A stretch of 64,000 bases of DNA from contig JAHECD010000013.1 of the NCBI GenBank assembly GCA_024641945.1, positions 1-64,000 on the forward strand, written 5' to 3'. The notes beneath the pieces are model-generated. The model ran no database searches. It had not been told where the DNA came from and worked only from the letters and a program-made list of their open reading frames with translations. Below are positions 1 through 64,000 of the stretch, one piece after another (within the stretch, counting starts at the first letter, position 1; the number at the start of each line of letters is the position of its first letter). The stretch comes from Rubrivivax sp. (lineage in GTDB: Bacteria; Pseudomonadota; Gammaproteobacteria; Burkholderiales; Burkholderiaceae_C). The position numbers were made by a program, and so were the translations under genes.

Positions 1-1639
1 TCGAGTGGCGCTTGCCCGACGTGTCACTGTTCGGGTCGATGCCCAGGCTGCCGAGTTCGGCTGTGATGTCGGTCGCCTCGAAGCTGGACTTGTCGCGCTT
101 GTGTTCGAAGCCGAACGCCGCGGCCGCCATGCCGCCGTCCATCTTGAAGAGTTCCATCGACCCACGTGCATCGATGAAATCGACCGTGGCTTTCCCAATC
201 AGCGTATCGGCATTGACCTGCGCCGCTGCGATCGCGGCGATGCCTGCAGCCGTCTGGCCCAGGGTGGGGTCGGCGTGGGTGCCGAACGGATTGATCACGC
301 CGTCAAGGACGCCCTGGCGGATCATCGTATCGTTGACGTAGCCGCGCTTGACGGACGCATTGCTCTGGTTCTGGGAGCGACCGATCGCGGCCTTGTAGTC
401 GATGCCACCCGCATAGCCTTCGATATCGACCATGAAGCGCTCGGTCGTGGTGTCGTCGCCGCTCGTGCGCTTGCCTGCCGGCACCTGGCGCCAGTTGACC
501 GAGCCGCCGATCGACGTGCCGGTGGTGTTGACCACGCCGAGGGCGTCGATCAGCCCGCTGATGTCCCGTGTGGGCGCGCCGGCGGGGAAAAACGGGCTCG
601 AGGCCAGGATCGCGCTGCTGGTCGGCGCCGGTGCGACACGCGAAATGGCCTTGTTGTTTGCGTTGAGGTATTCGGCGGACAGGATCGTGTCGCTGGTGAG
701 CGCAAAGGAGCCGCGAATCAGCCCCGTGATCTGCTCGTTGGCGGGAATCAGGTCAATCGACTTGGTGAAATCATATCGACATGAACCAAACGCACCCGTG
801 TTGTCCGGATTGGCATTGCGCGGCACCGAGAACGGCGGGTCGCAGTTGGGCCCCGACGGCTCGAACCCGTCGACGTCACCAGGGAAGGCCGTGCCGCTGG
901 TTCCGTTGGTGATGTCGCTGCGCGTGGTGCCGAGAATGCCGGTCGAACCGAACTTGCGGTCGACGGCAGCCAGCACCTTCTGCTTGCGCCAGTCCAGGGT
1001 GGCCAGCAAGCTGAACCGGTTCTCGGTCAACGAGCCGAAGCCCGCAACCACGCTGGCGCGGTCGGTCGCACCGGCGCTACCGGCCTCGGGACGCTGCGTC
1101 GAAACGCTGATCTCGACGCCCTTGAAGTCGCGCTTGAGGATGAAGTTGATGACACCGCCGATGGCATCGGTGCCGTAGATGGCGGACGCGCCGTCACGCA
1201 GGACTTCGATCCGGTCCACCGCTGCGAGCGGGATGGCATTCAGGTCGACGGCCGCGGAGTCGAACGCATGGTTCGCCAGGCGCCGGCCATTCAGCAGCAC
1301 CAGCGTCTTGTTGGCGTTGCTGCCGATCGGGCCGCTCAGGCCGCGAAGGTCGGCCTCCGCCTTGCCGCCGGTCGTGGCGCCAATGGACTGGCTGACGCCG
1401 AAGTTCGACTGGTTCGACGCCAGGCGCTGCATCGCCTGCTCGGCCGTGGTCACGCCTTGGGCGGTGAGTTCCTCGGCCTTGATGACCGTCACCGGCAAAG
1501 CCGTTTCGGCATCGACCCGCTTGATGGAAGAACCCGTGATCTCGATCCGTTGTTGCGCCATGACTGGCGTCGACGCCATCAATACGACACCGCCCAGCGC
1601 CACCAGCGCTGCGGTGCAAACCTTCGTCCTCTTGAACAT
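1..1639 (-). CDS. TonB-dependent outer-membrane receptor (N-terminal part, runs off the left edge)
   Basis: Outer-membrane receptor that would take up a ligand using TonB energy; the substrate cannot be read from the sequence. The first 546 codons are present and open to the window edge. The ATG at 1639 has an AGGAG ribosome site about 8 nt upstream. Residues 1-28 are a signal peptide ending VMA before QQ. A TonB-box-like start (RIEITGSSIKR) and a plug domain follow (about 35-165), with TLVLLNGRRL, DRIEVLRDGASAIYGTDAIG and VINFILKRDFKG, all hallmark plug motifs. The rest is beta-barrel sequence. It is of the RIEITGSSIKR subtype common among barrels without a known ligand. The gene stands alone; the next gene upstream is a separate peptide-transport operon on the same strand. 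Confidence 0.9.
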   Translation of the reverse strand, partial: MFKRTKVCTAALVALGGVVLMASTPVMAQQRIEITGSSIKRVDAETALPVTVIKAEELTAQGVTTAEQAMQRLASNQSNFGVSQSIGATTGGKAEADLRGLSGPIGSNANKTLVLLNGRRLANHAFDSAAVDLNAIPLAAVDRIEVLRDGASAIYGTDAIGGVINFILKRDFKGVEISVSTQRPEAGSAGATDRASVVAGFGSLTENRFSLLATLDWRKQKVLAAVDRKFGSTGILGTTRSDITNGTSGTAFPGDVDGFEPSGPNCDPPFSVPRNANPDNTGAFGSCRYDFTKSIDLIPANEQITGLIRGSFALTSDTILSAEYLNANNKAISRVAPAPTSSAILASSPFFPAGAPTRDISGLIDALGVVNTTGTSIGGSVNWRQVPAGKRTSGDDTTTERFMVDIEGYAGGIDYKAAIGRSQNQSNASVKRGYVNDTMIRQGVLDGVINPFGTHADPTLGQTAAGIAAIAAAQVNADTLIGKATVDFIDARGSMELFKMDGGMAAAAFGFEHKRDKSSFEATDITAELGSLGIDPNSDTSGKRHS

Positions 1640-1870
1640 GCCTGTACTCCTGTGAGGTAAATGGATCGGATATCCCTCGGCCCATACAAGACCTGTGCCA
1701 GCGCGATACGTCGGCTTCGTCAAGTTATGTAGCCTTGTGCTCCAAATTCTTACCCAAAGCCCCCTTCGACACCCCTGCGGGTAACCCACTAACGTTGGTA
1801 CGCCGCAACGATAAATTCACCTAAGAATGCGGTGCGCCAGCCCATGATCCCCCGCGTTTCGGGGTGTCGG
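1640..1870. other. Intergenic region between the peptide transporter operon and the TonB receptor
   Basis: 231 nt without a convincing gene. It must hold the receptor promoter, but I cannot single out clear -35/-10 boxes. A short CCCCG/CGGGG hairpin (1850-1864) lies just downstream of the transporter operon stop. It lacks a U-tract in that direction and is at best a weak terminator. Confidence 0.5.
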
Positions 1871-3715
<1,845 letters not shown>

Positions 3716-3716
3716 G

Positions 3717-5156
3717 TCAGGCGGCCTTGCGCTTCAGTCCGAGGCGCGGCTTGAACACCTTGGCGCGCGGGTCGAACGCCGTCTGCACCCCGTCGGCAAA
3801 CAGGTTGGCCGCCAGCACCAGCGAGACCATGAAGGTGAAGGCGGAGGCAAAGCTCCACCACACCACCGGGTCGCGGCTCATCTCGGTGCGCGCCACATTG
3901 ATCATGCCGCCGAAGCTGTTCATGCTCGGGTCCACGCCCACGCCCACATAGCTCAATACCGCCTCGTACAGCACCAGCGCACAGAAGTCGAGCACGGTGG
4001 TGATCAGCATCAGGTGCGCCACGTTGGGGAAGATGTGCCGCAGCATGATGCGCCAATCACTCACGCCGAAGGCGGTCGCGGCCTGCACATATTCCAGTTC
4101 GCGCAGCTTCAAAGTCTCGGCGCGCAGCAAGCGGCACAGGCCGGCCCAACCGGTCAGGCCGAGGATGGCGCAAAGCAGAAACAACTTCAGATCCGCCCGT
4201 TCGGTGCCGGTGTCGAACATGTCCGGGTTCTTGTCCAGGAACACCTGCACCATGAGCACGCAGGCCGCGATCAGCAACACGTTGGGCACGGACGACAGCA
4301 GCGTGTAGAGGTACTGCACGACTTCATCCACCCAGCCGCGGAAATAACCCGCGGCAATCCCCAGGCCCACCGCAAGCGGCAGCGTGGCGATGGTCGACAG
4401 CGTGCCGATGACAAACGCCGTGCGGATGCTCTTCAGGCACTGGAGCAGTACGTCGTTCCCGGTGCGGTCGGTGCCCAGCACGTGGTAGGCCAACGAGAGT
4501 GCGCCCACCACGCCACCGGCCACGCACAGCAGCGTCAGCGTGACGATGGCGGCATGCCATGGGACCGTGGTTTCGCGGCGCCAGACGGCGCGCGCCACCA
4601 CCGCAAATGAAGCCTTCTGGGCGCGCGCGAGGGCCGCGATCAGCCCCGACGCCAGCAACACGGCGAGCACGACACCGGCCAGCAACCCTGCGCCAGCGCG
4701 CACGGCAAGATCGGCACCGCGCTGAACGGCCGGCTGGTCCAGTGTGGTGCACGCGTGCTGCAAACGCGGACGGACGCGCAGAACCTGACCATCGACGGTC
4801 ACGGATTCCTTGGTGAAGCCGTCACAGGACAACGGCTCTGAATAACTCGCCTCCCGAGCGTCCACGATGTGCGCAAGCGCCCTATCGAGCAGCGACCAGG
4901 TGCGTGTGTCGTAGGCGACCTGCGTGACACCGGGTGCAGCGGGCAGCCTCGGCCGGTAATGAAGGCTGTCGAGCAACGTGATGCACAGCGCAAGCGCAAG
5001 CAATACCGACGCGCCGAGCGCCGGCGCGTCCTGGAAGACACGCCGCCATTTCGCGCGCAGATCCGCGCTGCGATGAACCTGCCAGGCATAGAAGATCAAC
5101 GCGGCCACGAGCAGCAACACCACCACGTCGGTCCAGAGAATGACGATCTTCGGCAT
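3717..5156 (-). CDS. yejE: Peptide ABC transporter permease (YejE/DppC-type)
   Basis: Inner-membrane permease, 479 aa. One N-terminal helix (about 8-28) is followed by further helices and a soluble loop of over 100 residues. The conserved permease core is at about 250-460, with the cytoplasmic coupling loop around AATAFGVSDWRIMLRHIFPN (EAA-type motif). The protein is long for a DppC-type subunit because of the N-terminal extension and loop, as in YejE. It follows the YejB-type permease by 12 nt and precedes the ATPase by 1 nt, so the three are one transcript. Substrate is inferred only from context: peptide, perhaps murein peptide. Confidence 0.87.
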   Translation of the reverse strand: MPKIVILWTDVVVLLLVAALIFYAWQVHRSADLRAKWRRVFQDAPALGASVLLALALCITLLDSLHYRPRLPAAPGVTQVAYDTRTWSLLDRALAHIVDAREASYSEPLSCDGFTKESVTVDGQVLRVRPRLQHACTTLDQPAVQRGADLAVRAGAGLLAGVVLAVLLASGLIAALARAQKASFAVVARAVWRRETTVPWHAAIVTLTLLCVAGGVVGALSLAYHVLGTDRTGNDVLLQCLKSIRTAFVIGTLSTIATLPLAVGLGIAAGYFRGWVDEVVQYLYTLLSSVPNVLLIAACVLMVQVFLDKNPDMFDTGTERADLKLFLLCAILGLTGWAGLCRLLRAETLKLRELEYVQAATAFGVSDWRIMLRHIFPNVAHLMLITTVLDFCALVLYEAVLSYVGVGVDPSMNSFGGMINVARTEMSRDPVVWWSFASAFTFMVSLVLAANLFADGVQTAFDPRAKVFKPRLGLKRKAA

Positions 5157-5168
5157 GTCGATGTGGGC

Positions 5169-6152
5169 TCAGGACAGGCGTACCCGGGGGTCGACCCAGG
5201 TGTACGCGATATCGATCAGGATGTAGGTGGCGATGTAGAGCAGCGAGCCCAGGAACACCATCGTGCGCACGATGGCGAAATCCTGCCCGGTGATCGCATC
5301 GATCACGTAGGCCCCGAGGCCGGGAATGCCGAAGAAGCTCTCGAACACGAGGCTGCCCAAGAACACATACGGGAGATAGGAGCCGGCGCTGGTGATGATG
5401 GGGATGAGCGCATTGCGAAGCACGTGGCGGAGCAGGACCACCGGTTCGCTCAACCCTTTGGCGCGTGCCGTGCGCACATAGTCCTTGGTGCTCTCCTCGA
5501 GGAACATCGCGCGGTACAGGCGCGCCTCGCCACCCAGCCGGGAGAGCAGGCTCAACGCGATCGGCAGCACGAGAAACCGCACCGCATCGAGCCCGGGCGC
5601 GTAACCCGAGATCGGCGCGAGACGCCAGAGCTTCGAAAATACGAACTGCCCGACGATGATGTAGAACAGGCTCGACACCGAGAGCATCACGACACAGAGC
5701 ACCACGCCCCAGAAGTCCAGACGCGTCTGGCGGAACATCACCAGCATCAGCGCGAACAAGGTACTCACCACCACCTGCAAAAGGAACAGCGGCAGTGCCA
5801 GCTGCAGGCTGGCCACCATGCGCGTACGCACCTGCTGGCCGATGTCGCCCGCACTTTCCGCGTCCGCCCGGCCGAAATTCAGCGTGAAGAGCGACACCGA
5901 CCGCTCCCAGAAGATCGTCTCGGTATAGCGCTGGGCACCCTCCTTCGCCGGGTTCACGTACAGCGGCTTGTCGTAGCCGCGCTCGGTCTTCCATTTCTGG
6001 ATCTGCTCTTGTGTGACACGCTTGCCGCCGATATTGAGGCGCGCCATGTCGTCCGGCGTATTGAGCGTGAAGAACAGAAAGAACGTGGCCAGGTTGACAC
6101 CCAGCAGGATCAACACGCCATAACCAATGCGCCGGATCACATAGGCGATCAC
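5169..6152 (-). CDS. yejB: Peptide ABC transporter permease (YejB/DppB-type)
   Basis: Inner-membrane permease, 327 aa from a GTG start at 6152. I chose this start because the family begins with MIAYVIRRIGYG-like sequence and because the GTG overlaps the upstream TGA in a GTGA junction. The N-terminal helix (YGVLILLGVNLATFFLFFTL) and a periplasmic segment (about 35-100) are followed by the permease domain. The EAA loop is ARAKGLSEPVVLLRHVLRNA. The C-terminal end WVDPRVRLS is typical of DppB/YejB. It works as a heterodimer with the next permease. Reading further upstream would run through the end of the binding-protein gene. Confidence 0.9.
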   Translation of the reverse strand: MIAYVIRRIGYGVLILLGVNLATFFLFFTLNTPDDMARLNIGGKRVTQEQIQKWKTERGYDKPLYVNPAKEGAQRYTETIFWERSVSLFTLNFGRADAESAGDIGQQVRTRMVASLQLALPLFLLQVVVSTLFALMLVMFRQTRLDFWGVVLCVVMLSVSSLFYIIVGQFVFSKLWRLAPISGYAPGLDAVRFLVLPIALSLLSRLGGEARLYRAMFLEESTKDYVRTARAKGLSEPVVLLRHVLRNALIPIITSAGSYLPYVFLGSLVFESFFGIPGLGAYVIDAITGQDFAIVRTMVFLGSLLYIATYILIDIAYTWVDPRVRLS

Positions 6153-8362
6153 GCAGCGATCTCCTCGCCGCGGGCGTTCATGCGCTCGCGACGCCGGAAG
6201 CTGCGCACGGCATATCCGGCGAGCAGCACGAGTGCCACGAACAGCGCAATCACCGGCCACCAGACGGGGCGGTTCCACTCGGCCTGCAGGCGTGCACGTT
6301 CATCCGTATCGACACGGTAGTAGCGCGCCATGTCGCGTATCAGGATCGACGGCTTGCCGTTCTTGACCCACGGCTGGAATGCGCCAGAGGCGAACGGAAA
6401 ATAGCCGAAGGCCCAGGGCGCATCGTCCTGCGCCATGCGCACCATCTCGTCGATCAGCTTCTGCTTGGCCGGCCCGTCATCGGTGAGCTTGAGCTGCGCG
6501 TACAGCCGATCGAACTCCGGGTTTTCGTAGTTCGCCGTGTTCTCGCCGTCGCTGCGTGTCTTGCCGTTGGGGCCGTAGAGCAGGAAGAGAAAATTCTCGG
6601 CGTCCGGATAGTCGGCGAGCCAGCCCGACCAGAACACCTGGTGCTTGCCCTTGCGCACCTTCTCCTGGAACTGGTTGTTGTCGGTGGCGCGGATGTCGAG
6701 CTGCACCCCTATCTTGGCGAACTGCTTGACCATCCACTCCAGCTTCGGCTTGCGATCGGGCGTGGGGATGGCGTAGTAGTCGTAGTTCAGCGTCAACGGC
6801 TGGCCCGTCTGTGCGTTGCGTCCGCCCGGGTAGCCGGCCTGCGCCAGCAATTCCTTCGCGTCCTCGATGCTGCGGCGCACGAGCCGGTCGCCATTGCGCT
6901 TGTGCGTCACGGCATTCAGGTCCTCCGGCGTGCCGTGGTGCGAGCCGAAGAGTCCGGCAGGTACGGGGCCCATCGCCACCTCGCCGCCGTCCTCGGGAAA
7001 AATGCGCGTGAACTCCTCCCAATCGATGGCGATCGACAGCGCCTGGCGCAGCTTGCGATTCTTCAACTGCTGTTCGGGCGTGCTGCCGCGTCCGATCACC
7101 GGGTCGAGCATGTTGAATCCGATGAACCAGTTGGACAGGTCGACGACCTTCGGGAACTTGAATCCCTTGGCGGTGTATTCACGCCGTACGTCTTCGGAGT
7201 CCTCCATGTCGACGGAGAAATCGACCCCGTAGTCGGTGCGCTCGATCACCGGCACGTCCAGGTAGCCTTGGCGGAATTTCGACTTCAGCGGCACCTTCTC
7301 CTTCTCGATCAGGAAGATGATCTTCTCGATGAAGGGCATCGTCTTGCCGCAATCGTCGAGCAAGCCCGCGGACTTGTCCTGCGGCATGCCTTCGCAGGGG
7401 TACGGGACGCCGCGGTAGTTGGGGTTGCGCGCAATCACGTGGCGGCGGTCCTGGGTCGACGCGACCATCATGTAGGGCCCCGTGCCGACCGGCCAGGTAT
7501 CGAGCGACAGCCCGTTCGCCGCCATGCCGGGCTGTGCGTAGAAGGCATCGGCCTCCCACGGCACCGGCGCCGTGAACGGCATGGCGAGCCAATACTTCCA
7601 CTGGGGGTATTTGCCGTGCAACCGGATGCGCAGGAGGTACTTCTCCGGCGCCGTGGCGCCTGCCAGCGGCCATTCACGGAAGTCGAGAAACGGCTTGTCG
7701 AGACTGGCCGGATCGAGACCCTGCCGCAGCTTCGCATCTTCGGTCTTGATCCGGGCGATGTACGCCTTCAGCCCGATCACATATTCGGCAAAGATGCCAG
7801 CGATCGGCGTCGTGATGCGTGTCGTGGCGTGGCGCTTGAGAGCGTAGACAAAATCCTCCGCCACCAGTTCGCGAGTGCCCATGTGCTCGAACTGAAGCGG
7901 CGAACGCCGCTCGCCGATCTCGCCGGGCTTCATCGCGTGATAGCGGTAGTGCCCCTGCTCGTCGACCGCGAAGGCCGGATGCGGCTGGTACCGGATGCCA
8001 GGCTCGATGGGGATGTCATAGACGCTCTCGGCCACCTGGTCACCCGGCGCATCCGGTGGAAGCGGCTGGCCGTCCTTGCCGACGTAGCGCGGTGCCACGA
8101 CGCTGCGCGCCACCTTGGGAATCAGCTCGTAGGGCCGCTTGAGATAGTGGTACCCGTACAGCGGCTCGTAGATCGAGAACGTGAAAGGCGTTTCGTTGTT
8201 CCAGTACGAAGCCGTCGGGTCCAGGTGGCGCGGCGAGCGGTCGAGAAAGGCCGAATACAGCACGTTGTCGGACGCGCGCTCGCCCGTATGCGGGTCGTTG
8301 TTGCACGACACCGCCGCCAGCGCGGCAAGAAGCAGAACGACGACGGCGCGCATCGAACCCAT
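6149..8362 (-). CDS. Peptide-binding protein of ABC transporter (family 5) with C-terminal membrane anchor
   Basis: Extracytoplasmic solute-binding protein, 737 aa, of the DppA/OppA/YejA class. The N-terminus MGSMRAVVVLLLAALAAVSC is a probable lipoprotein signal (Cys at 20). Family motifs include LRQALSIAIDWEEF and a C-terminal lobe ending near residue 690. It is longer than usual binding proteins. Unusually, residues about 697-722 form a clear hydrophobic helix (PVWWPVIALFVALVLLAG) followed by a basic tail (RSFRRRER), so the C-terminus is probably embedded in the inner membrane. First gene of the transporter set, 1 nt after the LD-carboxypeptidase stop codon. Possible ligand is murein peptide by context. 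Confidence 0.85.
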   Translation of the reverse strand: MGSMRAVVVLLLAALAAVSCNNDPHTGERASDNVLYSAFLDRSPRHLDPTASYWNNETPFTFSIYEPLYGYHYLKRPYELIPKVARSVVAPRYVGKDGQPLPPDAPGDQVAESVYDIPIEPGIRYQPHPAFAVDEQGHYRYHAMKPGEIGERRSPLQFEHMGTRELVAEDFVYALKRHATTRITTPIAGIFAEYVIGLKAYIARIKTEDAKLRQGLDPASLDKPFLDFREWPLAGATAPEKYLLRIRLHGKYPQWKYWLAMPFTAPVPWEADAFYAQPGMAANGLSLDTWPVGTGPYMMVASTQDRRHVIARNPNYRGVPYPCEGMPQDKSAGLLDDCGKTMPFIEKIIFLIEKEKVPLKSKFRQGYLDVPVIERTDYGVDFSVDMEDSEDVRREYTAKGFKFPKVVDLSNWFIGFNMLDPVIGRGSTPEQQLKNRKLRQALSIAIDWEEFTRIFPEDGGEVAMGPVPAGLFGSHHGTPEDLNAVTHKRNGDRLVRRSIEDAKELLAQAGYPGGRNAQTGQPLTLNYDYYAIPTPDRKPKLEWMVKQFAKIGVQLDIRATDNNQFQEKVRKGKHQVFWSGWLADYPDAENFLFLLYGPNGKTRSDGENTANYENPEFDRLYAQLKLTDDGPAKQKLIDEMVRMAQDDAPWAFGYFPFASGAFQPWVKNGKPSILIRDMARYYRVDTDERARLQAEWNRPVWWPVIALFVALVLLAGYAVRSFRRRERMNARGEEIAA

Positions 8363-8363
8363 G

Positions 8364-9251
8364 TCACCACCCGATCAGCACGTTGCGCCCGTCGACCACG
8401 AGCGTGACCCGCACATTTACCGGCATCGTGACGTGCGTGGCCACGTGCCCGAATGGCAGACCCGTCAAGACCGGAACCTTCGTTCGTGCACGCAGCGCCT
8501 GGAGTGCGGACTTCATCTTGTACCCCCGGTCCAGCGGGCTCGGCTTGTAGGCGGTGAAGGCCCCGAGCACGACCGCTTTCTGGCTGTCGAGCACACCTGC
8601 CTGCTGCAGATGCAGCAGGTTGCGCTCGACGCGGTAGGGGTGCTCGTTGACGTCCTCCAGATACAGGATGCCGCCCTTGACACGGGGCCAGTGCGGCGTA
8701 CCCAGCATCGAGCAGAGCATCGTGAGATTGCCGCCCCACAACGTACCACGCGCTTCCAGGCCGTCGAAGCCCGCCTCTGTGCGGAAACCCACCGCCTCGA
8801 GCTCGCCGCCCATGGCCTCGACGAAACACGTCGAGGTGATGTCGTCGAGCTCTTCGCGGCCAAAATCGTCAACGGCCAGCGGGCCGGCCCAGCTTGGCGC
8901 CCTGGCGTGCGCCAGCAAGCCCATTTGCAGCGCGGTCAAGTCGCTGTACCCGACCCAGCGCGTGCCCTGCTCCACGCTGCGTGCCAGCAGCTTCCAATCG
9001 ATGCGGTCCAGAAGGCGCGTGAGCCCATAGCCGCCGCGCGTGGCCATCGCGATCGACGGCGCCTGCGATGCGACGCGGTGCAGCGTGGCGAGCCGGACAT
9101 CGTCGTCGCCGGCAAAACGTTGATGGCGCGCGCGCGCAGCTTCGTCGATACAGACATCGAACCCCAAGGCCTTCAACCGACGCGCGGCCAGGCGCAAGGG
9201 TGCGGCCTTGGCCAGCACGCCAGCGGGAGTGAAGAGAGTCAATGAAGTCAT
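8364..9251 (-). CDS. ldcA: Muramoyltetrapeptide LD-carboxypeptidase (LdcA family, S66)
   Basis: Cytoplasmic serine peptidase, 295 aa, that removes the terminal D-Ala from murein tetrapeptides during cell-wall recycling. The S66 catalytic residues are visible: Ser103 in GYSDLTALQ, Glu199 in YLEDVNEHPYRVER, and His269 in GLPFGHV. The substrate-loop motif ATRGGYGLTRLL is at 70-81. The start ATG overlaps the end of tadA (stop at 9248), and the stop lies 1 nt before the peptide-binding protein gene. It is therefore in one operon with a complete peptide importer. That context suggests imported muropeptides are trimmed by this enzyme. Family assignment is firm; the substrate source is inferred. Confidence 0.9.
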   Translation of the reverse strand: MTSLTLFTPAGVLAKAAPLRLAARRLKALGFDVCIDEAARARHQRFAGDDDVRLATLHRVASQAPSIAMATRGGYGLTRLLDRIDWKLLARSVEQGTRWVGYSDLTALQMGLLAHARAPSWAGPLAVDDFGREELDDITSTCFVEAMGGELEAVGFRTEAGFDGLEARGTLWGGNLTMLCSMLGTPHWPRVKGGILYLEDVNEHPYRVERNLLHLQQAGVLDSQKAVVLGAFTAYKPSPLDRGYKMKSALQALRARTKVPVLTGLPFGHVATHVTMPVNVRVTLVVDGRNVLIGW

Positions 9252-9847
9252 CGTGATGACGCGGTTCCGGCCGAAGCGGGCCAGTCGCTCACCTCGGTGG
9301 CCTCGCCGATCGGTATCTCTGCTTGGACGGGCTCACCACCCGCCCCGGCGGGGTCCGTCCGATGCGCGGCCTTTTGCGCAGCGCGGCGCTCGGCAAAAAA
9401 ACCGCGCAGCAATTTCGCGCTGGATTCGGCCAGCACGCCCCCCAGCACATCGGTATGGTGGTTGAGTGGCGCCTGCGCAAAGAGATCGATCACCGACCCT
9501 GCGGCGCCCGTCTTCGGATCGAAGGCGCCGAAGACCACGCGTTTGAGCCGCGCATGCATCAACGCCATCGCGCACATCGCACAGGGCTCGAGCGTGACGA
9601 AGAGCTCGCAATCGGGCAGGCGGTAATTCTCGAGCAACTGCGCTGCATGGCGCAGGGCAACGATCTCGGCGTGGGCCGTCGGGTCGTGGGTGGTGATCGG
9701 CCGGTTGTATCCGGTGGCCAACACCTGCGGCACGCCGTCGACCTGGCGCACGATGACCGCACCCACCGGCACCTCGCCCGCAAGTTGCGCGTTCAGCGCC
9801 TGGTCGAGCGCCAGTCGCATCGCATGTTCGTCGCCGGCAGCGCTCAA
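9248..9847 (-). CDS. tadA: tRNA(Arg) adenosine(34) deaminase
   Basis: Converts A34 to inosine in the tRNA-Arg(ACG) wobble position. The cytidine-deaminase-fold zinc site is present: HAEI (in TAHAEIVALR) and PCAMC (in LEPCAMCAMAL). The C-terminal part HTDVLGGVLAESSAKLL is typical. I prefer the TTG at 9847 as start (199 aa). It has GGGAGG 4 nt upstream, overlaps the previous stop (TTGA), and yields an N-terminus (SAAGDEHAMRLAL) that aligns with other TadA proteins. The ATG at 9820 would give 190 aa and no ribosome site. A tail of about 40 residues after the deaminase fold, rich in Ala/Pro/Gly, is not conserved. Confidence 0.92.
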   Translation of the reverse strand: MSAAGDEHAMRLALDQALNAQLAGEVPVGAVIVRQVDGVPQVLATGYNRPITTHDPTAHAEIVALRHAAQLLENYRLPDCELFVTLEPCAMCAMALMHARLKRVVFGAFDPKTGAAGSVIDLFAQAPLNHHTDVLGGVLAESSAKLLRGFFAERRAAQKAAHRTDPAGAGGEPVQAEIPIGEATEVSDWPASAGTASSR

Positions 9848-10284
9848 TGGGCCTCCCGGCTGAGTTGCCAGGCCCGGCGGCGCGCCTCGCGCCGTTCCTG
9901 GTAGTCGTGGCGAACGCCGTCCACCCATTGCCACATGTCGACGTGCTGCAGTTCGTCGGCCATGGCGGCCCGGTCGGGCAGCATTGCCGGACGTGCCGTG
10001 CGAAGGTACTCGCGGCCAAAACCGTCGCGACCCAGCCAGCCGGCATCGACCAGCCAGCGACGCAGCTCGACATGGTCCGTATCCAGGCACGTGGCAGGGC
10101 CCGCCAGCTGCCTGATCAGCACGTCATTGACTTCACGCTCCGACATCACGCCAACGGGCATCGAAGCCCATACGAGCGCCAGCAGCAACTCGAGCTGAGG
10201 TGGCGGCAACCCCCCGAGGCACAGCCCGTCCTTGACGACGAGCCGCGCCAGGGTGGGGAGCGTGTCACCGGTGCGCACGGTCAT
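9844..10284 (-). CDS. DUF2087-like protein of unknown function
   Basis: 146 aa, soluble, no signal. The central segment has the pattern of DUF2087: SEREVNDVLIRQL, then DHVELRRWLVDAGWLGRDGFGREY, resembling a small winged-helix-like module. An N-terminal stretch (KDGLCLGGLPPPQLELLLALVWAS) and a C-terminal basic, Arg-rich helix (YQERREARRRAWQLSREAH) flank it. The stop overlaps the tadA TTG start, and its own ATG overlaps the stop of the small membrane protein gene (ATGA). It therefore belongs to the same coupled transcript. No biochemical role is known to me. Confidence 0.75.
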   Translation of the reverse strand: MTVRTGDTLPTLARLVVKDGLCLGGLPPPQLELLLALVWASMPVGVMSEREVNDVLIRQLAGPATCLDTDHVELRRWLVDAGWLGRDGFGREYLRTARPAMLPDRAAMADELQHVDMWQWVDGVRHDYQERREARRRAWQLSREAH

Positions 10285-10505
10285 TGCGAAGCAGCCTCTG
10301 CCGCGCGCACGGCCGCGCCCTGTTCGATCGACTGGGAAACCCGGTCCGCGGCAGCCTGCGCCGGGGCCAGCGTGTTCGCCTGGGCCGGCAGGGCGCCCGA
10401 GGCCGCCGGCGCGCCGGGCGCCAAGGCCTGGAGTTGCGTGGCGGAAAACTTCATCACCGCTACGGCAGCCAGGAGCAGGGCCACGACGCCAAGGAACATT
10501 CGCAT
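10281..10505 (-). CDS. Small single-pass membrane protein, unknown
   Basis: 74 aa from the ATG at 10505. One hydrophobic helix at residues 3-18 (MFLGVVALLLAAVAVM) is followed by an Ala/Pro/Gln-rich, probably periplasmic tail ending AAEAASQ. The stop overlaps the next start in an ATGA junction, which supports expression as the first gene of the run toward tadA. I recognise no family. An in-frame ATG at 10568 would add 21 polar residues, which is less likely because it moves the helix inward. Confidence 0.6.
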   Translation of the reverse strand: MRMFLGVVALLLAAVAVMKFSATQLQALAPGAPAASGALPAQANTLAPAQAAADRVSQSIEQGAAVRAAEAASQ

Positions 10506-10857
10506 CTCGGCATTCTGCCTTGATGCGATACCGGCCACATGCCGGTGGCAACCCGATAAGAAGCGCACACGTGTGCGTGCATGGCCCCCAGATGGGCACG
10601 CAGCGGCAGCACCATTGGTGGGTCACGCACCCCGCGTCCGGGCACCACTGGCACGCGGTCCTGTCCTACATCCGCTGCGCGCGCCGTCCGATGCCACGCG
10701 TGCTGGCCGGCGCAGACACTGGATTCACCTTCAAGACATCAACGATGTCCTGTGGTTCGGACAGTCACCTCGGTGGCCCGGTTCGATCGAATCGCAAGAT
10801 TGAGTTCAAGAGTCGAGAACCAACTGCCAACGCAGTCAACCAAAAGAGGAATCCAAC
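10506..10857. other. Divergent intergenic region with two palindromes
   Basis: 352 nt between the small membrane protein gene (minus) and the BON gene (plus); I see no gene. A perfect ACCGGC/GCCGGT inverted repeat (10530-10546, 5-nt loop) and a perfect 14-bp palindrome CGCACACGTGTGCG (10564-10577) lie close to the minus-strand gene start and could be regulatory sites. AAAGAGGAA just before 10858 is the ribosome site of the BON gene. Confidence 0.5.
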
Positions 10858-11175
10858 ATGAAAACGTCACTTCGCACCGCCTTGATCGCCGTGGGTACGG
10901 CCGCCTTGCTCGCCACCACTGGTTGTGCCGTCACTCGCGGCCAGGAAACCGTGGGTGCCTACATCGACGACACCGCCATCACGACCGCCGTGAAGGCGCA
11001 CTTCGTGGACAACAAGACGGTGGATGCGTCGGCGATCAGCGTCGAGACCTTGAAGGGCACCGTGATGCTCTCCGGGTTCGCCAAGAGCATGGCCGAGAAG
11101 GAGACGGCCGGCTCGATCGCGATGAAGACCAATGGCGTCAAGAGCGTCAAGAACGAAATCTCCGTCCGCCCGTAA
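10858..11175 (+). CDS. BON-domain lipoprotein (OsmY-like)
   Basis: 105 aa. The N-terminus MKTSLRTALIAVGTAALLATTGC is a lipoprotein signal peptide with Cys23 as the acylation site. The mature part is one BON domain: DDTAITTAVKAHFVDN, then VETLKGTVMLSGFAKS, then TNGVKSVKNEISVRP. BON proteins such as OsmY and Kbp are stress-associated and bind membranes. AAAGAGGAA provides the ribosome site. Paired with the CsbD gene 31 nt downstream, it forms a small presumed stress operon. Anchoring in the outer or inner membrane cannot be decided. Confidence 0.88.
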   Translation: MKTSLRTALIAVGTAALLATTGCAVTRGQETVGAYIDDTAITTAVKAHFVDNKTVDASAISVETLKGTVMLSGFAKSMAEKETAGSIAMKTNGVKSVKNEISVRP

Positions 11176-11206
11176 TTCGGGACTCCAACCACCGAAAGGA
11201 TTCAAC

Positions 11207-11428
11207 ATGAACTGGGATCAGATCGCTGGAAACTGGAAACAGCTGACCGGCAAGGCCAAGGAACAGTGGGGCAAGCTGACCGACGACGACTTCGACGTCA
11301 TCGCCGGCCGCCGTGACCAGCTCGCCGGCAAGATCCAGGAGCGCTACGGCGTTGCCAAGGACGAAGCCGAGAGCCAGGTGGCGGCATGGGAACGCCAAGC
11401 CACGGACTCGTGGTTCAAGAAGCACTGA
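11207..11428 (+). CDS. CsbD family stress protein
   Basis: 73 aa, polar, with the CsbD pattern MNWDQIAGNWKQLTGKAKEQ, then LTDDDFDVIAGRRDQLAGKI and ERYGVAKDEAE. These small helical proteins are widespread in stress regulons, with no defined biochemical role. The start is fixed by AAAGGA 6-7 nt upstream of the ATG. A strong hairpin follows at 11437-11473. Upstream neighbour is the BON lipoprotein. Confidence 0.92.
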   Translation: MNWDQIAGNWKQLTGKAKEQWGKLTDDDFDVIAGRRDQLAGKIQERYGVAKDEAESQVAAWERQATDSWFKKH

Positions 11429-11436
11429 CAAACTTC

Positions 11437-11473
11437 CCGGTGTGCGCAAGGCCGATCGCCTTGCGCGCACCGG
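11437..11473 (+). terminator. Strong hairpin after the BON-csbD pair
   Basis: A 15-bp stem (CCGGTGTGCGCAAGG with CCTTGCGCGCACCGG, one G-U pair) with a 7-nt loop, 8 nt after the csbD stop codon. No U-tract follows, so it may stabilise the mRNA 3' end or act only partly as a terminator. Confidence 0.6.
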
Positions 11474-11638
11474 AGCGTGGGTCCGCCATCTCCGGCCGAC
11501 CCAAGCCGTCACGACTCGCGCCTGCACGCGGGCGTTGATCCCAGCGCATGGCGGCGCACGCTATCCGGTACCGCGCGAACCGATGCACACTGCAAGCTTA
11601 GAAATTTACGGCGTTGCGTGCATCGCCTCCTCAACCCG

Positions 11639-12283
11639 ATGTCCCGGATCACAAGCCCCGGCGCACCCACGCAAGCGTCGAACGAATCCTCACTGCACGC
11701 AATCGATGTAGAGGCGCAGACACGCGCCTGGTTGTCGAGAGTGGTGATCGGACTCAACCTCTGCCCTTTCGCGAAGGCACCCAACTCCAAGGGGCTCATC
11801 CGCTTTGTCGTGACCGATGCGAAGGACGAGGAGTCGCTTCGACTTGTTTTGTTGGACGAATTGGCGCTGCTCGCAGGCACCGAACCCGAGCGCACGGAGA
11901 CAACGCTGCTGATCCATCCCGAGGTGCTGGGCGAATTTTCAGCGTACAACGACTTTCTCGACGTGGCCGATGCATGCGTGGAATCGCTCGCGCTCGAGGG
12001 CGTGCTGCAGGTGGCCAGCTTTCACCCTGAATACTGCTTCGCGGGCAACGCGCCCGACGATGTGGAGAACGCCACCAACCGGTCACCGTATCCCACGCTG
12101 CACCTGCTGCGCGAGGAGAGCGTCTCGCGTGCGGTGGCCGCATTTCCGGAGGCCGAAACGCTTTACGAAGCGAATATCGAGACGATGCGCCGCCTCGGGA
12201 ATGCCGGTTGGGCTGCGTTGCGGCAGTCGTGCAGGCAGGATGCGCAAACTGCCGTCAGCGTTCCTACGTCGACGCCACGATGA
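11639..12283 (+). CDS. DUF1415 family protein
   Basis: 214 aa from the ATG at 11639; sequence before it is not conserved. The DUF1415 motifs are clear: VVIGLNLCPFAKAP near the N-terminus, then FSAYNDFLDV, LEGVLQVASFHPEYCFAG and NATNRSPYPTLHLLREESV. The conserved Cys and His suggest an enzyme-like or metal-dependent pocket, but no reaction is established. No clear Shine-Dalgarno precedes the ATG. It stands alone between the csbD hairpin and the carotenoid-oxygenase gene. Confidence 0.88.
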   Translation: MSRITSPGAPTQASNESSLHAIDVEAQTRAWLSRVVIGLNLCPFAKAPNSKGLIRFVVTDAKDEESLRLVLLDELALLAGTEPERTETTLLIHPEVLGEFSAYNDFLDVADACVESLALEGVLQVASFHPEYCFAGNAPDDVENATNRSPYPTLHLLREESVSRAVAAFPEAETLYEANIETMRRLGNAGWAALRQSCRQDAQTAVSVPTSTPR

Positions 12284-12497
12284 GATTTCAACGCCGGCAC
12301 CGCGCGGCGGCCCGAACGCTTCTGGTGCTTCAGACCAGCGTCGGGCTGGACGACGTCTGCCAGTAGAACCACTTGGCACTGCGGCAGAGACGCGGAAACG
12401 TCCTGAACGCGGAGCGGGTGGCGAGCGACAAGCAATCTGTCTTGCAGTCCGCGCCGGCACCGTGAGACGATGACGTGCCGGATAACGGAGGTCGTTC
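12284..12497. other. Intergenic region
   Basis: 214 nt with no gene I can support. A short CTGGT/ACCAG stem-loop at about 12320-12336 is the only visible structure. GGAGG just before 12498 belongs to the next gene. Confidence 0.4.
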
Positions 12498-13916
12498 ATG
12501 TCGAAACCCTTTCCAGTCGATGATCCTTTCCTGCGCGGTTATTACGCGCCGCTGCACATGGAGTGCGATGCGCCGCATCTGCCCGTCAGTGGCGAGATAC
12601 CGAAGGAGTTGAACGGCTGGCTGTACCGCAATGGCCCCAATCCACAGTTCGCGCCTCGAGGGCCGTACCACTGGTTCGCGGGCGACGGCATGCTGCATGC
12701 GTTCCACGTCGAAGACGGGCGCGTTGCGTACCGCAATCGCTGGGTACGCACGCCGAAGTGGGAACTCGAGAATGCCGAGGGTGAAGGCCTCGCCGGGGCC
12801 TTCGGCAATCCGCGTTTCAGCGATCCGCGCATCGTCAAGCTCGGCTCGACGCTCGCCAACACCAATGTGGTTTGGCACGCTGGCCGGCTGCTGGCGCTCG
12901 AGGAAGCGCATGCGCCGTTCGAGGTGAACCCCGTGACGCTGGAGCCCATGGGCTATCACGATTTCGGCGGCAAGCTCGTCGGCCCGATGACGGCGCACCC
13001 CAAGATCGATAAGGCGACGGGTGAGATGGTCTTCTTCGCCTATGCCGCCAAGGGCCGCTTCACACCCGACCTGGCGCTGCACGTCGTGGACCAAGACGGT
13101 ACGCTGCGCGGCTCGCAGTGGTTCGAAGCGCCTTTCCCGAGCATGGTGCACGACTTCGTCGTGACGCGCGACTGGATCATCCTGCCGGTCTTTCCACTCA
13201 CCGGCTCGATGGACCGCGCAATGAAGGGACTGCCGCCGTTCGCCTGGGAACCCGACAAGGGCACACACGTCGCGCTGATCCCGCGCAACGGTTCGGTGGA
13301 TGCGGTACGCTGGTTCAGCAGCGACCCTTGTTATGTCTTCCACCCGATGAATGCGTACGACACCGCCGACGGCAAGGTGGTGTGCGACATGATGAAGTAC
13401 CCGGTCGCGCCGCTGTTCCCGGCCCCGGATGGGCGACCTGCCAGCGGCACGGCGCCCACGGCCACCCTGGTGCGCTGGACCATCGACCCCAACGGCCGCA
13501 CGCACGGGTTCACCGAGCAGCCGCTGGACGACCACCCGGGCGAATTTCCGCGTTTCGACGAACGATTTACCGGCGTGCCCTACCGACATGGCTATTTCCA
13601 GGCCGGCGAGGTCACCAACGCGGCGCGCAGCAACGATGCACGTGACGGCCTGGCCCACATCGACCACACCACCGGCGCCGTCCGGACATGGATGCCGGCC
13701 ACGGGCGACCGCTGTGGCGAGCCGATCTTCGTGCCGCGCAGTGCCGATGCGGCAGAAGGCGACGGCTTCGTCCTTAGCGTGATCTACCGCGCGGAGTCAC
13801 GTTGCAGCGACTTGGCCGTGTTCGATGCAAGCCACCTGGCCGACGGGCCTCTCGCGCTCGCACACCTGTCCCACCGGGTGCCGGCGGGGTTTCACGGCAA
13901 CTGGCGCGACGCCTGA
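12498..13916 (+). CDS. Carotenoid-oxygenase (RPE65/CCD) family protein
   Basis: 472 aa non-haem iron dioxygenase of the carotenoid/lignostilbene cleavage family. The seven-bladed propeller fold is marked by LYRNGPNPQF, HWFAGDGMLHAF and the four iron-ligand histidines. By position these are His167 (MTAHPKID), His218 (SMVHDFV), His282 (YVFHPMNAYD) and His466 (GFHGNW) near the C-terminus. All four are present, so the enzyme should be active on a conjugated alkene such as a carotenoid or stilbene. GGAGG precedes the ATG at a good distance. No carotenoid genes are nearby, so lignostilbene-type or apocarotenoid substrates are equally possible. It is convergent with guaA. Confidence 0.9.
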   Translation: MSKPFPVDDPFLRGYYAPLHMECDAPHLPVSGEIPKELNGWLYRNGPNPQFAPRGPYHWFAGDGMLHAFHVEDGRVAYRNRWVRTPKWELENAEGEGLAGAFGNPRFSDPRIVKLGSTLANTNVVWHAGRLLALEEAHAPFEVNPVTLEPMGYHDFGGKLVGPMTAHPKIDKATGEMVFFAYAAKGRFTPDLALHVVDQDGTLRGSQWFEAPFPSMVHDFVVTRDWIILPVFPLTGSMDRAMKGLPPFAWEPDKGTHVALIPRNGSVDAVRWFSSDPCYVFHPMNAYDTADGKVVCDMMKYPVAPLFPAPDGRPASGTAPTATLVRWTIDPNGRTHGFTEQPLDDHPGEFPRFDERFTGVPYRHGYFQAGEVTNAARSNDARDGLAHIDHTTGAVRTWMPATGDRCGEPIFVPRSADAAEGDGFVLSVIYRAESRCSDLAVFDASHLADGPLALAHLSHRVPAGFHGNWRDA

Positions 13917-13970
13917 TCAGGCCGCCGGCTCTACGGGACAGACCGCTCCAGGCGACATGCGGCCGTCCAC

Positions 13971-15557
<1,587 letters not shown>

Positions 15558-15561
15558 GGGA

Positions 15562-16833
15562 TCAGGCGACAACGGTTGCGGTGCCGGCGCGGTGCCGGCG
15601 GAAGTGGACGAAGGCGATGGCCGCGCCGATGCCTTGCAGCGCCGAGCAGAAGAAGAACGGCAGGCCGATGCGCCAGTCGCCTCGCGGAAAATGCGACACC
15701 GTGGCAAGCAGCGGTGCCGCCAGGACCGGCGCCATCGTGGCCATCAGGCTGTTCAACGACGACACCGACCCCATCGTCTGCCCCTGGTCGGTGGCACTGG
15801 CGGCGTTTGAAATCAACGCCTGCAACGATGCGGTGACCCCGCCGCCAAGCAGCGTGCCGACGATGATCACCGGGTACATCATCCAGCCCTCGGCCGCCAG
15901 GCCGAAGCCGAGGTAAGTCAGCATGGAGCCGATCAGGCCGAAAGCGGCCAGTGCGCGTGGCGTGAATCGCTTGAGCAGATGCTTGAGCAGAACACCTTGG
16001 ACAAGAGCCGACATCACGCCCACGGCGAACAGCGACCAGCCGTTCTGCGCCGGGCCCCAGCCGAACTTGAAGGTCGTGTACAGGACCCAGCTCGAGTGGA
16101 GCGTGAACTGCGCCAGAGACGCCAGAGCGATCACCGTGACCAGCGGGCCGACGCCGTGCAAGGACGCCAGGCCGCGCAACGCCGCCAACGGGTTGGCACG
16201 CTTCCACTCGAAGGCGCGGCGCCGCTCGGGCGGCAGTGACTCGGGCAGAACGAACCAGCCGTAGAGCCAGTTCACCACCGCCAGCGCACCGGCCGCGAAG
16301 AACGGGTAGCGCACGTCGATCGCACCGAGGAGGCCGCCTATCACCGGGCCGAGGATGAAGCCCAGGCCGAACATCGCGCCGAGCAGCCCGAAGCGCCGCG
16401 CGCGGTCTTCTGCCGGCGTGATGTCCGCCACGTAGGCATTGGCCACTGCCGCATTCGACTGCATCGCGCCGCTGAACAGCCGCACGACGATCAACATCCA
16501 GAGCGCCGTGGCGATTGCGGTCACGAAAAAGCTCAGCGCCAACCCGCTGAAGCCGATGAGCAGCACGACGCGCCGCCCATACTGGTCGGACAGCGCGCCC
16601 AGGATCGGCGAGCCGAAGAAGTTGGCGAAACCGAACGCAAACGCCACGGCGCCGAACCAGAAGCTCTGCTCCGCGGGCGACGACGTGAACTGCCCCACGA
16701 TCAACGGCAGCACGGGCACGATCAGCCCGATCGCGATCATGTCGATCAGGACCGTGATCAGGATGAAGGGCATGGCCGCCGCTCGGCGCGCCTGCCCCGA
16801 ACCAAGCCCGCGATCTGCCTGATCGTTGGTCAT
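15562..16833 (-). CDS. MFS efflux transporter (TetA-like), within the guaB-guaA unit
   Basis: 423 aa with about 12 membrane helices. The start [21 protein letters not shown] and the loop [17 protein letters not shown] are the TCR/TetA-subfamily signatures of proton-driven drug efflux. It is inserted between guaB and guaA: its ATG overlaps the guaB stop (ATGA) and its stop lies 4 nt before guaA. It is therefore probably co-expressed with guanine nucleotide synthesis. A nucleoside or base exporter role would fit the context, but sequence alone suggests only drug/H+ antiport. No resistance phenotype can be inferred. Confidence 0.88.
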
Positions 16834-18302
16834 TCGGCGCGGTAGTTCGGCGCTTCCTTCGTGATCTGCACGTCGTGGACGTGGCTCTCGCGAATCCCCG
16901 CCGAAGTGATCTCGACGAACTCGGCCTTGCTGCGCATCTCCTCGACCGTGGCACAGCCGCAGTAGCCCATCGCGGCGCGCAGCCCCCCGGCCATCTGGAA
17001 GATGATGTTGACCATCGAACCCTTGTACGGCACGCGCCCTTCGATCCCCTCGGGCACGAGCTTGTCGGCATTCGGGTTGGACGTCTCGTCGGCCTCCTGG
17101 AAGTAGCGGTCGGCCGAGCCGGCCTTCATCGCGCCGATGGAGCCCATGCCGCGGTAGCTCTTGTAGCTGCGTCCCTGGTACAGGATCACCTCGCCCGGCG
17201 CCTCTTCGGTGCCGGCGAACATGCCTCCCATCATCACGGTGCTCGCGCCGGCCGCGATCGCCTTGGCGATATCGCCCGAATAGCGGATGCCGCCGTCGGC
17301 GATCAGCGGCACGCCGCTGCCGCGCAGCGCGGTGGCGACGTTGTCGATGGCCATGATCTGCGGCACGCCGACACCGGCGACGATGCGCGTGGTGCAGATC
17401 GAACCCGGGCCGATGCCGACCTTGACCGCATCGGCGCCCGCCTCGACGAGCGCGGTGGCCGCCGCACCGGTGGCGATGTTGCCGCCGATCACGTCGACAT
17501 TCGGAAAGTTGCGCTTGACCCAGCGCACACGCTCGATGACGCCATGGCTGTGGCCGTGCGCGGTATCGACCACGATCGCATCGACGCCGGCACGCGCAAG
17601 CAGTTCGACCCGCTCCTCGGTCCCCTCGCCCACGCCGACCGCCGCGCCCACCCGCAACTGGCCGCGTGCATCACGCGCGGCATTGGGAAAGTTGGTCTGC
17701 TTGGTGATGTCCTTCACGGTCATCAGACCGCGCAGCTCGAAATCGTCGCTCACGACCAGCACTCGCTCTAGCCGGTGCTTGTGCATCAGCGCCTTGCCCT
17801 CGTCGAGCGAGGCGCCCTCGCGCACCCAGACGAGCCGCTCCTGCGGGGTCATGATGTCGCGCACCGGCGCGTCCAGCCTGGTCTCGAAGCGCAGGTCGCG
17901 GTTGGTCACGATGCCGACGACCTTCTTGCCATCGAGCACCGGGAACCCCGACACCCCGTGCTGGCGGGAGAGGTCCATCACCTGCCGCACGGAAAAATCC
18001 GGTGCCACGGTGATCGGATCACGAAGCAAGCCAGACTCATAGCGCTTGACGCGTGCCACTTCCGCGGCCTGCTGCTGCGGCGTCAGGTTCTTGTGGACGA
18101 TGCCCACTCCCCCCTCCTGCGCGATCGCGATCGCCAGGCGTGCCTCGGTCACCGTGTCCATCGCCGCAGACACGAGCGGCAGGTTCAAGGCGATGTTCCG
18201 GGACAGTCGGGTGGAAAGGCTGGTGTCGCGTGGCAACACCTGCGAGTACGCCGGGACCAACAACACATCGTCGAAGGTCAGCGCTTTGCCAAGAAGGCGC
18301 AT
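16830..18302 (-). CDS. guaB: IMP dehydrogenase
   Basis: 490 aa; oxidises IMP to XMP with NAD, the first committed step to GMP. The N-terminus [13 protein letters not shown], two CBS domains (about 95-205), the catalytic loop [15 protein letters not shown] with Cys303, and the flap motif [10 protein letters not shown] are all intact. Start at the ATG at 18302. A TATAAT -10 box lies at 18334-18329 with a weak -35. It heads the guaB-MFS-guaA transcript. Confidence 0.97.
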
Positions 18303-18328
18303 GGGAAAGGCTCCAGACGCAAAAAGTG

Positions 18329-18334
18329 ATTATA
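18329..18334 (-). promoter_or_regulatory. -10 box of guaB
   Basis: A perfect TATAAT on the minus strand, 26 nt before the guaB ATG. No good -35 hexamer sits at 16-18 bp, so a start here may need an activator or a weak upstream box. Confidence 0.55.
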
Positions 18335-18386
18335 CGGACCGGGCCGCAGCGTGAAGGAATGCGGGGTTCGGCGCCCAACGGCGCAC

Positions 18387-18392
18387 TACACT
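18387..18392 (+). promoter_or_regulatory. -10-like TACACT directly before the DUF4124 start
   Basis: TACACT is followed by 6 nt and then ATG at 18399, with no Shine-Dalgarno. The layout is consistent with a leaderless mRNA. The -35 box is not recognisable. Confidence 0.4.
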
Positions 18393-18398
18393 CGCGCC

Positions 18399-18938
18399 AT
18401 GGGTACTGTTCAAGGTGTTCGACGTCACCGGCTGACAAGCCGCGGGTGGTTGCTGGGCGTGTGCGTCACGGCCTTCGTCACCAGCGCCGCACAGGCACAA
18501 ACACAGCCACAGTGGAAATGGCGCGACGACAAGGGACAGGTCCACGTGAGCGACCTGCCGCCTCCCCGAGATGTGCCCGAAAAAGACGTGCTCCAGCATC
18601 CCGACGCAACGGCGCGGCGCGCGCCGACGGCGGCCTCCGCCGCGGCAACGACCCCGTCTGTCGCGCCTGTGGCGCGGCCCACCGTCGATGCCGAGCTCGA
18701 AAAGCGCCGCAAGGCCTCCGAGCAGGAGAAAGCCGCCAAGACCAAGTCGGACGACGACAAGCTCGATGCGCAACGGCGAGAGAATTGCTCGCGTGCTCGA
18801 GCCCACGCGGCGGCGCTCGACAGCGGTCAGCGCATCGCGCGCATCAACGACAAGGGCGAGCGCGAGGTGCTCGACGACAGGGGCCGCGCCGACGAGATGC
18901 GGCGCGCGCGCGAAGTCATCGCGTCGGACTGCCGCTAG
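18399..18938 (+). CDS. DUF4124 exported protein
   Basis: 179 aa. Signal peptide about 1-34 (GWLLGVCVTAFVTSAAQA before QTQ). The DUF4124 motif follows: QWKWRDDKGQVHVSDLPPPRDVP. A low-complexity Ala/Pro linker and a charged, helix-rich C-terminus come next (ELEKRRKASEQEKAAKTKSD, ending VIASDCR) with two Cys. Typical small periplasmic protein of Burkholderiales with no known role. Its end overlaps the convergent rnfH gene by 23 nt. Translation may be leaderless. Confidence 0.82.
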   Translation: MGTVQGVRRHRLTSRGWLLGVCVTAFVTSAAQAQTQPQWKWRDDKGQVHVSDLPPPRDVPEKDVLQHPDATARRAPTAASAAATTPSVAPVARPTVDAELEKRRKASEQEKAAKTKSDDDKLDAQRRENCSRARAHAAALDSGQRIARINDKGEREVLDDRGRADEMRRAREVIASDCR

Positions 18939-19239
18939 CGGCTGCTTTTTTGCCTGCGGCCCCGCCGGCCTTCTGTTTGTAGCGCAGGCGTCGCGCCTCC
19001 TTCGGGTCGCATTGAAGCGGGCGGTAGATTTCCACACGGTCCCGCTCTCGCAACAACGTGTCCAGCGGCTGCTTGCGCCCCCAGACGCCCGTGGACAACG
19101 CATCGAGAACGAGCCCGCGGCGAGCGAGCACGCCGCTGGCCTCGATCGCACTGCGCAGGGTCGCGCCGTCGGGCATTTCGACCTTGAACAGATCGTTGAC
19201 GCCCGGCGCCGGGCAATAGACGACTTCGACGTTGATCAT
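18916..19239 (-). CDS. rnfH: RnfH/RatB family ubiquitin-like protein
   Basis: 107 aa. The UPF0125 fold is recognisable: [57 protein letters not shown] with the conserved PLQCDPKEARRLR tail. It has the beta-grasp fold; function is uncertain despite the historical names. The ATG overlaps the ratA stop codon (ATGA), the usual ratA-rnfH pairing. A Lys/Ala/Gly tail ends the protein. Confidence 0.88.
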   Translation of the reverse strand: MINVEVVYCPAPGVNDLFKVEMPDGATLRSAIEASGVLARRGLVLDALSTGVWGRKQPLDTLLRERDRVEIYRPLQCDPKEARRLRYKQKAGGAAGKKAAASGSPTR

Positions 19240-19688
19240 CGCGGGCCGTAGACTTCTTCGGCGCGCTGCACGAAGGAGTCCACGAGCGTATTGGCCACCC
19301 GGTCGAAGACGGGGCTCACGATTTTTTCGAGGGTGGTACTGGCGAAGGCATAACGCAGGTCCAGGTCGACCTTGCAGGCCGGGCGGTCGACGTCCGGATT
19401 GCCGATCGCCTTGAACAGCCAGGTGCCGTCGAGCTGAGAGAACGGCCCGTCGACCAGTTCCAGCACGACGGACTCGCCGGGCCGATGTTCGTTTCGCGTC
19501 GTGAACTTGTGGCGCACGCCCCCATAGGCAAGGCCGAGGCGCGCCGTCATGCCGGCTTCGGATTGCTCGAGCACCTCGGCGCTGTCGCACCATTTCAGGA
19601 ACTGCGGATAGTGCTCGCAATGAACGACGAGGTCGTACATCTCGCGGGCCGAGTACCAGAGCAGGACCGACTTGTTCACGTGCTTCAT
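19236..19688 (-). CDS. ratA: RatA / Coq10-type START-domain protein
   Basis: 150 aa from the ATG at 19688. START/SRPBCC fold: [35 protein letters not shown] and the C-terminal [21 protein letters not shown]. In E. coli this family has been linked to 70S ribosome association (RatA), and mitochondrial Coq10 binds quinones; which applies here is open. It is divergent from smpB, a conserved arrangement, with only 28 nt between start codons. The promoter inverted repeat at 19688-19704 leaves almost no 5' leader. Confidence 0.9.
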
Positions 19689-19704
19689 AGAATGCGTGAT
19701 TCTA
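19688..19704. promoter_or_regulatory. Symmetrical divergent -10 element between ratA and smpB
   Basis: A perfect inverted repeat TAGAAT-GCGTG-ATTCTA. Each arm is a -10-like hexamer for one direction: the plus arm ends 23 nt before the smpB ATG, the minus arm ends 10 nt before the ratA ATG. -35 boxes are weak on both sides. The two polymerases could not bind at once. Confidence 0.5.
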
Positions 19705-19716
19705 GGCAAGGCATTC

Positions 19717-20184
19717 ATGGCCCACATCGCAGAGAACCGGCGCGCCCGGTTCGAATACCACATCGAAGAGACCTACGAGGCTGGCGTCGTGCTCGATGGC
19801 TGGGAGGTCAAGGCCATCCGCGCCGGCCAGGTGCAATTGACGGACGGCTACGTGGTCGTTCGCGATGGGGAGCTTTACCTCATCGGCTGCCGCATCAACG
19901 CGTTGCGCGATGCGTCCAAGCACGTGAGCCCGGAGGCCGACCGCACGAAGAAACTGCTCATGCACAAGGAGGAAATCAAGCGCCTCGTCGGCAAGGTCGA
20001 GCAGCGCGGGTTCACCCTCGTACCCCTCAACCTGCACTACAAGGGCGGCCGGGTGAAGGTCGACATTGCATTGGCCAAGGGCAAGGCCCAGCACGACAAG
20101 CGCGAGACCGAGAAGAAGCGCGACTGGGAACGCGAGCACGGCCGCCTGATGCGCCACAAGGTGTCGGCGCCGGGCAAGGACTGA
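19717..20184 (+). CDS. smpB: SsrA-binding protein
   Basis: 155 aa; binds tmRNA and delivers it to stalled ribosomes for trans-translation. The OB-fold core is clear: [78 protein letters not shown]. The basic C-terminal tail ([20 protein letters not shown]) that enters the decoding centre is present. Start [12 protein letters not shown] is the family start. No tmRNA gene is visible in the window. Confidence 0.96.
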
Positions 20185-20194
20185 GGCCGCGCCT

Positions 20195-21364
20195 TCAGCG
20201 TGTGAACGCCGCGGCGAGCGCCTGCGCCAGGTCGGCCTGCAGGTCGTCCACTGATTCGAGACCGATCGAAAAACGCACGAGATGGCCTGGCAGGCGCGCC
20301 GGCCCCTTGCGCATGACGTCGAGGTCGTACGGGACGACCAGGCTCATCGGGCCGCCCCACGAATAACCCAGGCGGAAATGCCGCAGCGAATTCACGAACG
20401 TATCGACCTGCGCAGCGCCGAAGCGCTCGTCGAACGTCACCGAGAACAAACCCGCCGCTGCGCTGCAATGGGCCGCCCAATGGTCGTGGCCGGGGGAGCC
20501 TGCCAGCGCGGGATGCAGCACCCGCGACACCTGCGGCTGGCTGCCGAGCCATTGGGCCAGCGCGCGTGCGGTGCGGTCGTGGGCGGCGTAGCGCACGCCA
20601 ATGGTGGGCAGCGAGCGCAGGATGAGTTCCGCATCGTTGCCGGCCACGCCCACGCCGAGCAGGCCGTGGGCATGCAGCACCTTGTGATGCAGATCCAGGT
20701 CGCGCGTGACGACCGAGCCCATCAGCACGTCACCCCCACCCGATGGGTACTTGGTCAACGCTTGCATCGAGAGGTCCACGCCCGTCGCAAAGGCGTCGAA
20801 CGCCAGGCCCGCGCCCCAGGTGTTGTCGAGCGCGCACAGCGCGCCTTGGGAGCGCGCGGCCTGCACGAGCGCGCGAAGGTCCGGGAACTCCATCGTCACG
20901 GAACCCGGCGCCTCGACCCACACGAGTTTCGTGGCAGGCCCGACCATCGCCGCCAGCGCGGCAGGGTCGGCAGGGTCGTATTCGCGCCAAACCACACCGA
21001 ACCCGGCCAGCAGTACACGTGCCTGCTCCCTCGACGGCCCGTACACATTGTTCGGCAGCAGCACCTCGTCGCCCGCCTTCAGGAAGGCCATGTTGACGAG
21101 GGTGATCGCGGCCAGGCCGCTTGGGGCGAGCACGCAGTGCAGGCCACCCTCGAGCGAGGCGATGCGCTCCTCGAGCGTGAAGGTCGTCGGCGTGCCGTGC
21201 AGGCCGTAGGTGTACCCCGCGCGGTTTTTCCAGGAGCGCGCCCGCAGCGCCGCCGTGTCCTTGAAGATCACGGTGGACGCCTTGTGCACTGCCGGCTGCA
21301 CAGCCTCGAAGCCCTCGGGTGGCTGGTACGGGTGGTGGATCAACGCGGTGGGCTTGTCGGTCAT
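20195..21364 (-). CDS. metC: Cystathionine beta-lyase-type PLP enzyme
   Basis: 389 aa, Cys/Met metabolism PLP family. The Schiff-base lysine is Lys205 in SMQALTKYPSGGGDVLMGSV, the PLP contacts APSGLAAI and ALDNTWGAGLAFD are present, and the family C-terminal RFSIGLESVDDL is intact. The form with TYGLHGTPTTFTLEERIASLEGG matches cystathionine beta-lyases of proteobacteria. The start ATG is at 21364; the frame stays open far upstream into rimO without meaning. Spacing of 44 nt to rimO suggests a shared transcript. The exact beta-lyase versus related lyase reaction is not proven. Confidence 0.85.
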   Translation of the reverse strand: MTDKPTALIHHPYQPPEGFEAVQPAVHKASTVIFKDTAALRARSWKNRAGYTYGLHGTPTTFTLEERIASLEGGLHCVLAPSGLAAITLVNMAFLKAGDEVLLPNNVYGPSREQARVLLAGFGVVWREYDPADPAALAAMVGPATKLVWVEAPGSVTMEFPDLRALVQAARSQGALCALDNTWGAGLAFDAFATGVDLSMQALTKYPSGGGDVLMGSVVTRDLDLHHKVLHAHGLLGVGVAGNDAELILRSLPTIGVRYAAHDRTARALAQWLGSQPQVSRVLHPALAGSPGHDHWAAHCSAAAGLFSVTFDERFGAAQVDTFVNSLRHFRLGYSWGGPMSLVVPYDLDVMRKGPARLPGHLVRFSIGLESVDDLQADLAQALAAAFTR

Positions 21365-21408
21365 GTCGGTATCGGGATCGATATGGAAACTCGTGGCGCG
21401 GCAAGCAA

Positions 21409-22824
21409 TCAGATCGGCTGCGCGATCAGGTCGTGACCTTCGGCCGCCACGATCCGGGCCCGGGTGAATTCGCCCACCTTCAACGTGCGCGATGCCTTCT
21501 CCGGCGGCAGCAGGCGCACGGTGCCGTCGATCTCGGGCGCATCGGCATACGAGCGGCCGGTGCCGCCGCGCCGGCCCAGCGCCGGCGCGTGGTCCACCAG
21601 CACCTGCATCGTCGCGCCGATGCGCCGCTGCAGCCTGGCCACCGAAACCGACTCGGCCACGGCCATGAAACGCGCCCGCCGGGCCTCGCGTTCGACTTGT
21701 GGCAGCAGGCCCGCCAGATCGTTCGCCGCCGCGCCGTCGACGGGTGAATAAGCGAAACAACCCGCGCGGTCGATCTGTGCTTCGCGCATGAAGTCGAGCA
21801 GGCTTTCGAACTCGGCTTCGGTCTCGCCCGGAAAGCCGGCGATGAACGTCGAACGCACGACGATCTCGGGGCAGATCTCGCGCCAGCGCGCCAGCCGCTC
21901 GAGGTTGCGTTCCCCGCTGGCCGGGCGCTTCATGCGCCGCAGCACGCCGGGGTCGGCATGCTGGAACGGCACGTCCAGGTACGGCAGGATGCGGCCGCTG
22001 GCCATCAGCGGCAGCACGTCGTCCACGTGGGGGTACGGGTAGACATAGTGCAGCCGGACCCAGGCACCAAAAGGCTCGGCCAATGTGGCGAGTTGCTCGC
22101 ACAGGTCGACCAGACGCGTCTTCACCGGCTTGCCGTCCCAGAAACCGGTGCGGTACTTGACGTCGACGCCGTAGGCGCTGGTGTCCTGGCTGATCACCAG
22201 CAATTCCTTGACGCCCGACTCGAACAGCGCACGCGCCTCGTTCAGCACGTCGCCGATCGGGCGCGAGACCAGATCGCCGCGCATGCTGGGAATGATGCAG
22301 AACGTGCAGCGGTGGTTGCAGCCTTCGCTGATCTTCAGGTACGCATAGTGGCGGGGCGTCAGCTTGATGCCGGCGACACCGCGAAAATCCGCACGCGCCT
22401 CGGGCACCAGATCGACGAACGGGTCGTGAGGCTTGGGCACGTGTTTGTGCACCGCGTCCATCACTTCCTGTGTCGCGTGCGGGCCGGTCACGGCCAGCAC
22501 CTTGGGGTGCGTTTGCCGGACCAGATTGCCGCCGCTCCCGTCCTCGCGTGCGCCCAGGCAGCCCGTCACGATGACACGGCCGTTCGCCGCCAGCGCCTCG
22601 CCGATCGTATCGAGGCTTTCCTTCACCGCGTCGTCGATGAACCCACAGGTATTGACGATGACGAGATCGGCCCCCGCGTAGGTCTTGCTGGTCTCGTAGC
22701 CTTCGGCGCGCAGTTGCGTGAGGATGAGTTCGGAATCCGTCAGCGCCTTGGGGCAGCCCAGCGACACGAAGCCGACCTTGGGCACCTTTGCGACCACGGC
22801 GGTGTCGCAAGCGTTTGATTCCAT
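21409..22824 (-). CDS. rimO: Ribosomal protein uS12 methylthiotransferase
   Basis: 471 aa from MESNAC. Radical-SAM enzyme that methylthiolates Asp89 of ribosomal protein S12. The N-terminal MTTase domain has the three cluster cysteines Cys24 ([10 protein letters not shown]), Cys60 (VNTCGFID) and Cys89 (VTGCLGAR). The radical-SAM motif [11 protein letters not shown] gives Cys169/173/176. A C-terminal TRAM domain ends the protein. [12 protein letters not shown] distinguishes RimO from MiaB. An upstream ATG (22866) would add 14 residues; I prefer 22824, which has AGGCGA in front. Confidence 0.94.
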
Positions 22825-23037
22825 TTGATTTTCGCCTGACGACGTTGCTGGGAGCAGAGCCTGCATTTTAAGCGCGCGCGCCCCGCACAGTGCCGGCGCA
22901 TCGCCGCCGCCCCGCCCACGCCGAGCAGCACCCGTCGCACCGGAACGCGACAGGCAGAAACCTACGACCGCGGGTGCCGCCGTGGCGCGATTCGGACTGT
23001 CGATCGTGGCGCGGCCGCTGTCGACCGCGGCAGGGAA
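22825..23037. other. Intergenic region between phaR and rimO
   Basis: 213 nt, very GC-rich. No gene, clear hairpin with U-tract or promoter that I can support. The rimO promoter must lie here. Confidence 0.4.
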
Positions 23038-23625
23038 TCAACCCTTCTTGGGCGGGAAGCCGGTCATGCCCGGGAAGAGGCCGACGGACGATTTCTGCAT
23101 CTGCTCCTGCATCTGCTCGAACAGCGCCTTCGACTGCTCGACGTAGGCGCCCATGAGGTTCTGCATCACCGGCGACTGGCCGGCCAGGAACTGTGTCCAG
23201 GCTTCCGGCGTGTAGGCCGCTGGCGAGTACAGGCCCTTGCCCGTGCCGGCCAGGCGCGTCTGCAGGTCGACGAAGGTTTCCAGATTCTTCTCGAGGTACG
23301 CGCCCATCATTCCCTGCATGGCATGGCCGTAGAACCTGATCAGCTGCGCCAACATCTGCGTGCTGAAGATCGGCACGCCGCCGGTCTCTTCTTCCAGGAT
23401 GATCTGGAGCAGGATGCTTCGTGTGAGGTCCTCGCCGGTCTTGGCGTCACGCACCTCGAACGTATCGCCGGCCATCACCATCGTCTTGACGTCGGCCAGC
23501 GTGATGTAGCTGCTGGTGCGCGTGTCATAGAGACGTCGGTTGGGGTACTTCTTCAGGACGCGGGTGCCACCGTCCGCGGGCTCTTTCGTTGCGGCGGCCG
23601 GGGCCGCGCGGGTCTTCGATGGCAT
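23038..23625 (-). CDS. phaR: Polyhydroxyalkanoate synthesis repressor
   Basis: 195 aa. The N-terminal PHB/PHA DNA-binding domain RVLKKYPNRRLYDTRTSSYI and TLADVKTMVMAGDTFEV is diagnostic. The PHB-accumulation regulatory domain follows (EETGGVPIFSTQMLAQLIRF, MGAYLEKNLETF). The tail has helical QMQEQMQ and ends PPKKG. PhaR binds both DNA and PHA granules and represses phasin/pha genes. AGGAGG precedes the ATG at 23625, and a TAGAAT -10-like box lies at 23659-23654. It implies a PHA-storing host. Divergent from atzF. Confidence 0.95.
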   Translation of the reverse strand: MPSKTRAAPAAATKEPADGGTRVLKKYPNRRLYDTRTSSYITLADVKTMVMAGDTFEVRDAKTGEDLTRSILLQIILEEETGGVPIFSTQMLAQLIRFYGHAMQGMMGAYLEKNLETFVDLQTRLAGTGKGLYSPAAYTPEAWTQFLAGQSPVMQNLMGAYVEQSKALFEQMQEQMQKSSVGLFPGMTGFPPKKG

Positions 23626-23752
23626 CCAGCGCCTCCTGAGGATCAGTCGCGTCATTCTAGGAGGCGGGCCCGTCATGGTCCGGCGCGGGTTTGCCCGTGC
23701 GGATTTCAGCGCAAGGCGTGACGGGCTTGGCACGGGTCGTGCATTGGGCTTA

Positions 23753-23775
23753 TCGGTATACCAACACGTGCACCA
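23753..23775 (+). promoter_or_regulatory. Putative GntR operator upstream of atzF (copy 1)
   Basis: A 23-bp element with the palindrome GGTATACC (23755-23762) and, 12 bp further centre to centre, a second palindrome GTGCAC (23768-23773). It matches the element at 31164-31186 in 21 of 23 positions. It ends 2 nt before the atzF GTG start and overlaps a possible -10. A TTGGCA box at 23727-23732 is a possible -35. GTATAC fits the GTNNAC core of FCD-type GntR operators. Repression by the regulator at 30349-31053 is an inference. Confidence 0.6.
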
Positions 23776-23777
23776 CC

Positions 23778-25619
23778 GTGGACTCCACCCCTTCCGCACC
23801 GTTGACCCTTGCCGACTGGAACCAGGCCTATGCGCAAGGGGCCACGCTGCGGCAATCGCTGGCGCGCTTCGCCAAGCCCACGCGAGACGATGACCCGGCG
23901 TGGATCCACCCGGTTCGCCCGGACGAGTTGGCGGCCCAGATCGACCGCCTGGAGTCGCGCGCCGCCCGCTTCGCCGACCGCGCCGAGGCGATGCGCGCGA
24001 TGCCGCTGTTCGGCGTCCCTTTCGCGGTCAAGGACAACATCGACGTGGCGGGCTGGACCACCACGGCGGCCTGCCCCGCTTTTGCCCATGTGGCCACGGC
24101 GGATGCCCATGTCGTGGCGCGTCTGCGCACGGCTGGCGCCGTGTGTGTGGGCAAGACCAATCTCGACCAGTTCGCCACCGGGCTGGTCGGCACCCGCTCG
24201 CCTTATGGCAGGCCTGCGAGCACCTTCGACGCGGCGCGCATCAGCGGCGGGTCGAGCTCGGGCTCGGCGGTGGTGGTGTCGCGGGGCGACGTGCCGTTTG
24301 CGCTTGGGACCGATACCGCGGGCTCGGGCCGCGTGCCGGCCGGCTTCAACCAGATCGTCGGCCTCAAGCCCACACCCGGACGTGTCGGCACGAGCGGCGT
24401 CGTACCCGCCTGCCGCAGCCTCGACTGTGTCTCGATCTTCGCGCTCACCGTGGCCGATGCCGCCGCCGTGCTGGCAGTGATCGAAGGTGACGACCCCGCC
24501 GACGCCTACAGCACCTTCGCCCCGTCGAATGCCACCTGGCCGCAGCACCGGCGCATCGGCGTTCCGATGCTGCCCACGATGGACGACGCCTACCGCGCGC
24601 CGTGGGACCGTGCGGTGGCGCAGGCGCGTGCACTCGGCCATGACGTGGTCCCGATCGACTTTGCACCGCTGCACGACACCGCTGGCCTGCTCTATGGCGG
24701 CCCATGGCTCGCCGAGCGGCATGCCGCCGTGCAAGCGCTCTTCGAACACGACCCCCAGGCGTTCGACCCGACCGTGCGCCAGATCGTCCAGGGCGCGCTG
24801 GAATTTACGGCGACCGACGCCTTTCGCGGTCAGTACGCGCTGCGGGCGGCGCAGGTCAGCGCGGGCTCGATGTGGTCGTCCGTCGACCTGCTGATGGTGC
24901 CCACGGCCCCCGGCCACCCGACCTTCGCCGACGTGGACGCGGATCCGATCGGCGCCAACTCGCGGCTCGGCATCTATACGAATTTCGTCAACCTGCTCGG
25001 CTGGAGCGCCCTGGCCGTCCCGGCCGGCGCCACTGCCGACGGGCTGCCGTTCGGCGTGACCTTCATCGCGCCGGCCCATGTGGACGCGGCGCTGGCCCGC
25101 ATGGGCGTGCAGTGGCAGCAAGCCGTTGCCAGGTCCATGGGCACCACGCTCGGCGCGACCGGCGCCTTCCTGGCCGACGTGACACCGCATCAATGGCCGG
25201 CGGGTGAGCCCACGATGCCGCTCGCCGTCGTCGGGGCCCATCTGTCCGGACTGCCGCTCAACCACCAGCTCGTCGAACGTGGCGCGACGCTGCGCGAGGC
25301 GACGGTCACCGCACCCGCCTACCGCCTCTACGCCCTGCCCGGCACCACGCCACCCAAACCCGGCATGGTGCGAACGCCGCGCGACGGCGCGGCGTTCGCC
25401 GTCGAGGTGTGGGACATGCCGCTGCGGCACGTGGGCTCGTTCCTCGGCGCGATCCCGCCCCCGCTCGGCCTGGGCAGCGTGGAACTCTCCGACGGTCGCT
25501 GGGTGCACGGCTTCGTGTGCGAGGCCCATGCGGTGCACGGCGCCATCGACGTCACCTCGTTCGGCGGATGGCGCGCCTACCTCGACGGCACACCCGCCGC
25601 GCGCAGCGTCCGCCCCTGA
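23778..25619 (+). CDS. atzF: Allophanate hydrolase
   Basis: 613 aa from the GTG at 23778. Hydrolyses allophanate to ammonia and CO2, the last step of biuret, triuret and cyanuric-acid nitrogen use. The amidase-signature triad is visible: Lys85 (PFAVKDNID), Ser159 (ISGGSSSGSA) and Ser183 (DTAGSGRVPA). The second domain (about 450-613), with LPLNHQLVERGATL and YALPGTTPPKPGMV, is the AtzF/DUR1-type C-terminal domain needed for full activity. A TTG at 23691 is possible but would put the operator inside the coding region. First gene of the ureide locus, 32 nt before the ABC binding protein gene. Confidence 0.92.
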   Translation: MDSTPSAPLTLADWNQAYAQGATLRQSLARFAKPTRDDDPAWIHPVRPDELAAQIDRLESRAARFADRAEAMRAMPLFGVPFAVKDNIDVAGWTTTAACPAFAHVATADAHVVARLRTAGAVCVGKTNLDQFATGLVGTRSPYGRPASTFDAARISGGSSSGSAVVVSRGDVPFALGTDTAGSGRVPAGFNQIVGLKPTPGRVGTSGVVPACRSLDCVSIFALTVADAAAVLAVIEGDDPADAYSTFAPSNATWPQHRRIGVPMLPTMDDAYRAPWDRAVAQARALGHDVVPIDFAPLHDTAGLLYGGPWLAERHAAVQALFEHDPQAFDPTVRQIVQGALEFTATDAFRGQYALRAAQVSAGSMWSSVDLLMVPTAPGHPTFADVDADPIGANSRLGIYTNFVNLLGWSALAVPAGATADGLPFGVTFIAPAHVDAALARMGVQWQQAVARSMGTTLGATGAFLADVTPHQWPAGEPTMPLAVVGAHLSGLPLNHQLVERGATLREATVTAPAYRLYALPGTTPPKPGMVRTPRDGAAFAVEVWDMPLRHVGSFLGAIPPPLGLGSVELSDGRWVHGFVCEAHAVHGAIDVTSFGGWRAYLDGTPAARSVRP

Positions 25620-25651
25620 ATCACTGAATCCACAACCCGCGGGAGAACCTC

Positions 25652-26641
25652 ATGACGTCCTCGATCAACGCCCCACGACGCCGCCTGCTGAAGGCCACGG
25701 CCGCACTCGGCACGCTGGCGGCACCGGCACTCGTGCGCGCCCAGGCCGGGCCGAAATTCCGCATCGGCTACTGGCCGATCGCGGCCGGCCTGCCGTTCTA
25801 CGCTGCCGTCGAACTGGGCTATTTCAAGGAGGCCGGTCTCGACGTCGAGCCGGTGCGCTTCGCCGGCGCGCAGCAGGTCATGGAGGCGGTGCTCTCGGGC
25901 CGCGCCGACGGCACCGCCAATGGCACCGGATCGGCCAACATCGCCATCGGCGAATTGGCGGCACCGGGCACCTTCAAGGTCTTCTGCTCGAACCCGAGCA
26001 ACGCGAAGAACGTGCTCGACGAATTCATCGTGCCGGCGTCAAGCACCGTCAAGACGATCGCCGACCTGAAAGGCAAGCGCGTCGGCTCTGGCCCCGGCAT
26101 CCAGAACGTCACCCTGGCACGCACGGTGCTCGAGCGTGCCGGTGCCAGCGGCGCGACCGTGGTCGAACTGCCGATCGGCCAGCACGTGGCCTCGCTCGCC
26201 GCGGGCCAGCTGGACGCCTGCTACACGCTCGAACCCACCGGCACCATCGGCCGGCTGAACGGCACCACGCGGGTGCTCGAGGCTGGCGTGATCGCACGCT
26301 ACATCCTCGGCGACCCGCTCGCGCCTTGGTTCGGCGGCTCCGCCTCGCTGGCCTCCGCCATCATCCAGAAGAGCCCGGCGGAGTCGAAGAAGTTCGTCGC
26401 GGCCTACGCACGCGGTGTCGCCTTCGTGCGCAGCAAGCCGGTCGAGGCGCGGGCCTACCTGAAGGGCTACACACCGATCGAAGGCGCGCTCACCGGCGAG
26501 GTGCCACTGGCGGCCTACACGATGCACAACGAGTTCACGCCAGCCGACATCGCGCACTTCCAGAAATTCTTCGACCTGTTCTCCGAGAAGGGCATCTTCA
26601 CGTCGCGCCTGATGGTCGATTCGATGCTCTACAAGGCGTGA
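25652..26641 (+). CDS. ABC transporter substrate-binding protein (NMT1/SsuA-type)
   Basis: 329 aa. Twin-arginine-like signal (APRRRLLKATAALGTLAAPALVRA) with cleavage near residue 30. The mature protein FRIGYWPIAAGLPFYAAVEL, YFKEAGLDVE, VLSGRADGTA and LKGKRVGSGPG follows the nitrate/sulfonate/taurine binding-protein plan (periplasmic-binding type II). It lies between atzF and its permease, so the ligand is probably a small ureide or related nitrogen compound; the sequence itself does not show it. GGAGAA precedes the ATG. Its stop overlaps a GTG (GTGA). Confidence 0.86.
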   Translation: MTSSINAPRRRLLKATAALGTLAAPALVRAQAGPKFRIGYWPIAAGLPFYAAVELGYFKEAGLDVEPVRFAGAQQVMEAVLSGRADGTANGTGSANIAIGELAAPGTFKVFCSNPSNAKNVLDEFIVPASSTVKTIADLKGKRVGSGPGIQNVTLARTVLERAGASGATVVELPIGQHVASLAAGQLDACYTLEPTGTIGRLNGTTRVLEAGVIARYILGDPLAPWFGGSASLASAIIQKSPAESKKFVAAYARGVAFVRSKPVEARAYLKGYTPIEGALTGEVPLAAYTMHNEFTPADIAHFQKFFDLFSEKGIFTSRLMVDSMLYKA

Positions 26642-26646
26642 AGCCG

Positions 26647-27483
26647 ATGGCCGCCCAGCCCGCCGGCGCCACCGTCGCTGCACCCGCAGCGAAGGGCGTC
26701 GCCCCCCGCGTCAACGCATCGCCTCCGCGGCCTTCGCTGGGCCGCCTGCTTCCGCTCGTGGGCCCGTTGCTGCTCTTCGTCGTGTGGGACCTGGTGGTGC
26801 GCTTCAAGCTCATCAGCCCGATCCTGCTGCCCAACCCCACCGCCACGCTGCAGACGCTGTTCAACGGGCTGCTGGGCGGCTCGCTGCTCACCGACGCGGG
26901 CCACACGCTGTGGCGCACGCTGCAGGCGTTTGCGATCGCCGCGGCCATCGGCATGCCGCTGGGCGTGCTGCTCGGCAGCAACGAGCGGGCTTACCGCAGC
27001 GTGGAATTCCTGATCGATTTCTTCCGCTCCACGCCGTCGTCGGCGCTGATCCCGCTGTTCCTGATGATCTTCGGCGTGTCCGACGTCAACAAGGTCGCGA
27101 TCGCGGCGTTCGGCGCGCTGCTGATCGTGCTCTTCAACAGCGCCTACGGCGTGATCAACGCGCGCAAGCAGCGGGTCATGGCAGCGCGTGTGATGGGCGC
27201 CTCGCGCTGGCAGGTGTTCAAGGACGTGCTGGTGTGGGAGAGCCTGCAGCCGAGCTTCGTCGGCCTGCGCAGCGCCGTGTCGATGGCGCTCGTCATCGTC
27301 GTCGTGGCCGAGATGTTCATCGGCTCGGAGAACGGCCTCGGCCACCGCATCATCAATTCCCAGCAGGTGATGAACGTGCGCGACATGTACGCCTCGATCC
27401 TGTGCGCCGGCGCGCTGGGTTATGCCCTCAACGTGCTGTTTCTCGTGCTCGAGAAGCGCATCGTCCACTGGAGCGGACGATGA
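26647..27483 (+). CDS. ABC transporter permease (SsuC/TauC-type)
   Basis: 278 aa from the ATG at 26647; the GTG at 26638, which overlaps the binding-protein stop, would add three residues and is an equally possible start. After a Pro/Ala-rich N-tail come six helices, beginning LLPLVGPLLLFVVWDLVV. The EAA coupling loop is AARVMGASRWQVFKDVLVWE. It ends KRIVHWSGR. The stop overlaps the ATPase ATG (ATGA). Inner-membrane partner of the NMT1-type binding protein. Confidence 0.87.
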   Translation: MAAQPAGATVAAPAAKGVAPRVNASPPRPSLGRLLPLVGPLLLFVVWDLVVRFKLISPILLPNPTATLQTLFNGLLGGSLLTDAGHTLWRTLQAFAIAAAIGMPLGVLLGSNERAYRSVEFLIDFFRSTPSSALIPLFLMIFGVSDVNKVAIAAFGALLIVLFNSAYGVINARKQRVMAARVMGASRWQVFKDVLVWESLQPSFVGLRSAVSMALVIVVVAEMFIGSENGLGHRIINSQQVMNVRDMYASILCAGALGYALNVLFLVLEKRIVHWSGR

Positions 27484-28301
27484 GCGCCGTGCTGAACCCG
27501 CTGATCCCGCCGGACTCGGATCCGCCACCCTTCGTGCCCGGCCCGCCGGGCACCGAGATCACGATCCGCGGGTTGACCAAGTTCTTTGCCGGCGCGCCGC
27601 TCTACCAGGACTTCGATCTCGACATCCCGAAGCACCGCATCGTGTCGGTGTTCGGCCCCAACGGATGCGGCAAATCGACGCTGATCAACATGATCGCGGG
27701 CCTGATCCCGATCGACGCGGGCGAGATCCTGTTCGACGGCAAGTCGCTCAAGGACACCAAGATCGGCTACGTCTTCCAGAACTACCGCGAGGCGTTGTTC
27801 CCCTGGCTGCGCACGATCGACAACATCGCCTACCCGCTCAAGCTCGAAGGCCGCTCCAGGGGCGAGGTCGACGCGCGCGTGGACGAACTCGTCGCGTCGT
27901 TCGACGTCAAGTTCGACCTCAAGCGCTACCCGTACGAACTGTCCGGCGGCCAGCAGCAGACGGCCTCGATCATGCGTGCGCTCGCGCCCCGCCCCGAAGT
28001 GCTGTTTCTCGACGAGCCGTTTTCCGCGCTCGACTTCGAGATGACGCTCTTCATCCGCGAAAAGCTGCAGGAGGTGTTCATGCAGACCGGCACCACGATG
28101 CTGCTCGTCTCGCACGACCTGGAGGAAGCCGTCTACCTGGCCGACCAGGTGCTTCTGCTGACCAAGCGGCCGACCCGCGTGGCCGAGATCCTGGCCTACG
28201 ACGACGCACGGCCGCGCACCGTGGCCACGTTGTCGGAGCCAAGCTTCATCGCAACCAAGAAGCGCAGCCTGGAGATCTTTCAACGCGAGGTGCGTCGATG
28301 A
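27480..28301 (+). CDS. ABC transporter ATP-binding protein (SsuB/TauB-type)
   Basis: 273 aa. Walker A GPNGCGKST, Q-loop VFQNYREALFPWL, signature LSGGQQQTASIMRAL (Thr in place of the usual Arg after QQQ), Walker B VLFLDEPFSALD, switch VSHDLEEA. The NYREALFPW Q-loop is typical of nitrate/taurine-type importers. It overlaps genes on both sides by ATGA junctions, the downstream one being atzG. Transport and carboxybiuret hydrolysis are therefore translationally coupled. Confidence 0.9.
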   Translation: MSAVLNPLIPPDSDPPPFVPGPPGTEITIRGLTKFFAGAPLYQDFDLDIPKHRIVSVFGPNGCGKSTLINMIAGLIPIDAGEILFDGKSLKDTKIGYVFQNYREALFPWLRTIDNIAYPLKLEGRSRGEVDARVDELVASFDVKFDLKRYPYELSGGQQQTASIMRALAPRPEVLFLDEPFSALDFEMTLFIREKLQEVFMQTGTTMLLVSHDLEEAVYLADQVLLLTKRPTRVAEILAYDDARPRTVATLSEPSFIATKKRSLEIFQREVRR

Positions 28302-28504
28302 CCCCCGAGCAGATCGAACGTTATGCCGATGCGGCCGCCGCCGCACTCGACCTGCCCATCGCGCCCGAGCACCGGCCGGGTGTGCTGCGCTACCTCGCAC
28401 TCGCAGCCGGCTTCGCGGCCCAGTTGGACGGCGTGCCGGTGACGACACACGACGAGCCGGCGGTCAACTTCGCCCCGACCCATGAACCCACCGGAACGAC
28501 GTGA
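28298..28504 (+). CDS. atzG: DUF4089 small subunit of carboxybiuret hydrolase (AtzG/HpxX type)
   Basis: 68 aa. Pattern of DUF4089: MTPEQIERYADAAAAALDLP, PEHRPGVLRYLALAAGFAAQ, then an extended DEPAVNFAPT tail. In Pseudomonas sp. ADP, AtzG is a GatC-like partner that makes AtzE soluble and active. The same gene pair occurs as hpxX-hpxY in oxalurate/oxamate loci. Start overlaps the ATPase stop (ATGA). It is directly followed by the amidase gene, exactly the expected order. Confidence 0.86.
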   Translation: MTPEQIERYADAAAAALDLPIAPEHRPGVLRYLALAAGFAAQLDGVPVTTHDEPAVNFAPTHEPTGTT

Positions 28505-28541
28505 ACGTGAAAGCCGGCCTGTGCAACACGACACAACCCCC

Positions 28542-29945
28542 ATGAACGCCGGCGCCACCCTGCTCGGCAACGCCTGCGCGATGTCCGCCGCGGTGCACCG
28601 TGGCGACCTGAGCTGTGCCGATCTGGTCGAGGCATGCCTTGCGCGCATCGCAGCCACCGACCCGCGTGTCAATGCCTTCACCGACGTGCTGGCCGCCCGC
28701 GCACGCGCCAGGGCCGCCGACCTGGATGCCCGCGGCACCGGCCTGCAGGCCCTGCCGCTGGCCGGCGTGCCATTTGCGGTGAAGAACCTGTTCGACGTGC
28801 AGGGCCTGCCCACGCTGGCCGGCTCGAAGATCGAGCGTGAGGCGGCGCCGGCGATGCGCGATGCCCTGCTGGTGCGGCGGATGGAGGCCGTCGGTGCCGT
28901 GCTGGTCGGCACGCTGAACATGGACGAATACGCCTATGGCTTCACGACCGAGAACTCGCATGCCGGCCCCACGCGCAACCCGCACGACCTGACGCGGGTG
29001 TCCGGCGGGTCGTCGGGCGGCTCGGCGGCGGCGGTGGCCGCAGGCCAGGTGCCGCTGACGCTGGGCTCGGACACCAACGGGTCGATCCGCGTGCCGTCTT
29101 CGCTGTGCGGCACGTTCGGCCTGAAGCCCACCTTCGGCCGCCTGCCCCGCGACGGCACGTACCCGTTCGTGAGCAGCCTGGACCATCTGGGCCCGTTCGG
29201 CCGCTCGGCGACCGATCTCGCGCTCGCCTACGACGCAATGCAAGGTCACTCGGCAGGTGACGCCGGCTGCGTGCCACGCCGCGCCGAGCCCGTGCTGACC
29301 ACGCTGGCGCAGGGCGTCGACGGATTGCGGATCGCCATGCTCGGCGGGTATTTCCAGCGCAATGCCACGCCCGCCGCCCGGGGCGCGCTGCAACAGGTGG
29401 CCGACGCGCTGCAGACCGGCGCGACGATCGAACTGCCCATGGCCGAGGCCGGCCGCGCCGCCGCCTTCATCATCAGCAACGCCGAGGGCGGTGCGCTGCA
29501 TCTGCCCGACCTTCGCCGCCGTGCGCAGGACTTCGAGCCGCTGTCGCGTGACCGCTTCATCGCGGGTGCCTTGCTGCCCGCGGCGTGGGTCGACCGTGCG
29601 CAGCGTGTGCGCCGGTCGTATGCGACGGCGGCTGCCGGACTTTTCAAGCAGTTCGACGTATTGCTTGCGCCAGCCACGCCTTGCGAAGCCACGCCGATCG
29701 GCACCGAATGGTTCGAACTCGACGGCCAACGCCTCCCGCTGCGCCCGAGTCTCGGCCTGCTGACGCAGCCGATCTCGTGCATCGGCCTGCCGGTCTGCAC
29801 CGTGCCGGTGTGGCGCCAGGGCGCCACGCTGCCGATCGGCGTACAGGTCATCGCGGCGCCGTGGCGCGAGGACCTCGTTCTGCGGGTTGCCGCGGCACTC
29901 GAGGCCCGCGGTATCGTGCGCGCACCTGTCGCTGCACTCACATGA
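28542..29945 (+). CDS. atzE: Amidase-signature hydrolase, 1-carboxybiuret hydrolase type (AtzE/HpxY)
   Basis: 467 aa from the ATG at 28542; an in-frame ATG at 28482 would overlap atzG by 23 nt and add 20 non-conserved residues. Amidase-signature triad Lys81 ([12 protein letters not shown]), Ser157 (SGGSSGGSA) and Ser181 ([14 protein letters not shown]). AtzE with AtzG deaminates 1-carboxybiuret to 1,3-dicarboxyurea; the HpxY relatives act in oxalurate breakdown. The flanking atzG, atzH, atzF and biuret-type hydrolases favour the carboxybiuret role here. The stop overlaps the atzH ATG. Confidence 0.84.
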
Positions 29946-30343
29946 CCGCTGCCAACGCCACTGCCATCAACGCCGCCACCGTCGTCGCCGAGGTGCAGGC
30001 CGCATTCGCGCGCTACGAGGACGCGCTCGTCAACAACCGCGTCGAGGTGCTGGACGAGCTTTTCTGGCGCTCGCCCCATACCGTGCGCTACGGTGCCGCC
30101 GAGAACCTGTACGGCTACGACGCCATCGCCGCGTTCCGCGCTGCGCGGCCGTCCGCCGGCCTGGCACGCGCATTGATGCACACCGTCATCACCACCTATG
30201 GGCAAGACTGTGCCACCGCGATGACCGAATTCAGGCGCCACGGCAGCACGGCCGTCGGACGCCAGAGCCAGACGTGGGTGCGCATGCCCGAAGGCTGGCG
30301 CGTGGTGGCCGCGCACGTGAGCCTGATCCCCGCGACCGCGTGA
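29942..30343 (+). CDS. atzH: DUF3225 protein, 1,3-dicarboxyurea decarboxylase type (AtzH/HpxZ)
   Basis: 133 aa, NTF2-like fold. The DUF3225 motifs [40 protein letters not shown] and [21 protein letters not shown] are clear. In the cyanuric-acid route AtzH removes CO2 from 1,3-dicarboxyurea to give allophanate, the AtzF substrate. HpxZ, in oxalurate loci, is the close relative. The start overlaps the atzE stop (ATGA); the stop overlaps an in-frame GTG of the regulator gene. Confidence 0.85.
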
Positions 30344-30348
30344 TTAAG

Positions 30349-31053
30349 ATGCGCCGGATGGCCATCGCGGAACCGCAGGAACGCACCAATCTCGCCGAGC
30401 AGGCCTATGTCCGCCTCAAGGCCGAGCTGAACGACTTTCAGCTCGTCCCCGGCGACCGCTTCTCCGAGGCCGAGCTGAGCACGCGGCTCGGCGTGAGCCG
30501 CACGCCGGTGCGCGAGGCGCTGTTCCGTTTGCGCAACGAAGGTTTTCTCGACCTGGAATCCAAGGCCGGCTGGTTCGTGCGGCCGATCGACTTTGCGCGC
30601 CTCGAGCAGCTCTACGACCTGCGGGTCGTGCTCGAACTGGCGAGTGTCTCGAGGCTGTGCGCGCGCACCGGCCCGGTGCCGGAGCTCGATGAGTTGAAGG
30701 CCGTCTGGCTGGTGCCGGCGGCCGAGCGCCAGACCGATGCACGCGCTGTCGGCGCGTACGACGAGCAGTTCCACGCCACGCTGGTGCGGGCGGCCGGCAA
30801 CGCCGAGATCGCACGGGTGCATTGGGACGTGACGGAGCGCATCCGCATCATCCGGCACCTCGACTTCACGCGCGCAGATCGCATCGAGGCCACCTACGCC
30901 GAGCACGCCAAGATCCTGCGCGCGGTGATCCAGCGCAAGGCCGACCAGGCGCAACTGCTGCTGAAGACGCACATCGAGCAGAGCAAGGCCGAGGTGCGCA
31001 AGATCACGCTGGCCACGCTGCACGAAGCACGCGACCGCGCCGCGCGCCGCTAG
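30349..31053 (+). CDS. GntR family regulator, FCD subfamily
   Basis: 234 aa. Winged-helix N-domain (about 10-75): NLAEQAYVRLKAELNDFQLV, LSTRLGVSRTPVREALFRLR. The FCD ligand domain (about 85-225) has the metal-binding pattern with YDEQFHATLVRAAGN and the EHAKILRAV histidine. Starts at GTG 30340, ATG 30349 and ATG 30358 are all possible. It lies between the two halves of the ureide locus. Its probable operators are the matching elements at 23753-23775 and 31164-31186. Ligand likely a pathway ureide, an inference. Confidence 0.88.
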   Translation: MRRMAIAEPQERTNLAEQAYVRLKAELNDFQLVPGDRFSEAELSTRLGVSRTPVREALFRLRNEGFLDLESKAGWFVRPIDFARLEQLYDLRVVLELASVSRLCARTGPVPELDELKAVWLVPAAERQTDARAVGAYDEQFHATLVRAAGNAEIARVHWDVTERIRIIRHLDFTRADRIEATYAEHAKILRAVIQRKADQAQLLLKTHIEQSKAEVRKITLATLHEARDRAARR

Positions 31054-31163
31054 CGCTGGCCCGTCGCGACGCGACGCGGCGGGTTCGCGTCACCGCGCCG
31101 CCGTGCGGCAGGTTCGGCCGCATCCGTCGTCCGGAATCCGGCACGGCTCTTGCTCAAGTTCCT

Positions 31164-31186
31164 TCGGTATACCAGCATGTGCACCA
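31164..31186 (+). promoter_or_regulatory. Putative GntR operator upstream of the BMP transporter genes (copy 2)
   Basis: The 23-bp match to the element before atzF (two differences), again GGTATACC (31166-31173) followed by GTGCAC (31179-31184). It lies 53 nt before the binding-protein ATG, inside the only gap of the locus (186 nt). This points to a second promoter for the downstream half under the same control. Confidence 0.6.
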
Positions 31187-31239
31187 ACAGCGCCCATGCC
31201 GGTTCATCCCACCGGCCACCGCATGAATGGAGCCCCGCC

Positions 31240-32361
31240 ATGAGCCATGACACCGACCGCTCGCGCCGCCACGCCCTCGCCTCGCTGGGCGCCCTGTCGT
31301 TGGCGGGCCTCTCGCCGCTCGCCGCCCGCGCGCAGAACAAGCTGACCGTGGGCGTCATCTATGTCGGCCCGCGCGACGACTACGGCTACAACCAGGCGCA
31401 GGCGCAGGCCGCGGCCGAACTGAAGAAGATGCCCGGCATCAAGGTCGTCGAAGAAGAGAACGTGCCCGAGACCACGGCCGTACAGAAGTCGATGACGGGC
31501 ATGATTGCGCAGGACGGCGCCAAGCTGCTCTTTCCCACGTCGTTCGGTTATTTCGACCCGCACATGCTGGCGCTCGCGGCCAAGTTCCCCGACGTGCGCT
31601 TCTCGCATTGCGGCGGCATGTGGACCGAGGGCAAGCACCCCAAGAACACGGGCAGCTATTTCGGCTATATCGACGAATGCCAGTACCTGAACGGCGTCGT
31701 CGCCGGCCACATGAGCAAGAGCAAGAAGATCGGCTTCGTGGCAGCCAAGCCGATACCGCAGGTGCTGCGCAACATCAACGCCTTCACGATGGGCGCGCGC
31801 TCGGTCGACCCGAAGATCACGACCACGGTCATCTTCACTGGCGAATGGAGCATGCCGGTCAAGGAGGCCGAGGCCACCAACAGCCTGGCCGACCAGGGCA
31901 TCGACGTGTTCACGATGCACGTCGATGGCCCCAAGGTCATCGTCGAGACCGCTGCAAAGCGCGGCCAGATGGTCTGCGGCTACCACGCGAGCCAGGCCAG
32001 GCTCGCGCCGAATGCCTACCTGACCGGTGCCGAGTGGAACTGGCTCACCGCCTACAAGACCATCGTGGACGCGGCGCTGGCCGGCAAGCCGCACCCCAAC
32101 TTCCTGCGCGGCGGGCTCAAGGAGGGCTACGTCAAGATGTCCGCCTACGGCCCGAGCGTGAGCGCACCGGCCCGGAAGCACGCCGACGACGTGAAGGCGA
32201 AGATGATGGCCGGCGCCTTCGACATCTTCATGGGCGGCAGCGCGGGCCTCAAGGACAACAAGGGCGCCGTCGTGATTCCCGGCGGCAAGGTGCTCAAGCA
32301 GACCGACCTCGAACTCGAGAAGATGAACTACCTGGTCGAAGGTGTCATCGGATCGGTGTGA
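31240..32361 (+). CDS. BMP family ABC transporter substrate-binding protein
   Basis: 373 aa. Twin-arginine-like signal (DRSRRHALASLGALSLAG, cleavage near AARAQ). BMP/PnrA-type fold: LTVGVIYVGPRDDYGYNQAQ, LLFPTSFGYFDPHMLALAAK, KKIGFVAAKPIPQVLRNINA, GAEWNWLTAYKTIVDAAL. Classic BMP proteins bind nucleosides, but several act on other small nitrogen compounds. Here the permeases, biuH and the ATPase share the operon, so biuret or triuret is the most likely ligand by context. The start at 31240 is set by the signal peptide. The stop TGA shares its A with the ATG of a mini-ORF (TGATG). Confidence 0.86.
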   Translation: MSHDTDRSRRHALASLGALSLAGLSPLAARAQNKLTVGVIYVGPRDDYGYNQAQAQAAAELKKMPGIKVVEEENVPETTAVQKSMTGMIAQDGAKLLFPTSFGYFDPHMLALAAKFPDVRFSHCGGMWTEGKHPKNTGSYFGYIDECQYLNGVVAGHMSKSKKIGFVAAKPIPQVLRNINAFTMGARSVDPKITTTVIFTGEWSMPVKEAEATNSLADQGIDVFTMHVDGPKVIVETAAKRGQMVCGYHASQARLAPNAYLTGAEWNWLTAYKTIVDAALAGKPHPNFLRGGLKEGYVKMSAYGPSVSAPARKHADDVKAKMMAGAFDIFMGGSAGLKDNKGAVVIPGGKVLKQTDLELEKMNYLVEGVIGSV

Positions 32362-32477
32362 TGGACCAGCCGCGCAGTGCCGGCGACGTCGCCCCGCGAG
32401 GTGACGCCGCCGGTCGACCGGCCGAGCCGGATCCGCAGGGCCTGCCCGACCTGTCGCCGTGCCTGCACCGACCATGA
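32361..32477 (+). CDS. 38-codon mini-ORF bridging binding-protein and permease genes
   Basis: Begins at the ATG sharing one base with the upstream stop (TGATG) and ends at a TGA that overlaps the permease ATG at 32474 (ATGA). The peptide is Pro/Asp/Arg-rich without hydrophobic segments, and I recognise no family. It may serve only to carry ribosomes across a 112-nt gap. Alternatively the permease starts at the GTG at 32459 and this is chance. Confidence 0.3.
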   Translation: MDQPRSAGDVAPRGDAAGRPAEPDPQGLPDLSPCLHRP

Positions 32478-33565
32478 CGACCCGTACGGCCGATCTGTTG
32501 CTGCCGGTGGGTGCGCTGGCGGTTGCGTTGCTGATCTTCGGCGTCTTCGTGTGGCTCGGCGGCACGAGCCCGGTCGAGACCTGGTTTCTGTTGTTCAAGG
32601 GCGCGTTCGGCGATTGGTATTCGTGGCAGAACACGCTCGTGCGTGCATCGCCGCTGATGCTCACCGCCCTGTGCGTGGCGCTGCCCGCACGCGCGGGGCT
32701 CGTCATCATCGGCGGTGAAGGCGCGCTCGTGCTCGGTGGCCTGGCCGCCGCCGCGCTGCCGTACGCCCTGCCGCTGCCGGACAACGTGCTCGGCACGACA
32801 CTCGTCTGCATCGCCGGCGTGGCGGCCGGCGCGGCCTGGATCGCGCTGGCAGGCGTGCTGCGCCAGTACCGCGGCGTCAACGAGACGATTTCGAGCCTGC
32901 TGCTGGCCTACACCGCCATCGCCCTGTTCAAGCAGTTTGTCGAAGGCCCGTTGCGCGACCCGGCGACGTTGAACAAGCCGTCGACACGGGCCCTGTCGGA
33001 GGGCATGCGCATCGGCACGATCGCCGGCTCCGACGTGCACTGGGGCCTGGTCATCGGGGTGCTGGCCTGCCTGGTGCTCGGGCTGTGGCTCGCCTTCACG
33101 CCACGCGGCTTCGCGGTGCGCGTGGTCGGCGGGAACCCGCGCGCCGCCAAGCTGGTGGGCCTGCCCACGAGCGCGCTGGTGATCCTGGCGTGTGCTCTGG
33201 GCGGCGGCAGCGCCGGTCTGGCCGGTGCGATCGAGGTCGCCGCCGTGCACACGAATGCCAACGCCTCGCTGATCGCCGGGTACGGGTACGCCGGCATCCT
33301 GGTGTCGTTCATCGCGCGCCACAACCCGATCGCGATCGTGCCGGTGGCGATTCTCTTCGGCGGCTTCGGTGCGGCGGGCAGCCTGCTGCAACGCCGGCTC
33401 GACCTGCCGGACGCGTCGGTGCTGGTGCTGCAGGGCATCGCCTTCGTGGTGATCCTGGCGAGCGAGGCGCTGCGTGGTATCGACTGGCGCGCCGCCGCCG
33501 TGCGCCTTCGCCCGCCACCGCCCGACCCGCCGGTGATGATCACGGCGCAGGACAAGATGGCATGA
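32474..33565 (+). CDS. BMP-type ABC transporter permease (subunit 1, YufP/NupP-like)
   Basis: 363 aa from the ATG at 32474. About ten membrane helices. The branched-chain/BMP permease pattern is visible: LVRASPLMLTALCVALPARAG, GLVIIGGEGALVLGG, YRGVNETISSLLLAYTAIAL, FAVRVVGGNPRAAKLVGLP, IAGYGYAGILVSFIARHNPI. The C-tail is Pro-rich and cytoplasmic. Works as a pair with the next permease. The GTG at 32459 is an alternative start. Confidence 0.86.
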   Translation: MTTRTADLLLPVGALAVALLIFGVFVWLGGTSPVETWFLLFKGAFGDWYSWQNTLVRASPLMLTALCVALPARAGLVIIGGEGALVLGGLAAAALPYALPLPDNVLGTTLVCIAGVAAGAAWIALAGVLRQYRGVNETISSLLLAYTAIALFKQFVEGPLRDPATLNKPSTRALSEGMRIGTIAGSDVHWGLVIGVLACLVLGLWLAFTPRGFAVRVVGGNPRAAKLVGLPTSALVILACALGGGSAGLAGAIEVAAVHTNANASLIAGYGYAGILVSFIARHNPIAIVPVAILFGGFGAAGSLLQRRLDLPDASVLVLQGIAFVVILASEALRGIDWRAAAVRLRPPPPDPPVMITAQDKMA

Positions 33566-33627
33566 GCGCGCGGGGCCGCTCCCAAGCGCAAATCCCGAAG
33601 CGCGCAGCGCGAAGGGCTGGCCGATGA
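33562..33627 (+). CDS. 21-codon mini-ORF bridging the two permease genes
   Basis: Starts at an ATG overlapping the first permease stop (ATGA) and ends at a TGA overlapping the second permease ATG (ATGA). The peptide is short and Arg/Ala-rich. As with the 38-codon frame at 32361 it exactly spans the gap between real genes, so it could be a translational coupler. It has no independent evidence of being a functional protein. Confidence 0.25.
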   Translation: MSARGRSQAQIPKRAARRAGR

Positions 33628-34544
33628 GCGCGGAAGTCGTCGCGACCTTTGGCGCAGCCATTCTGGGCGGCGCGCTGCGTGTCGGTGTGCCATTCTTGTT
33701 CGTCAGCCTGGGCGAATGCCTGACGGAAAAATCCGGGCGCATCAATCTGGGCCTCGAAGGCGTGCTCGTGCTGTCGGCGATGGCGGCGTTCGGCGGCGCC
33801 TATGCCAGCGATTCGCCCTGGGTCGGTGTGCTGGTGGCGGCGCTGACGGGCGCTGCGCTCGCCCTGCTGCATGGCCTGCTCTGCTCGCTGCCGCGCGTGA
33901 ACGATGTGGCCACCGGCATCGCGTTGATGATCCTCGGCACCGGCCTCGCGTTCTACCTCGGCAAGCCGCTGATCCAGCCGCAGGCCCCGCAACTCGCGCC
34001 GTTGATCCTGGGCGGGTGGAGCGACTCGGCGACGGTGCAGGCGGCGCTGAAGGTGAACCCCCTGCTGCCGGTCGGTCTGCTGCTGGCCGTGTTGATGACG
34101 CTGGGTTTTGCGCGCACACGCTGGGGCCTGCTGGTGCGGCTCGCCGGCGATTCCGCGAACGCGGCGCGTGCGCTCGGTTATTCGGTCAACGGCATCCGCA
34201 TCGCCGCCACGGCGGCCGGCGGCGCGATCGCCGGTCTGGGCGGCGCCTCGCTGACGCTCTTCTACCCCGGCAGCTGGAGCGAGGGGGTCTCCAGCGGGCA
34301 GGGCCTGATCGCCGTCGCGCTGGTGATCTTCGCGCGCTGGAGCCCGCTTCGCTGCGTGGCGGCGTCGCTGCTGTTCGGCGGCGCCGGTGCGGTCGGTCCG
34401 GCGTTGCAGTCGATCGGCATCAGTGCGGGCTACCACCTCTTCAGCGCCGTGCCGTACGTGCTCACGCTGGCCGTGCTCGTGGCCACCTGCCGCCCCGGCA
34501 GCATGGCCGCGGGCAGCCCGGGTGAGCTGTCCGCCCAACGCTGA
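33624..34544 (+). CDS. BMP-type ABC transporter permease (subunit 2, YufQ/NupQ-like)
   Basis: 306 aa, about eight membrane helices. Motifs [20 protein letters not shown] and [16 protein letters not shown]-like N-region, [40 protein letters not shown], and [21 protein letters not shown] are typical of the second permease of nucleoside-type BMP importers. It is followed after 17 nt by biuH, with the cognate ATPase only after biuH. Confidence 0.87.
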
Positions 34545-34561
34545 GACGCCACGAGGTTGCC

Positions 34562-35236
34562 ATGTTCGTCCAAGCCGACCCGTACCCCTGGCCGTGGAAC
34601 GGCGACCTGCGCCCCGACAACACGGCATTGATCGTCATCGACATGCAGACCGACTTCTGCGGCGTCGGGGGTTATGTCGACAAGATGGGCTACGACCTGT
34701 CGCTGACCCGCGCCCCGATCGAGCCGATCCGCCGGCTGATGGCAAGCCTGCGGGCGCTTGGTTATGCCGTCATGCACACCCGCGAGGGGCACCGCCCCGA
34801 CCTGTCCGACCTGCCGGCCAACAAGCGCTGGCGCTCGCAGCGCATCGGCGCCGGCATCGGCGACGCCGGGCCCTGCGGACGCATCCTCGTGCGCGGCGAG
34901 CCGGGCTGGGAACTGATCCCCGAACTGGCACCGCTGCCCGGCGAGGTGGTGATCGACAAACCGGGCAAGGGCAGCTTCTGCGCCACCGACCTCGAGCTGA
35001 TCCTGGGCACCCGCGGCATCACGAACCTGATGCTGGCCGGCATCACCACCGACGTGTGTGTGCACACCACGATGCGCGAAGCCAACGACCGCGGCTTCGA
35101 ATGCCTGCTGCTCGAGGACTGCACCGGTGCCACCGACCACGGCAACCATCTCGCAGCGCTGAAGATGGTCAAGATGCAGGGCGGTGTCTTCGGCGCCGTC
35201 GCGCCCTCTGCCGCCGTGCTGGAGGCACTCGCATGA
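34562..35236 (+). CDS. biuH: Biuret amidohydrolase
   Basis: 224 aa, isochorismatase-like cysteine hydrolase; converts biuret to allophanate and ammonia. The N-terminus [20 protein letters not shown] and the segment [12 protein letters not shown] are those of characterised BiuH, which I recognise from the Rhizobium enzyme. The catalytic triad is Asp27 (VIDMQTDF), Lys133 (IDKPGKGSF) and Cys166 ([12 protein letters not shown]). The substrate-pocket loop [19 protein letters not shown] is also present. It sits between permease 2 and the ATPase of the BMP transporter (ATGA overlap with the ATPase). Uptake and first hydrolysis are thereby expressed together. Confidence 0.88.
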
Positions 35237-36840
35237 TCGCGCCCGTCGACGCACGCCCGCGCCTGGACGGCGCCCTCGCGCTGGCCACGTTCGCATTGAC
35301 CAAGCGCTTCGGCAGTTTCACGGCGCTGAGCCAGGTCAGCATCGACGTCGCGCCAGGCTCCGTGCACGCCCTGCTGGGTGAAAACGGCGCCGGCAAGAGC
35401 ACGCTCGTCAAGTGCATCGCCGGTTACCACCCGCCGGACGGTGGTGCGGTGCTGATCGACGGCCGCGAGCAGGACATCGCCACGCCGGTGGTCGCACGGG
35501 CCCTCGGCATCGGCATGGTCTACCAGCACTTCACGCTCGCGCCCGGCATGAGCGTGGCCGAAAACCTGCTGCTCGCCGGCGGGCGCACGCCGGCCCTGAT
35601 CGACTGGGCCGCCGAACGCCGCCGGCTCGCCGATTTTCTGCAAACGACACCGTTCAAGCTCGATCTGGACGTGACGCCGGCGTCGCTGTCGGCCGGCGAG
35701 AAACAGAAACTCGAGCTTCTCAAGCAGCTCTACCTGAAGCCGCGCCTGCTGATCCTGGACGAGCCCACCTCGGTGCTCACGCCGCAGGAAGCCGACGAGG
35801 TGCTGGCCTACGTTCGCGAGGTCGCCCGCCGCGGCGAATGCACCGTGCTGATGATCACCCACAAGTTCCGCGAGGTCACGGCCTACGCGGACGCCGTGAC
35901 CGTGCTGCGGCGGGGGCGCCAGGTGCACTCGGGTCCGGTGGCCGGTACCACGCCGCTCGAATTGGCACAGGCCATGATCGGCGACGAGGCCGCCGGCAGC
36001 GCGCAGGCCCTGGCCGCCGGCACCCGCGAGGTCCGTGCACCGGTGCCCGACGATGCCGTGCCGGTGCTCGTGATCGACGACCTGCGGGCGCTCGGCGACC
36101 GCGGCACGCTGGCCGTGCAGGGGTTGAGCTTGCAGGTGCACGCGGGCGAGATCCTCGGCATCGCCGGCGTGTCCGGCAACGGCCAGCGTGAATTGGTCGA
36201 GGCCATCGTCGGCCAGCGGCCACGCCTGTCGGGTGAGGTGCGGGTCGCCGGCCAGCCCTACGCCGCGCGGCGCCACGAGAACCATGCCCTGCGGCTGCGC
36301 GCCTTGCCCGAGGAACCGTTGAAGAGCGCCAGCGTGGCCGAGCTGAGCGTGTCGCAGAACATGGCGCTGCGCGACTTCGACCTCGCACCGCTGACACGCC
36401 GCTGGCTGCGCTTCGGCGCCTGGAGCGAGCGCGCGCGCGCCTGGATCTCGGAGTACGGTATCAAGACCCGCGGCGAGCATGCGCCGATCGGCAGCCTGTC
36501 CGGCGGCAATGTGCAGCGCGCCGTGCTCGCGCGCGAACTGGCGGGCGACGTGAAGGTGCTGATCGCGGCGAATCCTGTCTTCGGCCTGGACTTCGCCGCG
36601 GTGGCCGAGATCCATGCGCGGCTGCTGCAGGTGCGCGCCAAGGGCGGCGCCGTGCTGCTGATCAGCGAGGACCTGGACGAACTGCTCGAACTGGCCGACC
36701 GCATCGCGGTGATGAGCGAGGGCCGCATCGCCTTCGAGGCGGCGGCCGATGCGATCGACCGGCGCACGATCGGCGCGCACATGGGCGGCGGTCATGGGCA
36801 TGACGCGCCGTCGACCTCTCCCGTGGCGGAGGCCGCATGA
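35233..36840 (+). CDS. BMP-type ABC transporter, double ATP-binding protein
   Basis: 535 aa with two nucleotide-binding domains in one chain. Domain 1: Walker [10 protein letters not shown], signature [15 protein letters not shown], Walker [13 protein letters not shown]. Domain 2 has the degenerate Walker [11 protein letters not shown] usual for this family, signature [15 protein letters not shown] and [10 protein letters not shown]. The matching permeases lie upstream on the other side of biuH. The start overlaps the biuH stop and its stop overlaps the next hydrolase (both ATGA). A His/Gly-rich C-terminal tail is not conserved. Confidence 0.9.
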
Positions 36841-37502
36841 AGCACCGCATCGCTGCCCGCCCGTTCGACTACACGCTTGCGGCGGGCGCCACCGCGCTGG
36901 TGGTCATCGACATGCAGCGCGATTTCATCGAGCCCGGCGGCTTCGGCGCGTCGCTCGGCAACGATGTCTCACGGCTCCTGCCTGCGGTGGCGCCGATCGC
37001 GGCGCTGCTGGCCGCTTGGCGCACAAGGGGCTGGCCGGTGATACACACCCGCGAGGCGCACCGCGCCGACCTCTCCGACTGTCCGCCGGCCAAGCGCCTG
37101 CGTGGCAACCCGGCGCGGCGCATCGGCGACCCAGGCTCGATGGGGCGCCTGCTCGTGGCGGGCGAGCCGGGCACTGAAATCATCGCCGCGCTGTCGCCGG
37201 CGCCCGGCGAAACCGTGATCGACAAACCCGGCAAGGGCATGTTCTGGGCCACCGGCCTGCACGAAGCATTGCAGTCGCGCGGCATCACCCATCTGGTATT
37301 CACCGGTGTCACGACCGAGGTGTGTGTGCAGACCTCGATGCGCGAAGCCAACGACCGCGGCTACGAATGCCTGATCGTCGCAGACGCCACCGAGAGCTAC
37401 TTCCCCGAGTTCAAGGCTGCGGCGCTCGAGATGCTGACGGCGCAAGGCGCGATCGTCGGCTGGAGCACGGATTCGAAGACGCTGCTGGCGGCGCTGTACT
37501 GA
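36837..37502 (+). CDS. trtA: Isochorismatase-like hydrolase, candidate triuret hydrolase
   Basis: 221 aa, clear paralogue of the biuH product two genes upstream. Shared blocks are [52 protein letters not shown] and [20 protein letters not shown]. Triad Asp25, Lys130, Cys163. It differs from BiuH in the pocket loop (NPARRIGD instead of [11 protein letters not shown]), in having PGSMGR for AGPCGR, and in lacking the DPYPWPWN leader. Triuret hydrolase (TrtA) is known to be a BiuH relative encoded beside biuH and makes carboxybiuret plus ammonia. That is the best fit here; a ureidoacrylate- or other ureide hydrolase remains possible. Last gene of the locus. Confidence 0.68.
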
Positions 37503-37550
37503 ACCGGCCGTGGCCGACAACCTGGGCCGTGCCACCCGACGAAGAGTGGT

Positions 37551-37627
37551 TGGTCGGGGTGAAAGGATTCGAACCTTCGACCCATTGCTCCCAAAGCAAT
37601 TGCGCTACCAGGCTGCGCTACACCCCG
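37551..37627 (-). tRNA. tRNA-Pro (anticodon UGG)
   Basis: 77 nt with encoded CCA. Acceptor CGGGGTG pairs with CACCCCG. D-arm GTAGCGCAGCCTGGTAGCGC, anticodon loop TTTGGGA with TGG, T-arm AGGTTCGAATCCT. A sigma-70 promoter lies at 37639-37666. Confidence 0.97.
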
Positions 37628-37638
37628 ACTGGAGCCCG

Positions 37639-37666
37639 ATTGTAGCGGGCCGCCCGCGTGTGTCAG
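37639..37666 (-). promoter_or_regulatory. Promoter of tRNA-Pro
   Basis: Minus-strand CTGACA (37666-37661), 16-bp spacer, TACAAT (37644-37639). The -10 box ends 11 nt before the mature tRNA 5' end. The -35 box overlaps the stop region of the DUF697-like gene. Confidence 0.7.
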
Positions 37667-38184
37667 GCCGTCTCGGCCGGCAAAGGTGCCGGCAATTGCA
37701 GCGCCTCGCACACGGCGACACATTGCTCGATGTGCTGGTCGCACACGTATTTGAGCGCCGAGAACGTGAGCGCGGCGGACAACGCCTGCCCGGCGATCGG
37801 CACGTACTTGGCCGCCTGCTGCGTGGTCAGCCGCACGCCCACCATCTTGAGCATCGACATCACCAGTTCGCGCGTGATCAGCCGGCCCACGAGCATGCCG
37901 CCGCCGGCGCTCAGGGCCTTGTAGACGACGACGCGCCGGTCCGGCGCCAGGCGCTCGATCTGCGCCTCGGACAAGCCGAAGGCCTCGTTGATCTCGGGCA
38001 GCACTTTCACCAGCACGCCGATATCGGTAACCCAGTCGATCCCCGGCACCGGCACCATCGCCACGCCGGCGGCGAGCAATGCCCGCTTGGTCACGAGGCG
38101 GCGGCACTTGCGCGCAATGGCCTTGGCATCGGCCGGCCCGGGCACCACGGTCCACGGCTCGCTGGCGACACGCAACTTCTTCAT
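37663..38184 (-). CDS. DUF697/EcsC-like membrane-associated protein
   Basis: 173 aa. Two short amphipathic/hydrophobic segments: ALLAAGVAMVPVPGIDWVTD with LVKVLPEINEAFGLS, and AAKYVPIAGQALSAALTF. The pattern P-x-P-x-x-D, then GGMLVGRLITRELVMSMLK, resembles the DUF697 half of YcjF-type proteins. C-terminus has two Cys (VCDQHIEQCVAVCEAL). Its ATG overlaps the stop of the RraA-family gene (ATGA). Function unknown. Confidence 0.65.
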   Translation of the reverse strand: MKKLRVASEPWTVVPGPADAKAIARKCRRLVTKRALLAAGVAMVPVPGIDWVTDIGVLVKVLPEINEAFGLSEAQIERLAPDRRVVVYKALSAGGGMLVGRLITRELVMSMLKMVGVRLTTQQAAKYVPIAGQALSAALTFSALKYVCDQHIEQCVAVCEALQLPAPLPAETA

Positions 38185-38675
38185 GTGGCCCGCTCCGCCA
38201 ATACGACGATCCCGTCCGCGTCGGCATAGAGCCAGTCGCCCGGCCTTACCGTGACGCCCTGGATCTGCACCGGCACGTCGCGCTGGCCCTCGCCGCGCCG
38301 CTCGGTCGGCAACGGCATCAGCGCCAGCGCGCGGATGCCGACATCGCAGGCATTCAGTTCGTCGACGTCGCGCACACAACCGTCGACCACAACGCCGGCC
38401 CAGCCGTTGCGCGCGGCCGCGGCCGCCAGGTTGCCACCCACCAGCGCCCGCCGCAGTGACGCACCGCCGTCGACCACCAGCACGCGGCCCTGGCCGGGCG
38501 ACTCCACCGCCGCCTTCACGACCGTGTTGTCCTCGAAACATTTCGCGGTGACGACCTCGCCGAAGAACCGCGCCCGACTGCCGTAGGCGCGGAAAACCGG
38601 CGGCAGCACCCGGAAGGCACTACTCGTATCGCCCTTGCGGGTGTCGCACAGGTCACAGGTGGCAGGCATGTCCAT
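38181..38675 (-). CDS. rraA: RraA family protein (HMG/CHA aldolase or RNase E inhibitor-like)
   Basis: 164 aa from MDMPATCDLCD. Motifs VVDGGASLRRALVGGNLAAA, NGWAGVVVDGCVRDVDEL, PVQIQGVTVRPGDWLYADAD and GIVVL are the RraA fold. The Gly-Gly and Arg-Asp (CVRD) residues used by the class II pyruvate aldolases of this family (4-hydroxy-4-methyl-2-oxoglutarate aldolase) are retained, so either activity is possible. Follows the ThDP enzyme gene by 13 nt and overlaps the next gene. Confidence 0.87.
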   Translation of the reverse strand: MDMPATCDLCDTRKGDTSSAFRVLPPVFRAYGSRARFFGEVVTAKCFEDNTVVKAAVESPGQGRVLVVDGGASLRRALVGGNLAAAAARNGWAGVVVDGCVRDVDELNACDVGIRALALMPLPTERRGEGQRDVPVQIQGVTVRPGDWLYADADGIVVLAERAT

Positions 38676-38688
38676 GGGCGTGTCCGAT

Positions 38689-40437
38689 TCAGGTTTTGGC
38701 TTGCCGCGCTGCGGCGGCCTTGCGGATGGCGCCGATCGTCGTGCGCGTGGTGATGACATCGGCGTCGAGCTTCAGGTGCAGCAGCGTCGGCTGGCCTGCC
38801 GCCAGGGCGGCCGCGAAGGCCGGCTCGAAATCGGCCGTGCGATCCACCTTTGCAGCTTGCCAACCGTAGGCCCGCGCCAGGGCGCAGAAGTCCGGGTTGA
38901 ACAGGTCGCTGCCGCTTACCCGGCCCGGGTACTCGCGCTCCTGGTGCATGCGGATCGTGCCGTAGGTGCCGTTGTCGACGACGATGCTGATCAGGCGGCC
39001 GGCCCCATAGCCCGTGGCCGTGGCCATCTCCTGGCCGGTCATCAGCAGGTCACCGTCGCCGGCCACGTTGACCACCGTGCGCTGCGGATGCAGCAGCGAC
39101 GCCGCCACCGCGGCCGGCAAGCCGTAGCCCATGGCACCCGACGTGCACGCCAGCTGCGTGCGGCCATGATGTTGCAGGCCGAAATACTGCACGTAGCGAT
39201 GCAGCCAGCCGCTGTAGTTGCCGGCGCCGTTGGTATAGACGGTGTCCTCGGGCGCGAGGCGCTGCACGGTCTGCATGACGGCGCCCAGGTCGAGCGGCTC
39301 GACCGGCGGCGCGACGAGGTTGGCCCGATAGTCGGCATGTGCCGACTCGGCCCAGCCGGTCCACGGCACCGAGGTCGGCGCGGCCAGGGCCTCGAGCGCC
39401 TTGCCGGCGCAGGCCATCGACGACTGCAGCATCAGGTCGGCGGCATAGACACGTCCCAGTTCCTCGGCGCCGGCGTGGACATGGACCAGCTTCTGCGCCG
39501 GCCGCGGCGCCTGCAGCAGCGTATAGCCGTTGGTCGTCATCTCGCCCAGGCGCACGCCCACCGCGAGCACCAAATCGGCGTCGCGTACCCGCTTGGCGAG
39601 CGCTGGGTTGATGCCGATGCCCACGTCACCCGCGTACAGCGGATGCCGGTTGTCGAACGTATCCTGGAAACGGAAGCCGCAGCCCACCGGCAGGCTCCAG
39701 TTCTCGGCAAAACGCTGCAGCGCCTGCACCGATTCGTTCGTCCAGCCGCTGCCGCCGGCGATGACGAACGGCCGTTGCGCCGCCATCAGCATCGCCCGCA
39801 GGTCACGCAACGGGCCGGGGGCGGGCCAGGCGTGGGCGGGCTCGGCGCGTGGCAGCACGGGTGCGTCGGTGGTCTGCGTGAGCATGTCCTCCGGCAGCAC
39901 CAGAACCACCGGGCCGGGCCGGCCCTGCAAGGCGGTATGGAAAGCCCGCGCCACGTATTCCGGCAGGCGGTCCGCGCTGTGCACCTCGCCCACCCATTTG
40001 GCCATGCCGAGCGTGCCCGGGCCGAGCATCTGTTGGTAGTCGACTTCCTGGAAGGCCTCGCGGTCACGCTGGTCGCTCGCGACCTGGCCGATGAACAGCA
40101 CCATGGGCGTCGAATCCTGGAACGCCGTGTGCAACCCGATGCTGGCATTGGTGGCACCGGGGCCGCGGGTGACGAAGCAGATGCCGGGCCGCCCACTCAG
40201 CTTGCCCTGTGCCTCGGCCATGAATGCCGCGCCGCCTTCCTGCCGGCAGGCGATGAAGCGGATCCAGTCGCGGTATTCGTGGAAGCCGTCGAGCACCGCG
40301 AGGTAGCTTTCGCCGGGTACGCCGAAACAGGTGTCCACGCCTTGCGCGATCAACGCTTCGACGAGCACATGGCCGGCCATCCGCGCCGGCGGGCGGGCCG
40401 CGCCGGTAGCGGTGGCAACTGCGATTTCTGTGGTCAT
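38689..40437 (-). CDS. Thiamine-diphosphate-dependent enzyme (acetolactate synthase-like)
   Basis: 582 aa with all three ThDP domains. The N-terminal PYR domain has the catalytic Glu67 (CRQEGGAAFMAEA) and VTRGPGATNASIGLHTAF. The PP domain has TSGAMGYGLPAAVA and the ThDP motif VAGDGDLLMTGQEM to DNGTYG. It resembles the large acetolactate-synthase-like group that also holds benzoylformate, oxalyl-CoA and sulfoacetaldehyde enzymes. There is no ilvN small-subunit gene beside it, so a catabolic role with the rraA-like gene and the MFS transporter is more likely than branched-chain synthesis. Substrate unknown. Confidence 0.85.
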   Translation of the reverse strand: MTTEIAVATATGAARPPARMAGHVLVEALIAQGVDTCFGVPGESYLAVLDGFHEYRDWIRFIACRQEGGAAFMAEAQGKLSGRPGICFVTRGPGATNASIGLHTAFQDSTPMVLFIGQVASDQRDREAFQEVDYQQMLGPGTLGMAKWVGEVHSADRLPEYVARAFHTALQGRPGPVVLVLPEDMLTQTTDAPVLPRAEPAHAWPAPGPLRDLRAMLMAAQRPFVIAGGSGWTNESVQALQRFAENWSLPVGCGFRFQDTFDNRHPLYAGDVGIGINPALAKRVRDADLVLAVGVRLGEMTTNGYTLLQAPRPAQKLVHVHAGAEELGRVYAADLMLQSSMACAGKALEALAAPTSVPWTGWAESAHADYRANLVAPPVEPLDLGAVMQTVQRLAPEDTVYTNGAGNYSGWLHRYVQYFGLQHHGRTQLACTSGAMGYGLPAAVAASLLHPQRTVVNVAGDGDLLMTGQEMATATGYGAGRLISIVVDNGTYGTIRMHQEREYPGRVSGSDLFNPDFCALARAYGWQAAKVDRTADFEPAFAAALAAGQPTLLHLKLDADVITTRTTIGAIRKAAAARQAKT

Positions 40438-40468
40438 CGCCGCACTTTAGCGGGTCGACGCAGCGTGG

Positions 40469-41719
40469 TCAGGCCGCCAGGGCCGGCCGCGCGCCGCGCA
40501 CCTGAACAGCCACTACGGCCGCGGAGACGATACCCATCACGAGCGTGGCCGCGGCACCGACGAAGACCGCGTTCGGGCTGGCGTGGTCGAGCAACCAGCC
40601 GAAGACCGGTGCGGCCAGCGCAAAGCCCACGTCGAGGCCAGAGTAGACCGTGCCATAGACCCGACCGGTGGCGCCGGGGGGCGATGCCTGCTTGATCAGC
40701 ATGTCGCGCGACGGCCCGGCCAGACCGGTGCCGAAGCCCGCCAACGACGCCAGCGCCAGCGCCACGCTCCCTGACGGCCAGCCGCTGGCGACCACCAGCA
40801 GCAGCGCCGCCGCCACGGCCATCGCGACGGCGATGGACGCCTCCAGCCGTGCGACCCGCGCCGCCAGGAACCCGCCGGCCAGCATGCCGGCAGCCGAACT
40901 CAGCGTGAACCCGGTGACCACGAAGGCCGTCGCCGACAGCGGCAAGCCGTACATGCGCCCGAGCGCCGGACTGGCAAAGCTCTGGATCGCGGCCAGCGCT
41001 GCGGTGCTCCAGAAGAAGAACGAAAAACACAGCCATACCGACGGCAGCCGAAGGAATGCCAGCGGATGCTCGCCCACCGGCGCGCCGGCGCCGCCGGGTT
41101 TCTCATGCGCCCATTGGCCCTTGCGGTCGTCGATCGCGTCACGCTGCAGCCACAGCAAGGCGAGCACCAGGGCCGCCCAGATCGCCGTACCGAGATAGGC
41201 CCAGCGCCAATGGCCGCCCAACGTGGACAGCCCGATCAGCACCACCGGCGCCGCTGCCCAGCCCAGATTGCCGCTGATGCCGTGGGCCGAATAGGCATGG
41301 CCGAGCCGCTTGGACGAGACCCGCTTGTTCAGGATCGTGTAGTCGACCGGATGGAACGGCGAGTTGCCCAGCCCCGCCAGAGCGGCGGCAACGAGCAGCC
41401 CGCCGTAGCCGTGCGCCGCCGCGGCGGCCGCCGATGCCAGCACAAAACATCCGAGCGCGCCGAACAGCACCGGTCGTGCGCCGTAGCGGTCGACGACGAA
41501 GCCGGCGGTCGCCTGCCCGATACCCGAGATGACGAAGAACATCGTCACGAGCAGGCCGAGTTCGGAGTAGCTCAGGCCAAAGTCGCGGATGAAGGCCGGG
41601 AACAGCGGTGGCAACAGCAGGTGGAAGAAGTGCGACGTGCCGTGGGCCAGCCCGACGAGCCCGATCGTGCGGACATCCTCGCGCAGGGGTGTGACGGGCG
41701 TGGCGGTGGCGGTGGTCAT
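40469..41719 (-). CDS. MFS transporter (Fsr-like)
   Basis: 416 aa, 12 predicted helices. The N-terminal [23 protein letters not shown] is typical of the fosmidomycin-resistance-like branch, with [20 protein letters not shown] as the loop 2-3 signature and [18 protein letters not shown] in the C-half. It lies 31 nt upstream of the ThDP enzyme on the same strand, so it may move a substrate or product of that pathway. Divergent from nadA. Ligand unknown. Confidence 0.84.
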
Positions 41720-41909
41720 GCACGAGAAAGAAGATGGGACGCAACCGCGAGGTTACGCCAGCCGCGCGGCCTTCGCCGGCACCGCACCCGCGATGCGGTA
41801 TGCGACCCTCGGCTACCATGAACGCCGCCCCGCGGGCAGCGCATTCGGCCCGTATGGGCCTGAGGGCTGCAGGGGTATGCGGCGCAGTTCGGCGCACGGA
41901 GGACAGCTG

Positions 41910-43022
41910 ATGAGCTCGGTGATGTACGACTATACGAAGCAGGACGCCGCTGGCGCCTCCTGCACCGCCCACGCCTGGGCCAAGGTGCCGGCGCCGCTGT
42001 CACCGTCCCAGCGCGTCGACGCAAAGGCCCGTGCGGCCGCGCTGCTGAAGGCCCACGATGCCGTGCTGATCGCGCACTATTACGTCGACGGCGACCTGCA
42101 GGACCTGGCGCTCGAAACCGGCGGCTGCGTCTCCGATTCGCTCGAGATGGCGCGCTTCGGGCGCGACCACGCGGCCCGCACGCTCGTCGTCGCCGGCGTG
42201 CGTTTCATGGGCGAAAGCGCCAAGATCCTGTCGCCCGCCAAGCGCGTGCTGATGCCCGACCTGGACGCCACCTGCTCGCTCGACCTCGGCTGCCCGCCAG
42301 ACGAGTTCGGCGCCTTCTGCGACGCCCACCCCGACCGCGAGGTGGTCGTCTATGCGAATACCAGCGCCGCGGTGAAGGCGCGTGCCGACTGGATGGTCAC
42401 GAGTTCGTGTGCGCTGGCGATCGTCGAGCACCTGAAGTCGCAGGGCAAGAAGGTGCTGTGGGCACCCGACCGCCACCTGGGGCGCTACATCCAGGAACAG
42501 ACCGGCGCCGACATGCTGATGTGGCAAGGCGAGTGCATCGTGCACGACGAGTTCAAGGGCCTCGAACTCGAACTGCTCCGCAAGGAGCACCCGGATGCAC
42601 ATGTCCTCGTCCACCCCGAGTCGCCCGAAAGCGTCGTGCGCCAGGCCCATGTCGTGGGGTCGACATCGCAGTTGCTCAAGGCCGTGGTCGACGGCAGTGC
42701 CCGCGAGTACATCGTCGCCACCGACAACGGCATCCTGCACCGCATGCGCCAACTGGCGCCGAGCAAGACGCTGCTCGAGGCACCCACGGCCGGCAACAGT
42801 GCCACCTGCAAGAGCTGCGCACACTGCCCGTGGATGGCGATGAATGCACTGCAAGGCGTGATCGACTGCCTCGAGACGGGCCGCGGCGAAATCCTCGTCG
42901 ACGAGCCCGTGCGCATCAAGGCGCTGGGCTGCATCGAGCGCATGCTCGACTTCGTCAAGCGCAACCCGTCGAGCATCGCGCAACCACGCGCCGGCTTCGT
43001 CCCGAACCTGGGCTCCGCATGA
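41910..43022 (+). CDS. nadA: Quinolinate synthase
   Basis: 370 aa; condenses iminoaspartate with dihydroxyacetone phosphate to quinolinate using a [4Fe-4S] cluster. Cluster cysteines by position: Cys122 ([11 protein letters not shown]), Cys209 (WQGECIVH) and Cys306 ([11 protein letters not shown]). Other core motifs: [49 protein letters not shown]. Start ATG 41910 with GGAGGA upstream. Stop overlaps nadC ATG (ATGA). Confidence 0.96.
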
Positions 43023-43882
43023 AATTCGACCACGACGAAACACTCGACGAGGCTCGCGCGCGCAACATCCACGACGCGCTGTTCGAGGATATCGGCCGCT
43101 GCGACTGGACCAGCCTGCTCGTGCCGGCCAGCCGTGCCGTCCAGGCGCGCGTGATCGTGCGCGACGACGCCGTGCTGTGCGGGCGCGACTGGTTCGACGG
43201 CTGCCTGCACGCGATCGACTCGCAGGCACGCGTGCGGTGGCAGCACGACGAGGGCGCCGACATGCGCGCCGGCAGCACCGTCTGCGAGATCGACGCCGAC
43301 GCCCGCGCCCTGCTCTCTGCCGAGCGCCCCGCGCTCAACTTCCTGCAGCTACTTTCAGGTACGGCCACCCTCACACGCCGGCACGTCAGGGCGATCGAGG
43401 GCGCCTCGCCCCGTCCGGGCGGCTGCGCCGTGCTGGACACGCGCAAGACGATTCCCGGCCTGCGCCAAGCGCAGAAATATGCCGTGCGCGTGGGCGGCGG
43501 CGCCAACCAGCGCCTGGCGCTGTGGCACGGCATCCTCATCAAGGAGAACCACATCGCGGCCGCTGGCGGCATCCGCCAGGTGCTGGACCAGGCGCGCGCG
43601 CTCGACGCCGGCGTCGACATCCAGATCGAGGTCGAGTCGATCGACCAGCTGAACCAGGCTTTGACAGCAGGCGCCGCGAGTGTGTTGCTGGACAACTTCA
43701 CCCCCGAGCGCATGCGCGAAGCCGTGGCCGTGAATGCCGGACGTGCCCTGCTCGAGGCTTCCGGCGGCGTCACGCTCGAGCAGTTGCGCCAGATTGCCGA
43801 GACCGGCGTCGACCGCATCTCGATCGGCAAGCTGACGAAGGACGTGACGGCCGTCGACTACTCGATGCGCGTGATTTCCTGA
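43019..43882 (+). CDS. nadC: Nicotinate-nucleotide diphosphorylase (quinolinate phosphoribosyltransferase)
   Basis: 287 aa; makes nicotinate mononucleotide from quinolinate and PRPP. Motifs [78 protein letters not shown] and the [13 protein letters not shown] barrel strand are diagnostic. Coupled to nadA by a 4-nt overlap. The third pathway gene, nadB, lies 2.2 kb away on the other strand. Confidence 0.96.
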
Positions 43883-43967
43883 CGCTGCGGGCCTGGGCGG
43901 GCGGGCCGGCTCAAGACACCGGGTGCAGTGGCCGATAAGGCGGAATGACCGCCGACCCGACCACCCC

Positions 43968-44258
43968 ATGAGCCTCGATTTCAGCTCCATCCGCAACCAC
44001 CACGAGCACGCCGTCTACAAGGCCGTCATCGAGACTGCGTCGCAGTTCCCGGGCTTGACGCACCGCCCGGAACTGCTGATCGACGTGGCCTGCGTGGCGC
44101 TGAATCGGCTGCCGCCGCGTTATATCCGGCACGAAGCGGACTTTGCCTTCTTCCTGAGCGACCGCGAGCGGGCGGATGCCGAACTCGCGGTGTCCGAGGC
44201 CGTGGAATACGCCTTCGGTTTCATCCAGGCACGCACGGCCATGCGGGCGCGCCGGTGA
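43968..44258 (+). CDS. ComFB domain protein (possible cyclic-dinucleotide receptor)
   Basis: 96 aa, a single ComFB domain: SSIRNHHEHAVYKAVIET, then PELLIDVACVALNRLPPRYIRHEADFAFF. The ALNRLPPRY block is the family signature. Recent work reports ComFB proteins as c-di-GMP/c-di-AMP receptors, from memory. Its stop overlaps the start of a diguanylate cyclase gene (GTGA), which fits a receptor-synthase pair. No Shine-Dalgarno is obvious before the ATG at 43968. Confidence 0.82.
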   Translation: MSLDFSSIRNHHEHAVYKAVIETASQFPGLTHRPELLIDVACVALNRLPPRYIRHEADFAFFLSDRERADAELAVSEAVEYAFGFIQARTAMRARR

Positions 44259-46039
44259 CGGCCCTTCCCGACGGGGCCGACGGACCGGCGCTGCAGCGCG
44301 CCTGGGAACTGGCCTACCTCGACCCGCCACAGGCACGCGCCTTTGCCGTGGAGGCGCTCGAGGTCAGCGCCGCCGGCAGCCTGGCCGCTGCCTGGGCCAG
44401 CTGGCACATCGGGCTGGCCGACGTGCGCGCGAGTTCGCTCGCCACGGCGCGCTCGAGCATCCAGCGCGCGCGTGCAGGGTTTCAATGTCACGGCAGCCCT
44501 CGTGGGCTGGCCCTGTGCGACGAGGTCGATGCCATCGCCGCCAGGCGCGAAGGCGACACCGCCGCGTGCCGGGCCTTGCATGACGCCATCGACCAGGGGC
44601 CGGACCCGTCCTACACCGATTTCGACCGCTTTCTCGCGCACAACTCCCGCGCCATCACGGCCAAGCTGATGGGCGAGCCGGAACGTGCCCTGTCGCACTT
44701 CTACGACGCCCTGCAGGCGGCGGAAGCCTGCGGCTGGGACGGCCCGCGCATCACGGCGGTAGGCAACCTCGGCGGCTTTCACCATGATCTGTTCAACCTA
44801 GAAGACGCACGCACGCTCAGCGAGCAGGCGCTGACCGAGGCTCGCGAGGCCGGCGCACGCGCCATGGTCACCAACAGTGCCGCCAACCTGATCGTGATCC
44901 ACCACGCGTCGGGGCGGCCCGACGACGCGATGGCGATGGCGAAGTTCCTGCTCGAGCATCCGGACGAGCAGTTGCCGGGCGCGCTTGAACGCGTGGCGCT
45001 GCCAATCGCGCTCGCCCATCTCGTCAACGGTGCGATCGACGACGCCGATGCCTTGCTGGCCGGTGGCGCGCGCGCGCAGGTGGCCGACGGCGACGGCCGT
45101 GCCTTCTGGGCCTGGCTCAACGCACGCTGCCTGATGACCCGCGGGGCGCACGCCACCGCGCGCCAGATTGCAGAACAGATGCTACAGACCTGCGCCCGCA
45201 CCGAACTGCCCTACGACCAGATGGAGCTGCTTCGGGCCGCTGCCGACGCCTGCGAGGCCGTGGGCGACCTGGCCATGGCGCTGGCCCATACCAAGCGTGC
45301 ACAGGCGCTGTACCAGGATCTCGTGGGCCAGGGCGCCCGCGCGCGTTACCGCGCCTTGCAGGCATCCCACGAATTTGCGCGCGTCGAGCGACAGCTCGAC
45401 GTGGCGCAGCGATTTCGCGCCGAGGCCGAGACCGACCGACGCCGCCTCGTCGACCTGAACCGCGCGCTCGAGGCCAAGGTGGCCGAGACCCAACTTCTGC
45501 ACGCCCAACTGCGCGAGCAGGTGCTGCGCGACCCGCTGACCGGCCTGCACAACCGGCGCTATCTGTTCGAGGTCGGGCCCGGATTGCTGGAGCTGGCGCG
45601 CCGGCAACGCCAGCCGCTGTGCGTGACGCTGCTCGATCTGGATCACTTCAAGACGCTGAACGACACCTTCGGCCATGCAGCGGGCGACGCCGTGCTGACG
45701 CGCTTTGCCGAGATCCTGCAGATGCACCTGCGCCGCAGCGACGTGCTGTGCCGCTACGGCGGCGAGGAATTCGTCGTGGTGATGCCTGATGTCGACGCCG
45801 ACACGGCAGCACAGACGATGGAGCGTGTGCTGCAGGAATTTCACGCCGAGCGCGTGGACTTCAGGCGCAAGCGCCTGCCGCCGTGCGCATTTTCTGCCGG
45901 CGTTGCCGCCTTTCCCCTCCACGGCGACCGGCTCGAGCACCTGCTCGGGCGCGCCGACAAGGCGCTCTACGCCGCCAAGGAGGCCGGGCGCGCGCGCGTC
46001 GAACACGCACGCCACAGCGGCTTCGCGACGCTGACCTGA
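44255..46039 (+). CDS. Diguanylate cyclase with N-terminal TPR-like region
   Basis: 594 aa from a GTG that overlaps the ComFB stop. Residues about 10-365 are helical repeats of TPR type (for example RALSHFYDALQAAEACGW, ARTLSEQALTEAREAGA). A coiled coil (about 370-425) leads to a GGDEF domain with the active-site motif GGEEF at 502-506 and an intact RxxD inhibitory site at 493-496. No membrane helix or signal is seen, so it is cytosolic. It should make c-di-GMP with product inhibition, activity being controlled through the TPR part by an unknown partner. The upstream ComFB protein is a candidate effector. Confidence 0.9.
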   Translation: MTALPDGADGPALQRAWELAYLDPPQARAFAVEALEVSAAGSLAAAWASWHIGLADVRASSLATARSSIQRARAGFQCHGSPRGLALCDEVDAIAARREGDTAACRALHDAIDQGPDPSYTDFDRFLAHNSRAITAKLMGEPERALSHFYDALQAAEACGWDGPRITAVGNLGGFHHDLFNLEDARTLSEQALTEAREAGARAMVTNSAANLIVIHHASGRPDDAMAMAKFLLEHPDEQLPGALERVALPIALAHLVNGAIDDADALLAGGARAQVADGDGRAFWAWLNARCLMTRGAHATARQIAEQMLQTCARTELPYDQMELLRAAADACEAVGDLAMALAHTKRAQALYQDLVGQGARARYRALQASHEFARVERQLDVAQRFRAEAETDRRRLVDLNRALEAKVAETQLLHAQLREQVLRDPLTGLHNRRYLFEVGPGLLELARRQRQPLCVTLLDLDHFKTLNDTFGHAAGDAVLTRFAEILQMHLRRSDVLCRYGGEEFVVVMPDVDADTAAQTMERVLQEFHAERVDFRRKRLPPCAFSAGVAAFPLHGDRLEHLLGRADKALYAAKEAGRARVEHARHSGFATLT

Positions 46040-46040
46040 G

Positions 46041-47696
46041 TCAGCGCAGCGGCGAGCTCGTGGACCGGTGCTCGGCGCTGTGCGCGGGCCGCGTCAGCAC
46101 CGTCGGGAAGCTCACCGGCAGGGTCGCCGGAAAGTCCCGGCTGTAGTGCAGGCCGCGGCTTTCGTGCCGGATCAGCGCGGAGCGAACGATCAGTTCGGCG
46201 CACGCCACCAGATTGCGCAGTTCGAGCAGATCGCGCGTGACGCGGAAGTTGGCGTAGTAGTCGTCGATCTCGCCGCGCAGCAGGTGGATGCGGTGCAGCG
46301 CACGCTCGAGCCGGCGCGTCGTGCGCACGATGCCCACGTAGTTCCACATCAGCAGGCGCAGTTCGTCCCAGTTGTGCGCGATCACCACCTGCTCGTCCGC
46401 ATCCTCGACCTGGCTTTCGTCCCATGCCGGAAGCGCAGGCGACGGCAGCTCGCCCTGCGCCAGGATGCGATCGGCGCACGTGCGGCCGAGCACGACACAC
46501 TCGAGCAACGAGTTGCTGGCCAGTCGATTGGCGCCGTGCAATCCGGTGTAGGTGGTCTCGCCCACGGCGAACAAGCCCGGAAGGTCGGTGCGCCCGTCGA
46601 GGTCGGTGACGATGCCGCCGCAGGTGTAGTGCGCCGCAGGCACGACCGGGATCGGCTGGCGCGCGATGTCGATGCCGAGTTGCAGGCAGCGGGCGTGAAC
46701 CGTCGGAAAGTGTTCCTTGAGGAAGGCCTCGCCGAGGTGGGTCGCATCGAGCCAGACATGGTCGACGCCATGCTTCTTCATCTCGAAGTCGATCGCGCGC
46801 GCAACGATGTCGCGCGGTGCCAGCTCGGCCCGCGGATCGTGCAGCGGCATGAAACGCGCATCGTCGCCCTGGACATTCGGCAACTTGAGGATCGCCCCCT
46901 CGCCCCGCAGCGCCTCGGTGATGAGGAAACTGCGTTCCTGCGGGTGGTACAGGCACGTCGGGTGGAACTGGATGAACTCCATGTTCGCCACGCGGCAGCC
47001 CGCCCGCCAGGCCATCGCGATGCCGTCGCCGGTGGCGGTGTCCGGGTTGCTCGTATAGCGGTACACCTTGCCGACCCCGCCAGTCGCCATCACCACGGCC
47101 GCGGCCGGCAGCGTCTCGACCCGGCGCGCGTCCATGTCGAGCGCATACACACCGTGGCAGCGCGGCGCATCCTGCGCGCCGGGTTCGCTGCGCAGGTGGC
47201 GCGTCGTGATCACGTCGACCGCCATCCAGTGCTCGCGCAGCGAGATGTTCGGGTGCGCACGGGCCAGGTCGAGCAGCGCGTCGTGGATCGCCTTGCCGGT
47301 GGCGTCCGCCGCGTGCGCGATGCGCCTCACGGCGTGCCCGCCCTCGCGCGTGAGGTGCAGGCCGAGGGGACCGGTCGGGTCCGGCGAAAAGGGCACGCCG
47401 CGTGCCACGAGCCATTCGATCGCCGCGGCACTGTGCTCGGCAACGAAGCGTGCGGTGTGCTCGTCGACGAGTCCGGCCCCGGCGTCCTGGGTATCGCGCA
47501 CGTGCGATTCGACGCTGTCGTCGGACCCGAGCACGCCCACGATGCCGCCCTGCGCCCAGGCCGTCGCGGCTTCGTCGAGCCGGCGCTTGGCGAGCACGAC
47601 CACCGGCACGCGGTCGGCCAGATTCAACGCGACCGCCAAGCCTGCGAGGCCGGCACCCACGATCACGACCGGTAGGCCGCTCAAGTTCTTGTCCAT
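46041..47696 (-). CDS. nadB: L-aspartate oxidase
   Basis: 551 aa; FAD enzyme that turns L-aspartate into iminoaspartate for NadA. FAD-binding PVVIVGAGLAGLAVALNLA at the N-terminus, then AAATAWAQGG-type motif (TAWAQGGIVGV), QFHPTCLYHP, ALRGEGAILKLPN, and the conserved GANRLASNSLLECVVLG. The C-terminal helical domain is complete. The ATG at 47696 is preceded by TAGAAT and 7 nt and has no Shine-Dalgarno, suggesting a leaderless message. Convergent with the diguanylate cyclase gene (1-nt gap). Confidence 0.95.
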   Translation of the reverse strand: MDKNLSGLPVVIVGAGLAGLAVALNLADRVPVVVLAKRRLDEAATAWAQGGIVGVLGSDDSVESHVRDTQDAGAGLVDEHTARFVAEHSAAAIEWLVARGVPFSPDPTGPLGLHLTREGGHAVRRIAHAADATGKAIHDALLDLARAHPNISLREHWMAVDVITTRHLRSEPGAQDAPRCHGVYALDMDARRVETLPAAAVVMATGGVGKVYRYTSNPDTATGDGIAMAWRAGCRVANMEFIQFHPTCLYHPQERSFLITEALRGEGAILKLPNVQGDDARFMPLHDPRAELAPRDIVARAIDFEMKKHGVDHVWLDATHLGEAFLKEHFPTVHARCLQLGIDIARQPIPVVPAAHYTCGGIVTDLDGRTDLPGLFAVGETTYTGLHGANRLASNSLLECVVLGRTCADRILAQGELPSPALPAWDESQVEDADEQVVIAHNWDELRLLMWNYVGIVRTTRRLERALHRIHLLRGEIDDYYANFRVTRDLLELRNLVACAELIVRSALIRHESRGLHYSRDFPATLPVSFPTVLTRPAHSAEHRSTSSPLR

Positions 47697-47703
47697 CGCA
47701 CCG

Positions 47704-47709
47704 ATTCTA
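47704..47709 (-). promoter_or_regulatory. -10 box of nadB, leaderless layout
   Basis: TAGAAT on the minus strand, 7 nt before the nadB ATG at 47696. A start point 7 nt after the box would coincide with the start codon. No clear -35. Confidence 0.45.
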
Positions 47710-47767
47710 CGGACGGGGGTGACTGGCGCGCGCCAGGCCCCCAACTGCCATCCTCAAGGACATCTCG

Positions 47768-49108
47768 ATGCAACCTAGCAACGCCGCCGCCGACGCGTGG
47801 GCCGCCACGAACCTGATGCCGCAGGCCCACACCCGAATTCTCGGCAGCGAGAACTACCTCGGGCGCGACAACCCCCAGCTCGGTTCGCAGGTGAGCGCGG
47901 GGGTCCATGAGTTGTTTGCGATCTGTCCGGCCGGCGACGCGCTTCAGCTCGCCTTCGAGCGTGTTCAGCCGACGTTCATTGCCGTGCACGACGTGGGCAT
48001 CAACCGAGCGGCCAGCCTGCTGGCCGAACTCGCCGGCGCATTGCGCCAGCCGCTGCAGAGCCTTTCGATCCGTCAACAAGGAACCGGCGTCACGCTGGCC
48101 AAGCTGCATTTCATCGAGCTGCCCGGCCAGCGCGCGACGCCGTTGCGCCTGTACTCCACCGCAGTGGACGCCGACACCCACACGCGCCAGCAGGTCGCAC
48201 AGACATTGCTGGCCTTCAGCCGCCTGGGCGTTCTGCTCGTCGGCGCATTGCCCGAACATGCGCTTGCCACGCACTTCAACCCGCTGCGCGACCGGCTGCT
48301 CACCGTACCGTGGAACAACCGCAACCTGCTGCTGGTGCCGCAGGGGCCCAGTGCCGGCCTCGTCGGCCAGACGCTTCGCCTGGTCGACGGCACGCTCGTG
48401 CAGGCCAATGCCGCTCCACCGGCGACGCAGACCGGGCCGATCTGGAAATCGATTCACGAAGCCTGGAGCCGGCTGCGCGGAACGCCCAACGACGCACCCG
48501 CCCGCCCGGCGGCGTCGCCGCCCATCCTGGGCGGTGGCCTGCGCCTGAACCTGCCCGCCTCGGCACCCGCGGCGCCTGCCACGGCATCGCTGGCGCCGCG
48601 GCCTCACGCGGCGCCAGCGCCACTGCGCGCTGCAGAACGGCTGGCCGACGTGCGGGAAACGTCGACGCCGGCCATGTTGTCCAAAGCGGTGCCGTCGCCG
48701 GGTTCGGTGATGCCGCCGTCGAAGGCCGCCGCACCGTCGCCGCCGGACGACAGCCGGTTCGCCGCCTACGCCCAGGCCTGCAGCAGCCTGCGCGGCGCCG
48801 TCACCTGCGCCGTCTTCGAGCGCAACTCGGGCCGGCTGCTGGCGCAGGCCGGGCCCACGGCGGCTTCGACCGTGCTCATTGAACACGCGTCGGGCACGCT
48901 GAAGGCGATCTCAGGGCTGGAAAGCGACTCGAACAGCGCGCGCGGCCAGGCGGACTGCCTGGTGACCCTCGAGCGCCAGATCGTGCTGATCCGCCACCTC
49001 ACCCGCGAGCCCACGATCGGCATGGCCCTGGTGCTCGAAAAAGACAAGGCCAACCCGATGCTGATGCGTGCGCACCTCCAGCGCCTGGAGCCCCTGCTCG
49101 ACGGCTGA
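47768..49108 (+). CDS. Unknown protein with roadblock-like C-terminal domain
   Basis: 446 aa, soluble, no signal. N-terminal domain (about 1-230) of alpha/beta character (VHELFAICPAGDALQLAFER, FSRLGVLLVGALPEHALATHF, NNRNLLLVPQGPSAGLVGQT). A Pro/Ala-rich linker follows (about 240-335). The C-terminal domain (about 335-446) has the rhythm of roadblock/LC7 proteins: YAQACSSLRGAVTCAVFERN, GLESDSNSARGQADCLVTLE, VLIRHLTREPTIGMALVLEK. I know no name or function. Divergent from nadB with 71 nt between starts. A strong terminator follows the gene. Confidence 0.7.
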   Translation: MQPSNAAADAWAATNLMPQAHTRILGSENYLGRDNPQLGSQVSAGVHELFAICPAGDALQLAFERVQPTFIAVHDVGINRAASLLAELAGALRQPLQSLSIRQQGTGVTLAKLHFIELPGQRATPLRLYSTAVDADTHTRQQVAQTLLAFSRLGVLLVGALPEHALATHFNPLRDRLLTVPWNNRNLLLVPQGPSAGLVGQTLRLVDGTLVQANAAPPATQTGPIWKSIHEAWSRLRGTPNDAPARPAASPPILGGGLRLNLPASAPAAPATASLAPRPHAAPAPLRAAERLADVRETSTPAMLSKAVPSPGSVMPPSKAAAPSPPDDSRFAAYAQACSSLRGAVTCAVFERNSGRLLAQAGPTAASTVLIEHASGTLKAISGLESDSNSARGQADCLVTLERQIVLIRHLTREPTIGMALVLEKDKANPMLMRAHLQRLEPLLDG

Positions 49109-49151
49109 GTGTTCGCAGCAGGCGGTACACGCCCCGCACGACCCACCTGCA

Positions 49152-49176
49152 ACGGGCGCCAAGCGGCGCCCGTTTT
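49152..49176 (+). terminator. Rho-independent terminator of the 47768-49108 gene
   Basis: 9-bp stem ACGGGCGCC / GGCGCCCGT with an AAGC loop, followed by TTTT on the plus strand. It also separates this gene from the convergent clpB. Confidence 0.8.
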
Positions 49177-49197
49177 CACGACGACCGGCGTGCGGCG

Positions 49198-51801
<2,604 letters not shown>

Positions 51802-51831
51802 GGTGAACTCCATCCTTTGCGGTTGTCGTGC

Positions 51832-51859
51832 ACTTGAGGCGGTAAACCATCTTTTCAAG
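51832..51859 (-). promoter_or_regulatory. Sigma-32 (heat-shock) promoter of clpB
   Basis: Minus strand CTTGAAA (51859-51853), 13-bp spacer, CCTCAAGT (51839-51832), close to the CTTGAAA-N13-15-CCCCATNT consensus. It leaves a leader of about 24 nt with GGATGGAG before the clpB ATG. Confidence 0.75.
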
Positions 51860-51879
51860 TCGCCGCGCGTTCCTAGAAT
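51852..51879 (+). promoter_or_regulatory. Promoter of the 51887 gene, overlapping the clpB -35 box
   Basis: TTTTCA (51852-51857), 16-bp spacer, TAGAAT (51874-51879), followed by 7 nt and ATG at 51887. No Shine-Dalgarno, so a leaderless mRNA is likely. The -35 overlaps the sigma-32 -35 on the other strand. Confidence 0.5.
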
Positions 51880-51886
51880 CGCCCGC

Positions 51887-52432
51887 ATGGACATACATCA
51901 AATGCAGGTCAGGTACGACGCGCTCGCAGACCGCCTGCTCTGGCAGGTTCGCACACGCACCGGCGAGATGTACGCGGTCTGGTTGACGCGGCGCATGGTG
52001 GGCCGCCTCTGGCCACCGTACCAGCAGATGGTCACGCGGGCCGGTATTTCTCATGCCACTCCGGATGCGACCGTGCTGCCCGAGGCGCGCGAGATGCTCG
52101 AACAGGCCGTGCGTGAACGGCCCTTGCCGTCGGCCGATTTCAAGACCCAGTTCAACCCGAAACCCATCGCCCAGCCGCTCGGTCCCGAACCGCTGCTGCC
52201 CACCGCCATCGACCTGACGCCGGACGCCCAGGGCGCCGGCCTGGCGATCACCTTGCGCGAGGAAGCCGGCCGCAGCATCCAGCTTCGCCTGGGTGCCGAC
52301 CTGTCGACGGCGCTGCTGCGCCTGCTCGACCAGGCCTTGCGGGCGTCGGACTGGGGACTGCCGGGCGGCGCCGTCCCGGCCGAAGCCGCGAATCCGGCCC
52401 CGGCGCCGCCGCCGCCGTCGGCGCTGAATTGA
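51887..52432 (+). CDS. Unknown protein (small Burkholderiales-type ORFan)
   Basis: 181 aa. The N-terminal half is beta-rich ([20 protein letters not shown] then [20 protein letters not shown]), a pattern I have seen in unnamed proteins of related bacteria. The middle has predicted strands ([20 protein letters not shown]) and an amphipathic helix ([20 protein letters not shown]). The end is a Pro/Ala tail [12 protein letters not shown], encoded by a 32-bp tandem repeat that includes the stop codon. No signal or membrane segment. Function unknown. Confidence 0.75.
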
Positions 52433-52465
52433 CGGTCCCGCCGCCGCCGTCGGCGCTGAGCTGAC
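52405..52465. repeat. Tandem duplication across the stop codon of the 51887 gene
   Basis: Two copies of a roughly 28-nt unit (GC-rich CCGCCGCCG, then TCGGCGCTGA and TTGAC/CTGAC) with a 32-bp period. The second copy encodes nearly the same last residues and its own stop, so it is untranslated. A decayed third copy of the end (GCAGCGCTCAGTTGAC) lies at about 52482-52497. Confidence 0.7.
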
Positions 52466-52488
52466 AAGCGCACGGTCGCCGGCAGCGC

Positions 52489-53961
52489 TCAGTTGACGTC
52501 CGTGCCGCCCGAGCCGTCGCCGGCGGTCAGCCGGGCGGCGAGTTCGGCCTTGCGCACCTTGCCGAGCGCCGTTCTCGGCATCGAGTCGACAACGACGATC
52601 CGTCGCGGCTGCTTGTAGCGTGCCAACCGGGTCATGTACGTGGCGCGAACCGCCTCCGTGTCGACCGCCTGGCCCGGCAGGCGCTCGACGGCGAGCACCG
52701 GCACCTCGCCCCAGCGTGCGTCGGGCACGCCGACCACGGCACATTCCGCCACGCCGGGGACACCAGCCACCAGGTTCTCGATCTCGGCCGGATAGATGTT
52801 CTCGCCGCCGGAGATGATCATGTCCTTCGACCGGCCGACCACCTCGTAGACGCCGCCCGGGTCGCAGCGCGCCAGGTCGCCTGAATGGAACCACCCGTCG
52901 CGGAAATCGGGATGGTCCGGCATGCGATGAAAACCACGCATCGTATTGGGGCCACGCACAAGGATCTCGCCCACGGTGCCCGGCGCCACGTCGCCACCGG
53001 CCCCATCGACGACCCTCACGTCGACGCCGGGCGCCGGCCTGCCGACCCGGCCGACATGTTGCAATGCGTCCTGCGGGGTCAGCGCGATCGACACCGGGCC
53101 CGTCTCGGTCGAACCATAGACTTGCGCCACGGGCACCCCGCGCGCATGGAAAGCCTCGATCATGGCCACCGGCACGACGGACGAGCCGGTATTCACGAAT
53201 TCGAGCGACGACAGGTCAGCGGTCGGCCAGTCCGGATGTTCGTGCAGCGCACGGATCACGGCCGGCACGAGCAGGCTCGTCGTGGGCCGCCAGTGGGCCA
53301 CGTCGTGCAGCCAGGCCGCGGGCTCGAAGCGTGGTTGCAACCGCACGACACCCCCGCCGAGCAGCGTGGGCAGGACCTGGATGCACAGACCGCCGACATG
53401 GAACATCGGCAACACGGCCAGCGTGCGTGTCTGTTCGTCGAGCCCCTGCACGGCGATGGCGGCGTCGACGTTGGCCGACATGCGCGCGGACGTGTGCATG
53501 GCGCCTTTCGGCAACCCTGTCGTGCCAGAGGTGTAGCAGAGCATCAGGTCGCCCGGCTCGGCGGCGCCGGCGACCCCGCCGCCGGCCTGCACCAGCGCGT
53601 CACGAAGTTCGCCGATCTGCGGCCGCATGTCGGCCGAGCCGCGCACGGCGCGTACCCCGGCGTGCTTCACCACGGCCAGGAGTTCGTCGGTCGCCAGGCG
53701 CCAGTTCAACGGCATGAAGACGGCGCCCAGGCGCTCGCAAGCCAGCAGCGTGGCCAGCATCGGCGGCGTATTGATGCCGAGCCACGCGACGATGTCGCAG
53801 GCACCGACGCCCGACGCCGCCAGCGCCGAGCGCTGCGACTCGATCGTCGTCTCGAAATCCCCACGGCTGAAGACGGCGCTGCCGACGTGCAGCGCCGGCC
53901 GCGACGGGTCCTGATCGAGCAACGCCTGCCAGCGGTCGGACAGGCGGGAGTCGCGGCTCAT
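52489..53961 (-). CDS. AMP-dependent acyl-CoA synthetase/ligase
   Basis: 490 aa, ANL superfamily. P-loop LCYTSGTTGLPKGAMHTS, GSTETGPVSIAL, GDLARCDPGGVYEVVGRSKD and GGENIYPAEIENLV are the core A3-A8 motifs. The acyl-adenylation lysine lies in PRTALGKVRKAEL near the C-terminus. It makes an acyl-CoA from a carboxylic acid that cannot be specified. Last gene of the catabolic run that starts with the flavin reductase; 33 nt after the acyl-CoA-dehydrogenase-like gene. Confidence 0.88.
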   Translation of the reverse strand: MSRDSRLSDRWQALLDQDPSRPALHVGSAVFSRGDFETTIESQRSALAASGVGACDIVAWLGINTPPMLATLLACERLGAVFMPLNWRLATDELLAVVKHAGVRAVRGSADMRPQIGELRDALVQAGGGVAGAAEPGDLMLCYTSGTTGLPKGAMHTSARMSANVDAAIAVQGLDEQTRTLAVLPMFHVGGLCIQVLPTLLGGGVVRLQPRFEPAAWLHDVAHWRPTTSLLVPAVIRALHEHPDWPTADLSSLEFVNTGSSVVPVAMIEAFHARGVPVAQVYGSTETGPVSIALTPQDALQHVGRVGRPAPGVDVRVVDGAGGDVAPGTVGEILVRGPNTMRGFHRMPDHPDFRDGWFHSGDLARCDPGGVYEVVGRSKDMIISGGENIYPAEIENLVAGVPGVAECAVVGVPDARWGEVPVLAVERLPGQAVDTEAVRATYMTRLARYKQPRRIVVVDSMPRTALGKVRKAELAARLTAGDGSGGTDVN

Positions 53962-53994
53962 CGGGAAGGTCCCGGGCTCACGATGCCCGACGCG

Positions 53995-55245
53995 TCATTC
54001 GATGACCTCGTCGCGCTCGCCCGGCTCGTAGAGACATTCACGCCCGAGCCGGTCGATGCACAGTTCGGCCGTCCACGGCAGCATCAGCGACCCGCAGCGC
54101 GAGTCGCGGTACAGGCGCTCCAGCGGCAACGACTTGAGCATCGACTGGCCGCCGCAGGTGCGGATCGCCAGGCGCGCGATGTCGTTCGCGTTCTCCATGA
54201 TCGTGTAATGCGCCGCGTAAAGGCGCATGCGCGTGTCGCGGTCGGGGTCGACCTGCACGTCGCGGGCGTTCTGCAGGAACAGCGCACGGGTCTGCTCCAG
54301 CTTCACCCGCATGTCGGCCACGGCGACCTGCTTGGTGGGATACATGCGGCGCTTGACCGGTGGCATGCCGGGCACCTCGCCGCGCAGGTACTGCACCGTG
54401 AAGTCGTAGGCCGCCTGCGCCAGCCCCATGTAGGTGGGCGACAGCGTCGCAAACATGTGCGGGAAGCGGCTCGCAGCCTGGAAATACAGACCCTCCGGCA
54501 TCAAGCGCGCCTCGTTCGGCACGTAGACGTCCTTGAAATCCAGATTGCGCGAAACGGTGCCGCGCATGCCCATCGGGTCCCAGTCGCCGAAGACCGACAC
54601 ACCCGCGGCGTCCGCCGGCACGGCAAGGTACATCGAGTCGCGCTGCGTTGCGCCAGGGACGTCGAGCGTGCACAGCACGCCGTAATAGTCGGCGGCGCCA
54701 GCGAGCGACGCAAAGATCTTGCGGCCGTTCACGACATAACCACCATCGACGCGCCGCGCCAGGGTGCCGAAGGGCGCCTTGCCGGCCGCCGCGCTGCCAC
54801 CCTCCGAGAACGGCTGCGCGTAGACCTTGCCCTGATTGACGATCCGGTCAAAGTGCAGCGCACGGATGCGGGCATGCTCCGCGCGTTGCGCAGCGGTCAT
54901 GTCGAGCGCGTCGGCAATGAACCCTGCCCACATCGTGGAGCACACGTGCATGTTCCAGGTCAGCGCCGTCGCGCCGCAGTGGCGCCCGATCTCGGCCGCC
55001 ACCATCACATACGTGGTGAAGTCGGCGCCCAGGCCACCGTGCTCGCGCGGCACGCAGATGCCCAGCAGCCCGGCGGCACGCAGGTCGGCGTAGTTGTCGA
55101 ATGGGAACCTGGCGTCGCGGTCGATCGCTGCCGCACGCGGCGCGAAGCGCTCGCGTCCCAGCGCGGCCGCCAATCCGACCAGTTCGAGTTGCTGAGCGGT
55201 CAGCGTGCGGGTGCTGCCGGCGATGTGGGGAATCGGTCCTGCCAT
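53995..55245 (-). CDS. Acyl-CoA dehydrogenase-like flavoprotein
   Basis: 416 aa with the three ACAD domains: helical N-domain (FDNYADLRAAGLLGICVPREHG), beta domain (AQPFSEGGSAAAGKAPFG, YVVNGRKIFASLAGAADYYG, GMRGTVSRNLDFKDVYVPNEA), and C-domain (IRTCGGQSMLKSLPLERLYRDSRCGSLMLPWTAEL). The usual C-terminal EGT-x-E/QI segment is replaced by LPWTAEL, so this is an atypical member. With a flavin reductase in the same operon it could be either a true dehydrogenase or the oxygenase component of a two-component monooxygenase. Starts 3 nt after the hydrolase stop. Confidence 0.83.
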   Translation of the reverse strand: MAGPIPHIAGSTRTLTAQQLELVGLAAALGRERFAPRAAAIDRDARFPFDNYADLRAAGLLGICVPREHGGLGADFTTYVMVAAEIGRHCGATALTWNMHVCSTMWAGFIADALDMTAAQRAEHARIRALHFDRIVNQGKVYAQPFSEGGSAAAGKAPFGTLARRVDGGYVVNGRKIFASLAGAADYYGVLCTLDVPGATQRDSMYLAVPADAAGVSVFGDWDPMGMRGTVSRNLDFKDVYVPNEARLMPEGLYFQAASRFPHMFATLSPTYMGLAQAAYDFTVQYLRGEVPGMPPVKRRMYPTKQVAVADMRVKLEQTRALFLQNARDVQVDPDRDTRMRLYAAHYTIMENANDIARLAIRTCGGQSMLKSLPLERLYRDSRCGSLMLPWTAELCIDRLGRECLYEPGERDEVIE

Positions 55246-55248
55246 GTC

Positions 55249-56049
55249 TCAGGTCTCCTCGTCGTTGCCGCCGAACCGCCGCTTCAGGAACTCGATCACG
55301 GCCTCGTTGAAGGCCCGCGGCCGCTCGACGTTGGCGATATGGCCGGCGCCGGCCACGCTGGCGAATTCGGCGCCGTCGATGCGCTGGGCCATGCGCTGCA
55401 TCACGTCGGGCGGCGCAGTGCGGTCGTGCTCGCCGGCCAGACACAAGACCGGCACCCGCAGCGCCGCCAGCGCGGCGCGGCGGTCGAAGCCGGCGATGGC
55501 GGCCAGCGCAGCCCGGTACGTGGCCTCGGGAACGCGGGCCATGACGGCTGCGGCCCGCGATACCGCCACCGGGTCAGCGTCTGGCGCGACCATCCCGGCG
55601 ACCAGCTTCGCCGCCAACGCCGGCATGCCCAGACCGGCATCGAGCGGCGCCAGACGGTCGCGCAGGAAGGATTGCTGCCAGTCGCCACCGGGCTTTCCAA
55701 AGGCACTCGTCGTGCAGGCCAGCACCAGCGCGCGCAGAAGCGTCGGCTCGGCCGCCGCCAGCTCCTGAGCGATCATGCCGCCCATGCTGTGGCCGAGCAG
55801 CACCACCGGACCGGCATCGAGACGACGGATCGTGTCGGCGACCGCACCGGTCATCGACACCATCGTCAGGCCACCCGGCAAGGGCGACTCGCCGTAGCCC
55901 GGCAGGTCGACCGAGACCGCCGTGAATCCGGCACCGGCCAGGGCACCCGCGGTGCCCGAAACCGCGTCGGACCAGATCGAACGGCCGCCGCCCACGCCAT
56001 GCAGCAGCACGACGGCGGGTCCTCGGCCTTGCAGATCGAATGCAAGCAT
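55249..56049 (-). CDS. Alpha/beta hydrolase (enol-lactonase-like)
   Basis: 266 aa from the ATG at 56049. Oxyanion motif LLHGVGGGRSIW, nucleophile elbow GHSMGG, acid in LCLAGEHDRTAPP and the histidine in VAGAGHIANVERP. This resembles 3-oxoadipate enol-lactonase-type and N-formylmaleamate-deformylase-type hydrolases of ring-cleavage pathways. Its position directly after the NicX-like dioxygenase gene (13 nt) supports a hydrolytic step on the ring-opened product. The precise substrate is open. Confidence 0.85.
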   Translation of the reverse strand: MLAFDLQGRGPAVVLLHGVGGGRSIWSDAVSGTAGALAGAGFTAVSVDLPGYGESPLPGGLTMVSMTGAVADTIRRLDAGPVVLLGHSMGGMIAQELAAAEPTLLRALVLACTTSAFGKPGGDWQQSFLRDRLAPLDAGLGMPALAAKLVAGMVAPDADPVAVSRAAAVMARVPEATYRAALAAIAGFDRRAALAALRVPVLCLAGEHDRTAPPDVMQRMAQRIDGAEFASVAGAGHIANVERPRAFNEAVIEFLKRRFGGNDEET

Positions 56050-56062
56050 GGCCGATGCCCCT

Positions 56063-57097
56063 TCAGACCAGGCGGCCGGCCTCGACCACGGGCACGCCGT
56101 CCAGCAACACGGTGCAGCCACGCATCGGCAGGTCGAAGTGACCGGCGGTGTGCCGCCCGGCGGCTTCATTGGCGCCCGTCGAATACAGGAAGTTGCCCGC
56201 GAAGGCACGAAGCTCGGTGCCGTTGAAATCGGCCTTGTCGTGGAATGTCATCGCGTCCCAGCGCGCGCGCCGGTTCAGGCCCCAGCCCACGTGCGACACG
56301 GCGTAAGCCGATACGTCGTTCCAGGCCTCGAAATACCCGCGCATCAGGTCGGCATCGACGCTGGAGCCTTCGATCGCGGTCACGTGATCGTTCTCGATCA
56401 CGAGCCGCAGCGGATCCTGCAGGTAGCGCTTGAACGTGAGGTTGACGTCGCCGCGGTCGAGCACCAGCGTGCCGCTGACCGTGCCTGCCGCTGGAAAGGC
56501 CAGCACCAGCCCGGCCGGCCAATGCGACAGCGTGCCGGGCCGCGACGTGAAACCCCAGACGCCACCCACGCGAGCGCCCCGCAGATCGATCCGCAGGTCG
56601 GTGCCGACGGGCGAGCTGACCTGCATGGCTTGTGCCGTCTTGAGGCGGCGCATCGCCTCGCGCACCGGTTGTTCGTCTTCGGCGCGGGGTTCGCAGCGCT
56701 CGAGGATTTCCGGGTGCTCGTGGCTGATCGCCAGCACCCGCGCCCCACCCTTCAGGATCGCCGGCAGTTCGGCCGCGTGCTGCAGGCCTTCGATCGTGCA
56801 GTCGGCGACGAAGATACTGCCGGCGAGCGCGGTGACCACCGGCGCCAGTCCGCCAATGGCGTCGGACGCGCCCGTGGACCGCACGGGCACCGGGGCCGCA
56901 AGCGCGCGCATCGGCAGCACCACGTGAAACGGCCGTGCACCCAACCGCAGCAGCGCCAGTTCGGCGGTGTGCGGCAACTCGGGGCGGCTCTGCGTTTCGG
57001 ACAGCACGGCGCAGGCATCTCCCGCCTGCACACCACAAAGCCTGAACACACGCTCGAAGAGATCGATCCACTTGCCCTCGATGCGCACCGTGCTCAC
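56063..57097 (-). CDS. NicX-like 2,5-dihydroxypyridine 5,6-dioxygenase family protein
   Basis: 344 aa from a GTG that overlaps the flavin-reductase stop (GTGA). The C-terminal half matches NicX well: GTLVLDRGDVNLTFKRYLQD, FEAWNDVSAYAVSHVGWGLN, FAGNFLYSTGANEAAG, GHFDLPMRGCTVLLDGVPVV. The presumed iron ligands His269, His320 and Asp322 (2-His-1-carboxylate) are present. A glutamate that NicX has about 12 residues before the HWP motif appears to be Val180 here, so the pocket may differ. Opens a hydroxylated N-heteroaromatic ring by family analogy; the exact substrate is uncertain. Confidence 0.8.
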   Translation of the reverse strand: MSTVRIEGKWIDLFERVFRLCGVQAGDACAVLSETQSRPELPHTAELALLRLGARPFHVVLPMRALAAPVPVRSTGASDAIGGLAPVVTALAGSIFVADCTIEGLQHAAELPAILKGGARVLAISHEHPEILERCEPRAEDEQPVREAMRRLKTAQAMQVSSPVGTDLRIDLRGARVGGVWGFTSRPGTLSHWPAGLVLAFPAAGTVSGTLVLDRGDVNLTFKRYLQDPLRLVIENDHVTAIEGSSVDADLMRGYFEAWNDVSAYAVSHVGWGLNRRARWDAMTFHDKADFNGTELRAFAGNFLYSTGANEAAGRHTAGHFDLPMRGCTVLLDGVPVVEAGRLV

Positions 57098-57591
57098 AGG
57101 ATTTCCCCCAGCAGGTGGTAGTGCCCGGACTGGAAGACCAGCGGTGGTACCGGCGCCTCGAACAGCCGCCGTACCTGCCCGATGAACAGGCAATGGTCGC
57201 CAGCGGCCCGCTCGTCCACGCGCTCGCACTCGAAGATCGCGGCACTGCCGGTCAGCATCGGCGCACCGCCGAGCCCGGGGGACCAGACCCCTTCGGCAAA
57301 CTTTTCCGGTTCGGAGGACGCAAACCGGCGCGAAAGGTCGACCTGGTTCTCGGCCAGCACGTTCACGGCAAAGTGCGCCGCCGCGCGAAACGCGGGCAGG
57401 CTCAGGCTGGACGCTCGCAGCGACCACAAGACAAGCGGCGGATCGAGCGACAGCGAATTGAACGAGTTGGCGGTCAGGCCGATCGGCCGGCCATCGGCGT
57501 CCAGACAGGTGACGATCGTGACGCCGGTCGTGAACCGGCCGAGCGCCGTGCGCAGCGCGTGCGCGGTGATGAGGTCATTGGCGCTCGCCAT
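57094..57591 (-). CDS. Flavin reductase (two-component monooxygenase reductase)
   Basis: 165 aa, FMN-binding split-barrel. LGRFTTGVTIVTCLDADGRP, IGLTANSFNSLSLDPPLVLW and HFAVNVLAENQVDLSRRFAS are the HpaC/flavin-reductase motifs. It supplies reduced FMN/FAD to an oxygenase, for which the acyl-CoA-dehydrogenase-like product is the only candidate in the cluster. Starts 9 nt after moaE, so it can be read from the upstream biosynthetic transcript. Stop overlaps the NicX-like GTG. Confidence 0.88.
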   Translation of the reverse strand: MASANDLITAHALRTALGRFTTGVTIVTCLDADGRPIGLTANSFNSLSLDPPLVLWSLRASSLSLPAFRAAAHFAVNVLAENQVDLSRRFASSEPEKFAEGVWSPGLGGAPMLTGSAAIFECERVDERAAGDHCLFIGQVRRLFEAPVPPLVFQSGHYHLLGEIL

Positions 57592-57600
57592 GCCGCGGAT

Positions 57601-58080
57601 CTAGCCTCCGGCGTTGCCGGCTTCGATGCCCCAGCGCTTCAGCGCCTCGTCATCGGCCACGCGCGCATCGACCCAGTGCGCCCCGTCGGGCGTGGTTTCC
57701 TTCTTCCAGAACGGCGCCTGCGTCTTCAGGTAGTCCATCAGGAATTCGCACGCCAGGAAGGCCTGGCCGCGGTGTGCCGACGTCACCGCCACGAGCACGA
57801 TCTGGTCGAGCGGCGCGAGCGGCCCGATGCGATGCACGACACGCGCGGCGCGCAGGTCGAAGCGCTCGAAGGCGCGGTCGATCATGTGCTCGATCGACGC
57901 CTCGGTCATGCCAGGGTAGTGCTCGAGTTCCAGCGCACGGATGCCGGACTGCGCGCCGCTGCGGTCGCGCACCGTACCGACGAACGCGACCACCGCCCCA
58001 CACCCCCCGTCACCCGCACGCAGCGAAGCCACCTCGGCGGCAAGGTCGAAATCGGCGGTCTGGATCGAGACTCGATTCAT
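57601..58080 (-). CDS. moaE: Molybdopterin synthase large subunit
   Basis: 159 aa; with MoaD adds two sulfurs to precursor Z. Motifs GAVVAFVGTVRDRSGAQSGI, LELEHYPGMTEASIEHMID, VVHRIGPLAPLDQIVLVAVT, SAHRGQAFLACEFLMDYLKT, and the catalytic lysine block PFWKKETTPDGAHWVDAR. Follows moaD by 27 nt. Confidence 0.96.
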   Translation of the reverse strand: MNRVSIQTADFDLAAEVASLRAGDGGCGAVVAFVGTVRDRSGAQSGIRALELEHYPGMTEASIEHMIDRAFERFDLRAARVVHRIGPLAPLDQIVLVAVTSAHRGQAFLACEFLMDYLKTQAPFWKKETTPDGAHWVDARVADDEALKRWGIEAGNAGG

Positions 58081-58107
58081 GGTGCGCAGGCGATCGGCAG
58101 CGACGCT

Positions 58108-58359
58108 TCAGCCACCCGTGACGGGCGGAAAGAAGGCCACCTCGGCGCCTTCGGTCAACACCACCTGTTCGCCGCACATCTGCTGGTCGACGGCGCAGCG
58201 CACGGCACGCCCGGCAGCCAGCACTTCGGCGTGACGGCCTCCGCGGGCCGCGAGCGCGTCGCGCAGCGCGCCAACGGTCGAACCGTCCGCCAGATCGACG
58301 CTTTCCTGCGCGCCCAGCGCCTCTCGCAACGAGGCGAAATACCGGACCTGGACCTTCAT
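58108..58359 (-). CDS. moaD: Molybdopterin synthase sulfur carrier subunit
   Basis: 83 aa beta-grasp protein ending in the required Gly-Gly (FFPPVTGG), the site of thiocarboxylation. VQVRYFASLREALGAQESVD and EVAFFPPVTGG are typical. ATG overlaps the moeA stop (ATGA). Confidence 0.95.
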   Translation of the reverse strand: MKVQVRYFASLREALGAQESVDLADGSTVGALRDALAARGGRHAEVLAAGRAVRCAVDQQMCGEQVVLTEGAEVAFFPPVTGG

Positions 58360-59609
58360 CGTGACGTCAATTCGGCAAGTGACAGGAACCGCACCGTATC
58401 ACCACGGTGAATCGCCTGCCCGGAGGGGTTGTCGACCAGGCCATCGGCCCACACCGCCGAGGTCAGCACCCCCGAGCTCTGGTTCGGGAACAACTCGACG
58501 CCGCCCTCGGCATTGAAGCGCACGCGCAGGAATTCGCGCCGGCGGTCGGGCTTGGGCCAGTCGAAATCGGCGCGCACCGCGATCGCGTGCGGCGCTGCGG
58601 CCGGCATGCCCTGCAGTGCGCGCAGCACCGGCATCACCGCCAGCAGGCACGTGACCCAGCTCGACACCGGGTTGCCGGGCAGGCCGATGAACAGCGCCTC
58701 GCCGCCGCCCGCGTCCGCAGGGCGGCGAACGGCGCCGAAGGCGAGCGGCTTGCCGGGTTTCATCGCGATCTGCCAGAGATCGAGCCGGCCCTCGGCCAGC
58801 ATGGCCGGGCGGAGGTGGTCTTCTTCGCCCACCGACACGCCGCCGCTCGTGACGATGAGGTCGTTGCGCAGCGCGGCCTCGCGCAACGCGGCGCGGGTGG
58901 CGTCCAGGCGGTCAGGCACGATGCCCAGGTCCTGCACGTCGCAGCCCGCGGCCTGCAGCACGCCGCGCAGCGTAAAGCGGTTGGAGTTGTAGATCGCACC
59001 GGGCTTGAGCGTGTCGCCCGGCATGGCGAGTTCGTCTCCGGTGCTGAACAGTGCCACGCGAGGCCGCCGCACCACCGTGAGCGACGCGCGACCGACCGAC
59101 GCGGCCAGCCCGAGTGCCTGCGCGTTGAGGCGGGCGCCCCGGTTCAGCACCGTGGCCCCGGCGGCGATGTCCTCGCCGCGGCGCCGGATCCATTGGCCGG
59201 ATTCAGGAACGGCATCCACACGAACCAAGCCACCGACGACGGTGACGCATTGCTCCTGCATCACCACGGCGTCGGCACCGGCCGGCACCTGCGCACCGGT
59301 GAAGATGCGCGCGGCCGTACCCGGCTGCAGCGGGGCGCCCACGACGCCCGCCGGGATGCGCTGCGATACCGGCAGCACCGCGCCCGCCGACGGCACGTCG
59401 GCGGCGCGCAACGCATAACCGTCCATCGACGTGTTATCGGCCGGGGGCACGTCGATGGTCGAGCGCACGTCCTCGGCCAGCACCCGGCCCAATGCCTCGA
59501 ACGTGGACACCTGCTCTGTCTGCGTCAGGGCTTGCTTGGAGGCACCCGCAACCAGGCGCTCGAGCGCCTCGTCCAGGCTCAGCAGCGGGCGGGGGGCTGG
59601 CGCGTTCAT
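58356..59609 (-). CDS. moeA: Molybdopterin molybdenumtransferase
   Basis: 417 aa; inserts molybdate into adenylylated molybdopterin. Motifs LAEDVRSTIDVPPADNTSMD, GYALRAAD, AARIFTGAQVPAGADAVVMQ, ALFSTGDEL, NDLIVTSGGVSVGEEDHL, FIGLPGNPVSSWVT. Starts 1 nt upstream of the previous gene's stop region (thrC stop at 59610). Part of the moeA-moaD-moaE block. Confidence 0.96.
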   Translation of the reverse strand: MNAPAPRPLLSLDEALERLVAGASKQALTQTEQVSTFEALGRVLAEDVRSTIDVPPADNTSMDGYALRAADVPSAGAVLPVSQRIPAGVVGAPLQPGTAARIFTGAQVPAGADAVVMQEQCVTVVGGLVRVDAVPESGQWIRRRGEDIAAGATVLNRGARLNAQALGLAASVGRASLTVVRRPRVALFSTGDELAMPGDTLKPGAIYNSNRFTLRGVLQAAGCDVQDLGIVPDRLDATRAALREAALRNDLIVTSGGVSVGEEDHLRPAMLAEGRLDLWQIAMKPGKPLAFGAVRRPADAGGGEALFIGLPGNPVSSWVTCLLAVMPVLRALQGMPAAAPHAIAVRADFDWPKPDRRREFLRVRFNAEGGVELFPNQSSGVLTSAVWADGLVDNPSGQAIHRGDTVRFLSLAELTSR

Positions 59610-61016
59610 TCAGGCATGGGTCTCGATGTAGTGCTTCACCGCCGCCACATCGGGCGGCATGACCGCAAAGCGCTTGGGCAGTGCCTCCAGGCCTTCGAGC
59701 CCGGCCGGCCGCGCGGGTTCCAGCCCGATCGCCTCGCGGATCGTCTCGGCGAACTTGGCCGGCAGTGCGGTCTCGAGCACGATCATCGGCACGCCGGGCA
59801 TGACGTGCTCGAGCCCGACCTTCAGCCCGTCGGCCGTGTGGGTGTCGATCATCGTGTGGTGGCGTTCCCAGGCGGCGCGGATCATCGCCACCCGGTCGGC
59901 GTGCGTGCTCTTGCCGGAGACGAAACCGAAGTCGGCGATGTGCTCGAAATCGGGCACATCCAGCGTGAAGCCCCCAGCGGTGGATACCGACGTGCCGAAC
60001 AACTCGGCCGTGCGCACAGCATCCCGGCCCAACAGGTCGAAGACGAAGCGCTCGAAATTGCTGGCCTTGCTGATGTCCATCGACGGGCTCGACGTCTCGA
60101 AGGTCTCTGCGCTGGCGCGCACGCGGTACCGGCCCGTGCGGAAGAACTCGTCGAGCACGTCGTTCTCGTTGGTGGCCGCCACGAGGCGGTCGATCGGCAG
60201 GCCCATCATGCGCGCCACGTGGCCGGCGCAGATGTTGCCGAAGTTGCCCGACGGCACGGCGAAGCTGACGCGCTCGGCATTCGTCTTCGTGGCCTGGAAG
60301 TAACCCGCGAAGTAATACACCACCTGGGCCAGCAGGCGCGCCCAGTTGATCGAATTGACGGTGCCGATGTGCCAGCGGCGCTTGAAAGCGAGGTCGCCGC
60401 TGACGGCCTTGACGATGTCCTGGCAATCGTCGAACACCCCTTCGATGGCCAGGTTGTGGATGTTCTCGTCCTGCAGGCTGAACATCTGCGCCTGCTGGAA
60501 CGGGCTCATGCGTCCGTGCGGCGACAGCATGAAGACGTTGACGCCGCGCTTGCCGCGCATCGCGTACTCGGCCGCGCTGCCAGTGTCGCCCGACGTCGCG
60601 CCCAGGATGTTGAGCGTCTGCCCGCGCCGGCCGAGTTCGAACTCGAACAGCGCACCGAGCAGTTGCATCGCCATGTCCTTGAAGGCCAGCGTCGGCCCGT
60701 TGGACAGGGCCTCGATGAAGACACCGTCTTCGAGCCGCCGCAGGGGCACGATCTCCTTGGTGCCGAACACCTGTTCGTTGTAGGTGGCGGCCACGAGCCG
60801 CATCAGGTCGGACCGGGGAATGTCGTCGATATAGAGCGAGAGGATCTCGAACGCGAGTTCGGCGTACGGCAGGCCACGCCAGCGTTCCAGCGTCGCCGAG
60901 TCGATCCGCGGGTACGCCGTCGGCAGGTACAGCCCGCCGTCGGGCGCCAGCCCCTCGAGCAGGATTTCGCTGAAGCTGCGTTCGTTCTGGTCGCCGCGGG
61001 TGCTGATATAGCGCAT
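59610..61016 (-). CDS. thrC: Threonine synthase
   Basis: 468 aa from MRYISTRG. PLP enzyme turning O-phosphohomoserine into threonine; Schiff-base Lys113 in NGPTLAFKDMAMQLLG. LGATSGDTGSAAEYAMRGK binds the phosphate of PLP, and SFAVPSGNFGNICAGHVA is present. Longer class of threonine synthase. Lies 91 nt after hom in the threonine branch operon. Confidence 0.96.
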   Translation of the reverse strand: MRYISTRGDQNERSFSEILLEGLAPDGGLYLPTAYPRIDSATLERWRGLPYAELAFEILSLYIDDIPRSDLMRLVAATYNEQVFGTKEIVPLRRLEDGVFIEALSNGPTLAFKDMAMQLLGALFEFELGRRGQTLNILGATSGDTGSAAEYAMRGKRGVNVFMLSPHGRMSPFQQAQMFSLQDENIHNLAIEGVFDDCQDIVKAVSGDLAFKRRWHIGTVNSINWARLLAQVVYYFAGYFQATKTNAERVSFAVPSGNFGNICAGHVARMMGLPIDRLVAATNENDVLDEFFRTGRYRVRASAETFETSSPSMDISKASNFERFVFDLLGRDAVRTAELFGTSVSTAGGFTLDVPDFEHIADFGFVSGKSTHADRVAMIRAAWERHHTMIDTHTADGLKVGLEHVMPGVPMIVLETALPAKFAETIREAIGLEPARPAGLEGLEALPKRFAVMPPDVAAVKHYIETHA

Positions 61017-61107
61017 CACGCCTCCGGACGGCCCGTCGCGGGGCAGGACGGCCCGCCCCGGGCACCACGCCACATGGCGCAAGCGCCAGCCTGACGATTC
61101 GAGGGCC

Positions 61108-62475
61108 TCACGCGAGTTCCTCCTTGCGCAGGCTCACGATCGGGGCCAGCACGGTCGGCAGCGCCTGCATCTTGCCGATCGCGTCGCGCATGCGGCCCTC
61201 GACGGTGTCATGGGTCAGGATGATCACGTCGGTCTGGCGCTCGCCTTCGGCGCTTTCGCGCTGCAGCAGGGCATCGATGGAAATGTCGTGGTCGGCCAGG
61301 ATGGTGGTGATCCTGGACAGCACACCCGGCTCGTCGGATACACAAAGGCGAAGATAAAAAGCAGTGACGACCTCGCCAATGGGCAGGATCGGCGTGTCCT
61401 TCAGTTCGCTCGCCTGGAACGCGAGGTGCGGCACGCGGTGGTCCGGATCGGCGGTGTGCAGTCGGGTGATGTCCACCAGGTCGGCGACGACCGCGCTGGC
61501 GGTCGGCTCGGCACCCGCGCCCTTGCCGTAGTACAGCGTGGTGCCGACGGCATCGCCCTGCACCACCACGGCATTCATCGCGCCTTCGACATTGGCGATC
61601 AGGCGTTTGCTCGGGATCAGGGTCGGATGGACCCGCAGTTCGATCCCGTGCTCGCGCCGCTTGGTGATGCCGAGCAGCTTGATGCGGTAGCCCAGTTGCT
61701 CGGCGTACTTGATGTCGGTCGCGCTCAGTTTCGTGATGCCCTCGACATGGGCCTTGTCGAACTGCACCGGGACACCGAACGCGATGGCGCTCATGATGGT
61801 CACCTTGTGCGCCGCATCGACACCCTCGATGTCGAACGTCGGGTCGGCTTCGGCATACCCCAGGCGCTGTGCCTCCTTGAGCACCTCGGCAAAGTCCAGC
61901 CCCTTGCTGCGCATCTCCGAGAGGATGAAGTTGGTGGTGCCGTTGATGATGCCGGCGATCCATTCGATGCGGTTCGCCGTCAGGCCCTCGCGCAACGCCT
62001 TGATGATGGGGATGCCGCCGGCCACCGCGGCCTCGAACGCGACCACCACGCCCTGCTCGCGCGCGGCGGCAAAGATCTCGCTGCCATGCACCGCCAGCAA
62101 CGCCTTGTTCGCCGTGACCACATGCTTGCCGGCGGCAATGGCCTCCAGCACCAGCGTGCGTGCGATCCCGTAACCGCCGATCAGCTCGATCACGATGTCG
62201 ATCGCCGGGTTGGCGATGACCTGGCGCGCGTCGGACACCACCTCGATGCCTTCGCCCACGATCGAGCGGGCACGGGCCACATCGAGATCGGCCACCATCG
62301 TGATGTCGATGCTGCGTCCGGCGCGTCTGCGAATTTCTTCCTGGTTGCGCTGCAGCACCTTGAAGGTGCCGCCGCCGACGGTGCCGATGCCCAGAAGGCC
62401 CACCTGGATGGGCTTGGCTTCGACGTCGCGCCGCTGCGCGGACTGCGGGGTCGCCGCAACACGTGGGGTGGTCAT
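61108..62475 (-). CDS. hom: Homoserine dehydrogenase
   Basis: 455 aa. NAD(P)-binding IQVGLLGIGTVGGGTFKVLQ, substrate domain AGIINGTTNFILSEM, AEADPTFDIEGVDAAHKVTI, and a C-terminal ACT domain (LCVSDEPGVLSRITTILADH) expected to give threonine feedback control. Its ATG overlaps the alaC stop codon (ATGA). Confidence 0.96.
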   Translation of the reverse strand: MTTPRVAATPQSAQRRDVEAKPIQVGLLGIGTVGGGTFKVLQRNQEEIRRRAGRSIDITMVADLDVARARSIVGEGIEVVSDARQVIANPAIDIVIELIGGYGIARTLVLEAIAAGKHVVTANKALLAVHGSEIFAAAREQGVVVAFEAAVAGGIPIIKALREGLTANRIEWIAGIINGTTNFILSEMRSKGLDFAEVLKEAQRLGYAEADPTFDIEGVDAAHKVTIMSAIAFGVPVQFDKAHVEGITKLSATDIKYAEQLGYRIKLLGITKRREHGIELRVHPTLIPSKRLIANVEGAMNAVVVQGDAVGTTLYYGKGAGAEPTASAVVADLVDITRLHTADPDHRVPHLAFQASELKDTPILPIGEVVTAFYLRLCVSDEPGVLSRITTILADHDISIDALLQRESAEGERQTDVIILTHDTVEGRMRDAIGKMQALPTVLAPIVSLRKEELA

Positions 62476-63704
62476 GCGGAGTGCCGTTTTCTGTAGTGGG
62501 AGAGGAACCGGTCGATGCGCCCGATGGCCTCGGTGAGGTCATCGGCATTCGGCAGGAAGACGAGACGGAAGTGGTCGGGGTCCGGCCAGTTGAACCCCGT
62601 GCCCTGCACGATCAGCACCTTCTCGTCGGCCAGCAATTCGTAGGCGAACTGCTGGTCGTCGGCGATCGGATACATCTTCGGGTCGAGGCGCGGGAACATG
62701 TACAGCGCGGCCTTGGGTTTGACCACGCTGACCCCCGGGATCTGCGTCAACAGGTCGTACGCCAGGTCGCGCTGCTTGCACAGGCGCCCGGTCGGCGCAA
62801 TCAGGTCGTTGATGCTCTGGTACCCGCCGAGGGCGGTCTGGATGGCGAGCTGGCCCGGCGTGTTGGCGCAAAGCCGCATCGACGCCAGCATGTTCAGCCC
62901 CTCGATGTAGTCCCGGGCGTGGCGCTTGTCGCCGGAGACGACCATCCAGCCCGAGCGGTAGCCGCACGCGCGGTAGTTCTTGCTCAGGCCGTTGAAGGTG
63001 ACGAACAGGACGTCGTCCGCGAGCGAGGCGATGCTCGTGTGCACGTTGCCGTCGTACAGCGTCTTGTCGTAGATCTCGTCTGCAAAGACGATCAACTGGT
63101 GCTGACGCGCGATCTCGACGATGCCTTCCAGCAGGTCCACCGGGTAGAGCGCACCGGTCGGATTGTTCGGGTTGATGACGACGATGGCGCGGGTATTCGG
63201 CGTGACCTTGCGACGGATGTCGTCCAGGTCGGGCAGCCAGCCGGTGCCTTCGTCGCAGTGGTAATGCACGGGCGTGCCGCCGGACAGCGATACCACGGCG
63301 GTGTGCAGGGGGTAGTCGGGCGCGGGTATCAAGACCTCGTCGCCAGCGTCGAGCAGCGCATTCATGCTCATCGCGATCAGCTCGGACGCACCGTTGCCCA
63401 GGTACACGTCGTCGACCGTGACCCCGGCGACGTGCTTCTCCTGGGTGTAGTGCACGACGGCCTTGCGCGGCGCGAACAGGCCCTTGCTGTCGGTGTAGCC
63501 GGCGGCGATCTGCGACGGCAGGTTGTGGATCATGTCCTGCACGATCTCGTCCGGCGGCATCAGCCCGAACGCGGCGACGTTGCCGATGTTCAGCTTGATG
63601 ATGCGCTGGCCCTCCTCCTCCATCTGGCGCGCCTTGTCGAGCACCGGCCCACGGATGTCGTACCCGACGTTGGCGAGTTTGGTGGACTTGGCGATGGGCT
63701 TCAA
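62472..63704 (-). CDS. alaC: Pyridoxal-phosphate-dependent alanine aminotransferase (AlaC/AlaA type)
   Basis: 410 aa from a TTG at 63704, chosen because GGAG lies 7 nt upstream and the product begins KPIAKSTKLANVGYDIRGP, as in family members; a TTG at 63746 would add 14 residues. PLP Lys242 in FNGLSKNYRACGYR; NPNNPTGALYP and YLGNGASELIAM are present. Heads the alaC-hom-thrC operon, a standard order in Burkholderiales. Transaminates alanine/pyruvate with glutamate. Confidence 0.92.
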   Translation of the reverse strand: MKPIAKSTKLANVGYDIRGPVLDKARQMEEEGQRIIKLNIGNVAAFGLMPPDEIVQDMIHNLPSQIAAGYTDSKGLFAPRKAVVHYTQEKHVAGVTVDDVYLGNGASELIAMSMNALLDAGDEVLIPAPDYPLHTAVVSLSGGTPVHYHCDEGTGWLPDLDDIRRKVTPNTRAIVVINPNNPTGALYPVDLLEGIVEIARQHQLIVFADEIYDKTLYDGNVHTSIASLADDVLFVTFNGLSKNYRACGYRSGWMVVSGDKRHARDYIEGLNMLASMRLCANTPGQLAIQTALGGYQSINDLIAPTGRLCKQRDLAYDLLTQIPGVSVVKPKAALYMFPRLDPKMYPIADDQQFAYELLADEKVLIVQGTGFNWPDPDHFRLVFLPNADDLTEAIGRIDRFLSHYRKRHSA

Positions 63705-63750
63705 ATCGTGCTCCGCGGCAGCGGGCGCAGGAGGGTTGCGCCGCAAAACC

Positions 63751-63756
63751 TAGAAT
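63751..63756 (+). promoter_or_regulatory. -10 box of the Mth938-like gene, leaderless layout
   Basis: TAGAAT, then 8 nt, then ATG at 63765, with no Shine-Dalgarno. No convincing -35. Confidence 0.4.
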
Positions 63757-63764
63757 TAGACCAG

Positions 63765-64000
63765 ATGAAATTCGAGCCCGACCGCGCCGAAGGCGTCAAC
63801 GCCATCACCCGCCACGATGCCGGCCGCGTCTGGGTGGGCGGCACGCTGTTCGAGCACAGCGTCCTCGTGCCGTGGGTCGGCACGGTGCAGCCGTGGCACG
63901 CCAAGGTGCCGGCCGACCTGACCCCCGCGCACTTCGAACAGGTGCTCGCCCTGCAGCCTGAACTCGTGATCTTCGGCAGCGGGGCACGGCTCGAATTTGT
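63765..64000 (+). CDS. Mth938-like domain (DUF498) protein, N-terminal part
   Basis: The first 78 codons are present; the gene runs off the right edge. MKFEPDRAEGVNAITRHDAG, GRVWVGGTLFEHSVLVPWVG, ALQPELVIFGSGARLEF matches the Mth938/NDUFAF3 fold. These proteins are small (about 120-130 aa) and of unknown bacterial function. Divergent from alaC, a common arrangement in this order. Confidence 0.88.
   Translation, partial: MKFEPDRAEGVNAITRHDAGRVWVGGTLFEHSVLVPWVGTVQPWHAKVPADLTPAHFEQVLALQPELVIFGSGARLEF

Follow-up and report, generated by a model that had tools for sequence, protein, structure and literature searches.

Can a single bacterial locus take triuret to allophanate by way of carboxybiuret and dicarboxyurea, without a cyanuric acid hydrolase? 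A contig of Rubrivivax sp., of which we analyzed a 64,000-nucleotide stretch (hereafter, the window), raises this question through a set of 14 plus-strand genes at 23778-37502 that encode AtzF, AtzG, AtzE, AtzH, BiuH, a TrtA-type hydrolase, two ABC importers, and a GntR regulator. We consider it quite likely that this locus scavenges nitrogen from triuret and biuret by means of two modules, with AtzEGH capturing carboxybiuret and BiuH serving as a second branch. The two ABC importers would bring ureides into the cell; TrtA would strip one ammonia from triuret to give unstable 1-carboxybiuret, which AtzEG would deaminate to 1,3-dicarboxyurea; AtzH would decarboxylate this to allophanate; and AtzF would cleave allophanate to ammonia and CO2. 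BiuH would recover biuret that comes from decayed carboxybiuret or from import, and its product would also be allophanate. The substrates of the enzymes in this organism, what is imported, how the genes are regulated, and how much flux each branch takes are all points that we infer.

The first module opens with atzF (23778-25619, allophanate hydrolase, 613 aa from a GTG), whose product has amidase (PF01425) and AH_C (PF21986) domains and scores above the NCBIfam cut-off. It is followed by ABC importer 1, consisting of an NMT1/SsuA-like substrate-binding protein (25652-26641, ABC family match), a permease (26647-27483, PF00528), and an ATPase (27480-28301, PF00005). Next come atzG, encoding the small subunit (28298-28504; PF13318, with a weak match to 6c62 chain C, E 0.002); atzE, encoding the 1-carboxybiuret hydrolase subunit (28542-29945, 467 aa; AtzE 6c62, E 9e-163); atzH, which is dicarboxyurea decarboxylase-like (29942-30343, 133 aa; PF11533, with a match to AtzH 6bjt); and a GntR/FCD regulator gene assigned by family match (30358-31053). 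The second module holds bmpA, a BMP/PnrA-type substrate-binding protein gene related to AtzT (31240-32361; PF02608, AtzT 6pi5 E 1.6e-60); the permease genes nupB (32474-33565) and nupC (33624-34544) of ABC importer 2, both PF02653; biuH, for biuret hydrolase (34562-35236); nupA, a double ATPase with two PF00005 stretches (35233-36840); and trtA, for triuret hydrolase (36837-37502). Profile and structure-sequence matches thus bear out the genes named in the initial annotation and their shared strand. Its description of them as mostly overlapping does not hold, since only 5 of the 13 junctions overlap, by 4 bases each, or 6 if atzE begins at an alternative ATG at 28482. A tRNA-Pro gene lies just 3' of trtA. 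Around eight related loci, seven had no tRNA genes nearby and the eighth had two tRNA-Val genes elsewhere in the locus; the position of the tRNA-Pro gene is thus uninformative on insertion.

The genes at 23778-37502 are more probably transcribed as two units than as a single one, because a gap of 186 bp with an operator-like site inside it parts gntR from bmpA. This site, CGGTATACCAGCATGTGCACCA (31165-31186, plus strand), lies upstream of bmpA, and its counterpart, CGGTATACCAACACGTGCACCA (23754-23775, plus strand), lies upstream of atzF; the two 22-bp copies are identical at 20 of 22 positions. When the whole genome was scanned with up to 3 mismatches allowed, the motif occurred at those two sites only. 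The degenerate 22-mer used was drawn from both sites themselves, and its shuffle expectation in the window was 0.00 even with 3 mismatches. Related sites precede bmpA in seven loci. We propose that the GntR protein probably governs both modules through this common operator-like site. The GTG of atzF sits only 2 bases past the end of the site, so the true atzF start is uncertain.

We then asked what the hydrolase encoded at 36837-37502 is. Its best solved structure was TrtA 6xix (E 2.3e-86, vs 3.3e-57 for BiuH 6azo), and it scored 249 bits against the NCBIfam BiuH equivalog, below the cut-off of 370. At five of the six positions by which TrtA is reported to differ from BiuH (PMC7948467), namely 35, 41, 160, 187, and 205, as well as at Gln202, the protein is in the TrtA state: F36, N42, E161, Y188, Q203, and I206 (FNEYQI) correspond to TrtA Phe35, Asn41, Glu160, Tyr187, Gln202, and Ile205, and the catalytic residues are D25, K130, and C163. 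The initial annotation had called this protein a second BiuH-like hydrolase; the hydrolase is there, and the 6xix match and discriminating residues refine it to a predicted TrtA-type enzyme. A second BiuH was ruled out by the residue state together with the sub-cut-off profile score. The BiuH at 34562-35236, on the other hand, reached 423 bits against the same cut-off and has the residue state YYDTQV, in which Y, Y, D, T, and V are as in BiuH. The sixth discriminating position, TrtA 134, is Met135 in the window, neither the Ala of TrtA nor the Ser of BiuH. This could be taken to mean that the TrtA-like protein acts on a ureide other than triuret, as could a TrtA-type protein that occurs on an E. 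coli plasmid in a quite different setting, with FdrA, DUF1116, and carbamate kinase. We regard this as very improbable given the TrtA state at the other five positions and given that FNEYQI is kept in 80/80 set A and 50/50 set B loci, which were themselves called TrtA-type by at least 4 of these same discriminating residues. Ala134 is a TrtA consensus rather than a functional mark, because A134S is harmless in published TrtA (PMC7948467).

No AtzD match (PF09663) was found in the window's genome, in a search in which pADP-1, G181, G015, and G409 were positive. The claimed lack of a cyanuric acid hydrolase is therefore borne out genome-wide, and a cyanuric acid operon was ruled out as the identity of the locus. 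The HPX oxalurate cluster was likewise rejected, since family searches found no gene for HpxW (gamma-glutamyltransferase-like, GGT) among the 14 genes.

To place the locus among its relatives, we surveyed one draw of 399 Burkholderiales genomes (window included), in which AtzE was found in 30 of the 50 genomes with TrtA vs 16 of the 349 without. Of 56 genomes matched, these 50 were counted as TrtA; one (G203, locus L167) was set aside by its residues, and five others (G124, G136, G258, G296, and G384) were classed as non-TrtA solely on their 49-51% identity. Of 51 loci fetched, 50 were kept, with L167 excluded as non-TrtA-type. The pair lay within 10 kb in 18 of the 30 genomes with both and farther apart in 12; AtzE was missing from 20/50 TrtA genomes, and TrtA from 16/46 AtzE genomes. 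AtzD also occurred in 17 of the 46 AtzE genomes, within 10 kb in 3, and was absent from 20 of the 30 genomes with both TrtA and AtzE (AtzE-AtzD overlaps, distances, and this last count were read by eye from tables). A survey for co-occurrence of trtA with atzE-atzG-atzH and absence of atzD, proposed as a check on the route, thus put the TrtA/AtzE association far above background. Five genomes (G001, G002, G003, G201, and G350) have trtA-atzE-atzH and no BiuH-type match, and all five have an atzF match, partial in G201 and G350, which suggests that a biuret-free branch can stand alone. Among strains of this kind is Hylemonella gracilis ATCC 19624, with trtA, atzGEH, and atzF and, in the genome searched, no BiuH-type match. 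Many related loci exist elsewhere, ruling out a one-off: trtA occurs with atzE-atzH in 16/35 full-flank loci of an even draw, and atzE-atzH directly adjoins trtA in several arrangements. These full-flank counts omit loci in which trtA has a flank shorter than 7 kb (30/80 in set A and 15/50 in set B), and five hand-picked plasmid loci (L083-L087) were excluded from the rates.

Strain ADP AtzEG acts on carboxybiuret, and in the window AtzE is above its NCBIfam family cut-off with AtzG adjoining; across atzE loci, atzG was detected in 26/48. In the AtzE tree, from which L170 was left out for its very long branch, ADP AtzE falls within a 10-row clade that holds eight trtA-locus AtzE (support 100/100), and the AtzE of L058, L023, and L072 are 71-73% identical to it. 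The window AtzE lies outside this clade, in a separate 16-row clade of trtA-locus AtzE. Enterobacterial HpxY also branches within the tree, on a long branch, where it groups with five trtA-locus rows (95/93); we take from this grouping that specificity can shift inside the AtzE family. HpxY and HpxZ are 56% and 62% identical to the window AtzE and AtzH, respectively.

AtzEGH might instead serve another ureide or an oxamate-like substrate that enters through the NMT1-type importer, as the enterobacterial HpxXYZ does in purine breakdown, leaving TrtA and BiuH as a separate triuret-via-biuret pathway with only AtzF and the regulator in common. Each module does have an importer and a 22-bp site of its own, AtzG, AtzE, and AtzH homologues are found in GGT/purine contexts without TrtA, the AtzE genomes without TrtA fit this reading, as does the place of HpxY inside the AtzE tree, and NCBIfam labels the AtzH family HpxZ, oxalurate catabolism. 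We nevertheless judge it unlikely: it is at odds with the strong TrtA-AtzE association, the direct adjacency of atzE-atzH and trtA, the genomes that have both and no BiuH-type match, the nesting of a characterized carboxybiuret hydrolase among trtA-locus AtzE, and the lack of a GGT gene among the 14. The same nesting makes it improbable that the AtzE/G/H homologues act only on oxalurate, an objection foreseen in the initial annotation.

The window AtzH keeps all nine published pocket residues (YRRRRFRQQ: Tyr22, Arg46, Arg63, Arg66, Arg73, Phe94, Arg96, Gln106, and Gln108). Residue 66 is Arg in 48/48 AtzH from atzE loci and in 0/22 from loci without atzE, the latter including the hand-picked plasmid loci L084 and L085. 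Arg66 tracks AtzE in 7/7 independent pairs (p 0.016) on an operon-core tree, a test that left out three of the 22 near contig ends and AtzH rows from loci with fewer than 3/4 core genes. We used this tree because AtzH's own tree rests on too few columns for resolution, with a single independent pair on supported branches. The AtzH variants published as slower do not include R66A or R66K, and AtzH accelerates the cascade only with active AtzF.

The product of TrtA is carboxybiuret, with a half-life of about 20 min. It is conceivable that fast decay or decarboxylation of carboxybiuret sends the flux through biuret, with BiuH and AtzF doing the work and AtzEGH a minor or decaying side branch. BiuH is intact in the locus, the published triuret pathway passes through biuret, and many trtA loci have no atzE (23/50 of the full-flank loci in set A and 19/35 in set B). 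However, a carboxybiuret lifetime reported as minutes, intact AtzE and AtzH reading frames, and the retained AtzH pocket speak against it, as does the lack of a separate decarboxylase candidate: we found no second AtzH homologue in the window's genome, no match to a ChrR-type cupin within the locus, and neither a lone AtzH-like gene nor such a cupin beside the window trtA. We consider this reading improbable.

Altogether, the TrtA residues, the lack of AtzD, the co-occurrence, and the BiuH-less genomes are consistent with the route from triuret through carboxybiuret and dicarboxyurea to allophanate. We regard it as partly supported: BiuH is retained here, and the cluster has already been described. 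Counting against it are the Met at TrtA position 134, the place of the window AtzE outside the ADP clade, the grouping of HpxY with trtA-locus AtzE, the R66A and R66K results, the single supported pair on the AtzH tree, the TrtA genomes in which AtzE is missing or more than 10 kb away, the atzE loci in which atzG was not detected, and the HpxZ label of the AtzH family. More broadly and more tentatively, at somewhat short of an even chance for all parts jointly, AtzG-AtzE-AtzH may, in Burkholderiales at least, belong chiefly to triuret degradation, and the atrazine/cyanuric acid operon may have borrowed it from triuret loci. The TrtA product may then be handled interchangeably by AtzEG with an Arg66 AtzH (acting on dicarboxyurea), by a lone AtzH homologue without Arg66 (decarboxylating carboxybiuret directly), or, in some alphaproteobacteria, by a small ChrR-type cupin beside trtA, with residue 66 as the substrate-switch mark of the AtzH family. 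Variovorax paradoxus 110B (L067) is one example with a lone AtzH. Triuret is described as an impurity of urea fertilizer that reaches farmland (PMC7948467), and biuret as toxic to plants (PMC7700744). If true, enzymatic capture of carboxybiuret would sidestep biuret, give AtzGEH a natural substrate independent of synthetic triazines, and possibly explain the atrazine pathway's source of AtzGEH.

Comparison with known systems places the locus among several relatives. Like atzDGEHF of Pseudomonas sp. ADP, it has AtzG, AtzE, AtzH, and AtzF, with the AtzGEH order kept, and as on pADP-1 a BMP-type importer is close by; unlike it, the window's genome has no AtzD match, AtzF lies upstream of importer 1, and TrtA would supply the carboxybiuret. 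HpxX, HpxY, and HpxZ of the Klebsiella oxalurate branch are homologous to AtzG, AtzE, and AtzH, whereas the window has TrtA and BiuH and no GGT gene, and HpxY is long-branched. By published description, the triuret operon of Herbaspirillum sp. BH-1 and Rhizobium leguminosarum 3841 also has TrtA, BiuH, and AtzF, and we found the bmpA-nupB-nupC-biuH-nupA-trtA core to be the same in many relatives, including a Rhizobium etli plasmid. The published route runs via biuret, by spontaneous or TrtB decarboxylation, whereas the window adds atzG-atzE-atzH. We found no TrtA-AtzEG connection in the literature examined, where one abstract lists atzH beside trtA: that of PMC12625717 gives atzH with trtA and biuH, and its text gives trtB and atzF. 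The atzH there could be an error for atzF or could point to an AtzH-like TrtB, and we place no weight on it. The gene cluster itself is not new: trtA with atzE-atzH is common, and the cluster description of Esquirol et al. 2018 (PMC6219798) gives the same Burkholderiales layout, in which allophanate hydrolase comes first, ABC genes follow in roughly half of the clusters, and then come atzG-atzE-atzH, ABC genes, and "amidase enzymes." That description predates the discovery of TrtA and assigns no substrate; AtzGEH was described in 2018 as widespread with an unclear role. Gene order and bacterial group match, so the locus is very probably of the same cluster kind; the downstream amidases, not further named in that description, are here resolved for two genes as BiuH and TrtA.

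The locus at 23778-37502 holds 14 genes, all on the plus strand, in the order atzF, an NMT1-type ABC importer (importer 1: binding protein, permease and ATPase), atzG, atzE, atzH and gntR, followed by bmpA, nupB, nupC, biuH, nupA and trtA. Family assignments came from searches of NCBIfam, Pfam and solved structures, which bore out the gene content read by the initial annotation, but its description of the genes as mostly overlapping was too strong: neighboring frames overlap at 5 of the 13 junctions, each time by 4 bases, and a gap of 186 bp lies upstream of bmpA. A PHB accumulation regulator gene (PF07879, PF05233; 23038-23622, minus strand) stands directly upstream; downstream are a tRNA-Pro gene (TGG anticodon; 37551-37627, minus strand), about 50 bases from trtA, and RraA-like and TPP enzyme genes. 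The best-supported reading of the locus, and one that we consider fairly probable on sequence grounds, is the route proposed from the outset, in which TrtA would convert triuret to carboxybiuret, AtzEG would yield dicarboxyurea, AtzH would yield allophanate and AtzF would complete the pathway.

The two isochorismatase-like proteins of the locus share 107 identical residues over 221 aligned positions. TrtA and BiuH have been described as differing at six positions, 35, 41, 134, 160, 187 and 205 (PMC7948467). The protein encoded at 36837 has the TrtA state at five of them (Phe35, Asn41, Glu160, Tyr187 and Ile205), together with the common Gln202, and has Met at position 134, where TrtA has Ala and BiuH has Ser. 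The protein encoded at 34562 shows the BiuH state (Tyr, Tyr, Ser, Asp, Thr and Val, in the same order) and exceeds the NCBIfam BiuH cut-off, which the 36837 protein does not. We surveyed related loci in set A, the best 80 of at least 505 confirmed TrtA relatives in genome_contigs and therefore biased to near kin, and set B, 51 loci (50 TrtA-type) from a single even sample of 399 Burkholderiales genomes; the residues FNEYQI at 35, 41, 160, 187, 202 and 205 were present in 80/80 and 50/50 TrtA-type loci, respectively. A TrtA-type gene with this state also occurs on the E. coli plasmid pMTY17668_IncF (L087, 8980-16190), where its neighbors are genes for DUF2877, FdrA, DUF1116, carbamate kinase and a cytosine permease. 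At a threshold of E 1e-60, TrtA has matches in 77 Escherichia plasmid records, of which L087 is the one whose context was read. In two loci (L143 and L148), gntR and an atzF match, long in L148 and short in L143, lie on the opposite strand between a pair of like-oriented TrtA-type genes.

The absence of atzD noted initially held genome-wide, as no PF09663 match was found in the window's genome (reported 100% complete) and four positive controls (pADP-1, G181, G015 and G409) matched in the same search. Carboxybiuret here would thus have to come from TrtA. One cluster from a genome of the window's family (L139, in G181) combines trtA, biuH and atzF with atzD and, in the absence of atzE, an AtzH homologue, so that entry points for triuret and cyanuric acid are adjacent.

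The survey of co-occurrence that the initial annotation had proposed came out in favor of the route. Among the 399 Burkholderiales genomes, a TrtA-type gene was found in 50 and AtzE (E up to 1e-120) in 46, with AtzE in 30 of the 50 TrtA genomes (29/49 without the window) versus 16 of the 349 others (Fisher p 1.5e-20, uncorrected for kinship). The two genes lie at most 10 kb apart in 18 of the 30 genomes with both; of the remaining 12, one (G250) carries them on a single contig, 15 kb apart, and two (G039 and G294) have atzE-atzH next to BiuH instead, with trtA on a different contig. With a threshold of E 1e-60, which may admit barbiturase-like proteins, AtzD-family genes were found in 23/399 genomes and, counted by eye from tables, in 17 of the 46 with AtzE, within 10 kb in 3 of these 46; 20 of the 30 genomes with TrtA and AtzE have none. 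In Burkholderiales, AtzE therefore accompanies TrtA (30/46) more than AtzD (17/46).

Gene content around trtA was counted only in loci with at least 7 kb on each side. Among 50 such set A loci (from the best 80 of at least 505), 27 had atzE, 26 of these with atzH (the exception, L025, has an atzD), 9 had atzH without atzE, 5 had a ChrR-type cupin and 9 had none of these; among 35 in set B, 16 had atzE and atzH, 5 had atzH without atzE and 14 had none. The short, divergent atzG was detected in 26/48 atzE loci. We observed three arrangements, with atzE-atzH upstream of bmpA as in the window, downstream of trtA, as in alphaproteobacteria and a number of Burkholderiales families, or directly before trtA (L023, L058, L072, L118, L136 and L137). 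Across the 74 loci of the operon-core tree, the distribution of atzE takes 14 or more changes to explain, so the gene has been gained and lost often. In certain rhizobial and marine loci, among them L062 (10662-10997), L064 (10629-10982), L083 and L086, trtA is followed by a gene for the small ChrR-type cupin (PF12973), a candidate carboxybiuret decarboxylase; the five copies counted above all fall in set A, and the cupin never occurs with atzE or atzH (0/80 set A, 0/50 set B), with recognition by a single query that may miss divergent copies. A 5-formyltetrahydrofolate cyclo-ligase-like protein is encoded in 14/80 set A loci (e.g., L012, L013, L020, L030, whose copy matches PF01812, L073 and L076); in 7 its gene separates atzE from atzH, in 6 it separates trtA from atzH, and in the remaining 1 it follows trtA where the contig ends. 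A formamidase-like gene (annotation from L085, 5611-6618) occurs in 24/80 set A and 11/50 set B loci, with or without atzE, lying between nupC and biuH in 23/24 and 11/11; nothing matched before the remaining copy.

We searched 18 whole genomes, picked partly because their loci lacked biuH, with the window's BiuH. No BiuH-type match was found in G001 (Hydrogenophaga MAG, L058), G002 (Hylemonella gracilis ATCC 19624, L023), G003 (Caenimonas sp. SL110, L072), G201 or G350, where the best match was the genome's own TrtA at 50-52% identity; other matches in G002 and G003 reached E 6e-36 or worse, and clear BiuH elsewhere E 1e-100 or better. G352, also without a match, is 87% complete and was left out of the count. 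Against these five stand three genomes (G015, G128 and G167) with a trtA locus likewise free of biuH but a BiuH-like gene (69-87% identity) elsewhere. An atzF match was present in 10/10 genomes searched, spanning about residues 74-608 of 613 in G001-G003, partial in G350, and partial with an internal stop in G201; the PF09663 search found no AtzD in these five genomes. In L058, one compact run of atzF, importer 1, atzG, atzE, atzH, trtA and gntR, the enzymes covered by the searches form no complete route other than the predicted TrtA-AtzEG-AtzH-AtzF one.

In an AtzE tree of 54 rows (IQ-TREE, ultrafast bootstrap/SH-aLRT), AtzE of Pseudomonas sp. ADP, characterized on carboxybiuret, lies within a 10-row clade (100/100) of which eight are trtA-locus AtzE, nearest to L046 (98/77); the clade also holds AtzE of L172, another operon with an AtzD-type gene. 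The window AtzE, 60% identical to ADP AtzE and 56% to HpxY, belongs to a separate 16-row clade of trtA-locus AtzE (100/99), and the Klebsiella and Serratia HpxY sequences, set on a long stem, join five trtA-locus rows (95/93). This nesting suggests flow of AtzE from triuret loci into the cyanuric acid operon, with the direction left unfixed as the root was not inferred.

The window AtzH keeps 9/9 of the pocket residues listed by Esquirol et al. 2018 (PMC6219798). Position 66 holds Arg in 48/48 AtzH encoded in one locus with atzE, the window's among them, and in 8/8 from cyanuric, hpx and other contexts, versus 0/22 AtzH-like proteins whose loci lack atzE, which have Gln (9), Leu (4), Thr (3), Cys (3), Val (2) or Ser (1) there; it is the only alignment column fully split by atzE presence. 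Here, "lack" means none in the stretch fetched; six set B members have no AtzE match genome-wide either. On the operon-core tree (57 rows, 38 with and 19 without atzE), 7/7 independent pairs on supported branches agree, with Arg66 accompanying atzE (sign test p 0.016). We read this as AtzE-less homologues having shed a charge that would match the second carboxylate of dicarboxyurea, so that they probably act on carboxybiuret. Against this, R66A and R66K variants of AtzH are not among the reduced-rate ones (PMC6219798), and the copies found without atzE may have been brought in from elsewhere, not altered in place.

Triuret or biuret may be imported by either transporter. The window BMP protein is related to the pADP-1 protein AtzT (6pi5, E 1.6e-60), whose ligands guanine and 2-hydroxyatrazine are bound at about 110 nM and 2.2 uM, respectively (PMC6834077). 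Importer 1 adjoins trtA in L058, where the stretch has no bmpA match, which suggests that it can serve a triuret locus. It is not a constant partner of atzE in trtA loci: its binding protein occurs in 5/27 set A and 1/16 set B full-flank atzE loci, where 10-kb flanks may cut it off. Two 22-bp sites identical at 20 positions, CGGTATACCAACACGTGCACCA, ending 2 bases before the atzF start codon (as set in this analysis), and CGGTATACCAGCATGTGCACCA, ending 53 bases before bmpA, may be bound by the neighboring GntR protein. With up to 3 mismatches, their joint pattern matches only these two places in the 5.02-Mb genome (expectation 0.00 in shuffled windows). Seven other loci (L003, L004, L006, L008, L009, L010 and L027) have related sites (3-5 mismatches) starting 59-187 bases upstream of their bmpA match; ten more (4-5 mismatches) precede no relevant gene and look like chance, and shuffled patterns, a rough control, gave 10 matches.

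The enzymes themselves are known. Their combination is common in genomes, and in the portions of the literature searched we found TrtA and AtzEG joined neither in one locus nor in a described route. AtzEG acts on carboxybiuret in strain ADP, and TrtB decarboxylates carboxybiuret (PMC7948467). A 2025 nitrifier paper gives TrtA-TrtB-BiuH-AtzF in the text, whereas in the abstract atzH is named alongside trtA and biuH for ammonia oxidizers (PMC12625717). The cluster layout was already described by Esquirol 2018 (PMC6219798). What may surprise specialists is the behavior of AtzH residue 66 and the existence of genomes in which no BiuH-type match was found.
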